Origin: Chloroflexota bacterium
Lineage (GTDB): Bacteria; Chloroflexota; Anaerolineae; Anaerolineales; Villigracilaceae
DNA length: 64,000 nt
Reading direction: 5' to 3'
NCBI GenBank assembly: GCA_016223135.1
Contig: JACRPQ010000012.1
Coordinates: 1-64,000 of the forward strand
A program made the translations under genes and the position numbers. A model generated the notes under the pieces. It had not been told where the DNA came from and searched no databases. It worked only from the letters and a program-made list of their open reading frames with translations. Positions 1 through 64,000 of the stretch are shown in pieces. The first letter of the stretch is position 1; each line of letters opens with the position of its first letter.

Positions 1-69
1 CTCCTGGCCTTCGACTTGGACGACTTGACGGTTGAGGCGATCACAGGTTTACAGCCATCTATGATATGA
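1..69 (+). CDS. Possible C-terminal end of an upstream gene (cut by window edge)
   Basis: Frame 1 is open from the first base to a TGA at 67-69 and reads as a 22-residue tail ending in GLQPSMI. The other two plus-strand frames stop earlier. The fragment is too short to identify, and it could be chance. It would be the gene directly before the NAD kinase. Confidence 0.3.
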   Translation, partial: LLAFDLDDLTVEAITGLQPSMI

Positions 70-133
70 ATTGTTAAAGTTCCGACAGGTACAACTTTTC
101 TGGTTTTTCTTATGGGTACGAGTTTACCGTGAC

Positions 134-164
134 TTACAACGTGTGTACCTGTATACCTTATAAT
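134..164 (+). promoter_or_regulatory. Promoter of NAD kinase, probably leaderless
   Basis: A perfect TATAAT lies at 159-164, with a weak TTACAA at 134-139 (19-base spacing). The -10 box ends nine bases before the ATG at 174 and there is no Shine-Dalgarno sequence. Transcription should therefore start within a few bases of the start codon. The same layout recurs at other genes in this window. Confidence 0.5.
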
Positions 165-173
165 TACCACACC

Positions 174-1037
174 ATGTCCGATTCCTTCATCCCCAAGCGC
201 CCGGTGGTGACCGCCTACCCCAAAATGCCCGAAGCCTTTGCGGAAGTTGCGGCAATGTCTGCGTATTTCAAGGAGAGGGGACTGGATGCGCCGCACGGTT
301 CGATTTACGACGAGGAATTGCGCAAACGCGTGCGCGCCGGAGAGTTCGACCTGCTGATCATTGCCGGCGGCGACGGGAGCGTACTGCGGGCAGGGCATCT
401 GTGCGCGCCAAGCAAGGTGCCAATCCTGGGCGTGAACTTGGGGAATATCGGTTTTCTTATCCAGGTAGATCGCCATGAGTGGCGCGAATACTTCGACAAA
501 TTGCTGGCGGGCGAAGCGTGGATCGAGAACCGCATGATGATTCACGCCGAACACGTTCGGGCAGGCGAGATTGTCGGCTCGTGGGATGCGTTGAACGAGG
601 TAGTCGTCGGGCGCGGGCAGACGTTACGCCCCGTCCGCCTGACAGCGTTTGTGGACGGGCGTCAGTTGACCAGTTATGTTGCGGATGGGCTGATTGCCGC
701 CACTGCCACCGGTTCGACCGCTTATGCCCTCGCTGCAGGCGGACCCATCCTGCCGCCCGAACTGCGTAACATCCTGCTCGTGCCGATTGCTCCGCATCTT
801 TCGGTGGACCGCGCGGTGGTGCTTGCCGCAGGTTCGATGGTCAGTATTCGGGTGGATAGCGAGAACGCCGTCTTGAGCATTGATGGTCAGCCCTCCATCA
901 CCCTCATGGAAGATGACCGTGTGGACGTGCGCGCCGCCGAAGTGACCGCCCAATTTGTCCGCTTTGGCGACCCGGGCTACTTTTACCGCAACCTGACCGC
1001 TCACATGAACGAAAACTCTTTAGGATTTCCAAGATAG
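174..1037 (+). CDS. nadK: NAD(+)/NADH kinase
   Basis: This is an ATP-dependent NAD kinase that makes NADP in the cytoplasm. The 287-residue product carries the GGDG nucleotide-binding motif at residues 65-68, the NLGNIGFL motif at 88-95, the NE pair at 141-142 and the TATGSTAY stretch at about 177-184, all hallmarks of the family, and the length is typical. A longer reading frame begins with GTG at 129, but those extra residues are encoded by promoter sequence including the TATAAT, so the ATG at 174 is chosen. It has no SD and is probably read from a leaderless mRNA. Confidence 0.95.
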   Translation: MSDSFIPKRPVVTAYPKMPEAFAEVAAMSAYFKERGLDAPHGSIYDEELRKRVRAGEFDLLIIAGGDGSVLRAGHLCAPSKVPILGVNLGNIGFLIQVDRHEWREYFDKLLAGEAWIENRMMIHAEHVRAGEIVGSWDALNEVVVGRGQTLRPVRLTAFVDGRQLTSYVADGLIAATATGSTAYALAAGGPILPPELRNILLVPIAPHLSVDRAVVLAAGSMVSIRVDSENAVLSIDGQPSITLMEDDRVDVRAAEVTAQFVRFGDPGYFYRNLTAHMNENSLGFPR

Positions 1038-1060
1038 AAAGCCCCCGACCGTAAAAGGAG

Positions 1061-1120
1061 ACAAAGGGCTGCAAAGGAAAACAAAAATTGCCTTCGTGCC
1101 GCTTTGTGACCCTTTGTGAT
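1061..1120. repeat. Intergenic hairpin repeat (ACAAAGG / CCTTTGT type)
   Basis: ACAAAGGG near 1061 is matched by CCCTTTGTG near 1110, giving an imperfect hairpin about 60 bp long. A similar hairpin lies at 7213-7272, and related words occur before 14496. It belongs to a loose class of 60-70 bp intergenic hairpins spread through the window. Confidence 0.5.
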
Positions 1121-1138
1121 TAGAACAGGATTGCCGCG

Positions 1139-1666
1139 ATGATCGAGACCAACACCGAAACGCTCTACTGCTACGTTCATCCCAACCGTGAAACGGCACT
1201 GCGCTGCGCCAACTGCGAACGTCCCATCTGTGCTTCATGCGCGATTCGCACGCCGACGGGGTATCGCTGCAAGGAATGCGTAAAGGGACAGCAGAAGATT
1301 TTCAACACTGCCGAATGGTACGATTACATTGTGGGCTTTGTGGCGGCATCGGTGTTATCGGGCGCTGCCTCTTTTCTTGTGACACTGATTGGCGGCATTC
1401 CTTTCTTTGGCTGGTTCATCATCGCAGCCGGCGCGCCGGCGGCTGGCGCCCTCATCGCCGAAGCAGTGCGTTTTGCTGTCCGCAGGCGGCGGGCGCGCGC
1501 CTTGTTTATGACCGTCGCGGCGGGTGCGGCACTGGGCGCGCTGCCGATCCTCATCTTTCAATTGATTTTCTTCAACCTGTTTGGCGTCATCTTTCAAGCC
1601 ATCTATCTTTTCATTGTCGTTCCTGTTGTTTACACTCGCCTGTCCGGAATTCAATTGTTCCGATAA
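1139..1666 (+). CDS. B-box zinc-finger membrane protein
   Basis: The 175-residue protein begins with a B-box-like zinc-binding module: Cys/His at positions 11, 14, 23, 26, 31, 34, 44 and 47. About four hydrophobic helices follow, between residues 62 and 170, with an Arg-rich cytoplasmic loop around 118-124. The family is common in Chloroflexota and other bacteria; its function is not known to me, and the zinc module may mediate protein contacts on the cytoplasmic face. It stands alone between nadK and recN. The start codon is ATG without a clear SD. Confidence 0.75.
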   Translation: MIETNTETLYCYVHPNRETALRCANCERPICASCAIRTPTGYRCKECVKGQQKIFNTAEWYDYIVGFVAASVLSGAASFLVTLIGGIPFFGWFIIAAGAPAAGALIAEAVRFAVRRRRARALFMTVAAGAALGALPILIFQLIFFNLFGVIFQAIYLFIVVPVVYTRLSGIQLFR

Positions 1667-1676
1667 GATGCGCGCT

Positions 1677-1694
1677 CGGCGTTCTTTTACGCCG
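1677..1694. repeat. Short stem-loop CGGCGT-N6-ACGCCG, copy 1
   Basis: A perfect six-base stem with a six-base loop (tctttt) follows the B-box gene. It has a near twin at 8867-8884, and both are preceded by CT. No T-run follows on either strand, so it is not a classical terminator. Confidence 0.45.
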
Positions 1695-1782
1695 TCCAAT
1701 TCGTTAGAGAGCGCATTCTACGCAGACTATTGGAACAAAACATCCCAGGCAGAATTTGAAATGCCCCTATAAACCATACCTC

Positions 1783-3513
1783 ATGCTTACCGAACTTCAC
1801 ATCCAAAACTTTGCCATCATAGACAAACTCGACCTGCGCTTCGGTCCCGGTCTCATCATCCTCACCGGCGAGACGGGCGCCGGCAAATCCATCATCCTCG
1901 ACGCTGTGGTCATGCTCATTGGCGGCAAGGCGGATACGACTTACGTCCGCACGGATTCGGACGCCGCACTGGTTGAGGGCGTGTTCCATCTCAAAGGTCC
2001 AGAAAGAGAAGCGGTGCATGAGATTCTGAAACGCGAAGAGTTGATGGACGATCCCGATTACGTCATCCTCTCCCGCGAAATCCGTAAAGAGGGGCGCAGT
2101 GTGGCGCGCGTCAACGGGCGGACGGCGGCAGCCTCGCTCTTGAAGGAAATCGGCGCGCTCGTGGTGGACATTCACGGGCAGGCGGAACATTTATCTCTTC
2201 TCGATCCGCGCGCACACCTGGGCCTGCTCGACCGCTATGCCGACATTGCCCGCCTTCTCAGCGACTACCGCCAGACCTATCACGCCTTGTTGAATCTGCG
2301 CCGCGAGTTGAGCGAACTCCGCAAAGCGCAGGCAGATTCAGAGCGCCGCATCGAGATGCTGACCTATCAGGCGGAGGAGATCGAATCTGCGCGCCTCAAG
2401 GCGGGCGAGGACGAGGAACTGCGCCGGGAACGTGACCGCCTTGCCAACGCCGAGTCGCTGGCGCAGAACGCGCAGGAGGCGCTTGCCATCCTCGACGAAG
2501 GTTCGCCCGAAATGCCCGCCGCCAGCGACCTGATCGGGCAGGCGGCGCAGGCGTTGGGCGCGCTGGCAAAACTCGACCCCGCCCAGAGCGAACTGGCGAA
2601 TCAGGCGGAAGTCCTGCTTGATACCATTTCTGAGATCGTTCATAGTTTGCGGAATTACCTCGATGAAATCGAGTTCAATCCGAAGCGGCTGGAGGAAGTG
2701 GAGGAACGCCTCGACCTCCTCCATTCCCTCAAGCGCAAGTACGGCGGGAGCATCCCAGCCGTCATCGCCTACGGGCAGGACGCCCGCAAACAACTGGAAA
2801 CCATCACGGGCGCGGCGGAACGCATTGAGGCGTTGGAATTGCAGGAGGCGAAACTGCTCGAGACGCTGGCAAAGCAGGGAAGCCTGTTGAGCGAAAAACG
2901 CAAGTCGGCAGCCGAGGCGATGAGCAAAGGCATCGAAGCCGAACTCAACGATTTACGGATGTCTGCCGCCAAATTCCGCGTGGACTTTCAGACCAAGCCC
3001 GACCCCAACGGCATCCCGCTGGGGAACGGCGACCGCGTCGCCTTTGACCAAAACGGATTCGACAAAGTGGAATTCCTCATCGCCCCCAACCCCGGCGAAG
3101 GGCTCAAACCGCTCGTCAAAATCGCCTCGGGCGGCGAGACCTCGCGCCTGATGCTGGGACTGAAAAACGTCCTCGCCCGCGCCGACGAAGTCCCGTCTCT
3201 CATCTTCGATGAAATTGACCAGGGCATCGGCGGGCGCGTGGGCATGACCGTCGGGCAGAAGTTGTGGAACCTCTCGCGTTTGCATCAGGTCTTTTGCGTG
3301 ACGCACCTGCCGCAACTGGCGGTCTTCGGCGACGAGCATTACCACGTCCAAAAACTGGTTCAGGGCAGCCGCACCATCACCCGCGTCGAACGGCTGGACG
3401 GGGAGGCGCGTCTGCTCGAACTCTCGCAAATGCTCGGCGAAGTGGGCGAAGGGACTCTGCGCTCGGCGCATGAGTTGATGCAAGTGGCGCGGCAGATGGT
3501 TAAGGAAAAATGA
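1783..3513 (+). CDS. recN: DNA repair protein RecN
   Basis: This SMC-like ATPase acts in recombinational repair of double-strand breaks. The 576-residue product opens with LHIQNFAIIDKLDLRF, has the Walker A motif GETGAGKS at 29-36, a long coiled-coil middle, and the Walker B segment LIFDEIDQGIGG near 472, which is diagnostic for RecN. Length is normal. The frame is open to 1756, but the extra residues are unlike the family and overlap a TATAAA box at 1768-1773, so the ATG at 1783 is preferred. That box ends nine bases before the start codon, suggesting a leaderless message. Confidence 0.95.
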   Translation: MLTELHIQNFAIIDKLDLRFGPGLIILTGETGAGKSIILDAVVMLIGGKADTTYVRTDSDAALVEGVFHLKGPEREAVHEILKREELMDDPDYVILSREIRKEGRSVARVNGRTAAASLLKEIGALVVDIHGQAEHLSLLDPRAHLGLLDRYADIARLLSDYRQTYHALLNLRRELSELRKAQADSERRIEMLTYQAEEIESARLKAGEDEELRRERDRLANAESLAQNAQEALAILDEGSPEMPAASDLIGQAAQALGALAKLDPAQSELANQAEVLLDTISEIVHSLRNYLDEIEFNPKRLEEVEERLDLLHSLKRKYGGSIPAVIAYGQDARKQLETITGAAERIEALELQEAKLLETLAKQGSLLSEKRKSAAEAMSKGIEAELNDLRMSAAKFRVDFQTKPDPNGIPLGNGDRVAFDQNGFDKVEFLIAPNPGEGLKPLVKIASGGETSRLMLGLKNVLARADEVPSLIFDEIDQGIGGRVGMTVGQKLWNLSRLHQVFCVTHLPQLAVFGDEHYHVQKLVQGSRTITRVERLDGEARLLELSQMLGEVGEGTLRSAHELMQVARQMVKEK

Positions 3514-3623
3514 TTTCCTTGCAAGGGTATACTTAACCCATGACGATCCACAGCATCCCCCAAATTGGAAGTGTCTTGCGGAACGCGGTCGCTTTCAATT
3601 TCAAGAATCCCCCCGAGGTCATT

Positions 3624-4196
3624 ATGAACGCAGACTCCCTGTTGACCCAGGTCGAGAGATTGTTTAACCTGCTTGATTCCCGCAAAACGGACTATGTGCT
3701 TGCGGGCGGCATCGCCCTGCTGACCTATGTGGAGGGACGCAATACGCAGGATATTGATCTCATCATGGCTTTGCCTTCGCTGGAAAAACTGCCTGAGATC
3801 AAAATCGAAAGCCAGGATATGTACTTCGCACGGGGGAAATTCGGAGAATTGCAGATTGACGTTCTGCTTACGAAGAATCCGTTATTCGAAAAAGTGGCAA
3901 AGAAGTACAGCGCCGAGAAACAATTTCTAGACCGCAAGATTCGCTGTGCCACTGTTGAAGGTCTCTTGTTGCTGAAGTTATTCGCCTTACCGTCGTTGTA
4001 CCGCCAGGGAAGTTTCGAGCGCGTGGGCATTTACGAGAATGACATCGCCATCCTGATCCACGCCTTTAATCCAGATATGAAACCGCTGCTGGCAGAACTC
4101 AGCAATCACCTCAACGAGACAGATATGACCGAAGCCCGCAACATCCTTATTGAAATCGAAGGACGCATTCGACGCTTTCGGAAGGCGGGCGGTTAA
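3624..4196 (+). CDS. Small nucleotidyltransferase (AbiEii/MNT-like)
   Basis: The 190-residue protein has the nucleotidyltransferase signature: LAGGIALLTY followed by the metal-binding pair in DIDL, and a third acidic residue in the strand ELQIDVLL. The fold is shared by AbiEii toxins and minimal nucleotidyltransferases. No antitoxin-like partner gene is next to it, so a toxin role is not supported. ATG 3624 has GAGG just upstream and gives a family-like N-terminus. An alternative start at 3540 lies six bases after a TATACT box and would be leaderless. The gene converges with feoC and their stop codons share the bases TTAA. Confidence 0.65.
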   Translation: MNADSLLTQVERLFNLLDSRKTDYVLAGGIALLTYVEGRNTQDIDLIMALPSLEKLPEIKIESQDMYFARGKFGELQIDVLLTKNPLFEKVAKKYSAEKQFLDRKIRCATVEGLLLLKLFALPSLYRQGSFERVGIYENDIAILIHAFNPDMKPLLAELSNHLNETDMTEARNILIEIEGRIRRFRKAGG

Positions 4197-4495
4197 CTGA
4201 GTGCGGTTCCAGCCGCCGATTTCACCCGTACATCCATCTCTGCTGATACATGGTGGTGCAGCGATGCCGCCACATACCTCTTTCCCCTCGCCTTCAGCAG
4301 ATTGCATTCCGATTGAACTCTGCACGTGGTGCAGCATTGACCGTCGGGACCAATCTCCAGCAGTTTCCCCTTTTTGACCAGCAAATCCATCATGGACAGC
4401 ACCGCCGAAGGCTGGGCGTTCAACGCGCGGCTGATTTCGGAGAGACTCAAGCCGTCCTCCTTCGCTTCCAACAACGCCACAACTTGATTCAGCAT
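4193..4495 (-). CDS. feoC: FeoC-like winged-helix protein with Cys cluster
   Basis: The 100-residue protein has an N-terminal winged-helix domain (ALLEAKEDGLSLSEISRALN) followed by Cys at 54, 55, 58 and 64, the arrangement expected for the iron-sulfur-binding wing of FeoC-like regulators. FeoC proteins are thought to regulate or stabilise FeoB. It starts seven bases after the stop of the FeoB membrane gene and so is the last gene of the feo operon. The open frame extends further upstream into feoB, but the ATG at 4495 begins the conserved region. Confidence 0.8.
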   Translation of the reverse strand: MLNQVVALLEAKEDGLSLSEISRALNAQPSAVLSMMDLLVKKGKLLEIGPDGQCCTTCRVQSECNLLKARGKRYVAASLHHHVSAEMDVRVKSAAGTALS

Positions 4496-4502
4496 GGATG
4501 CC

Positions 4503-6188
4503 TCATCCCAGCCCAAGCAGGCGTCCGCCCTGATAGATGAGGAAGGCGGCGAGCCATGCGACCGCGGTCTGATAGACGGCGGAAGTCGCAGTCCACGACC
4601 TTCCAAATTCATGTTTGATTGCTCCAAGCGTGGCAACGCACGGCACATAGAGCAGGACGAAGACCAACAAAGATACGGCGCTCAACGGCGTAAAGCGTTC
4701 CCGTAGGGCGGCGCTCAAAAGGGTATCTTCCGCATCCGCTTCTTCATCCACCAGATCTACGCCGGGCAGGATGCTCAACAGGATTTTGCCCGACCTGACC
4801 GCCGCCTCCGCGAAGCCCCGACCGATGACGGTCAGTTCTTCGCCGAAAGTTGTTGACTCCTCAACGGGCTTTTCCTCCCCTCCCACATACACCTGACTCA
4901 GCGTGCTGACGACAATTTCCTTTGCCATGAAGCCGGAGACCAGCGCGCCGCCCGTCTCCCAATTGCCGAATCCGAGCGGAGCAAAGACCGGCGCGAGGGC
5001 ACCGCTCACTTGACCGAAGTACGAGTGGCGCGGGTCGCTCACGCCCCAGGGGAGGTTGAGCAAAGTCCACATCACAATGGAAGCCAGCAGAATCGTCGTC
5101 CCTGCCTTGCGGACGAATTCGCGCGTGTTTTCCCACATGTGGATAAGCACGCTCTTTGGCGCGGGCTGACGGTAGGGAGGCAGTTCCAGCACAAACGCGG
5201 ATGTGACATCGGGCTTGAGGATGGTGCGGGTGAAGACCATGCCCGCCAGCATGGCGACGACAATGCCCAGCGCATACATCGCCCAGATGACCGTCCCGGC
5301 GCGCGCGCCGAAGAACGCCAGCCCAAAGACCACATAGACAGGCAGCCTTGCCGAGCAAGACATGAGCGGCACAAGCAAAGCCGTCAGCACGCGGTCGCGG
5401 CGGCTGGGGATGGTACGGGTGGCGTAGATGGCAGGGACGGCGCATCCAAAGCCCAAAATCATGGGGATGAACGATTTGCCGTGCAGACCGACAACGCGCA
5501 TGAAGCGGTCCATCACGAAGGCGGCGCGGGACATGTAGCCCGAGTCTTCGAGCAGGGCGAGGAAGAAGTACAACATCAACAGCCCCGGCACAAAGACCAG
5601 CACGCCGCCCACGCCGGCGACGATTCCGTCAATGAGCAGGGAATGCGTCCACGCGGGAACAGGCAGGAGGTCCAGAAGGAGGCGCAGCCAGCGGGCAATT
5701 GCTCCGTTGATGAGCGCGTCCGTCCAATCCAAAAAAGGAGAGGATACGTCAATTACCAGTCGAAAGACGACGTACATGACGGCAAAGAACACGGGCAGCC
5801 CCAGCCATTTGTGGGTGACGATGTCGTCAATGCGATCGGTGAGAGTGATGCGGTTTACGAGCGGGCGGTGAAGCGACTGGCGCACGACGCCGTTGATGTA
5901 GCCGTAACGGCGGTCGGCGGTGAGCAGGTCCACGTCGTCGCCGAGCATGTCTTTCAGATGATTTGCGCCTTGCTGCGCACGCGCGATGACATCTTCGCCG
6001 CGGGGCATATTGCGCACGCGCTGGAGGATGTCTTCATCGGCTTCGAGCAGTTTGAGCGCCAGCCAGCGTTTGGGGTAACGCGCAGTGTCGAAGTCCAGTT
6101 CGTCGAAGGCGGCGATGAGTTTGGCGATTTCACGTTCGATCTTGCCGCCGTAATCGAGTTTGAATACAGTGTTTGTTATAGCGGTCAT
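4503..6188 (-). CDS. feoB: Ferrous iron transporter FeoB, membrane part only
   Basis: This 561-residue protein is the transmembrane portion of FeoB, which imports Fe(II). It contains the gate-domain core: EDSGYMSRAAF, GKSFIPMILGFGC, the ATR motif and MSCSARLPVY, then a second gate with GFMAKEIVVSTL. No GTPase domain is present; that is encoded by a separate ORF at 6426-6929. The first ~110 residues are soluble and match the region between G domain and membrane in normal FeoB. ATG 6188 is chosen because residues upstream of it derive from intergenic repeats. A split protein may still work if both parts assemble. Confidence 0.9.
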   Translation of the reverse strand: MTAITNTVFKLDYGGKIEREIAKLIAAFDELDFDTARYPKRWLALKLLEADEDILQRVRNMPRGEDVIARAQQGANHLKDMLGDDVDLLTADRRYGYINGVVRQSLHRPLVNRITLTDRIDDIVTHKWLGLPVFFAVMYVVFRLVIDVSSPFLDWTDALINGAIARWLRLLLDLLPVPAWTHSLLIDGIVAGVGGVLVFVPGLLMLYFFLALLEDSGYMSRAAFVMDRFMRVVGLHGKSFIPMILGFGCAVPAIYATRTIPSRRDRVLTALLVPLMSCSARLPVYVVFGLAFFGARAGTVIWAMYALGIVVAMLAGMVFTRTILKPDVTSAFVLELPPYRQPAPKSVLIHMWENTREFVRKAGTTILLASIVMWTLLNLPWGVSDPRHSYFGQVSGALAPVFAPLGFGNWETGGALVSGFMAKEIVVSTLSQVYVGGEEKPVEESTTFGEELTVIGRGFAEAAVRSGKILLSILPGVDLVDEEADAEDTLLSAALRERFTPLSAVSLLVFVLLYVPCVATLGAIKHEFGRSWTATSAVYQTAVAWLAAFLIYQGGRLLGLG

Positions 6189-6206
6189 GTTAATTCTCAA
6201 CGAGTT

Positions 6207-6428
6207 TGAGCCACGGAGACACCGAGTCACGGAGATGTAAAAAATTCTCCGTGTCTCCGTGTTTATGGCTTTCTCAAAGTCTGGATGCGAGCCTTCTTTG
6301 TACACGGATTTCGCGGAGTGAACGGATTTTTTTCCGTTTTTCACGGAGAATTCCGTATCATCCGTGCGATCCGTGTACGAAAATTGATTCCGTCAAGCGA
6401 TAATGAGAAAGCCATATCTCCGTGTTTA
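6207..6428. repeat. Nested inverted repeats between the two feoB parts
   Basis: The ~237 bp gap between the FeoB halves is almost all palindrome. CACGGAGACACCGAG near 6213 pairs with CTCCGTGTCTCCGTG near 6246. GTACACGGAT near 6300 pairs with ATCCGTGTAC near 6370. The outer words GTTTATGGCTTTCTCA (about 6261) and TGAGAAAGCCATA (about 6404) also pair. The TAA stop of the GTPase gene lies at the edge of the outer repeat. Confidence 0.75.
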
Positions 6429-6929
6429 GCCCTTCTCAACCACATGCACTGCCTTGTGGATAAGTTCGGAAATGCCCTTGCCTTTGTTCGCGGCGGTTTG
6501 CACAACAGGAATGTTCCCCAGCAGTTGCGAGAGTGGCTCTACGTTGATGGTTGCGCCGTCCTTTTGCAGTTCGTCGGTCATGTTGAGGGCGAGAATGACG
6601 GGAACTTCCAATTCGAGCAGTTGGATGGTGAGATACAGGTTGCGTTCGAGGTTGGTGGCGTCCACCACGTTGATGACTACATCCGGGCGCTCCTCGATGA
6701 TGAAATCGCGGGCGATGATTTCTTCAGGCGAATAGGCGGTGAGACTATACGTGCCGGGCAGGTCCACAATGCTTATGATCTTGCCTTCGTATTCGATTTC
6801 GCCTTCCTTCTTCTCAACGGTCTTGCCGGGCCAATTGCCGGTATGTTGGCGCAGTCCCGTCAGCGCGTTGAAGATGGTGGTCTTGCCGGCGTTGGGATTC
6901 CCTGCCAGCGCGATGGTGATGTCAGCCAT
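6426..6929 (-). CDS. feoB: FeoB GTPase domain as a separate protein
   Basis: The 167-residue product is the N-terminal G domain of FeoB: G1 GNPNAGKTT at residues 10-18, a G2 region with HTGNWPGKTVEKKEG, G3 DLPGTYSL, G4 NMTD and a G5-like TAANKGKG. It ends right after the G domain. In a normal FeoB the GDI helices and the membrane part would continue in the same chain; here they are in the ORF at 4503-6188. The start overlaps the end of feoA by 8 bases, so the two are translationally coupled. Confidence 0.9.
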   Translation of the reverse strand: MADITIALAGNPNAGKTTIFNALTGLRQHTGNWPGKTVEKKEGEIEYEGKIISIVDLPGTYSLTAYSPEEIIARDFIIEERPDVVINVVDATNLERNLYLTIQLLELEVPVILALNMTDELQKDGATINVEPLSQLLGNIPVVQTAANKGKGISELIHKAVHVVEKG

Positions 6930-7173
6930 GCGCCTCTCCGTGCAGAGTTACTTCAATGTGGGCGGCTTCCTCCTTGCGTAAAGCGAGGTGATAGCCCTTG
7001 ATGAAATATTCGATGGGATCGCCGAGCGGCGCGTGGCGTTCGATGAGAATCGTCTCGCCTTTGACGATGCCCATTTCCACAAAGCGCCGCCTCAGCGCGC
7101 CGTTCCCGTTGATTTTGGTGATGACCGCCTTTTGCCCGGGGCGGAGGAGATGGAGTTGGGTTGGTTCGGACAT
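6922..7173 (-). CDS. feoA: FeoA, ferrous iron transport accessory protein
   Basis: The 83-residue SH3-like protein matches FeoA: a hydrophobic start, ALRRRFVEMGIVKGETI in the middle, and a C-terminal segment GYHLALRKEEAAHIEV. FeoA is a small cytoplasmic partner needed for FeoB activity. It is the first gene of the feo operon and overlaps the FeoB GTPase gene. AAGGGA lies before the ATG at 7173. Confidence 0.9.
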   Translation of the reverse strand: MSEPTQLHLLRPGQKAVITKINGNGALRRRFVEMGIVKGETILIERHAPLGDPIEYFIKGYHLALRKEEAAHIEVTLHGEAHG

Positions 7174-7212
7174 GAAGTTCCCTTCGATGTAATGATGTTT
7201 TCAGGATTCTCA

Positions 7213-7272
7213 CCACAAAGGACACAATGTGTCACAAAGGAAAACCAAAAACTTTGTGTACCTTTGTGTTAC
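7213..7272. repeat. Intergenic hairpin repeat (ACAAAGG / CCTTTGT type)
   Basis: CACAAAGGACACAATGTG on the left is matched by CTTTGTGTACCTTTGTGTT on the right. This imperfect hairpin fills the space between the DtxR-type regulator gene and feoA. It is similar to the one at 1061-1120. Confidence 0.5.
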
Positions 7273-7287
7273 TTCGCGGTAAAAAAA

Positions 7288-7941
7288 TTATTCCACGATC
7301 ACAAATTCCGCCATCGAAAGCCCCAGCGCCGCCTCTTTTCCGTTCACCCGCAGGGTAAGCGGACCATCGAGCGGCGCGGCTTCGATAACCGTCACCGTCT
7401 GACCTGGCAGGATGCCCTTTTCCTGTAAATACTTGAGCACCTCGGTTGACGTGGCATTGACCGCCCGCACCGTTGCCGTCTCGCCGGGCGCCATCTCGCG
7501 CAAAGACCGCCCGCTCAGAGGGGTAAACGTTCCGTTTGCGTCGGGGATGGGATTGCCGCGCGGACAGACCGTCGGGTTCCCCAAAAAGTCTGCCAGCGCA
7601 TCGGTCACTTCGGGGGCGGTGGCGTGTTCGAGCGAGCAGGCAAGTTCGTAAATCTTCGCCCACTCGATCTTCAAATGCTGATACAGAAACACCTCCCACA
7701 GCCTTTGCCGCCGCAGGACGTTCGCCGCCACCTCGCGTCCCTTCTTTGTCAGCGTCACACCCTTATACGGCGTGTGTTTTACCAGCCCCTGTTCAGCCAG
7801 CCGCCGCATCATCTCATTTGCCGAGACGTGTGTCACACCCAGGCGGCCGGCAAGACGCGCAATCGCCACATCGCGATCGCCCAGTTCAGCCAGCGCCTTC
7901 AGATACATTTCCGTGCTTTCACTCAACTGCGGCAAGGTCAT
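7288..7941 (-). CDS. DtxR-family metal-dependent repressor 1
   Basis: The 217-residue protein has the DtxR layout: an N-terminal winged helix (about residues 8-65), a metal-binding and dimerisation region with CSLEHATAPEVTDAL (about 66-110), and a C-terminal FeoA/SH3-like domain (about 143-217). Regulators of this type bind Fe(II) or Mn(II) and repress uptake genes. It is directly upstream of feoA on the same strand, so it probably controls the feo operon and perhaps itself. NPTVCPRGNPIP is typical of the long DtxR subgroup. Confidence 0.88.
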   Translation of the reverse strand: MTLPQLSESTEMYLKALAELGDRDVAIARLAGRLGVTHVSANEMMRRLAEQGLVKHTPYKGVTLTKKGREVAANVLRRQRLWEVFLYQHLKIEWAKIYELACSLEHATAPEVTDALADFLGNPTVCPRGNPIPDANGTFTPLSGRSLREMAPGETATVRAVNATSTEVLKYLQEKGILPGQTVTVIEAAPLDGPLTLRVNGKEAALGLSMAEFVIVE

Positions 7942-7962
7942 AAGGCAACCCTTCCAAAAATC

Positions 7963-7977
7963 TTATGGCTGACCTTA
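7963..7977. promoter_or_regulatory. Candidate DtxR-type operator upstream of repressor 1
   Basis: On the minus strand the sequence TAAGGTCAGCCATAA resembles one good half-site of the DtxR box (TTAGGTTAGSCTAACCTAA, from general knowledge) joined to a poor second half. It lies 22 bases upstream of the start codon, a sensible place for autoregulation. The match is weak. Confidence 0.22.
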
Positions 7978-8067
7978 TTATTTCACCGCCCTCGATTTTG
8001 GATAAGGACGTATGTCACAATTTTCACAAGAAGGATGTATGCCGCCTCGCTCCGCCCTGATACCTGC

Positions 8068-8105
8068 AACGTCCCGAAGGGTTTGTTCCTTCGGGACGTT
8101 TTTTT
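8068..8105 (+). terminator. Strong stem-loop with T-run
   Basis: AACGTCCCGAAGG pairs perfectly with CCTTCGGGACGTT around a seven-base loop, and T6 follows on the plus strand. Flanking genes are both on the minus strand, so no obvious plus-strand transcript ends here. It may be a relic of the CGTCCCGAAGG repeat family seen at 14053 and 60492. Confidence 0.6.
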
Positions 8106-8816
8106 CTACTTCTTTCTCGTCGCTGTCGTCAGCGGTGGGAGTTTGTTGCCCTCGCCGCGTTTTGTCACCTCCACCCAGAGCGATGCGGCGAGTTCATAGC
8201 CAATGACGTGATCCTGCGGCTTCATTTGCAGACGCAACGGTCCCTTGAACGGCGCGCAGCTTAGCAGATGGAACGGCGTCCCCGGCACAAGACCCAGTTC
8301 GCCGATGTAGCGCAGTTTATCGAAGTCATGTGTGCGGACGCGGCTGACGATGCAATCGGAGCCAGACGGCACCTCCAACAACGGCACATCATGGACCTCC
8401 GGCATGACCCCCTCTTTGGACGGTATCGGCTCCCCGTGCGGGCAGCGCGTGGGGCGCCCTGCCAACTCGAACATGCGCTCTTCGATCTCTTCGTTGATAC
8501 CCTTTTCAAATGTATCGGCAAGTTCGTGGGCGGTTGCCCAGTCGTAGTTCATCACTTTGACGAGGAACACCTCCGTCAGGCGGTGGCGGCGCAGAGCGGG
8601 CATGGCGATTCTTTCGCCTTCAGGGGTGAGACGCACGCCGCGGTATGGCTCATGGATAAGGTATCCGCTCTTGTGCAGGCGTTTGACCATGGTCGAAATT
8701 GCCTGTGCCGAGGCTTCGACGTGCGAACCCAACAGCGAAAGCGATACTTTCTGATGGTCATGTTGCAGACGGTAGATTTCAGCGGCATAACGCTGCATGG
8801 CAGGACTGACAGACAT
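8106..8816 (-). CDS. DtxR-family metal-dependent repressor 2
   Basis: The 236-residue protein is a second DtxR-type regulator with the same domains as its neighbour: winged helix (residues ~5-65), dimerisation and metal-binding helices (HELADTFEKGINEEIEERM), GRPTRCPHGEPIP, and a C-terminal SH3-like domain ending in a basic tail. It is divergently placed to the ferric ABC transporter genes and is the natural candidate to control them. GGAG precedes the ATG at 8816. The two repressors share fold and order but clearly differ in sequence. Confidence 0.88.
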   Translation of the reverse strand: MSVSPAMQRYAAEIYRLQHDHQKVSLSLLGSHVEASAQAISTMVKRLHKSGYLIHEPYRGVRLTPEGERIAMPALRRHRLTEVFLVKVMNYDWATAHELADTFEKGINEEIEERMFELAGRPTRCPHGEPIPSKEGVMPEVHDVPLLEVPSGSDCIVSRVRTHDFDKLRYIGELGLVPGTPFHLLSCAPFKGPLRLQMKPQDHVIGYELAASLWVEVTKRGEGNKLPPLTTATRKK

Positions 8817-8832
8817 GGAGCTCCATAAATTG

Positions 8833-8846
8833 TACGTATGTACGTA
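8833..8846. promoter_or_regulatory. Candidate operator TACGTA-TG-TACGTA
   Basis: Two copies of the palindromic hexamer TACGTA sit two bases apart, 17 bases upstream of the start of repressor 2. The position and symmetry fit a regulator-binding site, possibly for autoregulation. No consensus is known to me that matches it. Confidence 0.35.
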
Positions 8847-8866
8847 TTCGAAAAATTATGCGTACT

Positions 8867-8884
8867 CGGCGTTCTCTGACGCCG
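8867..8884. repeat. Short stem-loop CGGCGT-N6-ACGCCG, copy 2
   Basis: This has the same stem and flank as the stem-loop at 1677-1694, with loop tctctg. It lies in the divergent region between repressor 2 and the ferric transporter genes. Confidence 0.4.
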
Positions 8885-8923
8885 CGGATGCGTTTTTCAA
8901 TGTGGTTGAAAATTGATTGCAAT

Positions 8924-8946
8924 GTTATATAAGGGAATTTTATAAC
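8924..8946. promoter_or_regulatory. Candidate operator/promoter dyad upstream of ferric transporter
   Basis: A 23-base imperfect dyad (GTTATATAAGGGAATTTTATAAC is 23 long, so only its ends are given: GTTATA at 8924 and TATAAC at 8941) has eight of its nine outer pairs matched. It contains the AT-rich core TATATAAG, which could also be a -10 element. It lies 120 bases before the binding-protein gene and between that gene and a DtxR-type regulator. Confidence 0.3.
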
Positions 8947-9066
8947 AAATATCTAGATTATTCCATTGGTGGTCATTATACTATACGTCACAAATTGCCA
9001 ATAAAACCAGTCGTTTTTATAAGCGTGCAATTTGTCGAAACATCATACCCTTCAAGGAGAACCGTA

Positions 9067-10161
9067 ATGTTCAGTAAGTCAAAACTATTATTTATTTCTC
9101 TCGCGTTGGCGTTGATGGTTAACGCGTGCAGAGGCGGGACGCCGACCGCCGTCAGTGAGGATTCGGCTGTGGCAGAGGGACCAACCTCCAGTTTAAGCCC
9201 CGAAGCGTCTGTTGATGCAGGGGTTGCCGGCAGGCTGGTCGTCTACACGGGGCGTTCGGAACCGCTCATCCAGCCTGTCATCGAGGCGTTCCACGCGAAA
9301 TATCCAAATGTGGAAGTATTGCTCAAGGCGGGGAGTAACAGCGAACTGGCAAACGCGCTCATCGAGGAGCAAGCCAACCCCCAGGCAGATGTGTTCATCA
9401 CGACCGAGTTGTTCACGATTCAGTCGCTGGCGGTGCAGGGCGTTTTTGAGCCGTATCTGCCGAAGGGCGCAGATCTGTTGGCTGGAGGGTTTCGCGGTGC
9501 GGATAACACATGGATTGGTTTGACCCGCCGCGCCCGTGTCATTATGTATAACAAGGATTTGGTTGCGGAGGACGAACTGCCGGACTCCATTTTTGATCTG
9601 ACCGACCCGAAGTGGCGCGGACAGGTTGCCGCGGCTGGTTCGACCAACGGCTCGATGCAGGCGCAGATTGCTGCGATGCGGCAATTAATCGGTGAGGAAG
9701 CGACACAAGAATGGCTGTCTGGTTTGATTGCCAACGAGGTAACGTTCTTCGGCGGTCATACGGATGTCCGCAAGGCGGTTGGAGCGGGCGAGTTCAAACT
9801 GGGGCTGGTCAATCATTATTACTACCATCTGCAACTGGCGGAGGGGAGTAATGTTGGCATCATCTTTCCCGACCAGGGCGAGGGGCAGATTGGCTTGATT
9901 ACGAACACAACCGCAGCAGCGGTGGTGAAGGGGACGAAGAACTTGCCGGCGGCGCAGGCATTCCTTGATTTTCTCGTCTCAGCGGAAGGACAGAAATTGT
10001 TCGCCGAGCAGAATTACGAATATCCGCTTTTGCCTGGCGTGCCGCTGCGGGAGGGCGTTCAGCCGTTGGATGGTTTCCGCCTGGCGGCTGTGGATCTGGT
10101 GAAAGCCTCCCTCGATTTCGATGCGACATTTGACTTGATGGAAAGGGTTGGGCTGCCGTAG
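9067..10161 (+). CDS. fbpA: Ferric iron ABC transporter, substrate-binding lipoprotein
   Basis: The 364-residue protein is a periplasmic-type Fe(III)-binding protein anchored as a lipoprotein: signal LLFISLALALMVNAC with lipid Cys at 21. The mature start has VVYTGRSEPLIQP, typical of the FbpA/FutA family, and NHYYYH near residue 242 supplies the tyrosines that bind ferric iron. AAGGAGAA precedes the ATG at 9067; the frame is open upstream but those residues are not signal-like. It is followed on the same strand by permease and ATPase genes after a 300-base gap. Confidence 0.9.
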   Translation: MFSKSKLLFISLALALMVNACRGGTPTAVSEDSAVAEGPTSSLSPEASVDAGVAGRLVVYTGRSEPLIQPVIEAFHAKYPNVEVLLKAGSNSELANALIEEQANPQADVFITTELFTIQSLAVQGVFEPYLPKGADLLAGGFRGADNTWIGLTRRARVIMYNKDLVAEDELPDSIFDLTDPKWRGQVAAAGSTNGSMQAQIAAMRQLIGEEATQEWLSGLIANEVTFFGGHTDVRKAVGAGEFKLGLVNHYYYHLQLAEGSNVGIIFPDQGEGQIGLITNTTAAAVVKGTKNLPAAQAFLDFLVSAEGQKLFAEQNYEYPLLPGVPLREGVQPLDGFRLAAVDLVKASLDFDATFDLMERVGLP

Positions 10162-10462
10162 AGCTTATCCGCTCATCTGCGTTAATCTGTGTCAATCTTT
10201 TCTCCATTCGCGAGGATTGGTGTGGATGGGCGAACGAAGAGTCTGCTACAATTCAGCCCATGTTTTTTGACACGGATTTACACGGATACGCTGCTAAAAA
10301 TCAAGAACAAGCCCAATAAGCACGGAGATGCAGAGAAGGTCAAAAGGAAAAAATCCGCAACTCTGTGTCTCCGTGGTACCCCATGACTAAAGACTTTGTT
10401 TGAGTTTTGATCGGGTTAGGACTTTGGAAACGACACGCGCAACACCATTGGCTCTTCGTAAT
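10162..10462. repeat. Repeat-rich gap between binding protein and permease genes
   Basis: This stretch holds several hairpin-forming words. CATCTGCGTTAATCTGTG occurs near 10176, TTTACACGGATACG near 10273, and CACGGAGATGCAGAG (10320) pairs imperfectly with CTCTGTGTCTCCGTG (10361). These resemble the repeats between the feoB halves and at 19283. No gene is visible. TACAAT at about 10248 may be a -10 box. Confidence 0.55.
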
Positions 10463-12064
10463 ATGCGAACCATGCCCATCAGCCCGCGGCTGGCATTTGC
10501 CGCAGGGCTGGTGGCGCTTTTTGTGGCAATTCCCCTGCTGTATATTTTCATCCGCGCTATGGGAGCGGAAGCGGAAGCATGGCAGCGATTGCTGCAAACC
10601 CGCCTCTGGAAATTGCTGAGCAACACGCTTCTGCTTGTCGCTGCGGTGACAGGCGGCGCGCTGCTTGTGGGTGTGAGCATGGCATGGTTGACCGAACGCA
10701 CTGACCTGCCGGGTAAGAAGATCTTGCGCTGGATGCTTGCCCTGCCGCTTGCCGTCCCGGCGTATATTGGAGGCGTCGTACACTTGGCGTTACTCCGTCC
10801 GCGCGGCGGGGTCATTCCGCAATTGCTCGAAAGCCTCTTCGGTCAACCTGTGCCGACGCCTACGCCGCTGGGGTTTTGGGGTGCGGTGTTCGTCCTCACG
10901 CTGTTCATGTATCCTTATGTTTATCTTCTTAGCGGTGCGGCGTTTCGCACTTTGCATGCCTCGCTGGAGGAAGCCGCGCGTATCTTCGGGCGCACTCCTC
11001 TGCAGACTTTCTTTCATGTAACCCTGCCCGCGCTTCGTCCCGGACTGATGGCGGGGGCGCTGCTCGTTGCGTTGGATATTCTTGCCGAATACGGAACGGT
11101 TGCCCTGCTCCGCTATGAGACATTTTCCTCGGCGATTTTTGTCCAACTTTCGGGACGCTATGACCGTTCGGCGGCTTCGGTCTTAAGCGGCATTCTCGTC
11201 GCTTTAGCCATTCTCATCCTGTGGGGCGAATTGCGATTGCAGGGACAGGCGCGCTTTACGCAAATGGAAAGCGCCTGGCGTCCGGCGCCTCTGGTGGCGT
11301 TGGGTAAATGGCGTATTCCTGCATTTTTGCTGACGCTGGGTGTGGTTTCGGCGAGTTTGCTTGTGCCGTTTACGGTGTTGTTGATTTGGAGCATCCAGGC
11401 TTTTCTCGATCCGCAGACTATGACGGCATTGTTTCGCACTGGCTCGCAGGGATTTGGTTCCTACGTCTGGAACAGTTTGTGGAGTTCGAGTGCGGCGGCA
11501 GCAATTGCGGTGACGCTGTCGCTGCCTGTGGCGCTGCTGGCGGTGCGGTATCCGAATCGCTTTTCGAGATTCATCTCTCGTTTGTGTCAGGTTGGATACG
11601 CCATCCCCGGCGTGGTTATTGCGCTCAGCCTGGTTTTGTTGGTCAACCGCTTTCTGCCATTCTTATATGCGACACCGTTCGTAGTGGTCATTGCCTATGT
11701 GTTGCGGCATATGCCTCAGGCGGTGAGGGCGAGTGAATCGGCGTTGAATCAACTCTCTCCGTCGCTGGAGGAGGCATCACGCACACTGGGGCGCACGTCG
11801 CTGCAAACGCTGGTTCAGGTTACGCTGCCGTTGATCCTGCCTGGTCTGCTGGCGGGAGGCTCGCTGGTATTTCTCACCTCCCTCAAAGAATTGCCTGCTA
11901 CACTGTTACTTCGCCCCGCAGGCTTTGATACACTTGCCGTCCGCGTGTGGGTGTGGGCAGGCGAAGGGTTTTACTATCAAGCCGCGCCCGCCGCGCTGCT
12001 GCTGGTGCTTGTCTCGGCGCTGCCGTTATCTTTCCTCTTGCGCAGGGAGCAAATCTTCAAATGA
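10463..12064 (+). CDS. fbpB: Ferric iron ABC transporter permease (two fused permease units)
   Basis: The 533-residue membrane protein contains two ABC permease domains in tandem, about 12 helices in total. Each has an EAA loop: EEAARIFGRTPLQTFFHVTLPALRPG (only in part here, residues ~185-210) and a second one near 450 with EEASRTLGRTSLQTL. This duplicated layout is typical of FbpB/FutB ferric permeases. The frame is open to 10400; ATG 10463 is chosen as the first ATG before the hydrophobic start, though no SD is evident. The stop overlaps the ATPase start (ATGA). Confidence 0.9.
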   Translation: MRTMPISPRLAFAAGLVALFVAIPLLYIFIRAMGAEAEAWQRLLQTRLWKLLSNTLLLVAAVTGGALLVGVSMAWLTERTDLPGKKILRWMLALPLAVPAYIGGVVHLALLRPRGGVIPQLLESLFGQPVPTPTPLGFWGAVFVLTLFMYPYVYLLSGAAFRTLHASLEEAARIFGRTPLQTFFHVTLPALRPGLMAGALLVALDILAEYGTVALLRYETFSSAIFVQLSGRYDRSAASVLSGILVALAILILWGELRLQGQARFTQMESAWRPAPLVALGKWRIPAFLLTLGVVSASLLVPFTVLLIWSIQAFLDPQTMTALFRTGSQGFGSYVWNSLWSSSAAAAIAVTLSLPVALLAVRYPNRFSRFISRLCQVGYAIPGVVIALSLVLLVNRFLPFLYATPFVVVIAYVLRHMPQAVRASESALNQLSPSLEEASRTLGRTSLQTLVQVTLPLILPGLLAGGSLVFLTSLKELPATLLLRPAGFDTLAVRVWVWAGEGFYYQAAPAALLLVLVSALPLSFLLRREQIFK

Positions 12065-13101
12065 CAACTTTGGAAGTACGCCATCTCATCAAAAAATTTA
12101 ACGGTTCGGAGCGTTCCGCCGTGAACGATATTTCCTTCGAGTTGGGCGCAGATGAAATCCTTGCCCTCGTCGGTCCGAGCGGATGCGGCAAGACGACGAC
12201 GTTGCGTCTCATCGCCGGGCTCGAACGCCCTGATTCGGGACTCATCCGCCTGAACGACCGCGTCGTTGCCTCCGACTCGGTTTTTGTCCCGCCTGAACAG
12301 CGCGGCGTGGGAATGGTGTTTCAAGATCATGCCCTGTTCCCGCATCTGACCGTTTTCGAAAACGTTGCCTTTGGCTTGCGGGGAAAGAAACCGGCTGAGA
12401 TCAAAACCATCGTCGAAGAAATGCTTCGCCTTGTTGGTTTGGCGGCGCTGTCGAAACGATATCCGCATGAATTGTCCGGCGGTGAACGTCAGCGCGTGGC
12501 ATTGGCGCGGGCGTTGGCGCCGCGTCCCGTTTTGTTGTTGATGGATGAACCGTTCAGTAGTCTCGACGCCGATTTGCGGGCGGAGGTCCGCGAGCATGTG
12601 CGCGGAATCCTCAAGTCTATGCAGGCTACGGTCATCTTCGTGACCCACGACCAGGAAGAGGCATTGTTTATGGGCGACCGCCTTGCCGTGTTGAACAAAG
12701 GCGAACTGGAGCAGATTGGCACGCCCGAGGAAATCTTCCACGAATCGAATACGCGCTTCGTGGCAAAATTCATGGGCGACAGCGATTTTCTGAAGGGCAG
12801 GGTTGTTGCGGGCGGAATCCAAACCGAGATTGGGTTGCTAAACCAGGTTGTTGACCTGCCCGTTTCGACGCCCGTTGAAATTGCCGTCCGCGCCGACGAC
12901 ATTGACTTTGAAATTGATGGAAGCGGCAACAGCCTGATAGTGGGACGCTTCTTTCGAGGCGCGTTCAATCTTTATCGTCTGCGCCTGAATTCAGGGCAAA
13001 TCCTGCACGCCTTCACCGATCACACGAAAATTTTGCCAGTGGGCACGCGTGTGCGGGCGCAGGTGGTTGCCGAACATCCGTTGACGGTGTTTTCGGAATA
13101 G
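12061..13101 (+). CDS. fbpC: Ferric iron ABC transporter ATPase
   Basis: The 346-residue protein is an ABC ATPase of the Fe/sulfate/polyamine subgroup. It shows Walker A GPSGCGKT at 38-45, a Q-loop in VGMVFQDHALFPHLTV, the signature LSGGERQRVALARAL near 139, Walker B LLLMDEPFSSLD, the H-loop VTHDQEEAL, and a C-terminal TOBE-like domain. The start codon overlaps the permease stop by four bases, so translation is coupled. It powers ferric iron import with the two genes before it. Confidence 0.92.
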   Translation: MTTLEVRHLIKKFNGSERSAVNDISFELGADEILALVGPSGCGKTTTLRLIAGLERPDSGLIRLNDRVVASDSVFVPPEQRGVGMVFQDHALFPHLTVFENVAFGLRGKKPAEIKTIVEEMLRLVGLAALSKRYPHELSGGERQRVALARALAPRPVLLLMDEPFSSLDADLRAEVREHVRGILKSMQATVIFVTHDQEEALFMGDRLAVLNKGELEQIGTPEEIFHESNTRFVAKFMGDSDFLKGRVVAGGIQTEIGLLNQVVDLPVSTPVEIAVRADDIDFEIDGSGNSLIVGRFFRGAFNLYRLRLNSGQILHAFTDHTKILPVGTRVRAQVVAEHPLTVFSE

Positions 13102-13225
13102 TCACAGCCCAAGAGGTTGTGTAATTTCCATGTCAAGAAGCGGAGTATGCGGGGAGGCTGAAAAATCTTTCTTAGTCCAACGCTTGACGATTCGAACTCA
13201 CTAATAATCACCTTTGGAGGATTAC

Positions 13226-14050
13226 ATGCTGTCAAGTTACCTGCTTTCTCTTCGTGAGGGGATTGAAGCCGCGTTAATCATTGGCATTTTATTGGGCGCC
13301 GTACGTCTCATCAAGCGCCCCGACCTTCTCTCCGCCGTTTGGTTTGGCGCGTTGAGTGCGATCATCCTCAGCATCCTGAGCGCCGTCCTATTGACATCGC
13401 TGGGTCTTGAGTTGGAAGGCACAGCCGAAGTCATTTTTGAAGGCTTCACCATGTTGATCGCCGCCGCTTTGTTGACCTGGATGATTTTTTGGATGAGCGG
13501 ATACTCGCTCACCTTGAAAGCCGCTCTCGAAACCGATATTCAGCGCGCCTCGCACTTTGGCGGACGCGCCATCTTCCTGGTTGCTTTTATCGCCGTCTTG
13601 CGCGAAGGCATCGAACTGGCGCTCTTCCTGACCGCCTCGGCATTCGTCGCCGGTTCCTTCCAAACCCTGCTTGGCGCTGTTCTTGGGTTGGGGACGGCAG
13701 TTTTACTAGGCTGGTCCCTTTTTGCCAGCACAATCCGTCTTGACCTGCGCCGTTTCTTCCAAGTGACCAGTATCCTGCTGATTCTCTTTGCGGCAGGGTT
13801 GTTCGCTCACGGAGTTCATGAATTTATCGAGATCGGCTGGCTGCCAGCCATCGTGGAAAATGTCTGGGATACCAGTTTCATTCTCAGCAAGGAATCGGTG
13901 GCGGGACAATTGATGGGCGCTCTGTTTGGTTACAACCCATCCCCCGATCTGACCGAAGTCATCGCATATATCGCCTACTTTGTCGCCATCGGCATTGGGC
14001 TGCAGTGGTCGAGCCAAAGACCGCAAAAAACAGCACAAGCAAACGCATAA
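13226..14050 (+). CDS. FTR1-family iron permease
   Basis: This 274-residue, seven-helix protein has the two REGIE iron-binding motifs of the FTR1/EfeU family, LREGIEAAL at 9-17 and LREGIELALF near 127. These proteins move iron across the membrane; bacterial EfeU usually works with EfeO and EfeB, but neither is present here. GGAGG lies eight bases before ATG 13226. It closes the ferric block, 124 bases after the ATPase gene, and a 104 bp repeat follows at once. Confidence 0.9.
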   Translation: MLSSYLLSLREGIEAALIIGILLGAVRLIKRPDLLSAVWFGALSAIILSILSAVLLTSLGLELEGTAEVIFEGFTMLIAAALLTWMIFWMSGYSLTLKAALETDIQRASHFGGRAIFLVAFIAVLREGIELALFLTASAFVAGSFQTLLGAVLGLGTAVLLGWSLFASTIRLDLRRFFQVTSILLILFAAGLFAHGVHEFIEIGWLPAIVENVWDTSFILSKESVAGQLMGALFGYNPSPDLTEVIAYIAYFVAIGIGLQWSSQRPQKTAQANA

Positions 14051-14052
14051 TT

Positions 14053-14156
14053 AACCTGAATTCGGGATAAGGCTTTTGAATCGTCCCGAAGGCTTTTGAC
14101 GCAGCGGGTTTGAGAGCAGAATCAGCCTTCGGGACGCTTATCCCGAACTGACGTTA
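14053..14156 (+). repeat. 104 bp palindromic repeat, copy B1, just after the FTR1 stop
   Basis: The element starts AACCTGAATTCGGGATAAG and ends CTTATCCCGAACTGACGTTA. Inside, CGTCCCGAAGGCTTTTGA is partly matched by GCCTTCGGGACG, giving nested palindromes. A nearly identical copy lies inverted at 60492-60595. Both follow a gene stop within a few bases and point the same way relative to that gene, so they may end or protect transcripts. Confidence 0.75.
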
Positions 14157-14495
14157 ATTAGTAGTCAAGATTTATACGTCATCAACGTTCTCTAATTGAT
14201 CACCAGCCTGCGCGTTAGAGAACGCGCTCTGCGCAAGGTTTTGCGTAAGTCCTGAAACCGTTTGAACCACTGAGATACAGAAAAAGCATTCCATAACACT
14301 GTGCCTCAGTGGTTCAAATCAATCTTCCTGCCGTGAGCAAGAGAGGGGAAAATGCTCACCAATTCCTAGTAAAATTCTACGCAAATCTACATTGTCTTAC
14401 CGAAAATTCCGTCTAAAATTACCTAAAAACGAGGCGAGGGCGCAATTTTCGCCCTTGTCTTTCTTAACTCTTTGTGCTCCTTCGTGGTGAAAACA
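14157..14495. repeat. Non-coding gap with inverted repeats before the PucC-type gene
   Basis: GTTCTCTAA near 14185 is inverted as TTAGAGAAC near 14214. TTTGAACCACTGAG (about 14258) pairs with CTCAGTGGTTCAAA (about 14306), another 60-70 bp hairpin of the class seen elsewhere. Just before the gene, CTTTGTGCTCCTTCGTGGTG matches the ACAAAGG-type repeats. No ORF worth calling was seen. Confidence 0.55.
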
Positions 14496-15815
14496 ATGCT
14501 CCTCAAACGCCTCCAACTCGCCCTCATCCACACCGCCGTCGCCATGACGCTCGTTCCCATCAACAGCACCCTCAACCGCGTCATGATCTTCGACCTCGGC
14601 GTCTCCAAAACCCTTTTCACCCTGCTCGCCATCTTCCCCTACCTGCTTTCGCCCATTCAGGTTGCCATCGGTTCCTTCTCGGACCGTCACCCTATCCTCG
14701 GCTACCGACGCACACCTTACATTCTCGCGGGTCTTCTTCTATGCGTTATCGGCGTTGCCGTCTCGCCGCAGATTGCCATGCTCATCAGCCAAAACTTCAC
14801 GCTCGGAATCATCGCGGGCATCCTTGCCTTTGGCGCATGGGGGATGGGTTACAACCTCTCCGCTGTCTCCTACCTTTCCCTTGCCTCCGAACTCTCCGGC
14901 GAAAAGGGACGCGGCAAAACCATTGCCACCATGTTCACGCTTATGGTCATTGGTCTGATTGCGACGGGCATCACGCTCAGCCGCCTCGTCCCGGCATTCG
15001 ATCCTGCCACCCTCCAACGCGCCTTCCTCATCGTCGCCGCTTCTGCCCTGACCTTGGGACTGCTCGGTCTCTTCAGGCTTGAGCCATACGTCAGCCTTTC
15101 TGCCTCAAGCGGGAAGGAGGGACAGAGGGGGGCTGAAACATACACCGTCAAACAGATGACCGCCGCCATCACCGAAAACCGCGTGGCGAAAATCTTCTTC
15201 ATCTACCTGCTTTTGCTGCTCGCCGCCATCCTCGGGCAGGACGTGCTGCTTGAACCCTTCGCCGCTCAAGCCTTCGGCATGACGCTCGAACAGACCTCGC
15301 GCATTGTCTCCATCACCAACACATTCACGTTGATTGCCTTCATTGTGGCAGGCATGCTTGACGGGCGTGTTAAAAAGAAATACATTGCCCAATCGGGCAA
15401 TCTTGGCGCACTGTTCGGTTTTCTCACCATCGTCCTCAGCGGACTGACCGCCAGCACAACCGCCTTTTACCTCGGCATCACTCTGCTGGGGTTTGGCATT
15501 GGCATCTCCACAATCGCCAACCTCTCGCTTATGTTCGACCTGACCGTGCCGGAGAAAGTCGGTCTCTACATCGGCGCATGGGGTTTCTCGAACGGGCTCT
15601 CGCGCCTGGTCGGTCTGCTCATGGCAGGCGTGGTGGCAGACGTGGCGACGGCGCTCACCGGCGACCCTCTGCACGGTTACCTTGTCGTCTTTGGCATCGA
15701 AGCGCTGATGTTGTTGACGGCGGCAATCATGCTTTACCGCATTGACGTTGCCGCCTTTCAGAAACAGGCGCACGAGCCCTCCTTTACCGACAAGGTTGCA
15801 GTGGTGGCAGATTGA
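14496..15815 (+). CDS. PucC/BCD-type MFS transporter
   Basis: The 439-residue protein has 12 predicted helices and the start of the PucC (bacteriochlorophyll delivery) branch of the major facilitator superfamily: LIHTAVAMTLVPINSTLNRVMI, SDRHPILGYRRTPYIL, and GAWGMGYNL. In phototrophs PucC helps assemble light-harvesting complexes, but no photosynthesis gene is seen in this window, and related carriers occur in non-phototrophs. The substrate is unknown. ATG 14496 is preferred over the TTG-type upstream start, as it begins the conserved region. Confidence 0.8.
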   Translation: MLLKRLQLALIHTAVAMTLVPINSTLNRVMIFDLGVSKTLFTLLAIFPYLLSPIQVAIGSFSDRHPILGYRRTPYILAGLLLCVIGVAVSPQIAMLISQNFTLGIIAGILAFGAWGMGYNLSAVSYLSLASELSGEKGRGKTIATMFTLMVIGLIATGITLSRLVPAFDPATLQRAFLIVAASALTLGLLGLFRLEPYVSLSASSGKEGQRGAETYTVKQMTAAITENRVAKIFFIYLLLLLAAILGQDVLLEPFAAQAFGMTLEQTSRIVSITNTFTLIAFIVAGMLDGRVKKKYIAQSGNLGALFGFLTIVLSGLTASTTAFYLGITLLGFGIGISTIANLSLMFDLTVPEKVGLYIGAWGFSNGLSRLVGLLMAGVVADVATALTGDPLHGYLVVFGIEALMLLTAAIMLYRIDVAAFQKQAHEPSFTDKVAVVAD

Positions 15816-15907
15816 ACATGTATCGCGCGAGAGGCGCCTTCTTGCGCTGATGATGGACGCTGGAAAATCAGGGACATTAGAGAACATCCATTACACAAAG
15901 GACTCAC

Positions 15908-16534
15908 ATGACCGACGAATGGCTTACCCTCAGCGACGCGGCAAAATTGCTCGGTGTGCATCCGAGCACCGTGCGGCTTTGGTCGGATAAGGGTGCGCTC
16001 CCCGTCCACAAGACGCAGGGCGGACACCGCCGCTACAAGCGCAGTGAAATCCTCCTTTGGGCAGAGACCAATTCGAGGTCCAGAGAAGAAGCGCTTCAAC
16101 CCGAAGGCATGATGAACGAAGCGGTGAAAAACGTCCGCATGCACATTTCAGAGGGGCGTCTGCAAGAGGAAGTCTGGTATCAAAAATTGGATGAGGAGGC
16201 GCGTTCTCAATATCGCCTGAGCGCGCGTTCGCTATTTCAGGGATTGATGACCTACATTTCCACAGATGGACAGGAAGCCGCGCAGGAAGCATACGCCATC
16301 GGCTACGAATACGCCTCGCGCGCCCGCCGCTATAACCTGAGTTACGTGGATGCGGCGAAGGCGTTCCTGTTCTTTCGCGATGCGCTGGTCGAGGCGGTCA
16401 TCAAAGTGTATAGCGAGACCAATGTCCCCATCAAACGCGCCGCGGAGATGTACACCAAAATCCATACCTTTACCGACGAGATTCTCATCAGCCTGCTCGA
16501 TACCTATCGCAAACTGGAAAGCGCCAATCATTGA
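15908..16534 (+). CDS. MerR-type HTH protein with helical C-terminal domain
   Basis: The 208-residue protein begins with a MerR/excisionase-type DNA-binding domain (WLTLSDAAKLLGVHPSTVRLWSDKG, GGHRRYKRSEIL, residues ~4-52). The rest is an all-helical domain of about 130 residues. It resembles, in general layout, the N-terminal sensor domains of RsbR-like proteins, but I cannot name it with certainty. AAAGGA lies before the ATG. Two small membrane-protein genes follow on the same strand and might be its targets. Confidence 0.75.
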   Translation: MTDEWLTLSDAAKLLGVHPSTVRLWSDKGALPVHKTQGGHRRYKRSEILLWAETNSRSREEALQPEGMMNEAVKNVRMHISEGRLQEEVWYQKLDEEARSQYRLSARSLFQGLMTYISTDGQEAAQEAYAIGYEYASRARRYNLSYVDAAKAFLFFRDALVEAVIKVYSETNVPIKRAAEMYTKIHTFTDEILISLLDTYRKLESANH

Positions 16535-16566
16535 GATGGAAATTTCCTTTTGGCTGGCAGCGTATC

Positions 16567-16710
16567 ATGTCTGAACCCAAACGATCCAAACGTTTCAAAC
16601 CGGGCGCCATGATGGACAGGCTTGTCCCTGTTGTGCTGGCTCTGCTGGCGCTGGCTCTCGCGGCTGTGATTGTCATCCTTATCCTGTCATTGCTGGGAAT
16701 GATTCCTTGA
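16567..16710 (+). CDS. Small single-span membrane protein
   Basis: A 47-residue ORF starts MSEPKRSKRFKPGAMMDRL and continues as one hydrophobic helix rich in Leu, Ala and Val, ending LLGMIP. The basic N-terminus followed by one helix suggests an inner-membrane protein with its N-terminus inside. It lies 32 bases after the HTH gene and before a seven-helix protein. There is no strong SD, so translation is plausible but unproven. Confidence 0.5.
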   Translation: MSEPKRSKRFKPGAMMDRLVPVVLALLALALAAVIVILILSLLGMIP

Positions 16711-16814
16711 ATTCGCGGGCAGCCCGCGCGCTGCTTTTGTTCTTGTTGGCAAAGAATTGATTCCCAGAAAAGTCAGATACGTCGAACATCCAATTCCAAG
16801 CAAAGGAGTCGTCC

Positions 16815-17495
16815 ATGCATATCCTGCCCTGGTTTTCCACCCTTGTAACGTTCGCCTTTACGGTCATGGTTTACAGGCGCTATCGTCAACGCGGCGGCGC
16901 CCATTTATGGCTGTGGTCAATCGGCTTGTTCTTTTACGGTCTCGGCACATTGAGCGAAGTGATACTGGGAGTGACATTCAGCGCCTTCGTGTTGAAACTC
17001 TGGTATCTGATGGGCGCCATGCTTACCGCTGCCTGGCTCGGTATGGGAACGGTGCATCTGCTCATCCGCAAAGGCAATGTTGCCGTCATCCTGACGTGGG
17101 CGCTGGCGGCGGTGTCGCTGCTGGCGGCGTTCCTCGTATTTTCCGCGCCGGTTCATTCGGCGGCTTATGATGTTGCCCGCCCCGCCTCTGAACAATACAG
17201 AGACATCCTGACGCGCAGCGGCTTGACCGTTTTTCTCACCATCCTGCTCAACATCTATGGCACACTCACGCTGGTGGGCGGCGCCATCTATTCCGCCTTT
17301 CTTTTCTGGCGCAAAAAGGTTCTTGCCAACCGGCTGTATGGCAACATCCTCATTGCGGCGGGCGCGCTTTCGCCTGCCATGGGCGGCACATTTCTCAAAG
17401 CCGGCATGGTTGATTTCCTCTACTTGAGTGAATTAATCGGCGCTGTTCTCATGTTCGCAGGGTTCATCCTTGCAACCCAAAGCGCGGACAACTAA
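16815..17495 (+). CDS. Seven-helix membrane protein of unknown function
   Basis: The 226-residue product has about seven hydrophobic segments spread evenly along its length and short loops. I recognise no catalytic motif. The arrangement is like the small 7TM sensor modules found in bacteria, but there is no attached signalling domain. AAAGGAG precedes the ATG at 16815. It lies between a small membrane protein and the DUF6391-like gene. Confidence 0.7.
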   Translation: MHILPWFSTLVTFAFTVMVYRRYRQRGGAHLWLWSIGLFFYGLGTLSEVILGVTFSAFVLKLWYLMGAMLTAAWLGMGTVHLLIRKGNVAVILTWALAAVSLLAAFLVFSAPVHSAAYDVARPASEQYRDILTRSGLTVFLTILLNIYGTLTLVGGAIYSAFLFWRKKVLANRLYGNILIAAGALSPAMGGTFLKAGMVDFLYLSELIGAVLMFAGFILATQSADN

Positions 17496-17524
17496 ATCGA
17501 AACCACCTCATCCATGGTCCCTGC

Positions 17525-17570
17525 GTGCTGTACGCAATTTGTACAGCACGCACTGCTTTAAGACTATAAT
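17525..17570 (+). promoter_or_regulatory. Operator dyad and -10 box of a leaderless promoter
   Basis: GTGCTGTAC at 17525-17533 and GTACAGCAC at 17541-17549 form a perfect nine-base inverted repeat with a seven-base spacer. A consensus TATAAT follows at 17565-17570, six bases before the ATG at 17577. The dyad covers the expected -35 region, so a bound protein would block or guide RNA polymerase. Confidence 0.6.
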
Positions 17571-17576
17571 CACGGC

Positions 17577-18065
17577 ATGTTACTGAACCTGCCTCTCGTC
17601 CTCGAAACGCGGCGTAATCATGCGCTCGAACATGCCACCCTGCACGTCCTCGCGGGCAAATACCGCAATCAAACCATGGCGGGGCATTCCAACCCCAGCG
17701 GCTTTTTCCTGCTCGGCGATTTTCGAACCGAAGACGTGAACTCCGCGGCGGCGGAAGCCCTCGCCCGACTCAAAGCCGGCGAAAGCGGACTTGCCATCCA
17801 CCCCGGCTGCGGCACCAACCTCGCCGCCGCGGCGCTTCTTCCTGCGACCTTTGCCTGGGCGCCGCTGCGAGCAGCCAAATCCACCCGCTGGCGACTCCTC
17901 CTCATCCCCTTTGCCCTGGCGTTTGCCTTGTTCGGATACTTCCTCAGCCAGCCCCTTGGTCCCTGGCTGCAGCGTCACATCACCACCGAAGCGGACCTGG
18001 GCGACATGCAAATCGCGGATGTGGTCTTCGTTCGCAAAGGCGTGCATCGTGTTGTGACAAGGTAG
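17577..18065 (+). CDS. DUF6391-like membrane protein
   Basis: The 162-residue protein starts with ETRRNHALEHATLHVLAGKY, a conserved histidine-rich segment I associate with DUF6391 proteins of cyanobacteria and Chloroflexota. HPGCGTNLAAAALLPA follows, and a hydrophobic helix lies near residues 105-122. The function is unknown. No SD is present; a TATAAT ends six bases before the ATG, so the mRNA is probably leaderless. A perfect operator-like dyad upstream implies regulation. Confidence 0.75.
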   Translation: MLLNLPLVLETRRNHALEHATLHVLAGKYRNQTMAGHSNPSGFFLLGDFRTEDVNSAAAEALARLKAGESGLAIHPGCGTNLAAAALLPATFAWAPLRAAKSTRWRLLLIPFALAFALFGYFLSQPLGPWLQRHITTEADLGDMQIADVVFVRKGVHRVVTR

Positions 18066-18068
18066 GCA

Positions 18069-18160
18069 GGTGCACAAGTAAACAAGTAAACAAGTACACA
18101 AGTACACAAGTAAACAAGTAAACAAGTAAACACGTGTGTACCTGTCTACCTGTGTACATT
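18069..18160. repeat. Short tandem repeat, GTACACAAGTAAACAA type
   Basis: The words AAGTACAC and AAGTAAAC repeat about every ten bases, then end with their inverse GTGTGTACCTGTCTACCTGTG. The block fills the space between the DUF6391-like gene and holA. A relative is at 32441-32535, and a short piece occurs at 140-156. Confidence 0.7.
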
Positions 18161-18181
18161 CTTTCATCCTTCACCCTTCCA

Positions 18182-19147
18182 ATGATCCTCCACTTCCTCT
18201 TCGGCAACGACGAATTCGCCATCGCGCGTAAACTCAAGGAATTCGAAGCAGACTTCCCTGACCCCACCAGCGCGGACATGAACACCGCCCGCCTCGACGC
18301 GCGTTCCGCCAGCGAAGACGACCTGAACAACGCCGTCAACGCCATGCCGTTCCTCGCCAAGAGACGGTTGGTTTTGCTGGCAAACCCTTCCGCCAAATAC
18401 AACAATCCCTCCGCCCGCAAGAAGTTCCTCGAATTCATCGAAAAAGCGCCGGAAACCACGCGGCTGGTGATGTATGAAACGGTGGAACCGCGCGACGCCG
18501 ATAAGCACTGGCTGGTCAAATGGGCGGAAAAGAACAGCGGGAAAATCCAGACCAAAGCCTTCATGCTTCCCAAATTGAGAGACATGACCGGCTGGATCGT
18601 CAACGAGACGAAGAATCAGGGCGGGCAAATCGAACCGCGCGCCGCCGAAATGCTCAAGGACATGGTCGGTGTGGATACGCGTCAGGCGGGGATGGAAATC
18701 TCGAAGTTGTTGGCGTATGTCAATTGGGCGCGCCCCATCACAAGTCAGGATGTAGAGGCGGTTTGCATCGTCACTTCACAGCAGTCCGTGTTCGATTTCG
18801 TGGACGCATTGTCCAACGGCAATGGCAAATCCGCCCAGCATCTCCTGCACCGCCTGCTCGAAACCGAAGACCCGTTTGCGTTGTGGGGCATGGTGGTGCG
18901 GCAATTTCGATTGTTATTGCAGGCACGCGAAATTTTGGACGGGCGCGGAGGCAAGGACGATGTGGCGCGCGCCCTGGGCGTGCATCCCTTTGTGGCGGAA
19001 AAAACGGCTCAGCAAGCCGCGCACTTTTCAATCGAAACGCTCGAAGCAATTTATCGCCGGCTGTTGAAGATTGACGAGGGGGTAAAAACGGGACAGGTCA
19101 CGCTCGACCTGGCTTTGGATACCCTGCTAGTGGAGTTAACACGCTAG
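18182..19147 (+). CDS. holA: DNA polymerase III delta subunit (clamp loader)
   Basis: The 321-residue product matches HolA: an N-terminal LHFLFGNDEFAIARKLKEFE, a middle domain with PETTRLVMYE, and KAFMLPKLRDMTGWIV before a helical collar domain with FDFVDALSNGN and LLHRLLETEDPFALWGMV. Delta opens the beta clamp during loading. The frame is open to 18134, but those residues are encoded by tandem repeat, so the ATG at 18182 that opens the conserved fold is preferred. Confidence 0.88.
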   Translation: MILHFLFGNDEFAIARKLKEFEADFPDPTSADMNTARLDARSASEDDLNNAVNAMPFLAKRRLVLLANPSAKYNNPSARKKFLEFIEKAPETTRLVMYETVEPRDADKHWLVKWAEKNSGKIQTKAFMLPKLRDMTGWIVNETKNQGGQIEPRAAEMLKDMVGVDTRQAGMEISKLLAYVNWARPITSQDVEAVCIVTSQQSVFDFVDALSNGNGKSAQHLLHRLLETEDPFALWGMVVRQFRLLLQAREILDGRGGKDDVARALGVHPFVAEKTAQQAAHFSIETLEAIYRRLLKIDEGVKTGQVTLDLALDTLLVELTR

Positions 19148-19170
19148 CGCGACATTTTGAAGATTAACTA

Positions 19171-19256
19171 ACTCACCTTACGCAGTTCCTTCGTAGGGCG
19201 ACATTTATGTCGCCCGAAAACGCGAGATAAATCTCGCGCTACCGCGTAAGGTGAGT
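19171..19256 (+). repeat. Cloverleaf-like palindromic element, copy A1
   Basis: TCACCTTACGC (19173) and GCGTAAGGTGA (19244) are an 11-base perfect inverted repeat. Between them lie two more perfect palindromes: GGGCGACATTTATGTCGCCC (19196-19215) and CGCGAGATAAATCTCGCG (19221-19238). The element can fold as three stems around a junction. Copy A2 at 20151 is identical over 84 bases. Confidence 0.85.
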
Positions 19257-19282
19257 AACTAATAAACCGAGCAATCCCAATT

Positions 19283-19342
19283 GAGTCACGGAGGCACAGA
19301 GTAAAGACCTTTCTCTGTGTCTCCATGCCTCCGTGGTTTGAT
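19283..19342. repeat. Intergenic hairpin repeat (CACGGAGGCACAGAG type)
   Basis: CACGGAGGCACAGAGTAAAG pairs with TTTCTCTGTGTCTCCATGCCTCCGTG over about 60 bases. It is like the repeats at 6207 and 10320. It lies between element A1 and the alkyltransferase-like gene. Confidence 0.6.
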
Positions 19343-19387
19343 TTTGGCTTTCGCAAGCCGGTTTTATTGCTCGACTACTTGCGGGCT

Positions 19388-19765
19388 TCAAAACAAACTT
19401 TCCTGCCTCGCTTCATCGCCCGGACCTCTCCACCCATATTTCTTCATATCCACTTTGTCTTTCACGAAGACGACTCCCTCCGCCTCCAGCAATTGACGCT
19501 GCCGCTCCGCCCCCGGGCGGTCGCTGATCTTGCCCTGCGAATTGATGACCCGCTGCCACGGCACGTCGTCGGGGCAGGCTGCCATCGCGCCGCCCACCCA
19601 GCGCGGACCGAAGGCTTTGTAGGTTTCAAAATCCACGCCGGGCGGAATGGGCAGCATCAGCGCAATCTGCCCGTAAGAGGCGACTTTCCCTTTGGGAATT
19701 TGCCGCACCAGGTTCCAGACCTGTTCATAATAGGCTTGTGGGTTGGGAGGGGAGGTGAATTGCAT
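19388..19765 (-). CDS. Alkyltransferase-like protein (ATL, MGMT fold without active Cys)
   Basis: The 125-residue protein has the C-terminal DNA-binding fold of O6-methylguanine transferases: WNLVRQIPKGKVASYGQIA and GGAMAACPDDVPWQRVINSQGKIS. Where true transferases have PCHRV, this has PWQRV, so the reactive Cys is replaced by Trp, as in ATL proteins. ATLs bind alkylated bases and pass them to nucleotide excision repair. The C-terminal tail after KYGWRGPG is polar. Start ATG 19765. Confidence 0.85.
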   Translation of the reverse strand: MQFTSPPNPQAYYEQVWNLVRQIPKGKVASYGQIALMLPIPPGVDFETYKAFGPRWVGGAMAACPDDVPWQRVINSQGKISDRPGAERQRQLLEAEGVVFVKDKVDMKKYGWRGPGDEARQESLF

Positions 19766-19799
19766 GGTAAGTGGTAATTACGGAATGAAAATTGATGAA

Positions 19800-20081
19800 T
19801 TATGAAGTTACAAACTCTCCACCGGCGATGGACTTTTCCAACAATTGACGCGCCGGGTCGAACTTCAACTCCACTTCGATTTGCTGAAAACAACGATTAC
19901 TGCCGAGGAGCCCCTTGCGGACCAGGTAGCCGTCGCCTTCGTCGTTGAGGCTCAGGTCGTTATCCAAATCCACGCGCCCTTCGATGACCTCCCCGCAGCG
20001 GTTGCATTTGACTTGAAAGATATAATACCGCTTCGCGGATCTCGCAGGTTCACGGCTGAAGAGCTTTTTGAAGAAGTTCAT
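19800..20081 (-). CDS. Small protein with possible zinc knuckle
   Basis: The 93-residue protein begins MNFFKKLFSREPARS and has a CNRCGE motif near 30, plus one later Cys in SNRCFQQIEVELKFD. The mixed beta-strand pattern and paired Cys suggest a small zinc-ribbon-like fold. I do not recognise a family name. The first ATG in the frame is eight codons upstream; 20081 is chosen since a basic start follows it. Confidence 0.6.
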   Translation of the reverse strand: MNFFKKLFSREPARSAKRYYIFQVKCNRCGEVIEGRVDLDNDLSLNDEGDGYLVRKGLLGSNRCFQQIEVELKFDPARQLLEKSIAGGEFVTS

Positions 20082-20150
20082 CACTACCTTTCCAAACTTT
20101 ACCACGAGAGACCAGCCTTGCCCGCTGTTCCCTCGTTCATTGATTTACTG

Positions 20151-20234
20151 ACTCACCTTACGCAGTTCCTTCGTAGGGCGACATTTATGTCGCCCGAAAA
20201 CGCGAGATAAATCTCGCGCTACCGCGTAAGGTGA
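20151..20234 (+). repeat. Cloverleaf-like palindromic element, copy A2
   Basis: This copy is identical to A1 over 84 bases, in the same orientation and about 980 bp away. Its terminal inverted repeats are at 20153 and 20224. It lies in the gap between the small-protein gene start and the end of surE. Identity suggests a recent copy or gene conversion. Confidence 0.85.
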
Positions 20235-20280
20235 TTTACTGATTACTCTCACTTTTCACTTCCCATCTTCCACCTTCCCC

Positions 20281-21045
20281 TCAAAACTCCCACTTCCTCA
20301 AAACATCCATCACCTTGTAATTCGTCAGGTCCAACTGCAGCGGCGTGATGGACACATACCCGTCCTCCAGCGCGCCGAAATCCGTGCCGTTCTCGAACAC
20401 GCCTGTCGGCGCTTCGCCGCCAATCCAGAAATACGGCTTGCCGCGCGGGTCCACCCGTGCGTCCAGCGCGTCGCGGTACACGCGCAGTCCCTGCCGTGTG
20501 ATCATATACCCTGCCAGTTCGCTTTCCTTCAAATACGGCACGTTTACATTCAACACCACCCCTTCGGGCAAACCATTGGCAATCACCTTTTCCGCCACGC
20601 GCCGCCCCACAATTGCCGCCGTCGAATAATCCAGCGGACCCTTGTGACCCTCCGGCGAATGGAGCGAAACCGCAATCCCCTTCACCCCCGCAATGACCGC
20701 TTCCATCGCCGCCGTCACCGTGCCGGAGTAGGTGATGTCGTGACCGATGTTGGCGTTGGGGTTGATGCCCGAAACCACCAGGTCAATCTCTTCCTGAATG
20801 AACCCCAGCAGGGGCAGCGCAACACAATCCGAAGGCGCGCCGTCGCAGGCGAAAGCAGACGTCCCGTCGGCGAGAACCGTCTCCCGCACCCGCAAGGGAC
20901 GATCCATCGTCTTCACGTGTCCTGAAGCCGACCAGTTGCGGTCCGGCGCAAAGACGGTCACTTTGCCCAGTTTACGCATCTCCTGCGCCAGGGCGAGCAA
21001 TCCGGGCGCGGTCACGCCGTCGTCGTTGGTGACAAGAATGTGCAT
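20281..21045 (-). CDS. surE: 5'/3'-nucleotidase SurE
   Basis: The 254-residue protein opens with MHILVTNDDGVTAPGL, the signature of SurE with the metal-binding DD. It also has the Ser in APDRNWSASGH and the Asn in VSGINPNANIGHDITYSGTV. SurE is a metal-dependent phosphatase that removes phosphate from nucleoside monophosphates and helps stationary-phase survival. Length is usual. A minus-strand TATAAT at 21106-21111 could drive it, back to back with the promoter of the next gene. Confidence 0.95.
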   Translation of the reverse strand: MHILVTNDDGVTAPGLLALAQEMRKLGKVTVFAPDRNWSASGHVKTMDRPLRVRETVLADGTSAFACDGAPSDCVALPLLGFIQEEIDLVVSGINPNANIGHDITYSGTVTAAMEAVIAGVKGIAVSLHSPEGHKGPLDYSTAAIVGRRVAEKVIANGLPEGVVLNVNVPYLKESELAGYMITRQGLRVYRDALDARVDPRGKPYFWIGGEAPTGVFENGTDFGALEDGYVSITPLQLDLTNYKVMDVLRKWEF

Positions 21046-21105
21046 GTTTTCGATTTCCGATTTCCGATTTTTGATTTACGATTTTGGATTTACGATTGCC
21101 TGATG

Positions 21106-21130
21106 ATTATAACCCTCGCGCCTGTATAAT
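21106..21130. promoter_or_regulatory. Divergent -10 boxes for surE and the WD40-like lipoprotein
   Basis: ATTATA at 21106-21111 is a TATAAT on the minus strand, 60 bases before the surE start. On the plus strand TATAAT at 21125-21130 ends six bases before ATG 21137, a leaderless layout. The space towards surE (21050-21100) is filled with repeats of CGATTTCCGATTT and GATTTACGATTT. Confidence 0.5.
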
Positions 21131-21136
21131 ACGCGC

Positions 21137-22252
21137 ATGTCCTTCCAACGGCTGTCCACTTTCCATCCTTCGATGAACTCAGGGCGGCGCTTTCCACTGA
21201 TTACTTACTGCTCACTGATCACTCTTTATTTCCTGCTTTCCTCCTGCTCCCCTCAAACGCCGCCTTCCCTTCAAACATCCCTCCTCATCTATCGCTTCTC
21301 CCCTCCCGCTCTTCTGGAATACGCCCCAGACCTGCGCCTGCTGCGCGAAATCCCCTTTCCCCTCCCTCCCAACTGCGGACTCTTCGACCTCTTTCCCGCG
21401 CCGACTGGACCGTTTCTCCTGCTCGAACTCAACTGCCCCCGCGGGCAGACGGTTCTTCTTCTGGACCTCGAAACGGGCTCCTCCTCCCAACCCTTTCCCA
21501 ACGCCGACAGCCATTTCCTCGCCTGGCAAAGCGACGGGCGCGCCGCCTACCTCAAAGTGGACTCGCTTGGCAATCCCCGCATCCTGCGCGCTTTTGTGGA
21601 CGGCAGGCAGGATACCCTCTCTCTCCCCGAATTCACCTACGACCTCGCCGCCCTGCCCAATTCCCGCGACTTTATTTTCACCCTCTCGCGCGGACTGGGC
21701 TACGGCAGTGAACTTTCCCTTGCCTCCAATGACGGACGCCGCGTCACCCTGCTGTACTCCGATCCATCCCACTACCTTTCCTTTGCCCGTTTTTCGCCAG
21801 ACGGAAAACAAATTGCCTTCATCAAAATTCCCGACACGCAAACCCCCTTCACAGTGGGGGAGTTGTGGCTGATGAATGCCGATGGCTCGAACCCGCATAA
21901 ACTCGCCGATGCCGACACCGGTCACGGCTACGCCGCGGACTGGTCGCCGGACGGGACGAGGATCGCCTATGTGGTGCGCGAAAATCCCGCCGACCCTCAA
22001 GCCGACGTATCGAGCGAGGCGCTTATCAGTAATATTTACATCGTTGAAGTTGCCAGCGGGCAAATCACCCCTCTCACCTCCTTCGAGCAGGGCTATGCCG
22101 AGACCCCGCACTGGTCGCCGCAGGGGAACATGCTGGCATTCACCGTCGTTGCAAATGGTAGAATGAGTGTGTTCATCGCGGACGCGGCTTCGGGTGAGGT
22201 GAAGCCCCTCGAGACCGAACCAGCCTGTTGTCCCGCATGGATGCGAAAGTGA
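21137..22252 (+). CDS. TolB-like beta-propeller lipoprotein
   Basis: The 371-residue protein has a lipoprotein signal, ITLYFLLSSC, so it is anchored outside the membrane. The mature part has PD40/TolB-type propeller repeats, seen as FARFSPDGKQIAFIK, DWSPDGTRIAYV and HWSPQGNMLAFTV. Such proteins bind partners or peptides; the ligand is unknown. ATG 21137 is six bases after a TATAAT, which supports a leaderless start there; an ATG at 21173 is an alternative. It seems to form a unit with the next two exported-protein genes. Confidence 0.8.
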   Translation: MSFQRLSTFHPSMNSGRRFPLITYCSLITLYFLLSSCSPQTPPSLQTSLLIYRFSPPALLEYAPDLRLLREIPFPLPPNCGLFDLFPAPTGPFLLLELNCPRGQTVLLLDLETGSSSQPFPNADSHFLAWQSDGRAAYLKVDSLGNPRILRAFVDGRQDTLSLPEFTYDLAALPNSRDFIFTLSRGLGYGSELSLASNDGRRVTLLYSDPSHYLSFARFSPDGKQIAFIKIPDTQTPFTVGELWLMNADGSNPHKLADADTGHGYAADWSPDGTRIAYVVRENPADPQADVSSEALISNIYIVEVASGQITPLTSFEQGYAETPHWSPQGNMLAFTVVANGRMSVFIADAASGEVKPLETEPACCPAWMRK

Positions 22253-22259
22253 GTCCCCA

Positions 22260-22916
22260 ATGTTTCGCCGAGTCTTGTGTCTCCTTCTCCTGTCGCTGAT
22301 TGCCGCCTCGTGCGGCGCGCCTGCCGCCACTCAAGAACCGTCTGCGCCCACGGCGGAGCAAGCGACTCTCGAACCGACTCTCCAGGCGCTCATTCCCGAC
22401 ACACCCACCCCCACGCAGACGCCTCTGCCCACGCCCTCGCCCACTGAAACGCCCCTGCCCCCGCTCGAACTCCCGACGGAAATCCCCAGCGCGCCTGCCC
22501 TGCTCGCTTGGGATGGTGTCCCCACCTACCTCGGCGACTCACAGCCCGGCTACGCCTTTCGCGTGCTGTACGACCCCGCAACCTGGGCGCTGACGCAAGA
22601 CCAGTTTGGCTTCCCTGCCCTCGGGCATCGCGCCATTCCCTACTGTGTCATCTCCGTCACCTCCGGGCGCGGCTTGCCTCCCAACATCTCAGTGGAACAT
22701 GAGACGCTATACGCCAAGACCGTCACCTTCGATGTCGGCGCCGCTTATGAAAATGGCGTGAAGAAATTCGTCACCTACACCGGCGGCGACGGTATCATCT
22801 TCACTGCCTTTCAAGTTTCCTTCGAGGAACAGGCAGACCAATGCCTGGCAGACGCCGAAACGGTTCTGACCACGCTGCGGTCGGTTCCCTCCTTCCAAGC
22901 CACTCCCACGCCTTAG
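22260..22916 (+). CDS. Lipoprotein with Thr/Pro-rich linker
   Basis: The 218-residue protein has a lipobox in LLLLSLIAASCGAP, then a disordered Thr-Pro linker up to residue ~80, and a folded C-terminal domain with two Cys (PYCVISV and EQADQCL), which may be disulfide-bonded. I know no family for this domain. It begins seven bases after the TolB-like gene and ends ten bases before the M23 gene, so the three are likely co-transcribed. Confidence 0.7.
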   Translation: MFRRVLCLLLLSLIAASCGAPAATQEPSAPTAEQATLEPTLQALIPDTPTPTQTPLPTPSPTETPLPPLELPTEIPSAPALLAWDGVPTYLGDSQPGYAFRVLYDPATWALTQDQFGFPALGHRAIPYCVISVTSGRGLPPNISVEHETLYAKTVTFDVGAAYENGVKKFVTYTGGDGIIFTAFQVSFEEQADQCLADAETVLTTLRSVPSFQATPTP

Positions 22917-22926
22917 GTGAATCATC

Positions 22927-25437
22927 GTGACCCGCACCGCCCGGAACCTCGTTGCCGCCTTGCTGATTAGCGCCGCCCTTTGGAGCGCAAGCGCCGTCCT
23001 TGCCGAACGCGCCTCCGCCCCCGCCCAGGCAGTGACGCCCTTCCTCTACCCGCCCTATCCCGGCACTGCCTCGCAGGAATCCATCTTCGACCACTCCAAA
23101 CCCATTTATCAATATGACAACAAAGTAATCACCTACGCCGGCGACGAGGCGAACCGCAACTGTCCCGTCCCCCCGCCGCCTGGCACGCCGCCTCCCCAGA
23201 GCGGGGTGTGTAACGCCGGCAGCGGCGCCTACTGGTCTTACAGCCTCGGCGACTGGGTCTATTACGACGGTCACGACGGCATAGACTACGGCATCTCCTA
23301 TCGTCCCGTCTATGCCGCCGCCGATGCAGACCAAATCATCTATGCCGGCTGGTGGGATCCGCAAAACCACAAAATCAACCTCGGCATCTACGTCCGTCTG
23401 CGCCACCCCAACGGCTACAACACCTACTACGGACACATGAGTTCTGTGGCGGTGCAGGCTTGCTCCACGCCCGGCTGCACCTTCGTCCCTCATGGCGAAG
23501 TGCTGGGCATCAGCGGCACCACCGGCAACTCCTCGGGACCGCACCTGCACTTCCTCGTGCGCGACCCAGCCGGCAAATCGGTGGACCCCTACGGCTGGAA
23601 GGGAAGCGGCTCCAGCCCTTGGGCGCCTCAACAGAAAGAATCGCTTTGGGCGGCGCTGCCCTCCCTCACCTACTACGGCGCGCAAATCTACCCCTCCGGC
23701 GCTCCGCTCGACTTCCCGCCCCGCCCTTCCGGCGGCATCATCGTGGACGACGGCTCGCTCGAATTCGACGAAACCCCCGATGGCTGTTGGGCGCAAGTCG
23801 CCGCCTCCAGCGCCATCAACGGACGCATGAGCACCGTCAAACCGCGCAACACGTCCGCCACTTGCTCCGGGCGCTGGGCGTTCCCCACAGGCGTGCGCGA
23901 GGGCATGTATGCTGTGTACATCCATATCCCCGCCGTCAAAGCCACCAGTCAAGGCGCGATTTATACCATCCGCCACGCCGGGCGCAGCGACCGCATCGTC
24001 ATCAACCAGGCAGTCTTTCCCAACTTCTACTACGTCACCGATGGCTGGGTCTATGCCGGCAAATACAACTTCAACGGCGCAGGCGGCGAATACATCGAAC
24101 TCTCCAACCTCACCCAGGATGAATCCGCCGGCATCGCCGACCTTGACCTCGGCGCCGACGCCGTGCGCTTCGTCTTCCAGGGAGACGCAACCGTGACTCC
24201 GCCCTCGCCGGTCACTGTCACCCCTTCACGGACGCCTACCGTCACCCCGACGCCAAGCCGCACCTCCACCCCCACCATCACCCGCACGCCGACCGTTACC
24301 CGCACGCCGACAATCACTCCCACCCCAACCATCACACGCACACCGACGGCAACCCGCACCCCCACCGCCACCCGCACACCCACGCGGACGCCCACCCCTT
24401 CGCGCACGCCGACCGCCACGCGGACTCCTTCCTCCACGCCCACTCGCACTCCCACCCACACCCGCCGCCCCACGCTCACGCCGCAGTATTATCAAATCAA
24501 AATTTATTTTGCCAGCCGCGTGCGCTACAACGCCAACCTGCCTCCCATTGAAGTGGCGGGGTCGCGCTACGTCCGCTCCAACGCGGTGTACACTTCCGTG
24601 TTGAACGAATACTTCAAAGGTCCCGGCGCAGTCGAGCGCACCTCCTACGGCTGGATCGCCGTCAACAACGGCTTCACCGGCTACAGCCGGCTGGAAGTTC
24701 AGGACGGCATCGCCCGCGTCTATTTGACCGGCGCCTGCATCTCCGAGGGCAAAGACTTCAACATCGCCGACCTGCTCTCGCTGAACCTCAAACAGTTCCC
24801 CGAAATCCGCTTCGTCAAAGTCTATGACCAGAACGGCTCCACGCGCGACCCCAGCGGCGCCAGCGACTCGGAACCGCTCTGCCTTTCCGAATACAAGACC
24901 TCCACCCCCACCGCCACCCGCACGCTGACGCCCACGCGCACCCCCACCGCCACACGCACTCCCACCCGTACCCGCACCCCCACGCGCACGCCGCTCCCCA
25001 CCCGCACGCCTCGTCCCACCGCCACGCCGCAGTGGCGGCAGGTCAACGTGTACTTTGTGGGCAGGTTCGCTTACGAAAACAACATCCCGCCCTTTGAGCG
25101 TGCGGGAGTTCGCTGGGTACGTTCCAGCAACCCCATCGGCGCTGTGCTGGATGAATACTTCAAAGGACCCGGCGCGCAGGAAAAATCCTACGGCTGGATG
25201 GCGCTTTACAACGGCTTCACCGGCTACGACCGCTTCGAACTCCGCGACGGCGTCCTCCACCTCTACCTCAAAGGGACGTGCGACCGCGCCGGACAAACCT
25301 ACACCATCGCAGACCTGCTGTTCCGCAGCCTCAAACAATTCCCCGAAATACAGTTTGTCAAGATTTATGACGAAAACGGCTCGACCCTCAATCCCAGCGG
25401 GCAGAGCGATTCCATCCCGGCTTGTTTACAGCCGTAA
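22927..25437 (+). CDS. Secreted M23 peptidase with two GerMN-like domains
   Basis: The 836-residue protein has a signal peptide and a LytM/M23 metallopeptidase domain with His116 and Asp120 in HDGIDYG and His206/His208 in HLHF, the zinc ligands and catalytic site. A second beta-rich domain follows (about residues 250-415). Then come Thr-Pro repeats (~423-518), a GerMN-like domain with NEYFKGPGA, a shorter Thr-Pro linker, and a second GerMN-like copy with DEYFKGPGA. It should cleave peptidoglycan cross-links outside the cell. The start codon is GTG with no obvious SD. Confidence 0.85.
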   Translation: MTRTARNLVAALLISAALWSASAVLAERASAPAQAVTPFLYPPYPGTASQESIFDHSKPIYQYDNKVITYAGDEANRNCPVPPPPGTPPPQSGVCNAGSGAYWSYSLGDWVYYDGHDGIDYGISYRPVYAAADADQIIYAGWWDPQNHKINLGIYVRLRHPNGYNTYYGHMSSVAVQACSTPGCTFVPHGEVLGISGTTGNSSGPHLHFLVRDPAGKSVDPYGWKGSGSSPWAPQQKESLWAALPSLTYYGAQIYPSGAPLDFPPRPSGGIIVDDGSLEFDETPDGCWAQVAASSAINGRMSTVKPRNTSATCSGRWAFPTGVREGMYAVYIHIPAVKATSQGAIYTIRHAGRSDRIVINQAVFPNFYYVTDGWVYAGKYNFNGAGGEYIELSNLTQDESAGIADLDLGADAVRFVFQGDATVTPPSPVTVTPSRTPTVTPTPSRTSTPTITRTPTVTRTPTITPTPTITRTPTATRTPTATRTPTRTPTPSRTPTATRTPSSTPTRTPTHTRRPTLTPQYYQIKIYFASRVRYNANLPPIEVAGSRYVRSNAVYTSVLNEYFKGPGAVERTSYGWIAVNNGFTGYSRLEVQDGIARVYLTGACISEGKDFNIADLLSLNLKQFPEIRFVKVYDQNGSTRDPSGASDSEPLCLSEYKTSTPTATRTLTPTRTPTATRTPTRTRTPTRTPLPTRTPRPTATPQWRQVNVYFVGRFAYENNIPPFERAGVRWVRSSNPIGAVLDEYFKGPGAQEKSYGWMALYNGFTGYDRFELRDGVLHLYLKGTCDRAGQTYTIADLLFRSLKQFPEIQFVKIYDENGSTLNPSGQSDSIPACLQP

Positions 25438-25466
25438 AGCCGCCTCCCACGCGCATACCGCCGCAC

Positions 25467-25495
25467 AAAAGCCAGCCCGCCACGGCTGGCTTTTT
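25467..25495 (+). terminator. Intrinsic terminator after the M23 gene
   Basis: AAAAGCCAGCC and GGCTGGCTTTTT form a clean stem around a short loop, with T5 at the end. It lies 30 bases after the M23 stop and so should end the three-gene exported-protein unit. Confidence 0.85.
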
Positions 25496-25573
25496 GATTG
25501 CCGCCATCTGCTCACCCATCGGGGCTATTGCGAAAGACCCTCCGCATGGATAAGATGGAAGCAAGGAGGAAAG

Positions 25574-26341
25574 ATGAACGCCCGCCATTGGATACTCGCC
25601 GCCGCCCTGTTTTTGACATCCTGCAACCTGACCGCCGTCCAGCCCACGCCGACCGCGCCGCTTCTTTCCACGCCGCCGCCTGCTTCTCCCTCACCCGCCG
25701 TATCCACCCCGACGCTTCTCCCCATCGAAACCCTGCTGGCGGTGGATACCCCCACCTTACCGGCGCCCCTGCCCACCGCCACGCCGCGCCTTGTCCTTGC
25801 CGCGCCCAAAGACCAGCCGGTCAACTGCCGCTTTGGACCGGAGGTTTCCTACGCCATCGTCGGTGCGCTGATTGCGGGCAGGCAGGCAGAGGTGATTGGC
25901 AAGAACACAAACGCCACGTGGTGGTACGTCCGCAACCCCAGCGACCCATCCACCAACTGCTGGCTTTCGGCGGAATTCGTCGTCGTGACGGGAAATGTGG
26001 AGGCGCTGCCGGTGGTGAGTCCGCCCGAAATTGGGGTGACCAATATCCGGGTCCGTGTGGAACCGCCGGTGATGAACGTGGGCTGCAAGGCGTTTCCGCA
26101 AGTCTTCAGCGTGTTCGGGGAGGTTACCTCCAACGGTCCGACCATCGTCACCTGGCGATGGGAGGCAAGCAACGGCTACGTCTCGGATGTGGCGACGTTG
26201 TTGTTCGAATCCGAGGGGACAAAAGAGGTCAGCGGTTTCATCACCGTGACAAGCGTCAACGATTACTGGGTCAATCTGCATGTACTGCTGCCCAACGACC
26301 GCAGCGGCGGCGCAAACTTCAAGGTGGTTTGCACCCCGTAA
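25574..26341 (+). CDS. Lipoprotein with SH3-like domain
   Basis: The 255-residue protein has a lipoprotein signal (LAAALFLTSC), a Thr/Pro/Ser linker to about residue 75, then an SH3b-type domain with VNCRFGPEVSYAIVG and WWYVRNP. The C-terminal ~110 residues form a beta-rich domain with two Cys (VGCKAFP and KVVCTP). SH3b domains often bind cell-wall peptides. AAGGAGGA just before ATG 25574 sets this start; the much longer open frame upstream is spurious. Confidence 0.82.
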   Translation: MNARHWILAAALFLTSCNLTAVQPTPTAPLLSTPPPASPSPAVSTPTLLPIETLLAVDTPTLPAPLPTATPRLVLAAPKDQPVNCRFGPEVSYAIVGALIAGRQAEVIGKNTNATWWYVRNPSDPSTNCWLSAEFVVVTGNVEALPVVSPPEIGVTNIRVRVEPPVMNVGCKAFPQVFSVFGEVTSNGPTIVTWRWEASNGYVSDVATLLFESEGTKEVSGFITVTSVNDYWVNLHVLLPNDRSGGANFKVVCTP

Positions 26342-26470
26342 AACGCCGGCACGATCACCGCCCTCTGGGGTTAACGACATTGTATGTTTTGTGAAATATG
26401 ACCTGCTTTATAATCGCCATAGCCCTTACACCCCCTTTTGAAACCAGAAGAGCGCTCGGCAATTCAAATC

Positions 26471-26536
26471 AACCACGGATAAAAGCGATGAAAGCGATAA
26501 GAACATAAATCACTTTTCTCCCTTTCATCCGTGGTT
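26471..26536. repeat. Intergenic hairpin repeat (ACCACGGATAAAAG type)
   Basis: AACCACGGATAAAAGCGATG pairs imperfectly with CTCCCTTTCATCCGTGGTT. It lies between the SH3 lipoprotein and the first histidine kinase. TATAAT at about 26410, on the left of it, may be the kinase promoter. Confidence 0.55.
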
Positions 26537-26598
26537 AAAACAAGAATTACCGAATCCTCTCACCAGAAGTAACATCTCCATTTGCAGGATGAATTGAA

Positions 26599-29500
26599 AT
26601 GGCAGGTCGATGGTTTAAGACTTTTCTTTCTCCTCCCGAAGTGACGGAAGGGGAGAATGCGCGTATGGGGCGAATCATTCACTCGGTCACGAAGTGGGGT
26701 ATTCCGATCCTGCTGTTTTTCATCGCGCTGAGGCTGGCAGGAGGGGAGAGCGTGACCAACAGCCTAAGCCTGTATACGGCATTTACGCTGGTCATGTTCT
26801 TTGTGGGACGGCTGGCGTTGAAACGGGGATACGTCCGCTGGGCGGGGCTGGCGCTGACTTTTCTGGCATGGAGCGGGCTCACGCTTTGGGTCTGGTCTTC
26901 TCATGAACTGGATGGCGTTGGCATTGTCGGTTTCCTGACCATTGCGCTGGTGACGGGGTTCCTCTTTGGCAGTGCAGAGGCGCTGTTCTTTTTGGCGTTG
27001 AGCCTGGTGAGCATTTGGAAATTCGCCTACACCGACACCGCCGCTTTGGATTTCGCCAACCGCATGGGGCTTCGTCCCTTTGCCTATGCCTTCAACCTCT
27101 CGCTCGGTCTTCTGCTGACCTGGCTGCTGCTCTATTTTCTGATTCGCACTTTGCAAAAGTCGCTTGCCGAAGGCGAAAAAGAAATTGACCACCGCCGCCA
27201 GGTGGAAGCGGCTCTTCAGCAGCAAGCCGCCTACCTCAACGCCCTGCATGAGACCACCCTCGGCATCATCAACCGCCTTGAACTCCGCCCCCTGCTCGAA
27301 TCCATCCTGATGCGGGCATGTAAACTGGCGGACACCCGCCACGCGCTGGTCGAACTGGTCACGCCGGACCAATCTGCCATGCGCCTGGAACTGGGGATAG
27401 GGTTGCCGGCTCCGTATGTGGGGCATCTCACCTACAAGGGCGAAGGCATCGCTGGACGCGTGTGGGAGACCGGCGAAACGCAGATCGTCAACGATTACTC
27501 CAATTGGGAGTACCGCGACCCGCAGGTGGATGTTCAGTTTTATGCCATTGTCGGACTGCCGCTGAAAGCCGGTGGAGAAGTCATCGGCGTGCTGGCGTTA
27601 TTGTATGAGAATGAAGAACAGCGTTTTCATCCCGAACTGGTGGCTTTGCTCGAGCGTTTTGCCTCGCTTGCCTCTGTGGCAATTCAGAACGCCCGTTGGT
27701 ATGAAGCGGCGCAGAAGGAACTCGAAGAACGACGCCTGGCGCAGACCGCGCTGTTGGAGAGCGAGGAAAAATTCCGCAAAATCTTTCAATCCAACCCCGT
27801 TGCCATCTGCATCACCACCTTCGATGAGGGACGTCTGCTGGAAGCCAATTATGCCTACTGGGATATGACCGGTCTCGACCCGGCTACATCGCTGGGAAAG
27901 ACATCGGAAGAGTTGAAACTCTGGAGCACGCCCGAAGCGCGGGCGAAATTCATCGAAGAACTCAAGCGTAAAGGTTCGCTCTATAACCCCGACGATTCCT
28001 TCTACGACGAGCATGGCAACCTCAAACAGGTCATCAGTTTCTACGAACGGATGCGCATCGGCGGCAAGGACTACATCCTTTCCATGTTCTACGACATGAG
28101 CGAACAGAAGAAGACCATGGAAGCGCTGCGTCAGAGCGAAGCCCGCAACCGCGTCCTGCTCGAAGCCTTCCCGGATATGATTTTGGAAATCTCGCGCGAA
28201 GGCGTCATCAAAAACATGGTCCCGCCCAAAGGATTGGAAGAATCCATGCCGGTCAGCATGTTCGTGGGCAAACGAGTGGGGGAGTTGCTCTCTGAATCGG
28301 CGGCGGCGCAGACCTGCTTTGCCATGGAGCGCGCGCTTGCCACCGGTCAGATGCACGCCTTTGAGTTCGAGCAAAAAATGAGGGACGACTACCGCATCCT
28401 CGAAGCCCGGGTGGTGCCAGCCTTCCCCGATACGGTCTCGATGATGCTCCGCGACGTGACCCAGCGCAAATGGATCGAGGCGGAGCGCGAAAAACTCATT
28501 AATGAACTCGAAGAGAAGAACATCGAATCCGAAACGCTGCGCGCCAGCCTGGCAAGCATTGTGGGAACCTTTGAATTTTCTGAAGTCGTCCAGCGCATCC
28601 TCGACCAGCTTCACCAAGTTGTGCCTTACGACAGTGCCTCCCTTTGGCGGCTGGACGGGAAAAAGCAAATCCTCATCGGCAGCCGTGGCTTGCCGCCTGA
28701 AATTTCCCAAAACTTGGAATTCGACATTGACGAACAAAACCACGCCGTCCCTCTCTTCAACGGCGAACTGCCCTACATCATCAGCCGTGACGTGCAGGCG
28801 GAATTCCCGCGCTTCCGACAAACGCCGCACAACTACATTCACTCCTGGCTCGGCGTGCCTCTCAAAATGCGCGGCAAGGTCATCGGCTTGATTGCGCTGG
28901 ACGGCAAACAAAAAAGCCAATTCAACGAACATCATGCCGGCCTTGCCGTTACCTTTGCCGACCAGGTGGCGATTGCCCTGGAAAACGCCCGCCTCTATTC
29001 GGACCTCCAGGCGGATCTAGCCATCCGGCAGAGCCTCATCTCGGAATTGGAATCCAAAAACGCCGAACTGGAACGCTTTACCTACACCGTCTCCCATGAC
29101 CTCAAATCGCCCCTCTTCACCATTCGCGGCTTTCTTGGCTACCTTGAGCAGGATGCGCTGGCGGGCAATGTTGAACGTCTGCGCTCCGACATCGCACGCA
29201 TCACCGCCGCCACCGATAAAATGCATCAGCTGCTGAACGACCTGCTCGAACTCTCGCGCATCGGGCGGGCAATGAACGAACCGCAAGAAATTCGGTTTGA
29301 GGAACTGGCGCGCGAAGCGGTGACGCTCGTAGAGGGGCGCCTCATGGAACGCGGTGTCGCCGTTCACATTCACCCCCATCTGCCGGTCGTCTTCGGCGAC
29401 CGCCCGCGCCTGCTCGAGGTGATGCAAAACCTGGTGGATAACGCCGCCAAGTTCATGGGCAGTCAGCCGCAGCCGCGCATTGAAATCGGCTGCGCAGGCG

Positions 29501-29784
29501 AAGAAAACGGCAGTCCCATCTTCTACGTGCGCGACAATGGCATCGGCATCCCTCCCGAACACCATGAACGCATCTTCGGCTTGTTCAACAAACTGAATGC
29601 CCAAAGCGAAGACACGGGCGTGGGCTTGGCTCTCGTGAAGAGAATTATCGAGGTTCACGGCGGACGGATCTGGGTCGAGAGCGAGGCGGACAAAGGCGCA
29701 ACTTTTTACTTTACTTTAGGGGGGCAGCCGCCGCCTCCGCCGTCAGCACAGGATGCTGATGCAAAAACAGGAAACAAAAAATGA
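26599..29784 (+). CDS. Membrane sensor histidine kinase with GAF and PAS domains
   Basis: The 1061-residue kinase has about six N-terminal helices (residues ~28-190), a coiled coil, a GAF domain (~220-370), two PAS domains (~385-505, ~515-630), a second GAF domain (~660-800), a HisKA domain with phospho-His833 in VSHDLKSPL, and a HATPase domain with DNAAKF, DNGIGIP and a GVGLALV box. It senses unknown cytoplasmic or membrane signals. No response regulator is adjacent. The stop overlaps the next kinase gene (ATGA). The last ~70 codons are nearly identical in DNA to those of the neighbour. Confidence 0.9.
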   Translation: MAGRWFKTFLSPPEVTEGENARMGRIIHSVTKWGIPILLFFIALRLAGGESVTNSLSLYTAFTLVMFFVGRLALKRGYVRWAGLALTFLAWSGLTLWVWSSHELDGVGIVGFLTIALVTGFLFGSAEALFFLALSLVSIWKFAYTDTAALDFANRMGLRPFAYAFNLSLGLLLTWLLLYFLIRTLQKSLAEGEKEIDHRRQVEAALQQQAAYLNALHETTLGIINRLELRPLLESILMRACKLADTRHALVELVTPDQSAMRLELGIGLPAPYVGHLTYKGEGIAGRVWETGETQIVNDYSNWEYRDPQVDVQFYAIVGLPLKAGGEVIGVLALLYENEEQRFHPELVALLERFASLASVAIQNARWYEAAQKELEERRLAQTALLESEEKFRKIFQSNPVAICITTFDEGRLLEANYAYWDMTGLDPATSLGKTSEELKLWSTPEARAKFIEELKRKGSLYNPDDSFYDEHGNLKQVISFYERMRIGGKDYILSMFYDMSEQKKTMEALRQSEARNRVLLEAFPDMILEISREGVIKNMVPPKGLEESMPVSMFVGKRVGELLSESAAAQTCFAMERALATGQMHAFEFEQKMRDDYRILEARVVPAFPDTVSMMLRDVTQRKWIEAEREKLINELEEKNIESETLRASLASIVGTFEFSEVVQRILDQLHQVVPYDSASLWRLDGKKQILIGSRGLPPEISQNLEFDIDEQNHAVPLFNGELPYIISRDVQAEFPRFRQTPHNYIHSWLGVPLKMRGKVIGLIALDGKQKSQFNEHHAGLAVTFADQVAIALENARLYSDLQADLAIRQSLISELESKNAELERFTYTVSHDLKSPLFTIRGFLGYLEQDALAGNVERLRSDIARITAATDKMHQLLNDLLELSRIGRAMNEPQEIRFEELAREAVTLVEGRLMERGVAVHIHPHLPVVFGDRPRLLEVMQNLVDNAAKFMGSQPQPRIEIGCAGEENGSPIFYVRDNGIGIPPEHHERIFGLFNKLNAQSEDTGVGLALVKRIIEVHGGRIWVESEADKGATFYFTLGGQPPPPPSAQDADAKTGNKK

Positions 29785-31481
29785 ACGAACCGCCCTCCAC
29801 ACAGCAAACAGGCGAATTCCTCTTGAGCAAACTCTATGGCGATGCGGACATTGTAGCCAGAATATTTCGCCAGTTTCTCCTGCTCGTTCTCATCGGGCTG
29901 ATGGCGGGGGTGATAATTGCGCTTGTAACCCGAAGCGATCCATTCTTTGCCCTGTTCATGGCATTTGCCATTCTGCCGGTTCTTGTCTCTTTCCGGTTTG
30001 TACAAAAAAGGAAATTCGAGACCGCTGCCGTCTTTCTAACGGTTCTGCTGCTCGTCCTCAACACAGTCATTTCCACCAGAGACGGCGGCATCTTTCGCGT
30101 CAACAACCTGGCGTTTCCAGCCATTCTCATCATTGCCAGCCTGGCGGCGAGCCGGCGCACACTCTTTTTTCTGCTCTCTTTCACTATTCTGTGTATTGCC
30201 TGGCTCTCCTTTGGAGAAACCTTGGGATGGTATCCGGCGACTTCGCCGCCCCGCAATCCTTGGGACAATTTTCTTTCCGCTTGTCTGATTATCGTTTTGA
30301 CGGTTGTCATGGTTCAGCATCTGATACGAGGGGTATTTCATAGTCACCTGCAATTGCAGAGGGAAATCTCGGAACGCCGCCGCCTCGAACGCGAACTTCA
30401 AGAACAGCGCGACTTTGCCTTGCAAATTATCAACAGCCTCGGGCAGGGACTCACCGTCACCAACGCCGAAGGGGTGTTCGAACTCGTTAATCCAGCCTAC
30501 GCCCACCTCATCGGCTATGAACCGCACGAATTAATCGGCAAAAGCCCGGCGCAAGTCACCTACCCCGAAAGCCTGCGCGAGCTCGAGCGCGCTCACGCCC
30601 AGCGCCGCAATGGCTTGATTACCACCTATGAAAGCCTTCTTCGCCACAAAAACGGCAAAGGGGTTCCCGTCCTCATCACCGGCGCGCCGCGTTTCAAGAA
30701 CGGACAGTTTGCCGGCTCCATTACTTCCATCACCGACCTGACCGCAATCAAGTTGGTGCACGAAGAACGCGAACGATTGATTGCCGAGCTTTCCGCCAAA
30801 AACGCCGAGTTGGAACAATTCACCTACACCGTCTCCCACGACCTGAAATCGCCGCTGGTCACCATCAGCGGTTTTCTTAGTTACCTCGAACAGGATGCTT
30901 TTGCCGGCGATACGGTGCGCCTGAAAAAAGACATCCAGCGCATCAACGAAGCGGTTCACAAAATGCAGAAACTGCTCAATGAACTGCTCGAACTCTCCCG
31001 TATTGGCAGGCTGGTCAATCCTCCCGAAACCATCCCTTTTGCCGAACTGGTTCAAGAAGCCATCAGCCTTGTGCAGGGACGGCTCGATCAACGGGGCGTC
31101 CAAATCTTCCTCCAGCCCAATCTGCCTGCCGTCTTTGGCGATCGTCCGCGGCTGGTTGAAGTCCTGCAAAACCTGATTGATAATGCCGCCAAATACATGG
31201 GCGACCAGTCACAGCCGCGCATCGAAATCGGCTGCGCGGGCGAAGAAAACGGCAGCCCCATCTTCTATGTGCGCGACAACGGCATCGGCATTCCCCCCGA
31301 ACACCATGAACGCATCTTCGGCTTGTTCAACAAACTGAATGCCCAAAGCGAAGGGACGGGCATAGGCTTGGCTCTCGTGAAGAGAATTATCGAGGTTCAC
31401 GGCGGACGGATCTGGGTCGAGAGCGAAGCGGGCAAAGGCTCCACCTTCCTCTTCACGCTTCCTCCCGGACCTGCAGCCTGA
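29781..31481 (+). CDS. Membrane sensor histidine kinase with one PAS domain
   Basis: The 566-residue kinase has several helices in residues ~30-185, a coiled coil, a PAS domain (~210-320), HisKA with phospho-His353 in VSHDLKSPL, and a HATPase domain with DNAAKY, DNGIGIP and GIGLALV. It starts inside the stop of the kinase before it, so both are made together. No receiver protein gene is nearby; partners must be elsewhere. The C-terminal region shares long runs of identical DNA with the first kinase. Confidence 0.9.
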   Translation: MNEPPSTQQTGEFLLSKLYGDADIVARIFRQFLLLVLIGLMAGVIIALVTRSDPFFALFMAFAILPVLVSFRFVQKRKFETAAVFLTVLLLVLNTVISTRDGGIFRVNNLAFPAILIIASLAASRRTLFFLLSFTILCIAWLSFGETLGWYPATSPPRNPWDNFLSACLIIVLTVVMVQHLIRGVFHSHLQLQREISERRRLERELQEQRDFALQIINSLGQGLTVTNAEGVFELVNPAYAHLIGYEPHELIGKSPAQVTYPESLRELERAHAQRRNGLITTYESLLRHKNGKGVPVLITGAPRFKNGQFAGSITSITDLTAIKLVHEERERLIAELSAKNAELEQFTYTVSHDLKSPLVTISGFLSYLEQDAFAGDTVRLKKDIQRINEAVHKMQKLLNELLELSRIGRLVNPPETIPFAELVQEAISLVQGRLDQRGVQIFLQPNLPAVFGDRPRLVEVLQNLIDNAAKYMGDQSQPRIEIGCAGEENGSPIFYVRDNGIGIPPEHHERIFGLFNKLNAQSEGTGIGLALVKRIIEVHGGRIWVESEAGKGSTFLFTLPPGPAA

Positions 31482-31523
31482 TTCCGTATATAATAGCCTC
31501 ATCTCAACTCGAGGAGAATCGTG

Positions 31524-32432
31524 ATGAAACGAGCCGTCAGCATCAGCATCGGATCGTCAAAACGCAACAAGGCAGTGACGGTGGAACTGCTGGGCGAAAA
31601 AGTCAGCATCGAACGTATCGGCACCGACGGCGACATGGAAGCCGCCGCCCTGAAATACAAGGAACTCGACGGAACAGTGGACGCCTTTGGCGTGGGCGGC
31701 GCAGACCTGGGCGCCCTGATAGACGGCAAATTCTATCCCTTTCACTCCGTCCAACCGATGGTGCGCTTTGTGAAGAAAACCCCGCTGGTGGACGGCGGCG
31801 GTTTGAAGAACACCCTCGAAAACCGCGCCCCCGCCTTCCTCGATAAAACCATCGGCGATTACATCCGTCAACGCGGACGCAAAGTCTTTGTCACCCTCGG
31901 CGTGGATCGCTGGGGGCTTTCCAAATCCTTTGTCGAAGCCGGTTACGAAGTTATCTTTGGCGACCTGATGTTCGCCTTGGGCGTTCCCATTCCCATCCGC
32001 ACGATGAACGGATTGCGTACCCTCGCAAAGATTATGATTCCCATCGTCACGCGCTTCCCGTTTGAGTGGCTCTACCCAACCGGCGAAAAGCAGGAGGAAC
32101 GCATCCCCAAATATGAAAAATACTATCATTGGGCAACCGTTATCGCCGGCGATTGCCACTACATCAAACGTCACATGCCGGAAGACATGCAAGGCAAAGT
32201 GATTGTCACCAACACCACCACGCCCGAAGATGTGGAACTTTTCCGCAAGTGCGGGGTGAAATATCTCGTCACCACCACCCCTGTGCTGGACGGGCGCTCC
32301 TTCGGCACCAACATGATGGAAGCCGCGCTGGTGGCAGCCTCCGGCAAGGGACGCCCGCTCACTTGGGCGGAATATGACGAATTGCTCGATAAACTCGGCT
32401 TCGAGCCGCAGTTGCAGGAGTTGAATTCGTAA
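31524..32432 (+). CDS. Quinate 5-dehydrogenase-like protein (uncertain function)
   Basis: The 302-residue protein is like sequences labelled quinate 5-dehydrogenase in Chloroflexota, from memory; I see no clear dinucleotide-binding motif that proves this. Conserved-looking parts are DAFGVGGADLGALIDGKFYPF, VTLGVDRWGLSKS and VTTTPVLDGRSFGTNMMEAAL. A TATAAT at 31489-31494 and GAGGAG before the ATG at 31524 define transcription and start. It is followed by a nucleotidyltransferase and a PAP2 phosphatase gene, which suggests an uncharacterised small pathway. Confidence 0.6.
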   Translation: MKRAVSISIGSSKRNKAVTVELLGEKVSIERIGTDGDMEAAALKYKELDGTVDAFGVGGADLGALIDGKFYPFHSVQPMVRFVKKTPLVDGGGLKNTLENRAPAFLDKTIGDYIRQRGRKVFVTLGVDRWGLSKSFVEAGYEVIFGDLMFALGVPIPIRTMNGLRTLAKIMIPIVTRFPFEWLYPTGEKQEERIPKYEKYYHWATVIAGDCHYIKRHMPEDMQGKVIVTNTTTPEDVELFRKCGVKYLVTTTPVLDGRSFGTNMMEAALVAASGKGRPLTWAEYDELLDKLGFEPQLQELNS

Positions 32433-32440
32433 GAGATACG

Positions 32441-32535
32441 CAGGTATACAAGTACACAGGTACACAGGTACACAGGTATACACGTATACAGCGTCAGTCC
32501 GACTTCTTTACCTGTGTACCTGTTTACCTGTCTAC
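32441..32535. repeat. Short tandem repeat, ACAGGTACACAGGTA type
   Basis: ACAGGTAT and ACAGGTAC words repeat about every ten bases to 32490, followed by their inverse TACCTGTGTACCTGTTTACC. The inverted halves could form a hairpin. It sits between the quinate-dehydrogenase-like gene and the nucleotidyltransferase gene. Confidence 0.7.
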
Positions 32536-32565
32536 CCACGTACTCCAACACAATAAGGAGATTTT

Positions 32566-33468
32566 ATGGACGCACTCGTACTTGCAGGTGGAATTCCCCA
32601 GCCCGAAGACCCGTTATATGCCTATTCCAACGGCGACTCCAAAGCGTTGATTGATGTCGCTGGCAAACCGATGATCCAATGGGTTTTGGATGCGCTCGGC
32701 GATGCCCGCCACGTGGACAATGTGATTGTCATCGGGCTTTCTCCCAAAAGCGGGGTGACCTGCAAAAAGCCTCTGCATTTCGTCTCCAACCAGGGACGCA
32801 TGCTCGCCAACATTGTGGCAGGCGTGAACAAGGCGCTCGAACTGAACAAGAAGAACAAATATGTCATCGTCGCCTCCTCCGATATTCCCGCCCTCAAACC
32901 CGAAATGGTGGATTGGCTGGTGGAAACCGCCATGCAGACGAAAGACGACCTATACTACGGAGTCTGCACGCGCGAGGTGATGGAAGCCCGCTACCCCGGC
33001 TCCAAGCGCACCTACACCCGCCTCAAGGATGCGGAACTGTGCGGCGCCGACATCAACATCACCCACGTGCGCATGGCGACCGAACACCTCGATATGTGGG
33101 AATCCCTGATTGGCAGCCGCAAGAGTCCGCTTCGCCAAGCCAGCCTCATCGGTTTCGGCACGCTGTTCAAACTGCTGACCCGTCAACTCACGCTTGAGGA
33201 GGCGGTGCGCCGCGTCTGTGAACGGATTGGCATCAAAGGGCGCGCCATTGTCTGGGAACATGCCGAAGCCTGCATGGACGTGGACAAGCCCCATCAACTG
33301 GAAATCCTGCGCGAAGACCTTGCCGCCCAACAGCGGAAAGCCTCTGCCAAAGCAGCGGCACGCCGCAAAGCCGCCCCTGCTGCTGAACCTGCAAAGAAGG
33401 CGAAGCCTGCTCCGAAAAAAGCCGCGCCTGTCAAACCTGCGCTGAAAGCGAAGCCCAAGAAACAATGA
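32566..33468 (+). CDS. MobA/GlmU-type nucleotidyltransferase with lysine-rich tail
   Basis: The 300-residue protein has the nucleotide-sugar transferase fold: LVLAGG at 4-9, the SKALIDVAGKPMIQWVLDAL segment, and VASSDIPAL with the metal-binding Asp. It probably adds a nucleotide to a small phosphate or cofactor, but the substrate is unclear. From about residue 250 the protein becomes a Lys/Ala/Pro tail of ~45 residues like histone H1, likely disordered and able to bind nucleic acid or other anions. The stop overlaps the PAP2 start (ATGA). Confidence 0.75.
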   Translation: MDALVLAGGIPQPEDPLYAYSNGDSKALIDVAGKPMIQWVLDALGDARHVDNVIVIGLSPKSGVTCKKPLHFVSNQGRMLANIVAGVNKALELNKKNKYVIVASSDIPALKPEMVDWLVETAMQTKDDLYYGVCTREVMEARYPGSKRTYTRLKDAELCGADINITHVRMATEHLDMWESLIGSRKSPLRQASLIGFGTLFKLLTRQLTLEEAVRRVCERIGIKGRAIVWEHAEACMDVDKPHQLEILREDLAAQQRKASAKAAARRKAAPAAEPAKKAKPAPKKAAPVKPALKAKPKKQ

Positions 33469-34025
33469 AACTGCGTTCCATCCTCGAACTGGATGCACGC
33501 CTCTCCGACAAAATGCGCGTGGCTGAGAAGCCAGGCGCATTGCGTTCATTGGCGGTGTTCTTCGCCCACTCCGGCGACTCGTGGTTCTGGGGTGCGGCGC
33601 TGATTCTGCTGTGGTTTTTCAGCAATTCATTTTGGAGGCAATGGGAAGTGGTGGAGTTTGCCGCCATCAGCGTGCTGGCGGCTCTGGTGATGGCGATCAA
33701 ATTCCTCGTGCGGAGGAGGCGTCCCGAAGGAGAATGGGGAGGCATCTACCGCAACACCGATCCGCACTCCTTTCCCTCCGGTCACGCGGCGCGGGCGTTT
33801 CTGATTGCCGTCATCGGCGCGGCGCTGGGTCCCGCCTGGCTCGGCATCCTGCTTTGGGTGTGGGCGCCGCTCGTCGCGCTGGCGCGTGTGGCGATGGGCG
33901 TCCACTACCTTTCGGACGTGGTGGCGGGCGCCGTGCTGGGCGTGGTCGTTGCCGCGGCGGGTTTGCAAATCTACGAAGGGGTGTTTGCCGCGCTCACTGC
34001 CTGGCTGGGTTTCCCGCTCTGGTAG
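33465..34025 (+). CDS. PAP2-family membrane phosphatase
   Basis: The 186-residue protein has the three PAP2 motifs: KFLVRRRRPEG, SFPSGHA and RVAMGVHYLSDV, among about five helices. These enzymes remove phosphate from lipids such as undecaprenyl pyrophosphate or phosphatidic acid at the membrane. Its start overlaps the end of the nucleotidyltransferase gene, so the two are translationally linked. It ends four bases before a convergent gene. Confidence 0.88.
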   Translation: MKLRSILELDARLSDKMRVAEKPGALRSLAVFFAHSGDSWFWGAALILLWFFSNSFWRQWEVVEFAAISVLAALVMAIKFLVRRRRPEGEWGGIYRNTDPHSFPSGHAARAFLIAVIGAALGPAWLGILLWVWAPLVALARVAMGVHYLSDVVAGAVLGVVVAAAGLQIYEGVFAALTAWLGFPLW

Positions 34026-34028
34026 CGA

Positions 34029-34493
34029 TTACCCGCTCTGTCTGACCGCTTTCAAGTGTTCCTCGATGTGCGCCAAAGCGCGCTCCACCCATCTCTGCAG
34101 GGTGAAGCCGCTTCCCAGCGTGGCATGACGCGACTCCCGCGACCAAGCCTCCGCCGGCAATTTCCGCAGCATCTCGGTCAACGCTTCCACCTCCGCCACA
34201 AAATTATCCAGCATCTCCCGCAGCGGCTCGCCGGCGTCGTAATGCTCAGCCATATAAGCGTCGCCGTCGAAGTTGGGGAACTCCGGATTTTCCTCCTCCA
34301 CCGTGCGGCGGGCGCGCAGACCGTACACCAACCGCTGCACATCGCGCGTGTGGGCGGCAATCTGATGGACGTTCCAGCCGCCGTCAATCGGCGCGAACGG
34401 GTCGGCGACCGCCAGGCAGGCATCGCGGAACTCCGCCGCCGCATTCGTCAGCCGTTCCAACAACTTCGTGCGATATTCCGTCAACTCTTTCAT
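34029..34493 (-). CDS. DinB-like four-helix protein
   Basis: The 154-residue protein matches the DinB/YfiT-type fold: helices with WNVHQIAAHTRDV near residue 40 and ALAHIEEHLKAV near the end, whose His residues form the usual metal site. Members include thiol-dependent transferases; the reaction is unknown here. It overlaps the SDR gene by four bases and is the last gene of an M23-SDR-DinB unit. Confidence 0.78.
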   Translation of the reverse strand: MKELTEYRTKLLERLTNAAAEFRDACLAVADPFAPIDGGWNVHQIAAHTRDVQRLVYGLRARRTVEEENPEFPNFDGDAYMAEHYDAGEPLREMLDNFVAEVEALTEMLRKLPAEAWSRESRHATLGSGFTLQRWVERALAHIEEHLKAVRQSG

Positions 34494-35131
34494 ATCTCCT
34501 CCAAAAGCGCCAGAACTTTTTCGACGACACCCTCGCCCGTTTCCACAAGATGGACGCGAACGCCGTAGGGACTCAACTCACGCGCGGCTTGATGCGTGAA
34601 GGCAGCCAGCCCGTGCATGGCAGAGACGAACGCCGCTTCCTTCTCCGCCGATTCCTGATTCAATGTCACGAGGTTGATAATCACCCCTGAGCCTTGACTC
34701 CGCATCACGCGTCCCGCCGATTGCGTCATCAAAAACGCGCCTGTCAGGGTGACATCCAGTGTGCGGTGCCAATCCCACTCGTCCATATCCAGCAGGGGAA
34801 CGCGCGGTTGGACCGCAGCATGGTTGACCAGCACATCTATCCTGCCAAATTCATCCTCCACCTGCTTGATTAAACCCTGCGCTCCCATCTTCTTGGCAAC
34901 ATCTTCCACGAAAGTTTGCGCGCGCCCGCCCTGTTGTTGAATCTGAGCGACCACTTCCTCCACATTTATCGGCGAAATATCGTTCGCCGCCACTATCGCG
35001 CCGTATTCGGCAAATGCCAGCGCCAGCCTTCGCCCGCTGCCTTTGCCCGCGCCTGTAATGAGAACCACTTTTCCCGCGAGTCCTTCCCACTTTTTACTTT
35101 CCACTTTCCACTCACCACTTTCCTCTTTCAT
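34490..35131 (-). CDS. Short-chain dehydrogenase-like protein lacking the catalytic Tyr and Lys
   Basis: The 213-residue protein has the Rossmann fold of SDR enzymes: VVLITGAGKGSG for NAD(P) binding, the Asp in AANDIS, and NHAA. The usual YxxxK catalytic pair is absent: the matching segment reads FVSAMHGLAAF. The usual Ser is also not clear (LVTLNQES). It may be non-enzymatic. The first 16 residues, MKEESGEWKVESKKWE, are encoded by an AAGTGGAAAGT-type repeat. The start is ten bases after the M23 stop. Confidence 0.75.
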   Translation of the reverse strand: MKEESGEWKVESKKWEGLAGKVVLITGAGKGSGRRLALAFAEYGAIVAANDISPINVEEVVAQIQQQGGRAQTFVEDVAKKMGAQGLIKQVEDEFGRIDVLVNHAAVQPRVPLLDMDEWDWHRTLDVTLTGAFLMTQSAGRVMRSQGSGVIINLVTLNQESAEKEAAFVSAMHGLAAFTHQAARELSPYGVRVHLVETGEGVVEKVLALLEEI

Positions 35132-35141
35132 TTTTCCTCTT

Positions 35142-35849
35142 TCATTCGTGCGATTCACAAAGCGGAATCCGGTCACGGTTTTCGTAGCCGTTCAGCGGCA
35201 AGCCAAGATAAGGCGAAGGGTCGAGCGTGTTGCGGATTTCCAATTCGTTCTTGAATTGTCCATTGCCGTCATCCTTCACGATGGAAAAGTGTAAATGCAC
35301 TCCCACAGGATTGGCTGGGTCGCCTGAGTAATTTCCCTGATAGCCGAGAAAGGTCCCTGCTTCGATGAATTGCTCAGTCGTGCCGGGGGGAAATTTCTCC
35401 GAAATGAACGAATTGCCGAAGTGGTCTGCCATGTGGGTATAGTATAGCCAGATTTGGACGCCGGGCTGGAGCGGGTCGCTGGGGACGCGCACGATGACAG
35501 AAGACTTCCATTCGGGCAGGCGGGTGAGGTAGCCGGGGTAGGCGGAAATGACCGGCGTCACGCCTGCCTCGCCGCCGGCGAAAATATCTATGCCCTGGTG
35601 GCTGTGACCCGGGCGAAAAGAATCGCCCCATAGAAAACCGACGAAACCATTGGTGGGGAAAAGAAAAGGGGCGGAGCCGCATTGGGAACCGGCTGCCAGC
35701 CTCCAGTCTGGGTGTGAGGCGGGGTTGCGCATCCAAGTGCGAAAGGCGAGAAGCCGCGCAGCGTTGGGACGGTATAGATAAAACGCAGTTCCCAGCGCGG
35801 TAATGACTGCCACAATCACACCAGAGAGTATGAGGGAGCGTCTTGGCAT
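35142..35849 (-). CDS. M23 metallopeptidase, membrane-anchored
   Basis: The 235-residue protein has an N-terminal hydrophobic anchor (residues ~5-25) and a LytM domain with the zinc-ligand motif HSHQGIDI and the C-terminal HLHF. It likely acts on peptidoglycan or on a secreted protein. A minus-strand TATAAT at 35858-35863 lies only eight bases before the ATG, so the message is probably leaderless. The gene heads the M23-SDR-DinB unit. Confidence 0.88.
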   Translation of the reverse strand: MPRRSLILSGVIVAVITALGTAFYLYRPNAARLLAFRTWMRNPASHPDWRLAAGSQCGSAPFLFPTNGFVGFLWGDSFRPGHSHQGIDIFAGGEAGVTPVISAYPGYLTRLPEWKSSVIVRVPSDPLQPGVQIWLYYTHMADHFGNSFISEKFPPGTTEQFIEAGTFLGYQGNYSGDPANPVGVHLHFSIVKDDGNGQFKNELEIRNTLDPSPYLGLPLNGYENRDRIPLCESHE

Positions 35850-35902
35850 AGGGCAGGATTATACCGCTGTAACCTTTTCTAATTTTCAATGGCGCACATT
35901 GC

Positions 35903-35930
35903 TTGTAATTTTGTTTGGGTGGGCTATAAT
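35903..35930 (+). promoter_or_regulatory. Promoter of the riboswitch-subtilisin transcript
   Basis: TTGTAA at 35903-35908 and a consensus TATAAT at 35925-35930 are separated by 16 bases. The expected start of transcription, about 35936-35938, falls exactly at the first stem of the riboswitch. Confidence 0.75.
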
Positions 35931-35933
35931 TTA

Positions 35934-36018
35934 GGTGTCGAAAGGGCAAACCCGTCGCAAGGCGGGGACGCAAAGTCATGGGTCCCATAGAGGAGTGGGA
36001 TCGCCAGACCGCCGAAAT
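35934..36018 (+). ncRNA. Cyclic-di-GMP-I riboswitch (GEMM-I)
   Basis: The aptamer has the class-I signature: AGGGCAAACC at the start, a P2 stem CCCGTC/GGCGGG closed by a GCAA tetraloop, the conserved joining segment GGGACGCAAAGTC, and a P3 stem TCCCAT/GTGGGA, as in known GEMM-I RNAs. It lies in the 5' leader of the secreted subtilisin gene and is followed by a terminator, so binding of c-di-GMP probably decides whether the protease mRNA is completed. The direction (on or off) cannot be read from sequence alone. Confidence 0.92.
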
Positions 36019-36046
36019 TATTATTTTTTCGGCGTTTTTGTTTTTT
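36010..36046 (+). terminator. Riboswitch expression-platform terminator
   Basis: CGCCGAAA and TTCGGCG form a stem at 36011-36034, and TTTTTGTTTTTT follows. The left arm overlaps the 3' side of the aptamer, so aptamer closing and terminator formation can compete. The protease start is ~90 bases further on. Confidence 0.8.
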
Positions 36047-36135
36047 CAGGAGGTGCAGCGCCCTAACAATCAAATAGAACCATTGCCTGTGATGTCCACG
36101 AAAGCAAATCTCAAACTATCAGAGGAGAAATAGTG

Positions 36136-38724
36136 ATGAAAGCAAAGTGGTTCAGTGTATTGTCAGCCGTGGTCATTTTGACGCTCGCGATTGTGCCGGT
36201 TGCCGGCGCTGGCGATGGCGTGACCAAGGTGGAGCCGCTTGTCCCGGTTCCCTCGGCTGACTCAGGCGAATTTGTAAACGAAACGCCCGACTTGTGGTTT
36301 GTGGAATTCGCCAGTAAACCTCTGGCAGATGGCGGTTCCAAGACCCTGACGGACGCCGATAAGGCGAAGTTCCGCGCCGCTGCCGCAGCAAAGGGGATCC
36401 AATTTACAGAGCGGTTTGCCTTCAATAATTTGTGGAATGGTGTTTCCATCAAAGTAAATCCCGCTGATGTCAACAAACTAAAGACATTGCCCGGTGTGGT
36501 GGCGGTGTATCCGGTCATTTCCATCCCGCTGCCGCAGACGTTCGACAATGCCAGCCCCGAACTGGCGACCGCCATTCAAATGACCGGCGCCGATATTGCC
36601 CAGAACGAGATGGGCTACACCGGTGCAGGCGTCAAAGTGGCGGTGATGGATACTGGTGTTGATTTCGATCATCCCGACCTGGGCGGTTGTTTTGGCCCGG
36701 GCTGCCGCGTGGCGTATGGCTATGACTTCGTCGGCGATGCGTTCAACGCCGATTCGACTTCTCCCACCTACAACCCGATTCCTTCCCCCGATCCAATCCC
36801 CGATGACTGCAACGGTCATGGTACGCACGTGGCGGGTATCGTCGGCGCGAACGGCACGGTGAAGGGCGTAGCGCCCAATGTCACCTTCGGCGCATACCGC
36901 GTCTTTGGCTGTTCCGGCTCCACCACTGCGGATATTATGATCGCTGCCATGGAGCGCGTGCTGGCGGATAAGATGCAGGTGCTCAACATGAGCATCGGTT
37001 CCGCCTTTACCTGGCCCCAGTACCCCACCGCCGTCGCCTCCGACCGCCTCGTCAAGAAGGGCGTGGTGGTGGTTGCCTCCATCGGCAACAGCGGCGCCAA
37101 CGGTTTGTACTCGGCTGGCGCGCCGGGCTTGGGCAAGGACGTGATCGGCGTCGCCTCTTTCGATAACACCCATAACACTGCCAACGTCTTCGAAGTAAAC
37201 GGCAGAGACATCGGCTATCTGCCCATGTCGTTCTCGGGACCCGTTCCCACCTCTGGCACGGAAGAAATCGTGTACGTTGGTCGCGCTTGTAATGTGGATC
37301 CTCTGCTGGTCAATCCGGCTGGTAAAGTAGCGCTGGTGGTTCGCGGCGCCTGTACTTTTGCCGAAAAAGCCACCAATGCCATCAACGCCGGGGCAACAGC
37401 GGTTGTCATCCACAACAACGCAGCGGGTCTCTTCAGCGGTACGCTGGGCGCTCCCATCGGCGATGGCAGCGTGCCGGTCGTTTCCATCTCACTGGCAGAC
37501 GGCATGTACATCCGCTCGCAGACTGCGCCGGTGATGATGACCTGGACCGACCGCATCGGTTCCTTCCCCAACCCGAACGGCGGCTTGATTTCCTCCTTCA
37601 GTTCCTACGGTCTCGCTCCTGACCTGAGTCTGAAGCCTGACATCGGCGCGCCGGGCGGCAACATCTATTCCACCTTCCCGCTGGAATTGGGCGGTTATGC
37701 CACCCTGAGCGGCACTTCCATGTCCTCGCCGCATGTGGCGGGGGCGGTGGCTTTGCTGCTCGAAGCCAAGCCGAAACTGAAAGCGCGCGACGTGCGCGGC
37801 ATCCTGCAAAACAGCGCCGACCCGAAAGTCTGGTGGGGCAGCCCCGCCTCGGGCTTCCTGGATAACGTCCATCGCCAGGGCGCCGGCATGCTCGATATTG
37901 ACGATGCCATCCGAGCGACGACCGTCATTACCCCCAGCAAGATTGCCACCGGCGACTATTGGGAAGTGATGGATCCGTGGGTGCAGCCGATTGACGTGAC
38001 GAACAACTCCAACACACCGGTGACTTACGATATCACCTACGTCAACGCCCTTTCCACCGGCGGCGTGATCACCCCGTCCTTCTGGCTGTCGGATGCTTAC
38101 GTTGAATTCAGCGAGTCGACCATCACGGTGCCGGCTTGGAACAAGTACACCATCGAGGCTTATATCCATGCCGCAACGGGTCCTGTCAACGGCATCTACG
38201 GCGGTTACATCGTCTTCACGCCGCGCGATGGCGGGCAGGTCTACCGCATCCCCTATGCCGGCTTCGTGGGCGATTATCAGGGCATCCAGGTGCTGACGCC
38301 GACCGCCAACGGCTTCCCGTGGCTGGCGATTAGTTACCAGGGTTCCTTCTACGGACCTGTCACCGGTCCCGCCGACTGGGTGTACACCATGCAGGGCGAG
38401 GATGTGCCGTGGATTTTGGCACACTTCGACCATCAGGCTGAAGTCGTCCATATCCACATCTACAAGGCAGACGGCACTCCCGTTCACCCGGTTCACAACT
38501 ATGCCTACGCTGAAAAGTACTTCCCGCGCAACTCTACCTCTTCGGGCTTCTTTGCCTTCGCGTGGGACGGTAACCGCATGAGCGAGAACGGCAAGATTGT
38601 GAAAGCCCTGCCGGATGGCGATTACATCCTTGAACTGGAAGTCCTCAAGGCAGGCGGCGATCCGGGCAATCCCGATCATTGGGAGCACTGGATGTCGCCC
38701 GTCATTCGCATTGACCGTCCATAG
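36136..38724 (+). CDS. Secreted subtilisin-like serine protease (S8) with PA domain
   Basis: The 862-residue protein has a signal peptide, an I9-type propeptide (~50-130), and an S8 domain with Asp172 (VMDTGVD), His228 (GHGTHVAG) and Ser528 (GTSMSSPHVAG). A PA domain is inserted before the Ser (~360-460), as in C5a-peptidase/lactocepin-like subtilases. The last ~260 residues are beta-rich, perhaps Fn3-like. GAGGAG lies eight bases before ATG 36136. The gene is under a c-di-GMP riboswitch. It should be exported and degrade extracellular protein. Confidence 0.92.
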   Translation: MKAKWFSVLSAVVILTLAIVPVAGAGDGVTKVEPLVPVPSADSGEFVNETPDLWFVEFASKPLADGGSKTLTDADKAKFRAAAAAKGIQFTERFAFNNLWNGVSIKVNPADVNKLKTLPGVVAVYPVISIPLPQTFDNASPELATAIQMTGADIAQNEMGYTGAGVKVAVMDTGVDFDHPDLGGCFGPGCRVAYGYDFVGDAFNADSTSPTYNPIPSPDPIPDDCNGHGTHVAGIVGANGTVKGVAPNVTFGAYRVFGCSGSTTADIMIAAMERVLADKMQVLNMSIGSAFTWPQYPTAVASDRLVKKGVVVVASIGNSGANGLYSAGAPGLGKDVIGVASFDNTHNTANVFEVNGRDIGYLPMSFSGPVPTSGTEEIVYVGRACNVDPLLVNPAGKVALVVRGACTFAEKATNAINAGATAVVIHNNAAGLFSGTLGAPIGDGSVPVVSISLADGMYIRSQTAPVMMTWTDRIGSFPNPNGGLISSFSSYGLAPDLSLKPDIGAPGGNIYSTFPLELGGYATLSGTSMSSPHVAGAVALLLEAKPKLKARDVRGILQNSADPKVWWGSPASGFLDNVHRQGAGMLDIDDAIRATTVITPSKIATGDYWEVMDPWVQPIDVTNNSNTPVTYDITYVNALSTGGVITPSFWLSDAYVEFSESTITVPAWNKYTIEAYIHAATGPVNGIYGGYIVFTPRDGGQVYRIPYAGFVGDYQGIQVLTPTANGFPWLAISYQGSFYGPVTGPADWVYTMQGEDVPWILAHFDHQAEVVHIHIYKADGTPVHPVHNYAYAEKYFPRNSTSSGFFAFAWDGNRMSENGKIVKALPDGDYILELEVLKAGGDPGNPDHWEHWMSPVIRIDRP

Positions 38725-38743
38725 TTGAACATTATGTGCAAGC

Positions 38744-38783
38744 AATTCAGGCTGGCAGAGGTCATCTGCCAGCCTGAATTTTT
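38744..38783 (+). terminator. Intrinsic terminator after the first subtilisin gene
   Basis: AATTCAGGCTGGCAGA pairs with TCTGCCAGCCTGAATT around a five-base loop, followed by T5. This 16-base perfect stem lies 20 bases after the stop codon. Confidence 0.9.
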
Positions 38784-38845
38784 GGTTCGTTTATTCTCTT
38801 GTGCGCAGCAAATGTTCTCTAACGTTTGCTGTATGAGGCAAAAGC

Positions 38846-39334
38846 TTATTCCGTCGGAAGCGACTCCAGTGGAAGCGCCGACGGGTTTTCGCAATAGACG
38901 ACCGTTTCACGCAAGTCGGTGTGATATTCAAACGTGCGCTCGGCGGCTTGCAGACGGATCAAGTAGCCGGGCGTGAGAACTTGAAGATACATCGCGGACG
39001 GGTTGGGGCATCCCAGGCTGGAGTCGGGCCAGGTGACGGCGGCGGCTTCCTTGAATTGGACCTGTTCTGCGGGGATGGCAAAGCGCTTTGTCAAGTCTTC
39101 GGTTGCGAGGGCAATCAATTTTTGGAGGGTGGGGTCGGAGGGATCAGGCATGGAAGAGGAGTCTCCTTGAGGGGCTGAATCAGGCGAGGGCGTGGGAAGA
39201 GGCGTAATTTCCACTGGGGAGGTGGCATGGGGTGAATCTTCCATCGGCGGTGATTGTGGTTGCCGGGGTGCTTGTCCGCATCCTGCCAGAGTCAAGATCA
39301 ACATCGAAATAAACAGAAGCCGGTAATTTTTCAT
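38846..39334 (-). CDS. Lipoprotein of unknown function
   Basis: The 162-residue protein starts MKNYRLLFISMLILTLAGCG, a clear lipoprotein signal with lipid Cys at 19. A Pro/Ser-rich linker follows to about residue 65, then a small domain with TKRFAIPAEQVQF, VTWPDSSLGCPNPSAMYLQVLTPGY and VVYCEN. I know this pattern only as a conserved hypothetical. AAGGAGG precedes ATG 39334. It lies between the two subtilisin genes, on the other strand. Confidence 0.75.
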   Translation of the reverse strand: MKNYRLLFISMLILTLAGCGQAPRQPQSPPMEDSPHATSPVEITPLPTPSPDSAPQGDSSSMPDPSDPTLQKLIALATEDLTKRFAIPAEQVQFKEAAAVTWPDSSLGCPNPSAMYLQVLTPGYLIRLQAAERTFEYHTDLRETVVYCENPSALPLESLPTE

Positions 39335-39679
39335 GCGAAAAACCTCCTTGGCGCTTTGTATGGTTTGTGCCAATTTACCCCCAAGACGATATGGGTGATG
39401 TAAATGTTCCTCGCGCTGACCCTTCACAGTAGCTGCCAAAAGAACGGTGTAACCTTTTGAAACAACACCATGCTTGCATTTTTGAGTTTTTTATACTATA
39501 AATTTTATCGTGATAAAAAAACTGTTGATGTGGGAGCATATAGGGTATACCTGCACTGGCAGCAGGGCTACCGGACAGTAAAGTGATATTGCACGACGAT
39601 TGTTCCAAAGGAGGTGCGAGACACTCAAAAATATTTTCAGCAAAACCCAAAGCCAACCTAAAAAGAGGAGATTTATGCT
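39335..39679 (+). promoter_or_regulatory. Long leader region of the second subtilisin gene
   Basis: TTGCAT at 39474 and TATAAA at 39498 (18-base spacing) form a plausible promoter, giving a 5' leader of about 170 bases. The leader contains GTGGGAGCATATAGGGTATA and GGCAGCAGGGCTACCGG, which may fold, but it lacks the GACGCAAAG signature of the c-di-GMP riboswitch and I cannot assign a class. AAAGAGGAG precedes the gene. Confidence 0.45.
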
Positions 39680-41059
39680 ATGAAACGTTTTGTTTTCACA
39701 ACAATGATGATTGCCATTCTGGCGATTGCTCTTGCCGTTCCCGCCGCTGCGGCTCCCAGCAGTAGGATGATCGGGATTAACATCCTGCTCAACACCGATG
39801 TGACCCCTGCCATTCTTGCCGACCTGGGTGCGTATGGCAAGGTTCGTGATGTGATTTACGAAATTGACGCGCTCACCATGCAGATACGCGAGGGGGATCT
39901 GGCGAAAATCCGCGAACTGCCGTATGTCGCCGCTGCCAATCCGGATGCTGAACGAAATGGGGCGCCGGTGGATACTGTGGCTGTGACCGACTTTGTCAAC
40001 GGTTTGAGCACGTGGGATTTGGACGCCGTCAACGTGACCGATTTTGGCTTTGCCAACCGTCAGGTCGCCTATGATGGAACGGGCGTATATGTGGCAGTGC
40101 TGGATACGGGCTTGGTGGATAGTTGGCGTCAGGTCTTCCCTGAAGAGCGCATCGCCGAGGAATTTGCCAAATCCTTCAGCGGCGGAGGCGGAGAAGTAGG
40201 AAACGTCTCTGAGCAGCCCAATAAATGGGAACATGACCAAAACTCGCACGGCACTCATGTGACCAGCACCATTTTGGGATATAGCCTGCGCGGCATACCG
40301 GTCAACGGCGTTGCGCCATTGGCAACGGTGATTCCGGTCAAGGTTCTCAATCAGAATGGTTCCGGCTGGTCATCTGTGGTTGCCCGCGGCATCGTCTATG
40401 TGGCAGACTTGAAGGCTGGACCGCTGGCGGCTTATCCTGTGGTTATCAATATGTCGCTGGGTGGACCGGTGTTGGATGCCGTCGAAAAGGCTGCGATTGA
40501 TTATGCCATTGGAAAGGGTGTCATCATCGTCGCTTCGGCTGGCAACAGCGGCACTCGCGGCATGGGGTATCCCGGCGCGTACGCCCCGGTCATTTCGGTG
40601 GCGGCTTCCGGCTGGGTGAGGGAATGGGCTCCGGCTGGCAACCGCTCATGGTGGTACAACGGCAATGTCGCCGAACCCACCAACCCGGACGATTTCTATA
40701 TCACCAGTTTCTCGAGCCGCGCCAAACCCGGTCAAGACTTGGATGTGGCGGCGCCCGGTTCCTGGGTGGTTGGACCCTATAAAACCAACAGCAGCAACGA
40801 ACCCACCTACTACTTCCTGGGTGGCACTTCGATGGCAAGCCCGCATGTGGCTGGCATTGTGGCGTTGATGGCGCAGAAATATCCCGCGCTCACCGCTGCT
40901 CAGGCTGAGACGTTTCTCACCGGCGCTGCCATTCCGCTGCCGGCAGGATGCCGCAATGTCCTTACGCCCGCTGGCGCGGTGGCGACCTACTGCTGGGGCG
41001 CTGACGCCACCGGCGCAGGACTCATCACTGCCGATGCGGCGCTCTCTGCTGTTCCCTAA
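39680..41059 (+). CDS. Secreted subtilisin-like serine protease (S8), short form
   Basis: The 459-residue protein has a signal peptide (MKRFVFTTMMIAILAIALAV), a propeptide (~35-105) and an S8 domain with Asp142 (VLDTGLVD), His190 (SHGTHVT) and Ser384 (GTSMASPHVAG). There is no PA insert or long C-terminal extension, unlike the first subtilisin. GAGGAG precedes the ATG. It probably acts outside the cell like its neighbour. A strong terminator follows. Confidence 0.92.
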   Translation: MKRFVFTTMMIAILAIALAVPAAAAPSSRMIGINILLNTDVTPAILADLGAYGKVRDVIYEIDALTMQIREGDLAKIRELPYVAAANPDAERNGAPVDTVAVTDFVNGLSTWDLDAVNVTDFGFANRQVAYDGTGVYVAVLDTGLVDSWRQVFPEERIAEEFAKSFSGGGGEVGNVSEQPNKWEHDQNSHGTHVTSTILGYSLRGIPVNGVAPLATVIPVKVLNQNGSGWSSVVARGIVYVADLKAGPLAAYPVVINMSLGGPVLDAVEKAAIDYAIGKGVIIVASAGNSGTRGMGYPGAYAPVISVAASGWVREWAPAGNRSWWYNGNVAEPTNPDDFYITSFSSRAKPGQDLDVAAPGSWVVGPYKTNSSNEPTYYFLGGTSMASPHVAGIVALMAQKYPALTAAQAETFLTGAAIPLPAGCRNVLTPAGAVATYCWGADATGAGLITADAALSAVP

Positions 41060-41084
41060 ACCACACTAGTCAATCGTTTATCCT

Positions 41085-41119
41085 AATCCCCTGCAGGGTT
41101 TGCCTTGCAGGGGATTTTC
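41085..41119 (+). terminator. Intrinsic terminator after the second subtilisin gene
   Basis: AATCCCCTGCA and TGCAGGGGATT form an 11-base stem, followed by TTTCTT. It lies 26 bases after the stop. Confidence 0.85.
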
Positions 41120-41208
41120 TTATAATCTTTCTACACGGCATTGCCTCGTTTCTTATACTTTCGAAATACACTACGCCCAACTCAATCAACTAATCAAGGA
41201 GACGAGCC

Positions 41209-41601
41209 ATGACCTTCTACCTGCAAACTTATCCGTACCATCGTCCGTACCGCCGTATGCTCCGCCGCTGGGCGGAAAATGAACAGCACGCTCTGGGTGT
41301 GAACATTCGTGAAGAAAACGATGCCTACATCCTCTCCGCGCTCGTGCCGGGGCTCAAAGCCGAAGACCTGAACATTCAGGTGCTGGATGACATTGTCCGC
41401 ATCGAGGGCGAGTACAAGCAGGACGAAAAGGAGTACCTGATGCAGGAACTCCCGCGCGGTTCTTTTTCGCGGACCTTGCGCCTGCCTGCATCAGTCGATG
41501 CCAACCGCGTCGAAGCGCACATCGCCGATGGCGTGCTGACGCTGACTCTGCCCAAGGTGGAATCCGCCAAACCGAAGAGAATCAAAATCAAGGTCAAGTA
41601 A
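41209..41601 (+). CDS. Small heat-shock protein, Hsp20 family
   Basis: The 130-residue protein has an alpha-crystallin domain: LGVNIREENDAYILSALVPGLKAEDLNI, then FSRTLRLPASVDANRVEAHIADGVLTLTLPK with the conserved GVLTLTLPK. It is an ATP-independent holdase that keeps unfolded proteins soluble. The N-terminal arm is short (~28 residues). AAGGAGAC precedes the ATG. It is a single gene with its own terminator. No CIRCE-like element was seen upstream. Confidence 0.93.
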   Translation: MTFYLQTYPYHRPYRRMLRRWAENEQHALGVNIREENDAYILSALVPGLKAEDLNIQVLDDIVRIEGEYKQDEKEYLMQELPRGSFSRTLRLPASVDANRVEAHIADGVLTLTLPKVESAKPKRIKIKVK

Positions 41602-41617
41602 GAAGCGCAGACCTGTC

Positions 41618-41655
41618 GAGACGAGACCGCGCCGAAAAGCGCGGTCTTGTCTCTT
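41618..41655 (+). terminator. Stem-loop terminator after hsp20
   Basis: GAGACGAGACCGCGC pairs with GCGCGGTCTTGTCTC around the loop cgaaaa. The T-run is weak (TT only), but the stem is very strong. Confidence 0.7.
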
Positions 41656-41702
41656 AATCCCAGCGGGTATAATTCGCTCATTCCCGTCTTTGGAGAATTC
41701 CC

Positions 41703-42698
41703 GTGCGTTTTCGACTTCTTATCCTTTCCATCCTGATTGTCCTGTTGAGTGCGTGCGGCGCAGAGACGCCCACTGCCGAACCGTCCCCTGTTCCATCTGC
41801 CACCGCCGCCGTTCCCACCCTTACCCCCACGCCGACCATTCCTCTTGCCATTCTTGTCCTGCCTGCCGACCTCGAGCCGGAAACATCCAATCTCTATCAA
41901 AAAACCGTTTATGACCTTACGCAGGCTTCGGGCATGCGCTTTCAAGTGCGCAACCAACTGGCGACAGCCGACCTTGAGCCGGGCTTGAAAATCGTCATTG
42001 TGCTTTTCAACGACCCCGGTCTTGCGGCGCTGGCATCCGCTGCGCCGGAAGTGCAGTTCCTTGCCATTGGTATTCCGGGCATCACGGCTGGCGGGAACGT
42101 CAGCGTGCTGGGAGATACCTCGCAGGTGGATGTCGTCGGCTTTTTGGCGGGTTATACCGCCGCCATGCTCACGGACGATTACCGTATTGGCATGTTGATG
42201 CCAAAGGATAACAACGATGCCATTCGCATGTTCAACTCCTATGCCAACGGCATGAGATACTATTGCGGTTTGTGTCGCCCTTACTTCTTCCTGCCCTGGT
42301 CGTTCCCGCAGTATCTCGAAATCCCCGCCGATGAAGACCCAAACAACTACGACGCCTATGCCGACGTCCTCATTCTCCAGCGCAAGGCGGGGACGCTCCT
42401 CATTCACCCCGCGATTCAAACCCAGGATTTGGTGGATTACATCGGCACCACCGGCGTGTACATGATTGGAACGACTACACCTCAGCAGCGCCCGGCGGGC
42501 TGGGTGATGACGATTCAACCGGATACCGTCAAAGCCATACAAAACGCTTGGTCTCAACTGTTGAACGGACAGGGAGGTGTGACGGTTCAAGCGCCCCTCG
42601 GCTTGAGCGATGTGGACCCCAGCCTGCTCTCCCCGGGAAAACTGCGGCTTGTTCAGCAAACGCTGGATGACCTTCAAGCAGGCTTGATTGCGCCGTAA
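41703..42698 (+). CDS. BMP/PnrA-type substrate-binding lipoprotein
   Basis: The 331-residue protein starts at GTG with a lipoprotein signal (LILSILIVLLSAC) and a Thr/Pro linker. The folded part looks like the basic membrane protein family of purine-nucleoside-binding proteins: VQFLAIGIPG, VDVVGFLAGYTAAMLTDDYRIGML and PAGWVMTIQPD. The ligand is unknown and no ABC transporter gene is near. TATAAT at 41668-41673 and GGAG set its promoter and start. Confidence 0.75.
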   Translation: MRFRLLILSILIVLLSACGAETPTAEPSPVPSATAAVPTLTPTPTIPLAILVLPADLEPETSNLYQKTVYDLTQASGMRFQVRNQLATADLEPGLKIVIVLFNDPGLAALASAAPEVQFLAIGIPGITAGGNVSVLGDTSQVDVVGFLAGYTAAMLTDDYRIGMLMPKDNNDAIRMFNSYANGMRYYCGLCRPYFFLPWSFPQYLEIPADEDPNNYDAYADVLILQRKAGTLLIHPAIQTQDLVDYIGTTGVYMIGTTTPQQRPAGWVMTIQPDTVKAIQNAWSQLLNGQGGVTVQAPLGLSDVDPSLLSPGKLRLVQQTLDDLQAGLIAP

Positions 42699-42735
42699 AA
42701 AATTGGAACCCCTGCCAAAAGCAGGGGTTCCAATT
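42695..42735 (-). terminator. Intrinsic terminator of the receiver-protein gene
   Basis: AATTGGAACCCCTGC pairs perfectly with GCAGGGGTTCCAATT. On the minus strand it is followed by TTTTTTA, so it ends the minus-strand gene; it may also stop the convergent plus-strand lipoprotein transcript. Confidence 0.85.
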
Positions 42736-42761
42736 CAAAAGGAGGAGAAACCAGAAGGAAG

Positions 42762-43205
42762 TTACGCGGCTGGCGATACGCTCAACGGACCAGTCATATA
42801 TTTTTTGCGCTGCCCATGTCCCAGCCAAGCCATTGCCTTGACGACCAGCACTGCCGGGTTGATGGGTTTTACCAGGCATTCATCCGCGCCTGCCTGATTG
42901 GCTTCCATCACCTCGCTGACGGTGTTTGCCGAGGTGAGCAGGATGATCGGTCCGCGGCTGGCGGCGCGCAGTTCCTGCAGCATCGCATTGCGCGCTGCTT
43001 TGGAAAGCTTCATATCCACCAGCATCAGCGAGGGACCGACCAGCCGCGCCGTTTGCAGGGCATTGGCAGCAGTGGTTTCAGACAGCACAATGCAATTCCT
43101 CTGCTGAAAGAGCGCTTCCAGCGTGGAGAGGTCCTCCAGGTGATCGGATGCGATTAACACCGTATGGAGGGGGATCGTGTCAATATCCGTTTTCCAGGTA
43201 GCCAT
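42762..43205 (-). CDS. Stand-alone receiver-domain protein
   Basis: The 147-residue protein is one response-regulator receiver domain: phospho-acceptor Asp in LMLVDMKLS, Thr/Ser in ILLTSAN, and Lys in CLVKPI. The start HTVLIASDHLEDL has a weak version of the usual acidic pair. No output domain follows. Such proteins pass phosphate or bind a partner. No kinase gene is adjacent. AAAGG precedes the ATG. Confidence 0.82.
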   Translation of the reverse strand: MATWKTDIDTIPLHTVLIASDHLEDLSTLEALFQQRNCIVLSETTAANALQTARLVGPSLMLVDMKLSKAARNAMLQELRAASRGPIILLTSANTVSEVMEANQAGADECLVKPINPAVLVVKAMAWLGHGQRKKYMTGPLSVSPAA

Positions 43206-43231
43206 ACGAATAAACCTTTCGCTCTACTTAC

Positions 43232-43261
43232 TTGACGGAAAACAAACCTGCATGTTACACT
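43232..43261 (+). promoter_or_regulatory. Promoter of the leader-ORF and acetyltransferase transcript
   Basis: TTGACG at 43232-43237 and TTACAC at 43255-43260 (17-base spacing), or TACACT one base later, form a good sigma-70-like promoter. The predicted start, near 43268, leaves a short leader before the small ORF at 43303. Confidence 0.65.
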
Positions 43262-43302
43262 GGCTACGCTTGTAAATTTTACAGAAAGGAGACGCACGAG
43301 AC

Positions 43303-43401
43303 ATGGCAATGAACATCGTCATCAGCATCACGAAGTCGTTCCGCATTGAAAAAGGCGGCATTGGTTTCGTTCCTTGTCGTAGTGCGCCTGCTCGCTGGTA
43401 G
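43303..43401 (+). CDS. Short leader ORF (32 codons) upstream of acetyltransferase genes
   Basis: The ORF starts MAMNIVISIT and ends CRSAPARW, with a strong AAAGGAGA 12 bases upstream. It is followed after 22 bases by a terminator and by a second one, then by three GNAT genes. GTGCGC at 43382-43387, inside its last codons, can pair with GCGCAC at 43433-43438, inside the terminator region. That is the layout of a translated attenuation leader, though it could be an independent small protein. Confidence 0.5.
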   Translation: MAMNIVISITKSFRIEKGGIGFVPCRSAPARW

Positions 43402-43423
43402 TTTACACGCAGACATGTAAATG

Positions 43424-43504
43424 ACAGCCGCAGCGCACCCGCCTGTGGCTGTTTTTTTTATCCACTGTCAGCCATGGGCGCAAGTCTGTGGCTGTTTTAT
43501 TTAT
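43424..43504 (+). terminator. Two tandem terminators in the acetyltransferase leader
   Basis: ACAGCCGCAG/CTGTGGCTGT with T8 is at 43424-43459. CAGCCA/TGGCTG with TTTTATTTATT is at 43469-43504. Both right arms carry the word CTGTGGCTGTTTT. They lie between the leader ORF and the first acetyltransferase gene. Confidence 0.75.
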
Positions 43505-43564
43505 TCCTCATCCCAATCCTTCTCCCGTTGGGAGCGGGGCAAGGGATGAGGGGAGGAGATAACC

Positions 43565-44143
43565 ATGTTCGATATTCAAACCCAATTGTTCGAAGGACGC
43601 GACATCCGTTTCGGTCCCATTGACTATGAAAAAGACCCGCAAATCGAATCCAAATGGACGCATGATTCCGACTTCATGCGCCTGTACGGTATTGACCCGG
43701 CGCGTCCCATGTCGCCGGCGATGGTGAAGAAGAAGTACGAAAAACTCGAAAAAGAAATCGAGGAATCGAAGAACATCTTCTACTTTACCATCCGCGCCCG
43801 CGAAGACGACCGCCTGATTGGCAAAGCCGTCGTCAGCCGCATCGAATGGTCGAACGGCAACGGCTGGATCGAACTCGGCATCGGCTCGGCGGACGACCGC
43901 CGCAAGGGATACGGCACACAAGCCCTGCAGCTTCTGCTCCGCTTTGCCTTTGTGGAGTTGAATCTCTACCGCGTGACGGCGCGCGTCCAGGAATACAACG
44001 AGGCGGCGATTGCTCTGCTCAAGAAGTTCGGATTCACCGAGGAAGTGCGCAGACGACAGGCGCTGGAGCGCGACAGCCGCCGCTGGGACCTGCTCGTTTT
44101 CGGCTTGTTGAAGGATGAATGGGCGAAGCAGGCTCAGGCGTAG
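43565..44143 (+). CDS. GNAT-family acetyltransferase 1
   Basis: The 192-residue protein has the GNAT fold of the RimJ/RimL branch: GWIELGIGSADDRRKGYGTQALQLLLRFAF with the acetyl-CoA-binding RxxGxG/A loop, then ELNLYRVTARVQEYNEAAIALLKKFGFTEE. It transfers an acetyl group from acetyl-CoA to an amine; substrate unknown. Acidic and Lys-rich near residues 55-75. GGGAGGAG precedes the ATG. It is the first of three tandem relatives, but less similar to the others. Confidence 0.88.
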   Translation: MFDIQTQLFEGRDIRFGPIDYEKDPQIESKWTHDSDFMRLYGIDPARPMSPAMVKKKYEKLEKEIEESKNIFYFTIRAREDDRLIGKAVVSRIEWSNGNGWIELGIGSADDRRKGYGTQALQLLLRFAFVELNLYRVTARVQEYNEAAIALLKKFGFTEEVRRRQALERDSRRWDLLVFGLLKDEWAKQAQA

Positions 44144-44177
44144 GCTGAAGCGGATTTATATCCGAAAGGAGAATGCA

Positions 44178-44747
44178 ATGAGAGATTTATTTCGTGGAGA
44201 CTTGGTTCGCCTGACGGCTGAAGATCCAGAGACGCGCGCGAAAATCGAAGTCCACTGGCAAAGAGACTCGGAGTATCGCAGGTTTTTGGATGCCGAAGCG
44301 GTGATGGTGGTATCCGAAAAGTGGCTGAAGGATTGGTTCGAGAAACGGGACGAGGAAGGATTTGGTCCACACCGTTACGTTTTCTCTGTCCGCACCCTGG
44401 CTGAGGATAAATTAATCGGCTTCTTTGCTCTGTGGGTGGATCTGGTACACAGCGAAGCCTGGGTGGGCATCGGCATCGGCGAGCGCGAGTTTTGGGGTAA
44501 GGGCTGCGGCACGGATGCAATGCGGTTGTGCCTGAGGTATGCCTTTACCGAGTTGAATGTGCAGCGCGTATCGCTCGGTTTGATGGACTATAACCCGCGC
44601 GCACTGCGTTCGTATGAAAAGGCTGGCTTTCGGCTGGAAGGACGCACCCGCGGCGACGTGCAGCGCGCAGGCAGGCATCACGACTCCCTGTGGATGGGCA
44701 TCCTGCGCGCGGAATGGCTGGGTCTTGATGCGGCGGCGGTCGAGTAA
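44178..44747 (+). CDS. GNAT-family acetyltransferase 2
   Basis: The 189-residue protein shares GIGIGEREFWGKGCGTDAMRL, LRYAFTELNVQRVSL and YNPRALRSYEKAGFRLEGR with the next gene, so both are clear paralogues in the RimJ/RimL-like branch. AAAGGAG precedes ATG 44178; the open frame goes further upstream into the previous gene but lacks family sequence. It lies 34 bases after the first GNAT gene. Confidence 0.88.
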   Translation: MRDLFRGDLVRLTAEDPETRAKIEVHWQRDSEYRRFLDAEAVMVVSEKWLKDWFEKRDEEGFGPHRYVFSVRTLAEDKLIGFFALWVDLVHSEAWVGIGIGEREFWGKGCGTDAMRLCLRYAFTELNVQRVSLGLMDYNPRALRSYEKAGFRLEGRTRGDVQRAGRHHDSLWMGILRAEWLGLDAAAVE

Positions 44748-44807
44748 TGGCGCAAGATGCCATGTATCGAGACCCGCCGCCTACTCGACCGGCGGAGGAT
44801 AAAAACC

Positions 44808-45356
44808 ATGAGAGACATTTACAAAGGTAACCTTGTGCGCTTGAGCGCCATCAACGCCGAAGAAGCGGGTAAGGCATTCGCCCGCTGGCACCGCGACTCG
44901 GAATTCAAACGTCTGATTGACAGCGGTGTCCTGCAAATGCCATCCGCCAAGTTTGCACAAACCTGGCTGGAGAAAGAACTGGAAGAAGCGTCGGTCAATC
45001 AGCACTGGTTCAGCATCCGCAAATTGGACGACGACCGCTTGCTTGGCGACATTGACCTGTACGTGTACAACTGGTCTGCCCGCGACGCCTTTGTGGGGCT
45101 GGGCATCGGCGAGCGCGAGTTTTGGGGCAAGGGCTATGGAACTGACGTAATGCGCGTCATCTTGCGCTACGCTTTCACCGAAGTTAATTTGCACCGCGTC
45201 ACCCTGACCGTGTTCGAGTACAACCCGCGCGCCATTCGTTCCTACGAAAAAGCGGGTTTTCGTCACGAAGGACGGATGCGCGGAGCGCTGAACAAGGAAG
45301 GCAGGCGCTGGGACGTCCTCGTGATGGGCATCCTGCGCGAAGAATGGATGGAATAA
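44808..45356 (+). CDS. GNAT-family acetyltransferase 3
   Basis: The 182-residue protein has the same motifs as its neighbour: GLGIGEREFWGKGYGTDVM, LRYAFTEVNLHRVTL and YNPRAIRSYEKAGFRHEGR. GGAGG lies nine bases before ATG 44808; a start at 44757 would add residues that overlap no conserved part. It likely arose by tandem duplication of the previous gene. The three may act on related substrates, such as ribosomal protein N-termini, peptides or antibiotics. Confidence 0.88.
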   Translation: MRDIYKGNLVRLSAINAEEAGKAFARWHRDSEFKRLIDSGVLQMPSAKFAQTWLEKELEEASVNQHWFSIRKLDDDRLLGDIDLYVYNWSARDAFVGLGIGEREFWGKGYGTDVMRVILRYAFTEVNLHRVTLTVFEYNPRAIRSYEKAGFRHEGRMRGALNKEGRRWDVLVMGILREEWME

Positions 45357-45391
45357 AATGAATACTAGCGACCTGACAGTTTCAAATGGGA

Positions 45392-45612
45392 CGCTGAAAA
45401 ACGCAGATAAACGCAGAAAAAAACAACTAAATCAGCGCAAATCAGCGTTCATCTGCGTCCCAAAACAAAAGTGTCGGGTGGCTGGAATGAATATAACTAC
45501 GAAAGGAACTCCGACCCGGCTGGGAAATCAGTGTACAATCGCTTTAGACATACAACGTCCTGAAGGCTGTTGTGATCCTTCGGCTTTGCCTCAGGATAAG
45601 CCTTCGGGAGGC
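45392..45612. repeat. Hairpin repeats in the gap after the acetyltransferase genes
   Basis: ACGCAGATAAACGCAG near 45402 is inverted as GCGTTCATCTGCGT near 45445, a hairpin of the dispersed 60-70 bp class. Further on CGTCCTGAAGGC (45556) pairs with GCCTTCGGGAGG (about 45600), related to the CGTCCCGAAGG family. The open frame across this gap is not convincing as a gene. Confidence 0.55.
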
Positions 45613-45632
45613 TAAATAACAAGGAGACTCAC

Positions 45633-46220
45633 ATGAACCTGCGTTGTTCCTTCTGTCAGACCCCCTTCACCCTCGGGCGCATCGAAAAACTCAACGCCCT
45701 GCAGGAAATGTATGCGAAGAACCTGCATCATTACGATGCGCACTGTCCGCGCTGCCGGCGCGCAACGCCGGTTCCGCGTCAGAAACTTGAGATGACCATG
45801 CCCAACTGGCGCGAAGCGCTCAAAGAACTGGAACAGGAAATGACGGCGCACCCTCAACCGGAAGCGCCTCTTCCCAAGCCGGAACCTGCTCCTGTTCCCC
45901 CAGCCGAATCCACGCCTGAGCATCGCAAACGCGCCGGCAAAGCGGCGCAGCCGCCTGTCAGTGAGGAGCCGGTCAAAGAAAAACCTGCCGGGAAGAAAGC
46001 GGCGGCAGAAAAGCCGGCTGAAGAAAAACCCGCTCCAGAAAGGCCTGCCAGGAAGAAAGCGACGGCAGAAAAGCCCGCCGTGGAGAAGCCTGCCTCAGAG
46101 AAACCTGCCAAAAAGAAACCTGCGGCAGAGAAGCCCGCTCCAGAGAAACCTGCCAAGAAGAAGCCTGCCGCAGAAAAACCCGCCAAACAGCCGAAAGCGA
46201 CCGCCAAGAAAAGCAAATGA
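45633..46220 (+). CDS. Zinc-ribbon protein with Lys/Pro/Ala-repeat tail
   Basis: The 195-residue protein starts with a zinc ribbon, [11 protein letters not shown] then [18 protein letters not shown] (residues ~5-52). From about residue 70 it is a low-complexity tail with repeats such as AEKPA, EKPAKKK and PAPEKPA. This resembles histone H1-like tails, which bind nucleic acids without strong sequence preference. The AAGGAGAC before the ATG is strong. The stop overlaps the HAD gene start (ATGA). Confidence 0.72.
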
Positions 46221-46822
46221 CCATCAAAGCCGTATTTTTCGATCTGGGCGGAGTTATCCTCCGCACGGAATTTCAAGCGCCGCGCCAGCATCTCGCCGAA
46301 CGCCTCGGCATGGATTATGAGGACATCGAAAAAATCGTCTTCGGCGGAGGTGCGAATGGTTCCGCCGCCCGCGCCTCGCTCGGTGAAATTACGGAGGAGG
46401 AACACTGGCACAATGTGATGAAGACCCTCAAATTGCCGCCCGGCGATTACGAGCGCATCCGTGACGAGTTCTTTGCCGGCGATGTGATCGACCACAACAT
46501 CCTGAACTTCCTGCGCTCGATCAAACCCAGGGTCAAAACGGGTCTCGTCAGCAATGCCTGGAGCGGACTGCGCGCCTACATTGTGCGCGAAAAATTCGAC
46601 GACGCCTTTCATCACATGGTCATCTCGGCGGAGGTGGGGGTGGCAAAGCCCGACCCCGAGATTTACCACATTGCGCTGGAACAGGCTCAGGTGCGGGCAA
46701 ACGAGGCGGTCTTTGTGGATGACTTTGCCGAGAACATCGAAGCCTGTCAACGGCTTGGCATGAAGGGCATCCATTTCAAAGACGCCGCCTCTGCCATCGA
46801 ACAGGTGAAGGCGTTGTTGTAA
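46217..46822 (+). CDS. HAD-superfamily hydrolase (IA type)
   Basis: The 201-residue protein has HAD motif I FFDLGGV (nucleophile Asp), motif II as GLVSNAW, motif III Lys in [10 protein letters not shown], and motif [13 protein letters not shown]. The second Asp of the usual DxD is Gly, as in YihX-like phosphatases. It probably hydrolyses a sugar phosphate or similar. It overlaps the zinc-ribbon gene by four bases, so both are translated from one message. A palindromic element and terminator follow. Confidence 0.88.
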
Positions 46823-46823
46823 T

Positions 46824-46903
46824 TCACCTTATGCGGTAGCGCGAGAGTTATCTCGCGTTTTCGGGCGCCATGACCCGCACTACGAAGAAACTGCGTAAGG
46901 TGA
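46824..46903 (-). repeat. Cloverleaf-like palindromic element, copy A3 (inverted, diverged)
   Basis: Terminal repeats are TCACCTTATGC and GCGTAAGGTGA. The inner CGCGAGAGTTATCTCGCG stem is kept, while the other inner stem reads GGGCGCCATGACCCGC and is partly broken. It starts two bases after the HAD stop codon, in the opposite orientation to A1. Confidence 0.75.
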
Positions 46904-46922
46904 GGTTGTAATTCGAGCCGCT

Positions 46923-46961
46923 GACTTCGGAAGTCTAAAGGACTTCCGAAGTCTTTGTTTT
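46923..46961 (+). terminator. Terminator between convergent HAD and MOSC genes
   Basis: GACTTCGGAAGTC and GACTTCCGAAGTC form a 13-base palindromic stem with loop taaag, followed by TTTGTTTT on the plus strand. The stop codon of the MOSC gene lies inside the stem, so it may serve both genes. Confidence 0.75.
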
Positions 46962-47585
46962 CAATTCCTCTTCCAAATCCCTGCGCACTCGCTCAGCGAT
47001 GGGGGCTTTGAGGTGTCGGCGCAGGGACTCTTCGCTTTTGTCCTTTACGTAATGTTCGCGGTATATTTCCACAATGGAAATCGTTTCGCCCGCGTATTTT
47101 TCTACGGTCACGGCGTCGCCTGCCCGAATCACACCCTCCCGAATCACGCGCACATACAAGCCGGGGCGTTCCGCCGCGCGGAACTTCTTCACCCACTGCG
47201 GGTCGCTCATGCGCGTGGCGAACGTGCCGCACGGGATGCGCGGGGCGGTCACTTGCAGGGTCACTTCGCCGATGTGCAAATAATCGCCGACGTTGAACGC
47301 CGCGCTTTCGAGGTCGCTGATGGTAAGGTTTTCGCCGAAGGTGCCGGGGGCGAGTTTCTGCCCCAGTTCCTGCTCCCACCAGGCATAGTCCGCACTGCCA
47401 TAGATATACAGCGCCTGATCGGGTCCGCCGTGATTCTTTTGGTCGCAAATGGCGTCGCCTTCGATGCCGAGGGACTTGATTTCGACGGGGCGGTCAACGG
47501 GCAGTTTGTAGATGCCCGTCGTTTCGACGTAATCGTTTCGTTGTTGTTGTCGTTCTGCGCCTATGTTGATGCTGAGTAATTTCAT
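46935..47585 (-). CDS. MOSC-domain protein (YiiM-like)
   Basis: The 216-residue protein matches MOSC proteins of the YiiM group: GIEGDAICDQKNHGGPDQALYIY near residue 40-62, GTFGENLTISDL, and the conserved Cys in APRIPCGTFATRM. Such proteins bind molybdenum cofactor and can reduce N-hydroxylated compounds. The C-terminal helix-rich region (~165-205) is the YiiM 3-alpha tail. The start is ATG 47585. Confidence 0.88.
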   Translation of the reverse strand: MKLLSINIGAERQQQRNDYVETTGIYKLPVDRPVEIKSLGIEGDAICDQKNHGGPDQALYIYGSADYAWWEQELGQKLAPGTFGENLTISDLESAAFNVGDYLHIGEVTLQVTAPRIPCGTFATRMSDPQWVKKFRAAERPGLYVRVIREGVIRAGDAVTVEKYAGETISIVEIYREHYVKDKSEESLRRHLKAPIAERVRRDLEEELKTKTSEVL

Positions 47586-47730
47586 TGGTCTTCACCTGTA
47601 ATTGGTTTTTGCATTTGTTCGATTGTAACAAACTCCCCCTTTGCTTTGAGTTACGGAACAGCGGCGTTCACAATCGTGCAGGACGATGTGAGGACAGGCG
47701 TTTTCCTGATGTTGGATGAAGAAATTGATC

Positions 47731-48111
47731 TCATGCCCTGTTCTGAGAGGGCTTGGATGCCTGAAACGAAGCGACTGCCTCATCCACTGTGTCGTACACC
47801 TCGATAAATTGGGAGACGCCCGTCACTTGTAGAAGTTCGCGGATGACCGGCGTTACCCCCGCAATTTTGAGGTGGTTGCCGTTGTCGCTTTGGGCAAATA
47901 CTTTGTGAACGATAATCAGCGCCCGCAAGCCAATGCTGGTCATTGAATCCGTTTGGCTCAAGTCAATTACGGCGTTCCGCGCGCCGTTTTTATACGCTTC
48001 TTGCGCCAGTCTTTCCAGCTCGGCAAAGTTGCCAAGATGAATACGCTCGCGGAGTTGAAAAACGGTCACCGCAATGCGCCCCTGCCTTTGTGAAATGTCT
48101 GCCAGTGCCAT
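47731..48111 (-). CDS. STAS-domain anti-sigma factor antagonist
   Basis: The 126-residue protein has the SpoIIAA/RsbV fold: VTVFQLRERIHLGNFAELE, NAVIDLSQTDSMTSIGLRALI with the phosphorylatable Ser in DSMTS, and LKIAGVTPVIRELLQVTGVSQFIEVYDTVDEAVASF. It would bind an anti-sigma kinase and so release a sigma factor or relay stress signals; no kinase is adjacent. AAAGGA precedes ATG 48111; an ATG eight codons earlier overlaps the SD. Confidence 0.85.
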   Translation of the reverse strand: MALADISQRQGRIAVTVFQLRERIHLGNFAELERLAQEAYKNGARNAVIDLSQTDSMTSIGLRALIIVHKVFAQSDNGNHLKIAGVTPVIRELLQVTGVSQFIEVYDTVDEAVASFQASKPSQNRA

Positions 48112-48173
48112 GCTCGTCCTTTCTTTGCCGCCCAATCATACTATAACTGTTTCAACTGTTTTCTGCGCGGGCG

Positions 48174-49322
48174 TCAACGAATCAGCCTTGGCGCACGGAT
48201 TCGCTGAAACAAATAGACGGAGGCAAACGACAGAATTGTGGTCAACACGGTCACCAGCGGGATATAAAGCAAGCCGCGCGAATAGTAGTCCGGCAGAACC
48301 TTGACGAAAAAACCGTTGAAAATTTCATGAATCAAATACATGCCAAAACTTGCTTCGGCAACCTTCAGAATTATCTTGTTTGCTGTCAGGCGGGGAGACA
48401 GGTTCTTTGCCAACAGAAAGATCAGTATGGAAAGCAAAAACTGCAAGAGACCGCGGTCGGTGTTGATGAAATCATCTCTCAAAATACCCAATGAACTGAC
48501 GGCATAGTAATTCAACACCGCGCTGACCGCCACCAGCAAGGCGATGATGACGACAATCCAGCCGTTGCCCAAGCGAATGGCGGCAGCGTGCTTGTCAATG
48601 GTATAACCGGCGAGAAAATACACCATAAACCAGGGGAAAAGTGTGAACCATTCCATGTTGAGGTGATAGACGGTGTCTGCTACATTGGCGATCTGTTGCA
48701 ATACAAAGAACGGAAGCGTCAATCCCAGCAGGAGCGCCAATTCACCGGCTGTGGGTTTTTCTCCGAGGATGAATTTGTTGAGGAACGGCGCGAACATCAT
48801 CAAACAAATAAACATGGACAGATACCACAAATGCGGAGCAATGTAGCCGTTCACGATGAACAGCGCCTTCAGCGTCCACAACACCGTTTGCGTATCCATC
48901 CCGTCCAGGATATACACTCCCAGATAGACGAAGTTCCAGAAAAGAATGGGAGGGATTAAACGCATTGCCCGCTTTTTGTAAAACCCTTCCAGTGTATAAG
49001 TCTTACCAAGCAGAAGTGCGCCAGAAACCATCACAAACACCGGCACTGCCGACCTCGCCAACACCCCCAGCACCACTGCGAGCCACCATTCGGCTGGACC
49101 TACCTTGCCATAACGGTAAAAATCCACAACGACGTGACCGGTGATCACTGCCAGGATGGCGAACGCACGAAGATAATCCAACCAGGCTTGGCGGGAGAAT
49201 TTCACTTCAGCCTCTCCCTCGCTTTGCTTTGCTTGCCAGGCAGTGCTCCATCCTTTTTCCGACAAGGAAGTTTGCTCGCTGGCGTTTGAACCGTTAAAGA
49301 TGGGAATGGAATGTCGTTCCAT
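48174..49322 (-). CDS. Acyltransferase family 3 membrane protein
   Basis: The 382-residue protein has about ten helices and the family start WLDYLRAFAILAVITGHVV, with the conserved His. AMRLIPPILFW and LWYLSMFICLMM are further family landmarks. Enzymes of this type transfer acyl groups to sugars or other cell-surface molecules. The first ~40 residues are polar and not conserved, so a later start is possible. It stands alone between the STAS and lipA genes. Confidence 0.85.
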   Translation of the reverse strand: MERHSIPIFNGSNASEQTSLSEKGWSTAWQAKQSEGEAEVKFSRQAWLDYLRAFAILAVITGHVVVDFYRYGKVGPAEWWLAVVLGVLARSAVPVFVMVSGALLLGKTYTLEGFYKKRAMRLIPPILFWNFVYLGVYILDGMDTQTVLWTLKALFIVNGYIAPHLWYLSMFICLMMFAPFLNKFILGEKPTAGELALLLGLTLPFFVLQQIANVADTVYHLNMEWFTLFPWFMVYFLAGYTIDKHAAAIRLGNGWIVVIIALLVAVSAVLNYYAVSSLGILRDDFINTDRGLLQFLLSILIFLLAKNLSPRLTANKIILKVAEASFGMYLIHEIFNGFFVKVLPDYYSRGLLYIPLVTVLTTILSFASVYLFQRIRAPRLIR

Positions 49323-49458
49323 TCTTGCTCTCTCCTTATGGGCATGCTTTTGCTCTGCCGTATGTTTTTCTCAAGACGGAAAATTTACGGAAAAGTAACC
49401 GCCCCCCGCAGACAAAAAAACTCCCGCCGACCTTTCAAGTCATGCGGGAGTTATTGAC

Positions 49459-49600
49459 TCACCTTACGCAATTTCTTCGTAGGGCGGGTCATGTCGCCCA
49501 AAAACGCGAGATAAATCTCGCACTACCGCGTAACATGAGTTATTGATTTACTGCTTACTGCTTACTGCTTACTGCTTACTGATTACTGATTACTGATTAC
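49459..49600 (+). repeat. Cloverleaf-like element copy A4 and TTACTG tandem words
   Basis: 49459-49538 is a diverged copy: the left end TCACCTTACGC is intact, the right end is GCGTAACATGA, and the second inner stem is CGCGAGATAAATCTCG. From 49551 the words TTACTGCTTACTGATTACTG repeat up to the end of lipA, and the lipA stop codon is formed by them. Confidence 0.75.
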
Positions 49601-50537
49601 TGGCGTTTGTTCCATACAACTTCCGATGCACCACACTCAACGCGCGCACCTGCTCTGCGGCATGGTATGACGACCGCACCAGCGGATTCGCCTCCACCCA
49701 CTTGAACCCAATCGAATAGCCATATTCGCGCAATTCAGCGAACTCTTCCATCGTGTAATAGCGCGCGATGGGCATGTGCTTCTTGCTCGGCTGCAGGTAC
49801 TGACCGATGGTCAGGATGTCCACGCCCCAACTGCGCTGGTCGCGCATCACGGCTTTGACCTCGTCCATCGTTTCGCCCAGCCCCACCATGATGCCCGATT
49901 TGGTCAGCACTTCGGGGTCGAGTTTCTTGGCGTTTCTCAACGTCGCCGCCGCCCACTCGTAGTTGTCCTGCGGCTGGACGGTCTTGAACAGCCGCGGCAC
50001 GGTCTCCACGTTGTGATTCAAAATCTCCGGGCGGGCGTCCATGACAATCTTCAACGCCTCCAGCGAGCCTTTGAAATCGGGGATCAGCACCTCGATGGAG
50101 CAGCCCGGCAGAAGTTCACGAATGCGGCGGATGACCATCGCAAAAATGGGCGCGCCGCCATCGCGCCGCTCGTCGCGGTTCACCGACGTGATGACGGCGT
50201 GCTTCAGGTTCATCGCTTTCACGGCTTGCGCCACGCGTTCGGCTTCGCCCCAATCCAGCAGGGCGGGCTTGCCGTGCTTCACGTCGCAAAAGGCGCAGGT
50301 GCGCGTGCATACATCGCCCAGCATCAGGAAGGTGGCGGTGCCGCTTCCCCAGCATTCGCCAAGGTTGGGGCACATGGCTTCTTCACAGACGGTGTGCAAT
50401 TCCTTCTTGCGCATCAGGCTGTGCAGCCATTCGTAGGTCTCGCCCGAAGGCGCGCGCACCTTGATCCACTCGGGGCGGCGCAGCGGGCGGGCATCGGTTT
50501 CAGGGGTGATTCGGTCTCTCGTTGGGGTAGCAGGCAT
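49590..50537 (-). CDS. lipA: Lipoyl synthase
   Basis: The 315-residue radical-SAM enzyme inserts sulfur into octanoyl chains to make lipoate. It has the auxiliary cluster cysteines C51, C56 and C62 ([12 protein letters not shown]), the SAM cluster C77, C81 and C84 (CTRTCAFC), and the C-terminal RSSYH Ser ligand near 291. Length is usual. The last five residues (NASNQ) and the stop codon come from TTACTG tandem repeat. No octanoyltransferase gene (lipB) is next to it. Confidence 0.96.
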
Positions 50538-50557
50538 AAAGGTCCTTTAATGAGCCG

Positions 50558-51883
50558 TTATTTTATCTTGCGGACTTTCAAACGTAAACCCTTCACCTCG
50601 ACGACTTCCACGCGGTCTCCCTTACGGATTTTGTCGGACGCTTCCGCCTTTTCCGCGCTCCACAACTCGGACTGCAACTGCACCTGACCGCCCGCTTCGT
50701 CCCAGCCGACAACTGTTCCTGTTTTCCCGATATATGCCTCCACCCCGGCGCTGACGGGCCGGCGCAGGGCGCGCAAGGCAAACATGAGAACGGCAAGGAA
50801 CATCAGCCCGATGGCAACGCCAGTGCCGACCACCAGCGGTACAGAGACGCGCTGAAACTCCGGCGCACCAGGCGAATTGAACAGCACCAGCGCACCGACG
50901 ATGAACGACGCCACGCCGGCGGCTGTCAGCGCGCCATGCGTGGGCGCTTTGATGTCGAGGATGAACAATGCAAAGGCGGTAAGCAGGAACAGGATGCCAA
51001 ACCAGTTGACCGGCAGCAGCCCGATGCCGTAGAGCGCCACCGTGACGCATACCACGCCAATGAAACCGGCGACCCACCCGCCGGGGCTGGAGATTTCAAT
51101 CAGGATGGCGGTAATGCCGACAGAGAGCAGGGTGAAGACGATGTTCGGGTCGGTGAGGAAGAGCAGAAACTGCTCGATCAGGCTCATGCGGAACGGTTCA
51201 GTGACGGCGTGGGCGGTTGCCAGTGTGCGCGGACCATCCTTCATCTGAACGGTGAAGCCGTCGAGCGCTTCGAGCAGGTCGTCCACGTTGTCCACTACAA
51301 AGTCAATCAAGTGGGCGTCCAGCGCTTCGCTGGCAGTTACTGCTTTTGCCTCGTCCACCATGGCTTCGGCAAGGGCAAGCGCCTGCTCGCCGCGCGGACG
51401 GACATAGTCCCTGACAGCGGCTTTGATAATTTCGCGGTTTTTCGCTTCGGCGGTGGAAGTTAGATTTTCGCCGCTGCTGTCAATCGGGCTGGATGCGCCG
51501 ATGGAGGTCTCCGGCGCCATTGCCGCGGCGTGACCCGCCAGTGTGATCATCGCGCCGGCGCTGCCGGCAATGGCATTGCGCGGATAAACATACACAATCA
51601 CCGGCACCTCGCTGGCGCGCATCGCCGTGATGATTTCGAGCATGGTGTCTATGCTTCCGCCCGGCGTGTTGAGTTCGATGATGATTGCTTCCGCGTTACG
51701 ACGGTTTGCGGCTTCGATGCCGCGTTGGATGTATTCCCGCATGGGCGGCATGATGGGACCTTCCGCCGATAACACGATGACCAACGGCTCACTGCTTTGA
51801 GCGGCGGCAGGTTGAAACAGCAGGGAAAGGATGGCGGGCAGGATGAAGATCACGCCAATGGTTCGCCGGATGAGGCTCATCAT
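50558..51883 (-). CDS. NfeD-family membrane protease (ClpP-like)
   Basis: The 441-residue protein has a signal peptide, a ClpP-class serine protease domain (NTPGGSIDTMLEII; Ser in IAGSAGAMITLAGH; ~25-220), about five helices (~235-370), and a C-terminal OB-fold with GKTGTVVGWDEAGGQVQL. This is the long NfeD type, thought to work with stomatin-like proteins at the membrane, though no stomatin gene is adjacent. ATG 51883 has GGAG upstream; the in-frame ATG at 51904 overlaps a TATAAT, so it is rejected. Confidence 0.9.
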   Translation of the reverse strand: MMSLIRRTIGVIFILPAILSLLFQPAAAQSSEPLVIVLSAEGPIMPPMREYIQRGIEAANRRNAEAIIIELNTPGGSIDTMLEIITAMRASEVPVIVYVYPRNAIAGSAGAMITLAGHAAAMAPETSIGASSPIDSSGENLTSTAEAKNREIIKAAVRDYVRPRGEQALALAEAMVDEAKAVTASEALDAHLIDFVVDNVDDLLEALDGFTVQMKDGPRTLATAHAVTEPFRMSLIEQFLLFLTDPNIVFTLLSVGITAILIEISSPGGWVAGFIGVVCVTVALYGIGLLPVNWFGILFLLTAFALFILDIKAPTHGALTAAGVASFIVGALVLFNSPGAPEFQRVSVPLVVGTGVAIGLMFLAVLMFALRALRRPVSAGVEAYIGKTGTVVGWDEAGGQVQLQSELWSAEKAEASDKIRKGDRVEVVEVKGLRLKVRKIK

Positions 51884-51957
51884 TTGATTCTCCGTGCGGT
51901 TCATTATAACGGCTGCAACAGGAAATGCAATTCCAAAAATCCTGTTTTTGACTGCGT

Positions 51958-52431
51958 TTACTCCCTTTCGCTCAGGTCAACCGTTTCCACCTCCCCCAGC
52001 GCCCTGCGGACATCCTCGCTCTTCATGATGATTGCCACATTGCGGACTCCCGACCCGAGCGAGACTTCCTCCTCCCTCAACACGGACGCATCCATCAGGA
52101 CCCGTACCGGCTGCCTCACCCCAAACGGACTCACCGTCCCGATGCGGTATCCGGTCACCTCCAACACTTCTTCCTCGGTCGCCATGCGCACCCGCGAGCG
52201 TTTGACCAGTTGACGCAGTTTTTTCCAATCCACCTGACCGCCTCCAGCCATGAGCACCATAACAAACTCGCCGGCTCTCACTTGAAACAGAATACTGCGC
52301 ACAACTTGCTCGGGTCGCTGGTTTCGGGCGGCTGCCGCCTCTTCGAGGCTGGTAACAGGCTGCTCGTGCCGGAAGACGCGGTGAGGGATGCCAAGTTGCT
52401 CTAATGCGATGCTGGCGGGTGGTTTGCTCAT
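51958..52431 (-). CDS. YbaK/ProX-type aminoacyl-tRNA deacylase-like protein
   Basis: The 157-residue protein has the YbaK fold: HRVFRHEQPVTSLEEAAAARNQRPEQVVRSILFQ, the invariant Lys in DWKKLRQLV, and GYRIGTVSPFGV with the GTVSPFG segment. Such enzymes hydrolyse mischarged tRNA such as Cys- or Ala-tRNAPro. The start codon overlaps the stop of the FkbM gene (ATGA), so both belong to one message. Confidence 0.88.
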   Translation of the reverse strand: MSKPPASIALEQLGIPHRVFRHEQPVTSLEEAAAARNQRPEQVVRSILFQVRAGEFVMVLMAGGGQVDWKKLRQLVKRSRVRMATEEEVLEVTGYRIGTVSPFGVRQPVRVLMDASVLREEEVSLGSGVRNVAIIMKSEDVRRALGEVETVDLSERE

Positions 52432-53288
52432 CGTTCGAAGACCGCTATCAAGTATGCTTTCCAACCCAATTTTTCGGGTGTGGAGATGATGGGATAACCG
52501 GGCGACATTTCGCGCAGGGTGTAGCCGGCGGTGGTGAGCGCCTGCCAGGCAGCCTGTTCGGTTTCGGGTCCATGCAGTTCCAGAAAGATAATCGGATGAT
52601 GTTCGGCGAGGATCCGCTTCATGCCGGGCAGAGCCAGCACTTCGCCGCCTTCGATGTCCATTTTCACCACGTCCGGCGGGGGATTGCCTTGCTCGTAAAC
52701 GAATTCATCCAGCGCAAGCGCCGGCACATGGATGGCAGCCTGATACTGTTCCTCGCGCCGCCCCGCCGACCCGGCTGCCTTGCCCATCCCTGCCGATTTG
52801 TGGACGAGGAACGTAATTTCTCCGCTCCGCTCAGCCACCGCTGCCTCGATAAGCGTGATGCGGTTTTCAAGACCATTCAAAGCCACATTGCGGCGAATGC
52901 GCTCAGCATTGGCGGGTAACGCCTCAAAGGCAAACACTTTGCCATTCGGGCGGGTGTGATGCGCCAGCAGCAGGGAAACGTAACCGATGTTTGCACCCAC
53001 ATCATAGACGGTCATGTTTGGCGACAGGAAGGCGCGCGCGGCATCTGCCAGTTCGGGTTCATACGTTCCCAGCCAGCGGCTTTTTTCTGCTTTCAAGTTG
53101 AGCAGGATCTTATACCCTTTCAGGTCGCCTGCCGCAATTTCAACCTGAGTCAACCCGGCTTCCACTGCTGCATTCATTGAGCCGCGAATCAGCCGCGCCA
53201 GCGGGGGAATGCGGTAGATGGCTTGCTTAACCGGCAGAGGCAGCAGGCGGGCAAGGAGAGAAAATAACGAGAAGAGAGTCTGTTTCAT
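52428..53288 (-). CDS. FkbM-family methyltransferase
   Basis: The 286-residue protein has a SAM-binding core: VYDVGANIGYVSLLLA near residue 95, VFAFEALPANAERIRRNV, and the DIEGGE acidic motif in VVKMDIEGGEVLALPG. FkbM enzymes O-methylate sugars or polyketides. The N-terminal ~60 residues are basic and hydrophobic. It is the first gene of a two-gene unit with the YbaK-like gene. Confidence 0.86.
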   Translation of the reverse strand: MKQTLFSLFSLLARLLPLPVKQAIYRIPPLARLIRGSMNAAVEAGLTQVEIAAGDLKGYKILLNLKAEKSRWLGTYEPELADAARAFLSPNMTVYDVGANIGYVSLLLAHHTRPNGKVFAFEALPANAERIRRNVALNGLENRITLIEAAVAERSGEITFLVHKSAGMGKAAGSAGRREEQYQAAIHVPALALDEFVYEQGNPPPDVVKMDIEGGEVLALPGMKRILAEHHPIIFLELHGPETEQAAWQALTTAGYTLREMSPGYPIISTPEKLGWKAYLIAVFER

Positions 53289-53629
53289 GTGTAATTTGTA
53301 AACGCGGCTTTTGCCAAAAGTAGGCGAGCATTGGTTCCTCTGGGCGGATAGGTTCTATATCTGACCAGAAAAAAGCCAACGCTCCCGACTATTTTACAAT
53401 ATTACAAACGACTTGTCGCCTTGAGGCATTAACTCACCTTACGCGGTAGCGCGAGATTTATCTTGCGTTTTCGGGCGACATAAATGTCGCCCTACGAAGG
53501 AACTGCGTAAGGTGAGGCATTAAGTCATCTTATGCTTTGCTGGAGGTGTGTTCGGGTATATCAAGACTAGCAGACCTTGAACAACCTTCGCCGGCTTGTT
53601 TCCTTGCTCCAGCGTATGCTCCAAATAGA
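53289..53629. other. Non-coding gap holding one palindromic element
   Basis: Apart from the element at 53434-53515, no gene or clear signal is visible. A TATCAAGACT word near 53558 and AT-rich stretches near 53385 could be promoters for the upstream-facing FkbM gene, but none is convincing. Confidence 0.4.
53434..53515 (-). repeat. Cloverleaf-like palindromic element, copy A5 (inverted)
   Basis: TCACCTTACGC and GCGTAAGGTGA flank the stems GCGAGATTTATCTTGC and GGGCGACATAAATGTCGCCC. The second stem differs from A1 only in its central bases (TT to AA), keeping perfect symmetry. Orientation is opposite to A1. Confidence 0.85.
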
Positions 53630-53665
53630 AATAAAGACAGCCACGTTCAAGTGGCTGTCTTTATT
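53630..53665 (-). terminator. Terminator of the sulfur operon
   Basis: AATAAAGACAGCCAC pairs perfectly with GTGGCTGTCTTTATT around a six-base loop. It lies 20 bases beyond the stop of the last gene, dsrE-like. T-richness on the minus strand after the stem is moderate. Confidence 0.75.
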
Positions 53666-53684
53666 TTGTGGATGTAAAGCCGCG

Positions 53685-54191
53685 CTAGATGAAAATAATC
53701 TGCGCGCCGTCAGTCATATCAATGAAATCACTGGCGGTAACCACGTCATCCAACTGCGGGAGGAAATCTTCCTTTTTCAAGCCGAACATATCCACAGTCA
53801 TCTTGCATCCGTACATTTTCGCACCGGCGTCGTGAAGCATTTCGATGTATTCGCGCACCGGGGGAACGCCCAGCTTCTTCATCTTCCATTTCAGGAACCA
53901 TGAGGAAAAGGCGGTCATGCCGGGAAGGATGCTGAGGATGCCGGGAATGCCCAGATTGCCGGTGGGCAAGCCCATCAGGCTCATTTTGAAACTGGTCCGT
54001 CCGATGGGGGAAATTTCCAGTTTATCCACACGCTTTTTGGTAACGAGGTCCAGCCCCCAGAAGGTGAAGAAGATGGTTACATCCACGCCGTTGCCCAGCG
54101 CAGCCCAGCCCATGATAAGGGCGGGATATGCCATGTCGAGATCGCCTTTGGAGCAGATGAAGGCGATGTGACGGTTCTTTTGCTCAGCCAT
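53685..54191 (-). CDS. DsrE/DsrF-family sulfur carrier protein
   Basis: The 168-residue protein matches the DsrE2-like branch: IAFICSKGDLDMAYPALIMGWAALGNGVDVTIFFTFWGL, a hydrophobic middle, and a conserved Cys in GAKMYGCKMTVDMFGL near residue 129 that can carry persulfide. Members pass sulfur between a sulfide-oxidising enzyme and TusA/TusE-type carriers. It is the last gene of the operon that includes sulfide:quinone oxidoreductase. A perfect hairpin separates it from tusE. Confidence 0.85.
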   Translation of the reverse strand: MAEQKNRHIAFICSKGDLDMAYPALIMGWAALGNGVDVTIFFTFWGLDLVTKKRVDKLEISPIGRTSFKMSLMGLPTGNLGIPGILSILPGMTAFSSWFLKWKMKKLGVPPVREYIEMLHDAGAKMYGCKMTVDMFGLKKEDFLPQLDDVVTASDFIDMTDGAQIIFI

Positions 54192-54213
54192 GTTGATTCT
54201 CCTTTTTCATAGA

Positions 54214-54244
54214 AGCCTGACAGGCTTTTGAAACCTGTCAGGCT
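54214..54244. repeat. Hairpin between dsrE-like and tusE genes
   Basis: AGCCTGACAGG and CCTGTCAGGCT form an 11-base perfect stem with a nine-base loop. It lies in the mRNA between two operon genes. It may stabilise one mRNA segment or partly end transcription; no T-run follows on the minus strand. Confidence 0.6.
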
Positions 54245-54254
54245 TTCAATGGTT

Positions 54255-54563
54255 TTATACACAACCCTCGGGTTTACCGAGCCCGGCAATGCGCGCCACC
54301 TTTTTGGCGGGTCCCTTCGGGTAAAGGGCGAACAGGTCTTTGGTGGAAATGCCAGTGCCAGTGGTAATTTGCCGCAGTGTAGGCGCTTTGCCCGAAGCGA
54401 GCCCCACCTGACGGCAGAAGTCAATAATCTTCCAGTGGTCGGCGGTCAGGGTTTCAATTCCCTCCTGTTTTGCCAATTCTTCGGCTATTTCCTTTGTCCA
54501 CTGATGAGGGTCAGTCATAAAGCCCTCTTCATTGAAGGAAATTTGGGTCAGGTCGACGGTCAT
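54255..54563 (-). CDS. tusE: TusE/DsrC-family sulfur relay protein
   Basis: The 102-residue protein has the DsrC/TusE fold: FNEEGFMTDPHQWTKEIAEELAK, HWKIIDFCRQ and the C-terminal GLGKPEGCV. The penultimate Cys101, which carries sulfur, is present. The second Cys of true DsrC (ten or eleven residues before) is Ala/Arg here, so it is closer to TusE. It is likely to accept persulfide sulfur from the DsrE-like protein. Confidence 0.88.
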   Translation of the reverse strand: MTVDLTQISFNEEGFMTDPHQWTKEIAEELAKQEGIETLTADHWKIIDFCRQVGLASGKAPTLRQITTGTGISTKDLFALYPKGPAKKVARIAGLGKPEGCV

Positions 54564-54599
54564 AAGATTTCTCCTTTTGATGGAATGGAATGTGACTGG

Positions 54600-55169
54600 T
54601 TAGTCACCGATAGCTTTGAGAAGGTTGAGCGAACGGTACAGTCCGCGGCGGACCTTGGGATCACCCATCGCTTTGAGCAGAGCAAAGAGCGACACCTTTT
54701 TGGGCGGTTCGGTTTTTAATGCTTCAGCCAGGCGGTTGCCGAGGGCTTCCAGCTCCTCTGGTTTATGGTCATGAACGAGGCGGTCGGCGATTTTGATACC
54801 TGCGCGGGCGAACCCGAAGTATCCCTCGCGTTCGAGGCGGTCGAGTTCCATCGTCACTTGATGGAAGATGCGCTTGCCCATGCGCTGACCTTCCTCCGCC
54901 AGTTCCGCCATCGATTCGAGTTGATCCAACAGACCGACAAGCAGGCGGGTATCGCGCAGAAGGCGCTTGACAAGGAAAAGCAGGTCGCCAAGTTGAAAGT
55001 CGTTGCCAACCTCGGCTAGTTCATCAATGGAAAGTTTGATGACGTGATTGACAATCGGGACGGCGTCGTCCATTAATTCCCTCATGGCTTGCTGGCTTTC
55101 GCGCTGCGCTTCAAATTGCGCCATGAGGTAATCCAATTTTTGGTTGATTTGGGCTAGTTCGTTATCCAT
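54600..55169 (-). CDS. DUF1641 protein
   Basis: The 189-residue protein is helical, with a coiled-coil start (ELAQINQKLDYLMAQFEAQRE) and a central part, DLLFLVKRLLRDTRLLVGLLDQLESM. DUF1641 genes are known beside FAD-dependent oxidoreductases and sulfide:quinone oxidoreductases and formate dehydrogenase-like genes; the function is unknown. The start at 55169 lies eight bases after the oxidoreductase stop region; a further upstream ATG overlaps that gene. Confidence 0.82.
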   Translation of the reverse strand: MDNELAQINQKLDYLMAQFEAQRESQQAMRELMDDAVPIVNHVIKLSIDELAEVGNDFQLGDLLFLVKRLLRDTRLLVGLLDQLESMAELAEEGQRMGKRIFHQVTMELDRLEREGYFGFARAGIKIADRLVHDHKPEELEALGNRLAEALKTEPPKKVSLFALLKAMGDPKVRRGLYRSLNLLKAIGD

Positions 55170-55177
55170 TTTGGCTC

Positions 55178-56410
55178 CTATTTCCATTTACCAGCCATGG
55201 ACATTTGCGATTCGAAGGGCATTTCGCCGCCTTTGAGCAGGACATTCCAGTAAATCCATTTGAACATCATTTTGCCCCAGTGGTTGGCAGGCGATTCTTT
55301 GAGCAGGGAGAACGGACCGAAACCAGGCAGGGGGAACATGCCAGGCAGCGGCTCAACTTCATAGTTGAAGTCAATCAGCACGCCCTTTTCATTGCCCGAT
55401 TCGATGAAGCAGTTGGCGTGACCGTCGAATTTGGGAAGCGGTTCCAGACCTTCCATGTGCCGCAGAATATTTTCGATGACCACATCGAGCATGAAGTGCG
55501 CCACCGATCCCGCTTTGGATGCGGGCGCGTTGCTTGCATCGCCGATCAGCCAGACGTTTTCCCATTTGACACTTTGCAGGGTGTGCTTGTTGACCGGCAC
55601 GAAGTTTAGTTCATCTCCCATGCCCGAAGCGCCTATCACTTCCGCGCCCATGTTGGTAGGAATGGTAACGAACAGGTCGTAGGGGATTTCGCGCTCATCG
55701 TAGGAGCGAATGACCTGTTTGGTGTTGTCCACTTCCATGATGGCATATTCGGTTTCGAGCCTGATGCCGCGCTCTGCGAGCATATTTCCGAGAATGGCGG
55801 ATGCGCGGGGTTTTGTAAATGCGCCCGGCAATGGAGTGGCAAAGGTGATTTCCACTTTGTCACGGATGCCGCGCTCGCGGAAGAACCAGTCGGCAAGGAA
55901 GAGGAATTCCAGCGGCGCGACAGGGCATTTGATGGGCATCTCTGCCACGTTTAGCACCATGCGCCCACCCTTCCAGAATTTCAAGAAGCGCCCCAAAGCC
56001 GTTGCACCGTCGGGGGTGTAAAAATCGAAGATGTTTTTGCGCCAGCCGCCGCCATCTACCAGACCTGGTAACAGGTCGGGACGGGTATGGCTGCCGGTGG
56101 CGACGACGAGATAATCGTAGTTGATAGTCCGCCCGCCGTTCAATTTGACGCGGTTTTTGTCCGGCTCGATTAACTCGATTTCGCCGAAGATTACATCCAC
56201 TGTGGGCGGGAGGAAATTCCGTTTCGGTTTGACCACATCGGAAGGGGAGTAGATGCCGAAAGGAATGAACAGGAAACCTGGCTGGTAGTAGTGATTCTCA
56301 TCTTTGTCCACAATGAGAATGCGCCACTCTTGCGGATCAAGAGCCTGCGCCATTTTGTTTGCCACCATTGTGCCGCCGGTGCCTGCGCCAAGGATTAAGA
56401 AAGTTTTCAT
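55178..56410 (-). CDS. Sulfide:quinone oxidoreductase-like flavoprotein
   Basis: The 410-residue protein has two Rossmann folds: the FAD-binding LILGAGTGGTMVANKMA at the start, ATGSHTRPDLLPG in the middle and VWLIGDASNAPASKAGSVAHF for the FAD tail. A Cys in MPIKCPVAPLEF is at the usual active-site place of SQR. The C-terminal part is amphipathic and binds the membrane. It likely oxidises sulfide and reduces quinone. The subtype was not determined. Confidence 0.85.
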   Translation of the reverse strand: MKTFLILGAGTGGTMVANKMAQALDPQEWRILIVDKDENHYYQPGFLFIPFGIYSPSDVVKPKRNFLPPTVDVIFGEIELIEPDKNRVKLNGGRTINYDYLVVATGSHTRPDLLPGLVDGGGWRKNIFDFYTPDGATALGRFLKFWKGGRMVLNVAEMPIKCPVAPLEFLFLADWFFRERGIRDKVEITFATPLPGAFTKPRASAILGNMLAERGIRLETEYAIMEVDNTKQVIRSYDEREIPYDLFVTIPTNMGAEVIGASGMGDELNFVPVNKHTLQSVKWENVWLIGDASNAPASKAGSVAHFMLDVVIENILRHMEGLEPLPKFDGHANCFIESGNEKGVLIDFNYEVEPLPGMFPLPGFGPFSLLKESPANHWGKMMFKWIYWNVLLKGGEMPFESQMSMAGKWK

Positions 56411-56426
56411 TGTTGTCTCCTGGGGG

Positions 56427-56759
56427 TTATGGAATTGCTTCTATTAATTCTGCGCGCTTGGTTAAACCATCACGCATAATTGCCCGTAATAAATCGAGCG
56501 CTTCAATGATGCGCTTGTCGGCTAGTGCATATTCGATGATTGTTCCCATGCGATTGGTAGTCACCATGCCGCGCTCGCGCAAAACCTTGAGATGACGTGA
56601 AACCAACGGCTGAGGCATGTTCAGCTCATTGCAGAGTTCTGTCACATTGCGCGGGCTTTGAGAAAGGGCGTAGAGAATCATGATGCGGTTGGGATCTGCC
56701 AGACCGGCACAGATCTCGGCGTGAAGTTGGGTAATCTCGGTTTGCAGATGTTTGTTCAT
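56427..56759 (-). CDS. ArsR-family repressor of the sulfur operon
   Basis: The 110-residue winged-helix protein has CAGLADPNRIMILYALS and MPQPLVSRHLKVLRERGMVTTNRMGTIIEYAL, the ArsR/SmtB DNA-binding core. Cys17 and Cys43 could sense persulfide, as two Cys do in SqrR/BigR-type regulators. It is the first gene of the ArsR-SQR-DUF1641-TusE-DsrE run, 16 bases before the oxidoreductase gene, so it most likely regulates the operon and itself. Confidence 0.85.
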   Translation of the reverse strand: MNKHLQTEITQLHAEICAGLADPNRIMILYALSQSPRNVTELCNELNMPQPLVSRHLKVLRERGMVTTNRMGTIIEYALADKRIIEALDLLRAIMRDGLTKRAELIEAIP

Positions 56760-57195
56760 GCCTTCTCCTTTTGAATATGCACATATACGTATTTACTTGT
56801 GAAAAGTATAACAAATAGGCATCTATAAGAGCCAGTTATGGCTATCATGAAAACAAAGTGATGAATGTAACCCTTACTTTGGGTTTTCTCCCGCCTGGCA
56901 AGGTTCTTTGCCCCACTTTTCCAGCCGCAACCATGCGTTTTGTACTTTCAACCCCTTGCCCTCATGCGCAGGATGGTGTGGCTTTTTATGGGTTTTATTT
57001 ACGGATGGGGGAAATTATGCCTTTTGCTGCGGATTACCGCTTCTGCTTTGCGTGGCATGTTGACGGGGGCGTTGGCATTTGTTGCCGCTGGCGCTGAAAT
57101 TTTCGGCTGCCGGCTATGATTGGGGTGAAGCGGTCTATTGACCCCCACGACCCGCTCTTACATGCTGGCCCATCTGGGAAAAGATGTTGACATTT
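56760..57195. other. Intergenic region: operon promoter, then no clear gene
   Basis: On the left, TATACT (minus strand, 56805-56810) is a likely -10 box of the sulfur operon. ATATG-CA-CATAT at 56775-56786 is a small dyad between it and the start codon, a candidate ArsR operator. Further right, a 51-codon ORF at 56964-57119 (MRRMVWLFMGFIYGWG) has one hydrophobic stretch but no SD; I would not call it a gene. Confidence 0.4.
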
Positions 57196-57849
57196 TCAAT
57201 CCCGCTTGATCAGACCCTCTTGCAACGCAAACTTGACCAGCGCGGCGCGGGTGCGCAGTCCCAATTTTTCCATGCCTCTTGCGCGATACGTCTCCACGGT
57301 CTTTGCGCTCAGGTTGAGTTGCTCGGCAATCTCCCCGCTGGTGTGACCGAGCGCCACCATTTTCAGCACTTCCTGTTCGCGCTCGCTGAGGGTCTCCCAG
57401 GCATTTTCGCCTTCGGCGGAGCGCGAGGCGGGGAGCATGTCTTCCAGCAGGACGCGGGTCATCGAAGGGTGGACGTACATTTCGCCGCGCAGCACGGCTT
57501 TGATGGCGGAGAGCAGTTCGGAGTCGGCGGCTTTTTTGAGGACGTATCCGCTTGCGCCTTGCTTCAACGCCTGGCGAAGATACTGCGGGTCGTCATGCAT
57601 GGTGAGGATGAGAATTTTCGCGGCGGGGGCAAGTTTGCGGAGGGCGGGGAGCGCGTCCAAGCCGCCGAGGGCAGGCATGCTCAAATCAAGCAGAATCAGG
57701 TCGGGCTGGAGTTCTTCGGCGAGGGTGAGAGTCTCCGTGCCGCTGGAGGCTTCGCCCACCACTTCGTATTCGTTCTGGCTGGTGAGCAGGAGGCGGAGTC
57801 CGCTGCGGAGGACGGCGTGGTCGTCGGCGAGGAGGAGGCGGGGAGGCAT
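57196..57849 (-). CDS. NarL/FixJ-type response regulator
   Basis: The 217-residue protein has a receiver domain (acidic pair in LLADDHAVLR, phospho-Asp in LILLDLSMPALGG, Thr in ILTMHDD, Lys in GYVLKKA) and a LuxR-type HTH at the end (LSEREQEVLKMVALGHTSGEIAEQLNLSAKTVETYRARGMEKLG). It would be phosphorylated by the kinase encoded upstream and regulate unknown genes. The spacing of about 150 bases to the kinase gene is filled with tandem repeat. Confidence 0.93.
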   Translation of the reverse strand: MPPRLLLADDHAVLRSGLRLLLTSQNEYEVVGEASSGTETLTLAEELQPDLILLDLSMPALGGLDALPALRKLAPAAKILILTMHDDPQYLRQALKQGASGYVLKKAADSELLSAIKAVLRGEMYVHPSMTRVLLEDMLPASRSAEGENAWETLSEREQEVLKMVALGHTSGEIAEQLNLSAKTVETYRARGMEKLGLRTRAALVKFALQEGLIKRD

Positions 57850-57890
57850 GAGTCTGATAGTCGGAAGTCTGATGGTCTGATAGTCAAAGG

Positions 57891-57975
57891 GGTGAAGGTG
57901 GGTGGTAATTGGTAAGTGGTAATTGGTAAGTGGTAAGTGGAAGATTGGAGGGTGAAGGTTAGAAAAGTGGAAAGT
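57891..57975. repeat. Tandem words GGTAATTGGTAAGTGG
   Basis: GTGGTAATTGGTAAGTGGTAATTGG and GTGGAAGATTGGAGGGTGAAGG repeat in the gap between the response regulator and its kinase. Similar words end other intergenic gaps, such as 35087-35145. Confidence 0.6.
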
Positions 57976-57998
57976 TGAAGGTTCGAGAGGGTGAAGGT

Positions 57999-59438
57999 TT
58001 ATGGTCGAAGGTCGAGGGTCGCGGGTTGAGGGGCGAGGGGGATTTCGATGAAGACGCTTGCGCCGCGTTCGGGGGCGGACTCGATGGTGAGTGTACCACC
58101 TAATAGTTCGGCACGCTCGCGCATGCCCAGCAAGCCAAGATGACGCTCGCCGCGCTGCGCGGAGGGGTCGAAGCCGACGCCGTCATCCTCTACAATGGCG
58201 CGGACGGCATCCCCATGTTTTTCGATGAGAATGCTGGCGGATTTTGCCTGCGCGTGGCGGGCGATGTTGGTAAGCGCTTCCTGCACGATGCGGTAGAGGG
58301 CGGTCTCGATTTCGCCGGGCAGGCGCTCGTTCAGTTGAATGACCACGTCCACAGGGATTTTGTAGCGCGCCTGCCATTCGTGGGCGAGGCGCTCCAGCGC
58401 GGCGGCGAGACCGAGGTCGTCGAGGACGCGCGGACGCAGGCGCATGGAGAGGTCGTGGACTTCTTCGAGGGTGTGCGAGGCGACTGCGCGCAGGTCGGCG
58501 GCTTTGGTGATGGAGGCGCAGTTGGCGCATTGGGCTTCCATCATACGCAAACCGACGATGAGCGAGGTGAGGTTTTGGGATGTGGAGTCGTGCAGTTCGC
58601 GGGCGATGCGGCGGCGTTCGTCTTCCTGGGTGGCGATGACTTTTTCCATCAACTGACGGCGCAGGGATTCGCGCTCGCGGCGCAGTTCTTCGGTGTGGGC
58701 GAGTTCTTCGGTCATGGCATTGAAGGCGTCGGCGAGGTCGCCGATTTCGTCGTCTGCCCAGCGGGGGACGCGGGGGGTGAAATCGCCTTTTGCGACGGCT
58801 TGGGTGGCGGCGACCAGCCCAAGGATGGGGCGCGTGAGTATCCACGTCAGGAAGACGGCGACCAAGACGCCTGCCGCAGAGACCAGCACGATGGTGAGGA
58901 GCAGTTGGGCTGTCAGCGTGGATAATGCCGCTTGCATGGATGCGTCCGAAAGTCCGATGCGAGCCGTGCCGATTTTGCCGCCGAGGATGGGGACGGCGGT
59001 ATCCCAGACGAGTCCTTCATCCGTTTGAATCAGCGCGGTATGGTGATGTTCGTCAGGCGCGGCGGAGTTCAGGGATAGCAAACCCAAAGGAAAACCATCG
59101 CCGAAGGTGTGCGCGATGACTTGTCCGTTTTTATCCACCAGGAAGGCGTAACGCACGTTGGGGTTGTTGGCGAGGGTTTCGTCGAGCAGGTCGTGGAGGC
59201 TGAGCAGGTCGTTGAGCAGGATGGGGTCGGCGGCGCGCGCAGCGAGGTCGCGCGAGATGGAGATGCTCTGTTCTTCCAGTTGGGCGGTGAGGGTAGCGGT
59301 GAGTGCGTAACGCGCCTGAAGCGTGACGCCCGCGCCAAGCAGGAGGATGAATCCCAGCACGATGCCGAGAATTTTGGTGCGGACGCTGACCGCGCCGGCA
59401 AAGTCCCAAAACCATTGAACGAGTTTGCGAAAGTTCAT
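57999..59438 (-). CDS. Sensor histidine kinase, NarX/HisKA_3 type
   Basis: The 479-residue kinase has two helices (~25-45 and ~185-205) around an extracytoplasmic sensor loop, a HAMP domain (RPILGLVAATQAVAKGDFTPR), a HisKA_3 dimer helix with phospho-His in DERRRIARELHDSTSQNL, and a HATPase with VEDDGVGFDPS. The start codon overlaps the stop of the binding-protein gene (ATGA), so its input may come from that protein. The partner regulator is the next gene. Confidence 0.92.
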   Translation of the reverse strand: MNFRKLVQWFWDFAGAVSVRTKILGIVLGFILLLGAGVTLQARYALTATLTAQLEEQSISISRDLAARAADPILLNDLLSLHDLLDETLANNPNVRYAFLVDKNGQVIAHTFGDGFPLGLLSLNSAAPDEHHHTALIQTDEGLVWDTAVPILGGKIGTARIGLSDASMQAALSTLTAQLLLTIVLVSAAGVLVAVFLTWILTRPILGLVAATQAVAKGDFTPRVPRWADDEIGDLADAFNAMTEELAHTEELRRERESLRRQLMEKVIATQEDERRRIARELHDSTSQNLTSLIVGLRMMEAQCANCASITKAADLRAVASHTLEEVHDLSMRLRPRVLDDLGLAAALERLAHEWQARYKIPVDVVIQLNERLPGEIETALYRIVQEALTNIARHAQAKSASILIEKHGDAVRAIVEDDGVGFDPSAQRGERHLGLLGMRERAELLGGTLTIESAPERGASVFIEIPLAPQPATLDLRP

Positions 59439-60445
59439 GGGGTTTGCGGGATGGGGATTTCGCTTACGAGGGTGCGCACGCTGTCGTAGGCGCTGTCGTC
59501 AATCAGGACGAAGCGTTCGACGCCGATGGATGCGAGGGCTTCGCGCGCGGCAGGGTCGCTTGCCATGTCGAGCAAAAGGGTTTGCAATTCGGCTTTGACC
59601 TGCGGACGAATGAACGGGCTGACGACGACAGGCGGAATGCCGAAATCGGGCGAGACGTGAATGATGCGGACTTTCTCCGCGAGGGACGGGTCGCGCGTGA
59701 CGGCAAACGCATATACCAATGAGTCGACGGCGGCTCCATCCGCCACGCCGCCTGCCACTGCCCGAATGGCTTCGTCGTGGCTGTAGGTGAAGAAGGTGCG
59801 CGCGAAAAATTCTTCGGGCGTAAAGCCGAGTTTTTGCACAATCGAGGTGGGATAGACGCGCCCGCTGAGCGAGATGGGGTCGGTGAAGGCAAAGACTTTG
59901 CCGCGTAAATCTTCCATGCTTTGCGCCGGACTGGAGGCAGGGACAATCAAGAGGGAGTTGTAGGTGGTTTTGCCATCCACCTGCGGCGCGGCGAGTAACT
60001 CCATGCCGAAGGTGTCGTGTCCCTGCACGTAGGCGCTGGTGCAGACGAAGGCGAGGTCCACTTCGCCGTGTTCGATGAGGTCGTTGACTTCGAGATAGGT
60101 GCGGCGCTGGATAAGTTCGACGGGACGGTTGAGTTTGGCTTCGAGGTAGGAGAGGAAGGGGGAATAGGATTCGAGCGTCCCTTTGGGGGAGATGACCGCC
60201 GCAATGGCAACGCGCAGAGGAACCGCTTCCGTGTTCAACGGGGTGGGGAGGGGCTGGAGGTCGTTGAGGTTCACCGCGCCGACAATTGGCGGCTGGGGCA
60301 GAGGGGAGCAGGAGGCGAGGAAGATGAGGAGGATTAGTAATTGGTAAATGGTACTTGGAAAACGGGACAAGGCGGGACTCCTTTCGAGCGTATCCACTAT
60401 TGAATGTAGCAAATCGGACAAAGCTTGTCCAGTGATGAATGTCAT
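59435..60445 (-). CDS. PhnD-type periplasmic binding lipoprotein, sensor partner
   Basis: The 336-residue protein is a phosphate/phosphonate-type binding protein (PhnD-like): LRVAIAAVISPKGTLESYSPFLSYLEAKLNRPVEL, VDLAFVCTSAYVQG and GKVFAFTDPISLSGRVYPTSIV. A lipobox, LLILLIFLASC, gives lipid Cys near 46 after a long N-terminal stretch, so a later start is possible. With the overlapping kinase and the regulator it forms a three-component system in which ligand binding is probably sensed outside the cell. Confidence 0.85.
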   Translation of the reverse strand: MTFITGQALSDLLHSIVDTLERSPALSRFPSTIYQLLILLIFLASCSPLPQPPIVGAVNLNDLQPLPTPLNTEAVPLRVAIAAVISPKGTLESYSPFLSYLEAKLNRPVELIQRRTYLEVNDLIEHGEVDLAFVCTSAYVQGHDTFGMELLAAPQVDGKTTYNSLLIVPASSPAQSMEDLRGKVFAFTDPISLSGRVYPTSIVQKLGFTPEEFFARTFFTYSHDEAIRAVAGGVADGAAVDSLVYAFAVTRDPSLAEKVRIIHVSPDFGIPPVVVSPFIRPQVKAELQTLLLDMASDPAAREALASIGVERFVLIDDSAYDSVRTLVSEIPIPQTP

Positions 60446-60491
60446 CGTATGTCAACAGCGGCGAGGGAGTCCGATGGGAGCAGGGAGCGTT

Positions 60492-60595
60492 ATAACGTCA
60501 GTTCGGGATAAGCGTCCCGAAGGCTGATTCTGTTTTCGACCCCGCTGCGTCAAAAGCCTTCGGGACGATTCAAAAGTCTTATCCCGAATTCAGGT
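60492..60595 (-). repeat. 104 bp palindromic repeat, copy B2, just after the exporter stop
   Basis: Read on the minus strand it starts AACCTGAATTCGGGATAAG and ends in TCGGGACGCTTATCCCGAAC, nearly the same as copy B1 at 14053. The first bases follow the stop codon of the TauE/SafE gene directly. The inner CGTCCCGAAGG/CCTTCGGGACG arms are perfect. Confidence 0.78.
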
Positions 60596-61342
60596 TTATA
60601 GGAATTTTTCCCAGTATGTTGCAACGGCTATGGTGAGAATGAGTCCCAGTGCGCGGCGGACGCCCGCACCCGAAAATTTGACCGCGCCCAACTGACTGCC
60701 AATCAGCGCGCCGATCAGCCCAACGACCAGAAGGGGAATCCCAAATTCGCCAAGCGAGAAGGCGCCTTTGCTGAAACGTCCGACCAGCCCGCTGATTGAG
60801 TTGATGGCGATAAACGCGCCGGCAGATGTGGAAGCCTGTTTCGAGTTTCCCCATCCCATGAGGATGATGAGCGGCGAAAGGAAAATCCCGCCGCCAATGC
60901 CAATCATGCCAGATAGTAAGCCGATGACCGCGCCGCTCACGAGCGCCGCCCAGAGCGGGACGGGACGCGGAGTCCAATCGGCTTTATCGGAGATGACGGG
61001 GAAGAAGGTCATGCGCAGGGCGAGGTAGGTGAGAACGGCGTAGAGGAGGATGGAGTAGGTTTGCTCGGTCAGTTTGATGGTCCCGCCGAGAAACGCCGCA
61101 GGGATGGATGTAATCAAAAAAGGGATGAGCAGTTTGGGGCGGAAGTGTCCCGCACGGAAGTAATTGACGAATGAAATGGTCGAGACGAAAACATTCAACA
61201 CCAGCGCCGTGCTGGACATGACGTTGGCGGGGATGTCGAAGAAGCTCATCGAGAGCAGGTAGCCCGACGCGCCGCCAAAGCCCGCGCTGGAGTAGAGGAC
61301 GGCAACAATGAAGACGAGGAGGAAGAGGAGGGGGTTGGTCAT
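60596..61342 (-). CDS. TauE/SafE-family transporter
   Basis: The 248-residue protein has about eight helices and the family pattern: GFGGASGYLLSMSFF near the start and GLLSGMIGIGGGIFLSPLIILMGWGNSKQASTSAGAFIAINSISG in the second repeat. Family members export sulfite or organosulfur compounds. It could complement the sulfide-oxidising operon 4 kb away, but that link is only inference. It begins with ATG 61342 and ends at a palindromic element. Confidence 0.88.
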   Translation of the reverse strand: MTNPLLFLLVFIVAVLYSSAGFGGASGYLLSMSFFDIPANVMSSTALVLNVFVSTISFVNYFRAGHFRPKLLIPFLITSIPAAFLGGTIKLTEQTYSILLYAVLTYLALRMTFFPVISDKADWTPRPVPLWAALVSGAVIGLLSGMIGIGGGIFLSPLIILMGWGNSKQASTSAGAFIAINSISGLVGRFSKGAFSLGEFGIPLLVVGLIGALIGSQLGAVKFSGAGVRRALGLILTIAVATYWEKFL

Positions 61343-61432
61343 GGGGAGGGAGTAGTGATCAGTGATCAGTGTTCAGTTGTCAGTTGTCAGTTGTCAGTGA
61401 GCAGTTATCAGTGAGCGGTCGGCAGTGATTGA
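61343..61432. repeat. Tandem words CAGTGATCAGTGATCAG and CAGTTGTCAGTTGTCAG
   Basis: The gap between exporter and FmdE-like gene is nearly all repeats of CAGTGATCAG and CAGTTGTCAG. The last residues of the FmdE-like protein and its stop codon are encoded by these words. Another stretch lies at 62030-62062. Confidence 0.7.
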
Positions 61433-62020
61433 GTGATGGACGGCGGGGAGGAGAGAGGCGTAGTAGGCTTGTCCCGCACACGCGCGGCACAAGGTGAGAC
61501 CTTCGCGTTTGATTTCGCGCTCGTTGATGATTTCCTCGCCGCAAACGTCGCAATTGACGCGCACGCCGGGACGCGAGACGATGGCTTCGATGGGGGCGCT
61601 GAGCGCGACGGGCGTGACGGTGAACATCTCGTCATCGGGCATGACTTGATACGCCTGCATTTGCGCGAAGTAGTGACGCGGCTCGTCGGGAGCGTAGGCA
61701 TAAGCCCGTTGGCGGATGTCCAGCGCGGGAGCGACTCGCAGCGCCTGACCCGTGAGCGTATCCACGAAGACGGCGGCGGTCTTGCCGTAATCTTCCACGC
61801 GCAGGGTGCGATGCCCCACGGTGCAGTCGGTGGCGGCGGTGACTCCATCCGCAAAGCAGCCGTCGGTCTCGACGATGACGAGCAGGCGCTTTTTGGGCGG
61901 CGGAGAGTCAAAGCCGAGGGCTTTCATGCCGAGCAATCCCATGCGCACGCCGAGGATTTGACGCGGGCAGAGGTGAGAGTGGTGGCGGGAGGATTTTTGG
62001 AGGAGGTCGGAGAGGGTCAT
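61394..62020 (-). CDS. FmdE-like protein with zinc ribbon
   Basis: The 208-residue protein resembles FmdE (formylmethanofuran dehydrogenase subunit E-like): HSHLCPRQILGVRMGLLGMKALG, VETDGCFADGVTAATDCTVGHRTLRVEDYGK. A zinc ribbon follows, CDVCGEEIINEREIKREGLTLCRACAG. The FmdE family occurs far outside methanogens and may handle metal or cofactor binding. No dehydrogenase gene is adjacent. The last ~12 residues (ITADRSLITAH) derive from a CAGTGATCAG-type repeat. Confidence 0.78.
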   Translation of the reverse strand: MTLSDLLQKSSRHHSHLCPRQILGVRMGLLGMKALGFDSPPPKKRLLVIVETDGCFADGVTAATDCTVGHRTLRVEDYGKTAAVFVDTLTGQALRVAPALDIRQRAYAYAPDEPRHYFAQMQAYQVMPDDEMFTVTPVALSAPIEAIVSRPGVRVNCDVCGEEIINEREIKREGLTLCRACAGQAYYASLLPAVHHSITADRSLITAH

Positions 62021-62029
62021 GGAAGTCTC

Positions 62030-62102
62030 CAGTTGTCAGTGATCAGTGAGCAGTGATCAGTGGTGAGGGAATGAAAAACGCCGTCTCGGAAAAGAGACGG
62101 CG
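62030..62102 (-). terminator. Terminator and tandem repeat upstream of the FmdE-like gene
   Basis: CGCCGTCTC (62079) and GAGACGGCG (to 62102) form a nine-base stem around ggaaaa, and the minus strand continues TTTTTCATT. It should end minus-strand transcripts coming from the right edge. On its left are CAGTGATCAG words. Confidence 0.7.
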
Positions 62103-62455
62103 CAATGGGAGCAGGCTGCGGGGTCTCCTTTCCAAATTTCCCCTCTCCCTCTGGGAGAGGGACAGGGTGAGGGCGGGGGGCAAAAGCGTTTCCGCTTTTA
62201 CCTGGTAGGGCGAAATTAATTTATTTCACCCTACAGTCCTGCCGCCATAGCAGGCGCGAAATGAATTTCGCGGTGCGTTAGGCGGGCAGGCTTCGGAGAG
62301 ATGCCTTTAGTGTAGCAGAAAAACGATAAGGAGTGGAGTGATAGACGTCACAAGGTCTGTCACAAGGGTTGTAGGGATTTTCCTGACGTATCGGTAAGTG
62401 TCCCGAAGACTGCCGGGGAGCGGTCAAGATGTGCCTGAAAAACCTTTGGGACGGT
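62103..62455. other. Non-coding gap with diverged repeat remnants
   Basis: CCCTCTCCCTCTGGGAGAGGG near 62142 is a hairpin. GGTAGGGCGAAATTAATTTATTTCACCC near 62204 and GCGCGAAATGAATTTCGCGG near 62246 resemble the inner stems of the cloverleaf-like elements in arrangement, not in sequence. GTCCCGAAGACT (62400) pairs with CTTTGGGAC near 62446. No gene is seen. Confidence 0.4.
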
Positions 62456-62590
62456 TTACGGCGCGGATTTGAGATAAGCCATGATCGCCTGTATCTCGCT
62501 ATCGGAGAGATAAAAGTTGGGCATGGGGGTGCCGGGGCGCATGGAACGCGGGTTTGCCAGCCAGCAGGCATTTGCGGGGCATGGGTCAGG
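62456..62590 (-). pseudogene. C-terminal fragment of a cytochrome c
   Basis: The minus-strand frame ends [22 protein letters not shown] then KSAP and stop at 62456. That is the usual C-terminal end of a class-I cytochrome c, with the Met that binds haem. The CxxCH haem site and the rest of the protein are missing; upstream the frame runs into the helicase gene. It looks like the remnant of a gene broken by recombination. Confidence 0.65.
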
Positions 62591-64000
62591 CTTGGTAATC
62601 GGGCATTTCTTCAAAGACCGCACCGCGATATTCGTCCGGTTTCAGGACGGTATCGTACAAGCCCACGTCTTCGCCTTCGTGTTTGTTGATGCCGGTGTAA
62701 GACAGGCTGGCGTCTTCGTAGCGTTTGAATTTATAGACGGCGTCGTTCATCAGGGCGCTGTTGAAGACGTTGAGGCTGACGAGTAGTTCAAAATCGCGCA
62801 CTTCCAGCCCGGTGACGCGCTTGAACAAGCCCGGCTCCAGCAGGGTGATGACATCGCGCAGGGTGCGCTCGCGGTAATCGGTGAGGTACATGAAGATGGG
62901 AATGCGCGTGGCAAACTTGATGAGTTTCTCTTGAATGATTTTGCGCTTGCTCTTGTACTCTTTTTCGGCTTCGGTTAGTTCCCGCTTTTCAGCGGGGGTC
63001 AGTTCGCGGTCGTTGGCTTCGCGTTTGGCTTTTTTGACCGCTTCGGATTTGTTGATGATGGTCTCGATGTCCTGATTGAGGCTGCGAAAGCCTTCGATGC
63101 TCATCAGAGCGTCCATCGCCAGTTGGTTTGCCATCAGCCGCCGCAGGGTGTCGTTATCCACATTGACGAGGAGGGCGCTTTCCCAACGGCGGGCGAGCAG
63201 GGTGGCGGTGGTGCCGCTCATGGCAATATCAAGGATGCCCGCCGCGTCTATCTGCTTCATGGAAGAGCCGTCGTAAGCCAGTACGGGCAGGAAATTGATA
63301 AATTCGGCGACTTTGTTTTCGGGGCTGACGGCTTCGTTGACGTTGAGACGCGAGGCGTATTCGGCAATCTGGCGCAGGGCGCGGTCGGGGGCAAAGTCGA
63401 AGACGTAGCACTCGTGTTTGAGAATTTCTTCCTCGTTGGGATGCAAGCCGTCGGGGTTGCGCACCGTCCAGGGCGATTGGACGCGGAAAGCCGCCTGGAA
63501 GTAGGTTTCGGGGCTGGAGGAATTTCGGAGCATGAAGATGCCCGTCCAGGGGCGGACGGTGACTCCGGTGGTCAGTTTACCGCACGAGAGGGTGATAGTT
63601 TTCGTTTCCAGCGGGTTATCCATCGCTTGCAGGACGGGGGGCAGCGCGTTCACGCCGATGCCCGCCTGCGGACCGGCGGCGACAATCACCTTGTAGTCGT
63701 GGTAAAACTTGTTTTGTTTTTGCGCCAGCAGGTTTGCCATGGCATGACACGCCGCTACGCTGGGCAAAAACCAGAAAGTGTGCGAAAGGACGCTGCGCAG
63801 ACGCACATCCGAAAAGGGCATGGGCGGTTTCTTTGCGCCGAGTTTCAGGTTGTCCACCGTTGTTTCGAGGAACGCGCCGCGAATCAGGTCGAGCCATTTT
63901 TGCACTTCGTCTTCGTACTTGAAGCGCGCCTGCGCGCCGCTGCCTTCGGCGGAGAAGAAGACGTTCAGGTCGAACTCGTTGAATTCGCCCTGCATGGCTA
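62586..64000 (-). CDS. Helicase/restriction-type protein, C-terminal part (cut by window edge)
   Basis: At least 469 residues are present and the gene continues past the right edge. The segment [19 protein letters not shown] followed by [14 protein letters not shown] looks like superfamily-2 helicase motifs V and VI, with Q and R of the arginine finger. A Lys/Glu coiled-coil (~320-355) follows. The rest resembles C-terminal parts of large DEAD/DEAH helicase proteins of restriction or defence systems. The N-terminal half, needed to name the system, is outside the window. Confidence 0.6.

Follow-up and report, generated by a model that had tools for sequence, protein, structure and literature searches.

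A translated leader that probably acts as a ribosome-position-controlled transcription attenuator precedes resistance-type genes in Chloroflexota

Introduction

The closest described counterparts of the leader analysed here lie ahead of vmlR, hflXr, cplR and topAI, and the accessible parts of the respective reports give the following picture. In Bacillus subtilis, the vmlR leader combines an upstream open reading frame (uORF) within an anti-antiterminator stem, an antiterminator and an intrinsic terminator, and stalled ribosomes lead to read-through (PMC9226507). Read-through of Listeria rli80-hflXr depends on antibiotic (PMC6310831), and stalling soon after initiation has been proposed for Clostridioides cplR (PMC10201436). 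At the toiL-topAI uORF of E. coli, stalls at several positions can induce, and several ribosome-targeting drugs are sensed (PMC12121999).

Here we describe a leader from a 64,000-nucleotide stretch of a Chloroflexota genome (the window). A sequence-only reading of this DNA had pointed to a short translated ORF and two terminators ahead of three GNAT acetyltransferase genes, and had suggested that ribosome position might control read-through. No description of such leaders in Chloroflexota was found in the open-access papers searched, and a term search of the accessible part of one attenuation survey returned no mention of Chloroflexi. Leader and terminator together apparently form a widespread RNA switch in Chloroflexota that had not been described before.

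Results

Organisation of the window locus

The leader is preceded by a promoter-like sequence at 43232–43261 on the forward strand, consisting of TTGACG, an 18-nt spacer and TACACT with the TG of an extended -10 element. It had been taken for a good promoter; the match itself stands, but taken alone it is at chance level (2 found against 1.3 expected). A similar block, TTGACG...TGTTACACT, is found again 5′ of the leader in same-genus genomes, and we infer from the sequence that transcription of the window leader starts near position 43268. A response-regulator receiver gene (42762–43205) lies divergent from the leader.

All further leader features are on the forward strand. The Shine-Dalgarno sequence AAAGGAG, 11 nt 5′ of an ATG, overlaps an element that we term A (GACGCAC; together 43285–43297), and is followed by the predicted ORF of 32 codons (43303–43401, MAMNIVISITKSFRIEKGGIGFVPCRSAPARW). 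Element B, AGTGCGCC, lies at the end of this ORF (43378–43391, CGTAGTGCGCCTGC) and is complementary both to part of A, beside the leader Shine-Dalgarno sequence, and to element C (GCAGCGCAC, 43430–43438), which makes up the upper 5′ arm and loop of the first terminator, T1. The leader stop codon (43399–43401) is positioned such that a terminating ribosome could cover B. T1 with its U-run spans 43424–43459; its hairpin (43424–43452) has a 10-bp stem, formed by 43424–43433 with 43443–43452, and a 9-nt loop, and is followed by eight T residues. A second terminator, T2, spans 43469–43498 (hairpin 43469–43494), and its 5′ arm (43469–43479) is also complementary to the 3′ arm of T1. Both terminators contain the word CTGTGGCTGTTTT, as had been remarked, and they share it because the 5′ arm of T2 is complementary to the 3′ arm of T1. 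The complementarity of GTGCGC (43382–43387) to GCGCAC (43433–43438) likewise holds, as part of a longer, bulged pairing of 9 bp. A terminator pattern scan with a loop limit of 8 listed T2 and missed T1 with its 9-nt loop, and terminator-like sites over the whole scan were not in excess (4 against 3.4 in shuffles). The window leader folds more stably than 200 of 200 shuffled sequences (z -3.3 and -4.6).

Behind the leader stand, as described, three tandem forward-strand GNAT genes of the Acetyltransf_3 type (43565–44143, 44178–44747 and 44808–45356). The closest solved relatives of the first gene product include aminoglycoside 6′-N-acetyltransferases (E 1.7e-11), and it passed none of the curated NCBIfam cut-offs against which it was run. 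A palindromic dispersed repeat (CCTCATCCC...GGGATGAGG, 43506–43551) separates T2 from this gene, and similar copies recur in the window genome and in related genomes. Elsewhere in the window, a c-di-GMP-I-GGC riboswitch (35936–36017) and a molybdenum-cofactor riboswitch (62109–62310) reach the Rfam gathering score.

A large family of leaders

The sequence-only reading had tied the leader to the three GNAT genes. This proved too narrow, as the leader is a member of a large family. A DNA search of 101 related genomes with the leader gave long matches within the genus and shorter ones elsewhere, some of the latter being further leaders ahead of other genes, and the window genome itself holds a second copy, on another contig, ahead of an ABC exporter. 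Covariance model R1, which is largely a sequence profile as its stem is one column off on the 5′ side, detected the leader in 141 of the 152 family genomes, in one to five copies each (E up to 0.05), and in 201 of 301 genomes drawn from the order (E up to 0.01). With the corrected model, R2, it was found in 156 of 298 genomes drawn from the class, and 66 of 400 drawn from the phylum gave a match (both at E up to 0.01). Of these 66, 40 belong to the class of the window and 26 to other classes. Fourteen loci from 11 of those 26 genomes were read: five look real (L344, L349, L352, L353 and L354, with L352 and L353 near copies of each other), two are doubtful (L350, L355) and seven look like chance terminators. 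Within the class, outside the order, all six loci read have an ORF that runs through B.

A pattern scan of named genomes gave at least 118 loci, and among the 80 matches listed nearly all were records with Chloroflexi or Anaerolineae-type names. Two matching assemblies are named Herpetosiphon (L232) and Chthonomonas (L251); their leaders are near-identical to those of Anaerolineales, and by this likeness the genomes are probably misnamed. For the window leader and 12 other loci, Rfam gave no match at the gathering score, the hits being at chance level, and 6S or another known RNA was set aside on this ground.

The locus set used below comprises 153 loci, that is, 154 R1 hits less one duplicate (L058). 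Among 22 loci set aside earlier, R2 adds one leader (L036, 45.8 bits) and two weak matches (L040 and L041, 17 bits), all three of them outside the 153. Swap and ORF tests were run on the 144 leaders left after nine near-identical ones were dropped (window included), and L097, in which T1 was misassigned, was left out of A2.

Resistance-type genes follow the leader

At 145 of the 153 loci the leader is followed by resistance-type genes, as judged from BLAST clusters with annotated representatives, together with annotation of most singletons, rather than from each gene. ABC exporters with membrane and ATPase domains account for 50 loci, DrrA-like ABC ATPases for 17, ABC-F proteins for 10 (the one representative tested passes NF000355 with 446 bits at a cut-off of 380) and MFS transporters for 4. 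Operons with Acetyltransf_3-type GNATs follow at 41 loci, an unnamed small protein coming first in six of these and a methyltransferase in one, and longer or tandem GNATs follow at a further 23. The chosen gene lies several hundred bases 3′ of the leader at some loci, and about 0.7–0.8 kb away for three of the four MFS genes. The remaining eight loci consist of three contig ends (L085, L162, L163), one unknown (L114) and four small-protein loci without a confirmed GNAT, namely L131 (contig end), L149 (no Pfam match behind), and L138 and L169 (HAD hydrolase nearby). Outside the order, the downstream protein was an ABC protein or a GNAT in 10 of 10 cases, these being 10 of 20 loci, picked as leader-like.

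Small proteins of about 140–200 amino acids stand directly behind the leader at ten loci (L094, at 1685–2263, L131, L134, L138, L146, L149, L159, L166, L169 and L177), followed by a Pfam-confirmed GNAT gene at six of them. Pfam recognises neither the protein of L094 nor that of L149, and NCBIfam gives no match for that of L094 either. The unnamed small protein ahead of GNAT genes is a candidate for an uncharacterised resistance factor.

The reach of the leader ORF is conserved, its peptide is not

In 131 of the 144 leaders an ATG is preceded by a Shine-Dalgarno sequence, 13 having none, and the frame of this ATG is open as far as B in 129 of the 131, while the two alternative frames are open in 59 and 43. 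The stop codon falls 10–24 nt beyond the core of B in 127 of these 129. The ORFs are mostly about 20–35 codons long, with P[SC]RSAP or something similar as the usual C-terminus. Under a strict rule, 18 of the 144 loci lack an SD-preceded ORF through B.

The shared C-terminus raises the alternative of nascent-peptide arrest, whereby P[SC]RSAP would stall the ribosome in the manner of RAPP or of the SecM RAGP arrest motif. An SD-preceded ORF in the RSAP frame is present at 114 of the 144 loci, and among the 126 non-redundant leaders with such an ORF through B, 113 use that frame alone and one has two candidate frames. At the other 12, however, the ORF runs through B in a different frame and yields SECAC or something close to it in 10 cases and GVRL in 2; the arrest-peptide idea was dropped once this was seen. 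Codon-position differences between related leaders point the same way. For the three positions they number 136/143/162 over 37 pairs and 51/71/65 over 36 pairs, so that the N-terminal part has no clear third-position excess; these are greedy pairs whose alignments are unreliable when distant, and indel counts were not used. The genes behind the leader are moreover not protein-localisation genes, and a ribosome stalled on RSAP would be expected to cover B and so to turn the leader off. In favour of arrest stands the resemblance of RSAP to RAPP as the accessible part of one report gives it (PMC10951233); we regard arrest by the peptide as unlikely.

The expectation of a conserved peptide thus fails, since leaders differ in the frame that covers B and differences are spread about equally over codon positions. 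As both the peptide and the frame of B vary, looking for a conserved peptide was not the right test. With B read in several frames and the peptide showing no coding constraint, the likely signal is the position of the ribosome and not a motif in the peptide. What is conserved is likely to be where the ribosome goes, not the peptide that it makes.

Just 5′ of the B core, the string CCTT(C/G)TCG (43372–43379 in the window) is conserved in nucleotides across frames, without an assigned partner.

Complementarity of B to A and C

T1 was called at 153 of 153 loci, a count to be read with the fact that the search model covers the T1 region and that L097, at the least, seems to be a wrong call. Covariation in its stem is strong, with eight of nine pairs changed on both sides. 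For B and C, own pairs average -17.1 kcal/mol against -15.4 for swapped ones over the 144 leaders, and none of 2000 swaps is as good, also within gene classes; swap tests of this kind leave shared ancestry in. Taken leader by leader, the own C outdoes the median swap in 97 of 144 and falls short of it in 39, and it surpasses a shuffled C in every one of the 144. An uninterrupted B:C run of at least six is present in 130 of 144; when C is shuffled, the share is 25%.

In an alignment of 69 leaders, 82% of B:C cells are paired, close to the 80% of shuffles and above the 23–65% of slid versions. Double-change cells number 8 against 2.3 in shuffles; this measure is modest, since doubly changed pairs are just as numerous in three of the six slid versions. 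Compensations can be read by eye, for instance in L113 (GGAGTTTGCC with GGGCAAACTCC) and in L087. Where B departs from the canonical form (32 loci), the locus's own B pairs better with C in 18, and the canonical one would do so in 13. The base beside B covaries as well, a G before the core going with CTCC in the terminator (p 1e-10, relatedness still in). An A:B run of at least six is found in 120 of 140 relatives; in the window the uninterrupted run is five (by eye), shorter than in most of them. By sequence, then, B:C provides a mutually exclusive antiterminator overlapping the ORF and the terminator, and both the ORF and the pairing on which the sequence-only reading turned are conserved.

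These features bear on the plainest alternative, that T1 and T2 are two ordinary terminators which end a small RNA or insulate an operon, with ORF and pairing having no regulatory role. Both terminators are strong and both form at equilibrium; in the full-length window RNA they do so even when a ribosome sits on the start codon. A conserved ORF, a conserved stop position and conserved B:C complementarity would nevertheless be surprising for such a pair, as would the placement of the leader ahead of one kind of gene, and we consider this reading very unlikely. Since equilibrium favours T1 and T2, a switch based on B:C must be kinetic.

Predicted effect of ribosome position

Ribosome states were modelled by folding with a masked footprint, in snapshots that end before the 3′ arm of T1 is made. 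For the window, the predicted number of B:C pairs is 9.4 with no ribosome, 9.5 with one at the start codon, 8.0 at codon 9 and 8.5 at codon 16, and it drops to 0.1 once the ribosome is on the last codon. The corresponding averages for 129 leaders are 5.7 with none, 9.2 at the start codon, 6.3 at codon 9 and 0.36 at the stop codon, the collapse near the stop following largely from the footprint imposed over B. Such cover of B is just what the conserved placement of the stop codon would achieve. Without a ribosome the mean of the exporter group goes down to 3.3. A:B pairing is weak in the window (0.13 pairs), so the untranslated window leader may be on.

We propose that a ribosome reaching the leader stop codon would cover B, whereupon T1 would form and transcription would end. 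If the ribosome instead stalled on the start codon or within the first part of the ORF, B would be free to pair with C before the 3′ arm of T1 is made; T1 would then fail, and RNA polymerase would run on into the resistance-type genes. At loci with strong A:B pairing, A would hold B, so that an untranslated leader would also be off.

Proposed coupling of tandem terminators

T2 was found at 81 of the 153 loci, and its presence varies with the class of gene: 29 of 34 Acetyltransf_3 loci, 15 of 22 with tandem GNATs, 14 of 17 with DrrA, 8 of 10 small-protein loci, 4 of 10 with ABC-F, 2 of 3 with MFS and 7 of 10 others have it, and only 2 of 47 ABC-exporter loci. In 75 leaders, the complementarity of the T1 3′ arm to the T2 5′ arm beats 2000 of 2000 swaps, also within classes, the own pair being better than the median swap in 55 and worse in 19. 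At loci with T2, the T1 3′ arm freed by B:C pairing might pair with the T2 5′ arm and so disarm T2 too. This hairpin is within 3 kcal/mol of T2 or stronger at 43 of the 75 loci. As the complete T2 is on average the stronger of the two (-19.7 against -16.8, and likewise in the window), the hand-off from T1 to T2 must be kinetic, and it is the least secure part of the proposal.

Nature of the signal

A leader ORF with alternative hairpins is also the anatomy of the trp and his attenuators, which respond to amino-acid starvation. Across 129 leaders, however, there is no strong shared amino-acid excess, and clustered codons were not seen by eye. Relative to the protein background, Trp (0.07) and His (0.42) are depleted, whereas Thr is enriched 1.7-fold and Cys 3.4-fold, the latter making up just 1.4% of residues. 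The genes behind the leader are not biosynthetic either, and we give starvation control very little credence. Least probable of all is a leader bound by a ligand or protein (a riboswitch or an antitermination protein) with an incidental ORF, in whose favour the partnerless CCTTSTCG counts, given the strong conservation of the ORF as an ORF and the Rfam result for the window leader and 12 other loci.

For the ribosome-position-controlled attenuator, ribosome stalling had been named as a natural signal should the GNATs modify an antibiotic or a ribosomal protein. The ABC-F, exporter and MFS genes found behind the same leader strengthen the case for an antibiotic signal, and the genes downstream may point to a translation-inhibiting antibiotic rather than general translation stress; this is the least certain of our conclusions.

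Discussion

The conserved ORF and the B:C complementarity support the suggestion that ribosome position may control read-through, and we conclude that the leader is probably a ribosome-position-controlled transcription attenuator, to which we assign a probability of roughly 0.77. A more tentative proposal, to which we give somewhat less than even odds, is that a peptide-agnostic sensor of stalled ribosomes sits on many unrelated resistance-type genes as a cis-encoded resistance regulon, with terminators coupled so that one stalled ribosome would clear both. If so, a large environmental phylum with few laboratory models would hold an inducible-resistance regulon that can be read from its DNA alone, and the leader would serve as a marker, any gene behind it being a candidate uncharacterised resistance gene. 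It would also be a natural case in which the position of the ribosome, rather than the sequence of the peptide, seems to carry the signal, and it offers a testable rule for how tandem terminators may be coupled.

In outline, the leader appears to work like those of vmlR, hflXr and cplR. As no sequence relation is known, membership of the vmlR/hflXr type is not claimed, and the following comparison is limited to the accessible parts of the reports. With vmlR, likened by anatomy and not by sequence comparison, the leader shares the outline of uORF, antiterminator and terminator and, at 10 of its loci, a downstream ABC-F gene; vmlR has a single terminator and a hairpin over the vmlR Shine-Dalgarno sequence, whereas the Chloroflexota leader often has two terminators and precedes many kinds of gene (PMC9226507). 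Listeria rli80-hflXr has an anti-anti-terminator besides the shared anti-terminator, terminator and short ORF, but its ORF of 14 codons carries an RLR macrolide motif, and no such conserved motif was seen in the Chloroflexota leaders (PMC6310831). The Clostridioides cplR leader also places a uORF and a terminator ahead of an ABC-F gene; its uORF has three codons, in contrast to the longer ORFs of Chloroflexota, and the Shine-Dalgarno sequence of the gene is sequestered too (PMC10201436). Finally, toiL-topAI resembles the proposed behaviour of the Chloroflexota leader in that stalls at several uORF positions can induce, and differs in controlling translation and Rho termination where the Chloroflexota leader would act through an intrinsic terminator (PMC12121999).
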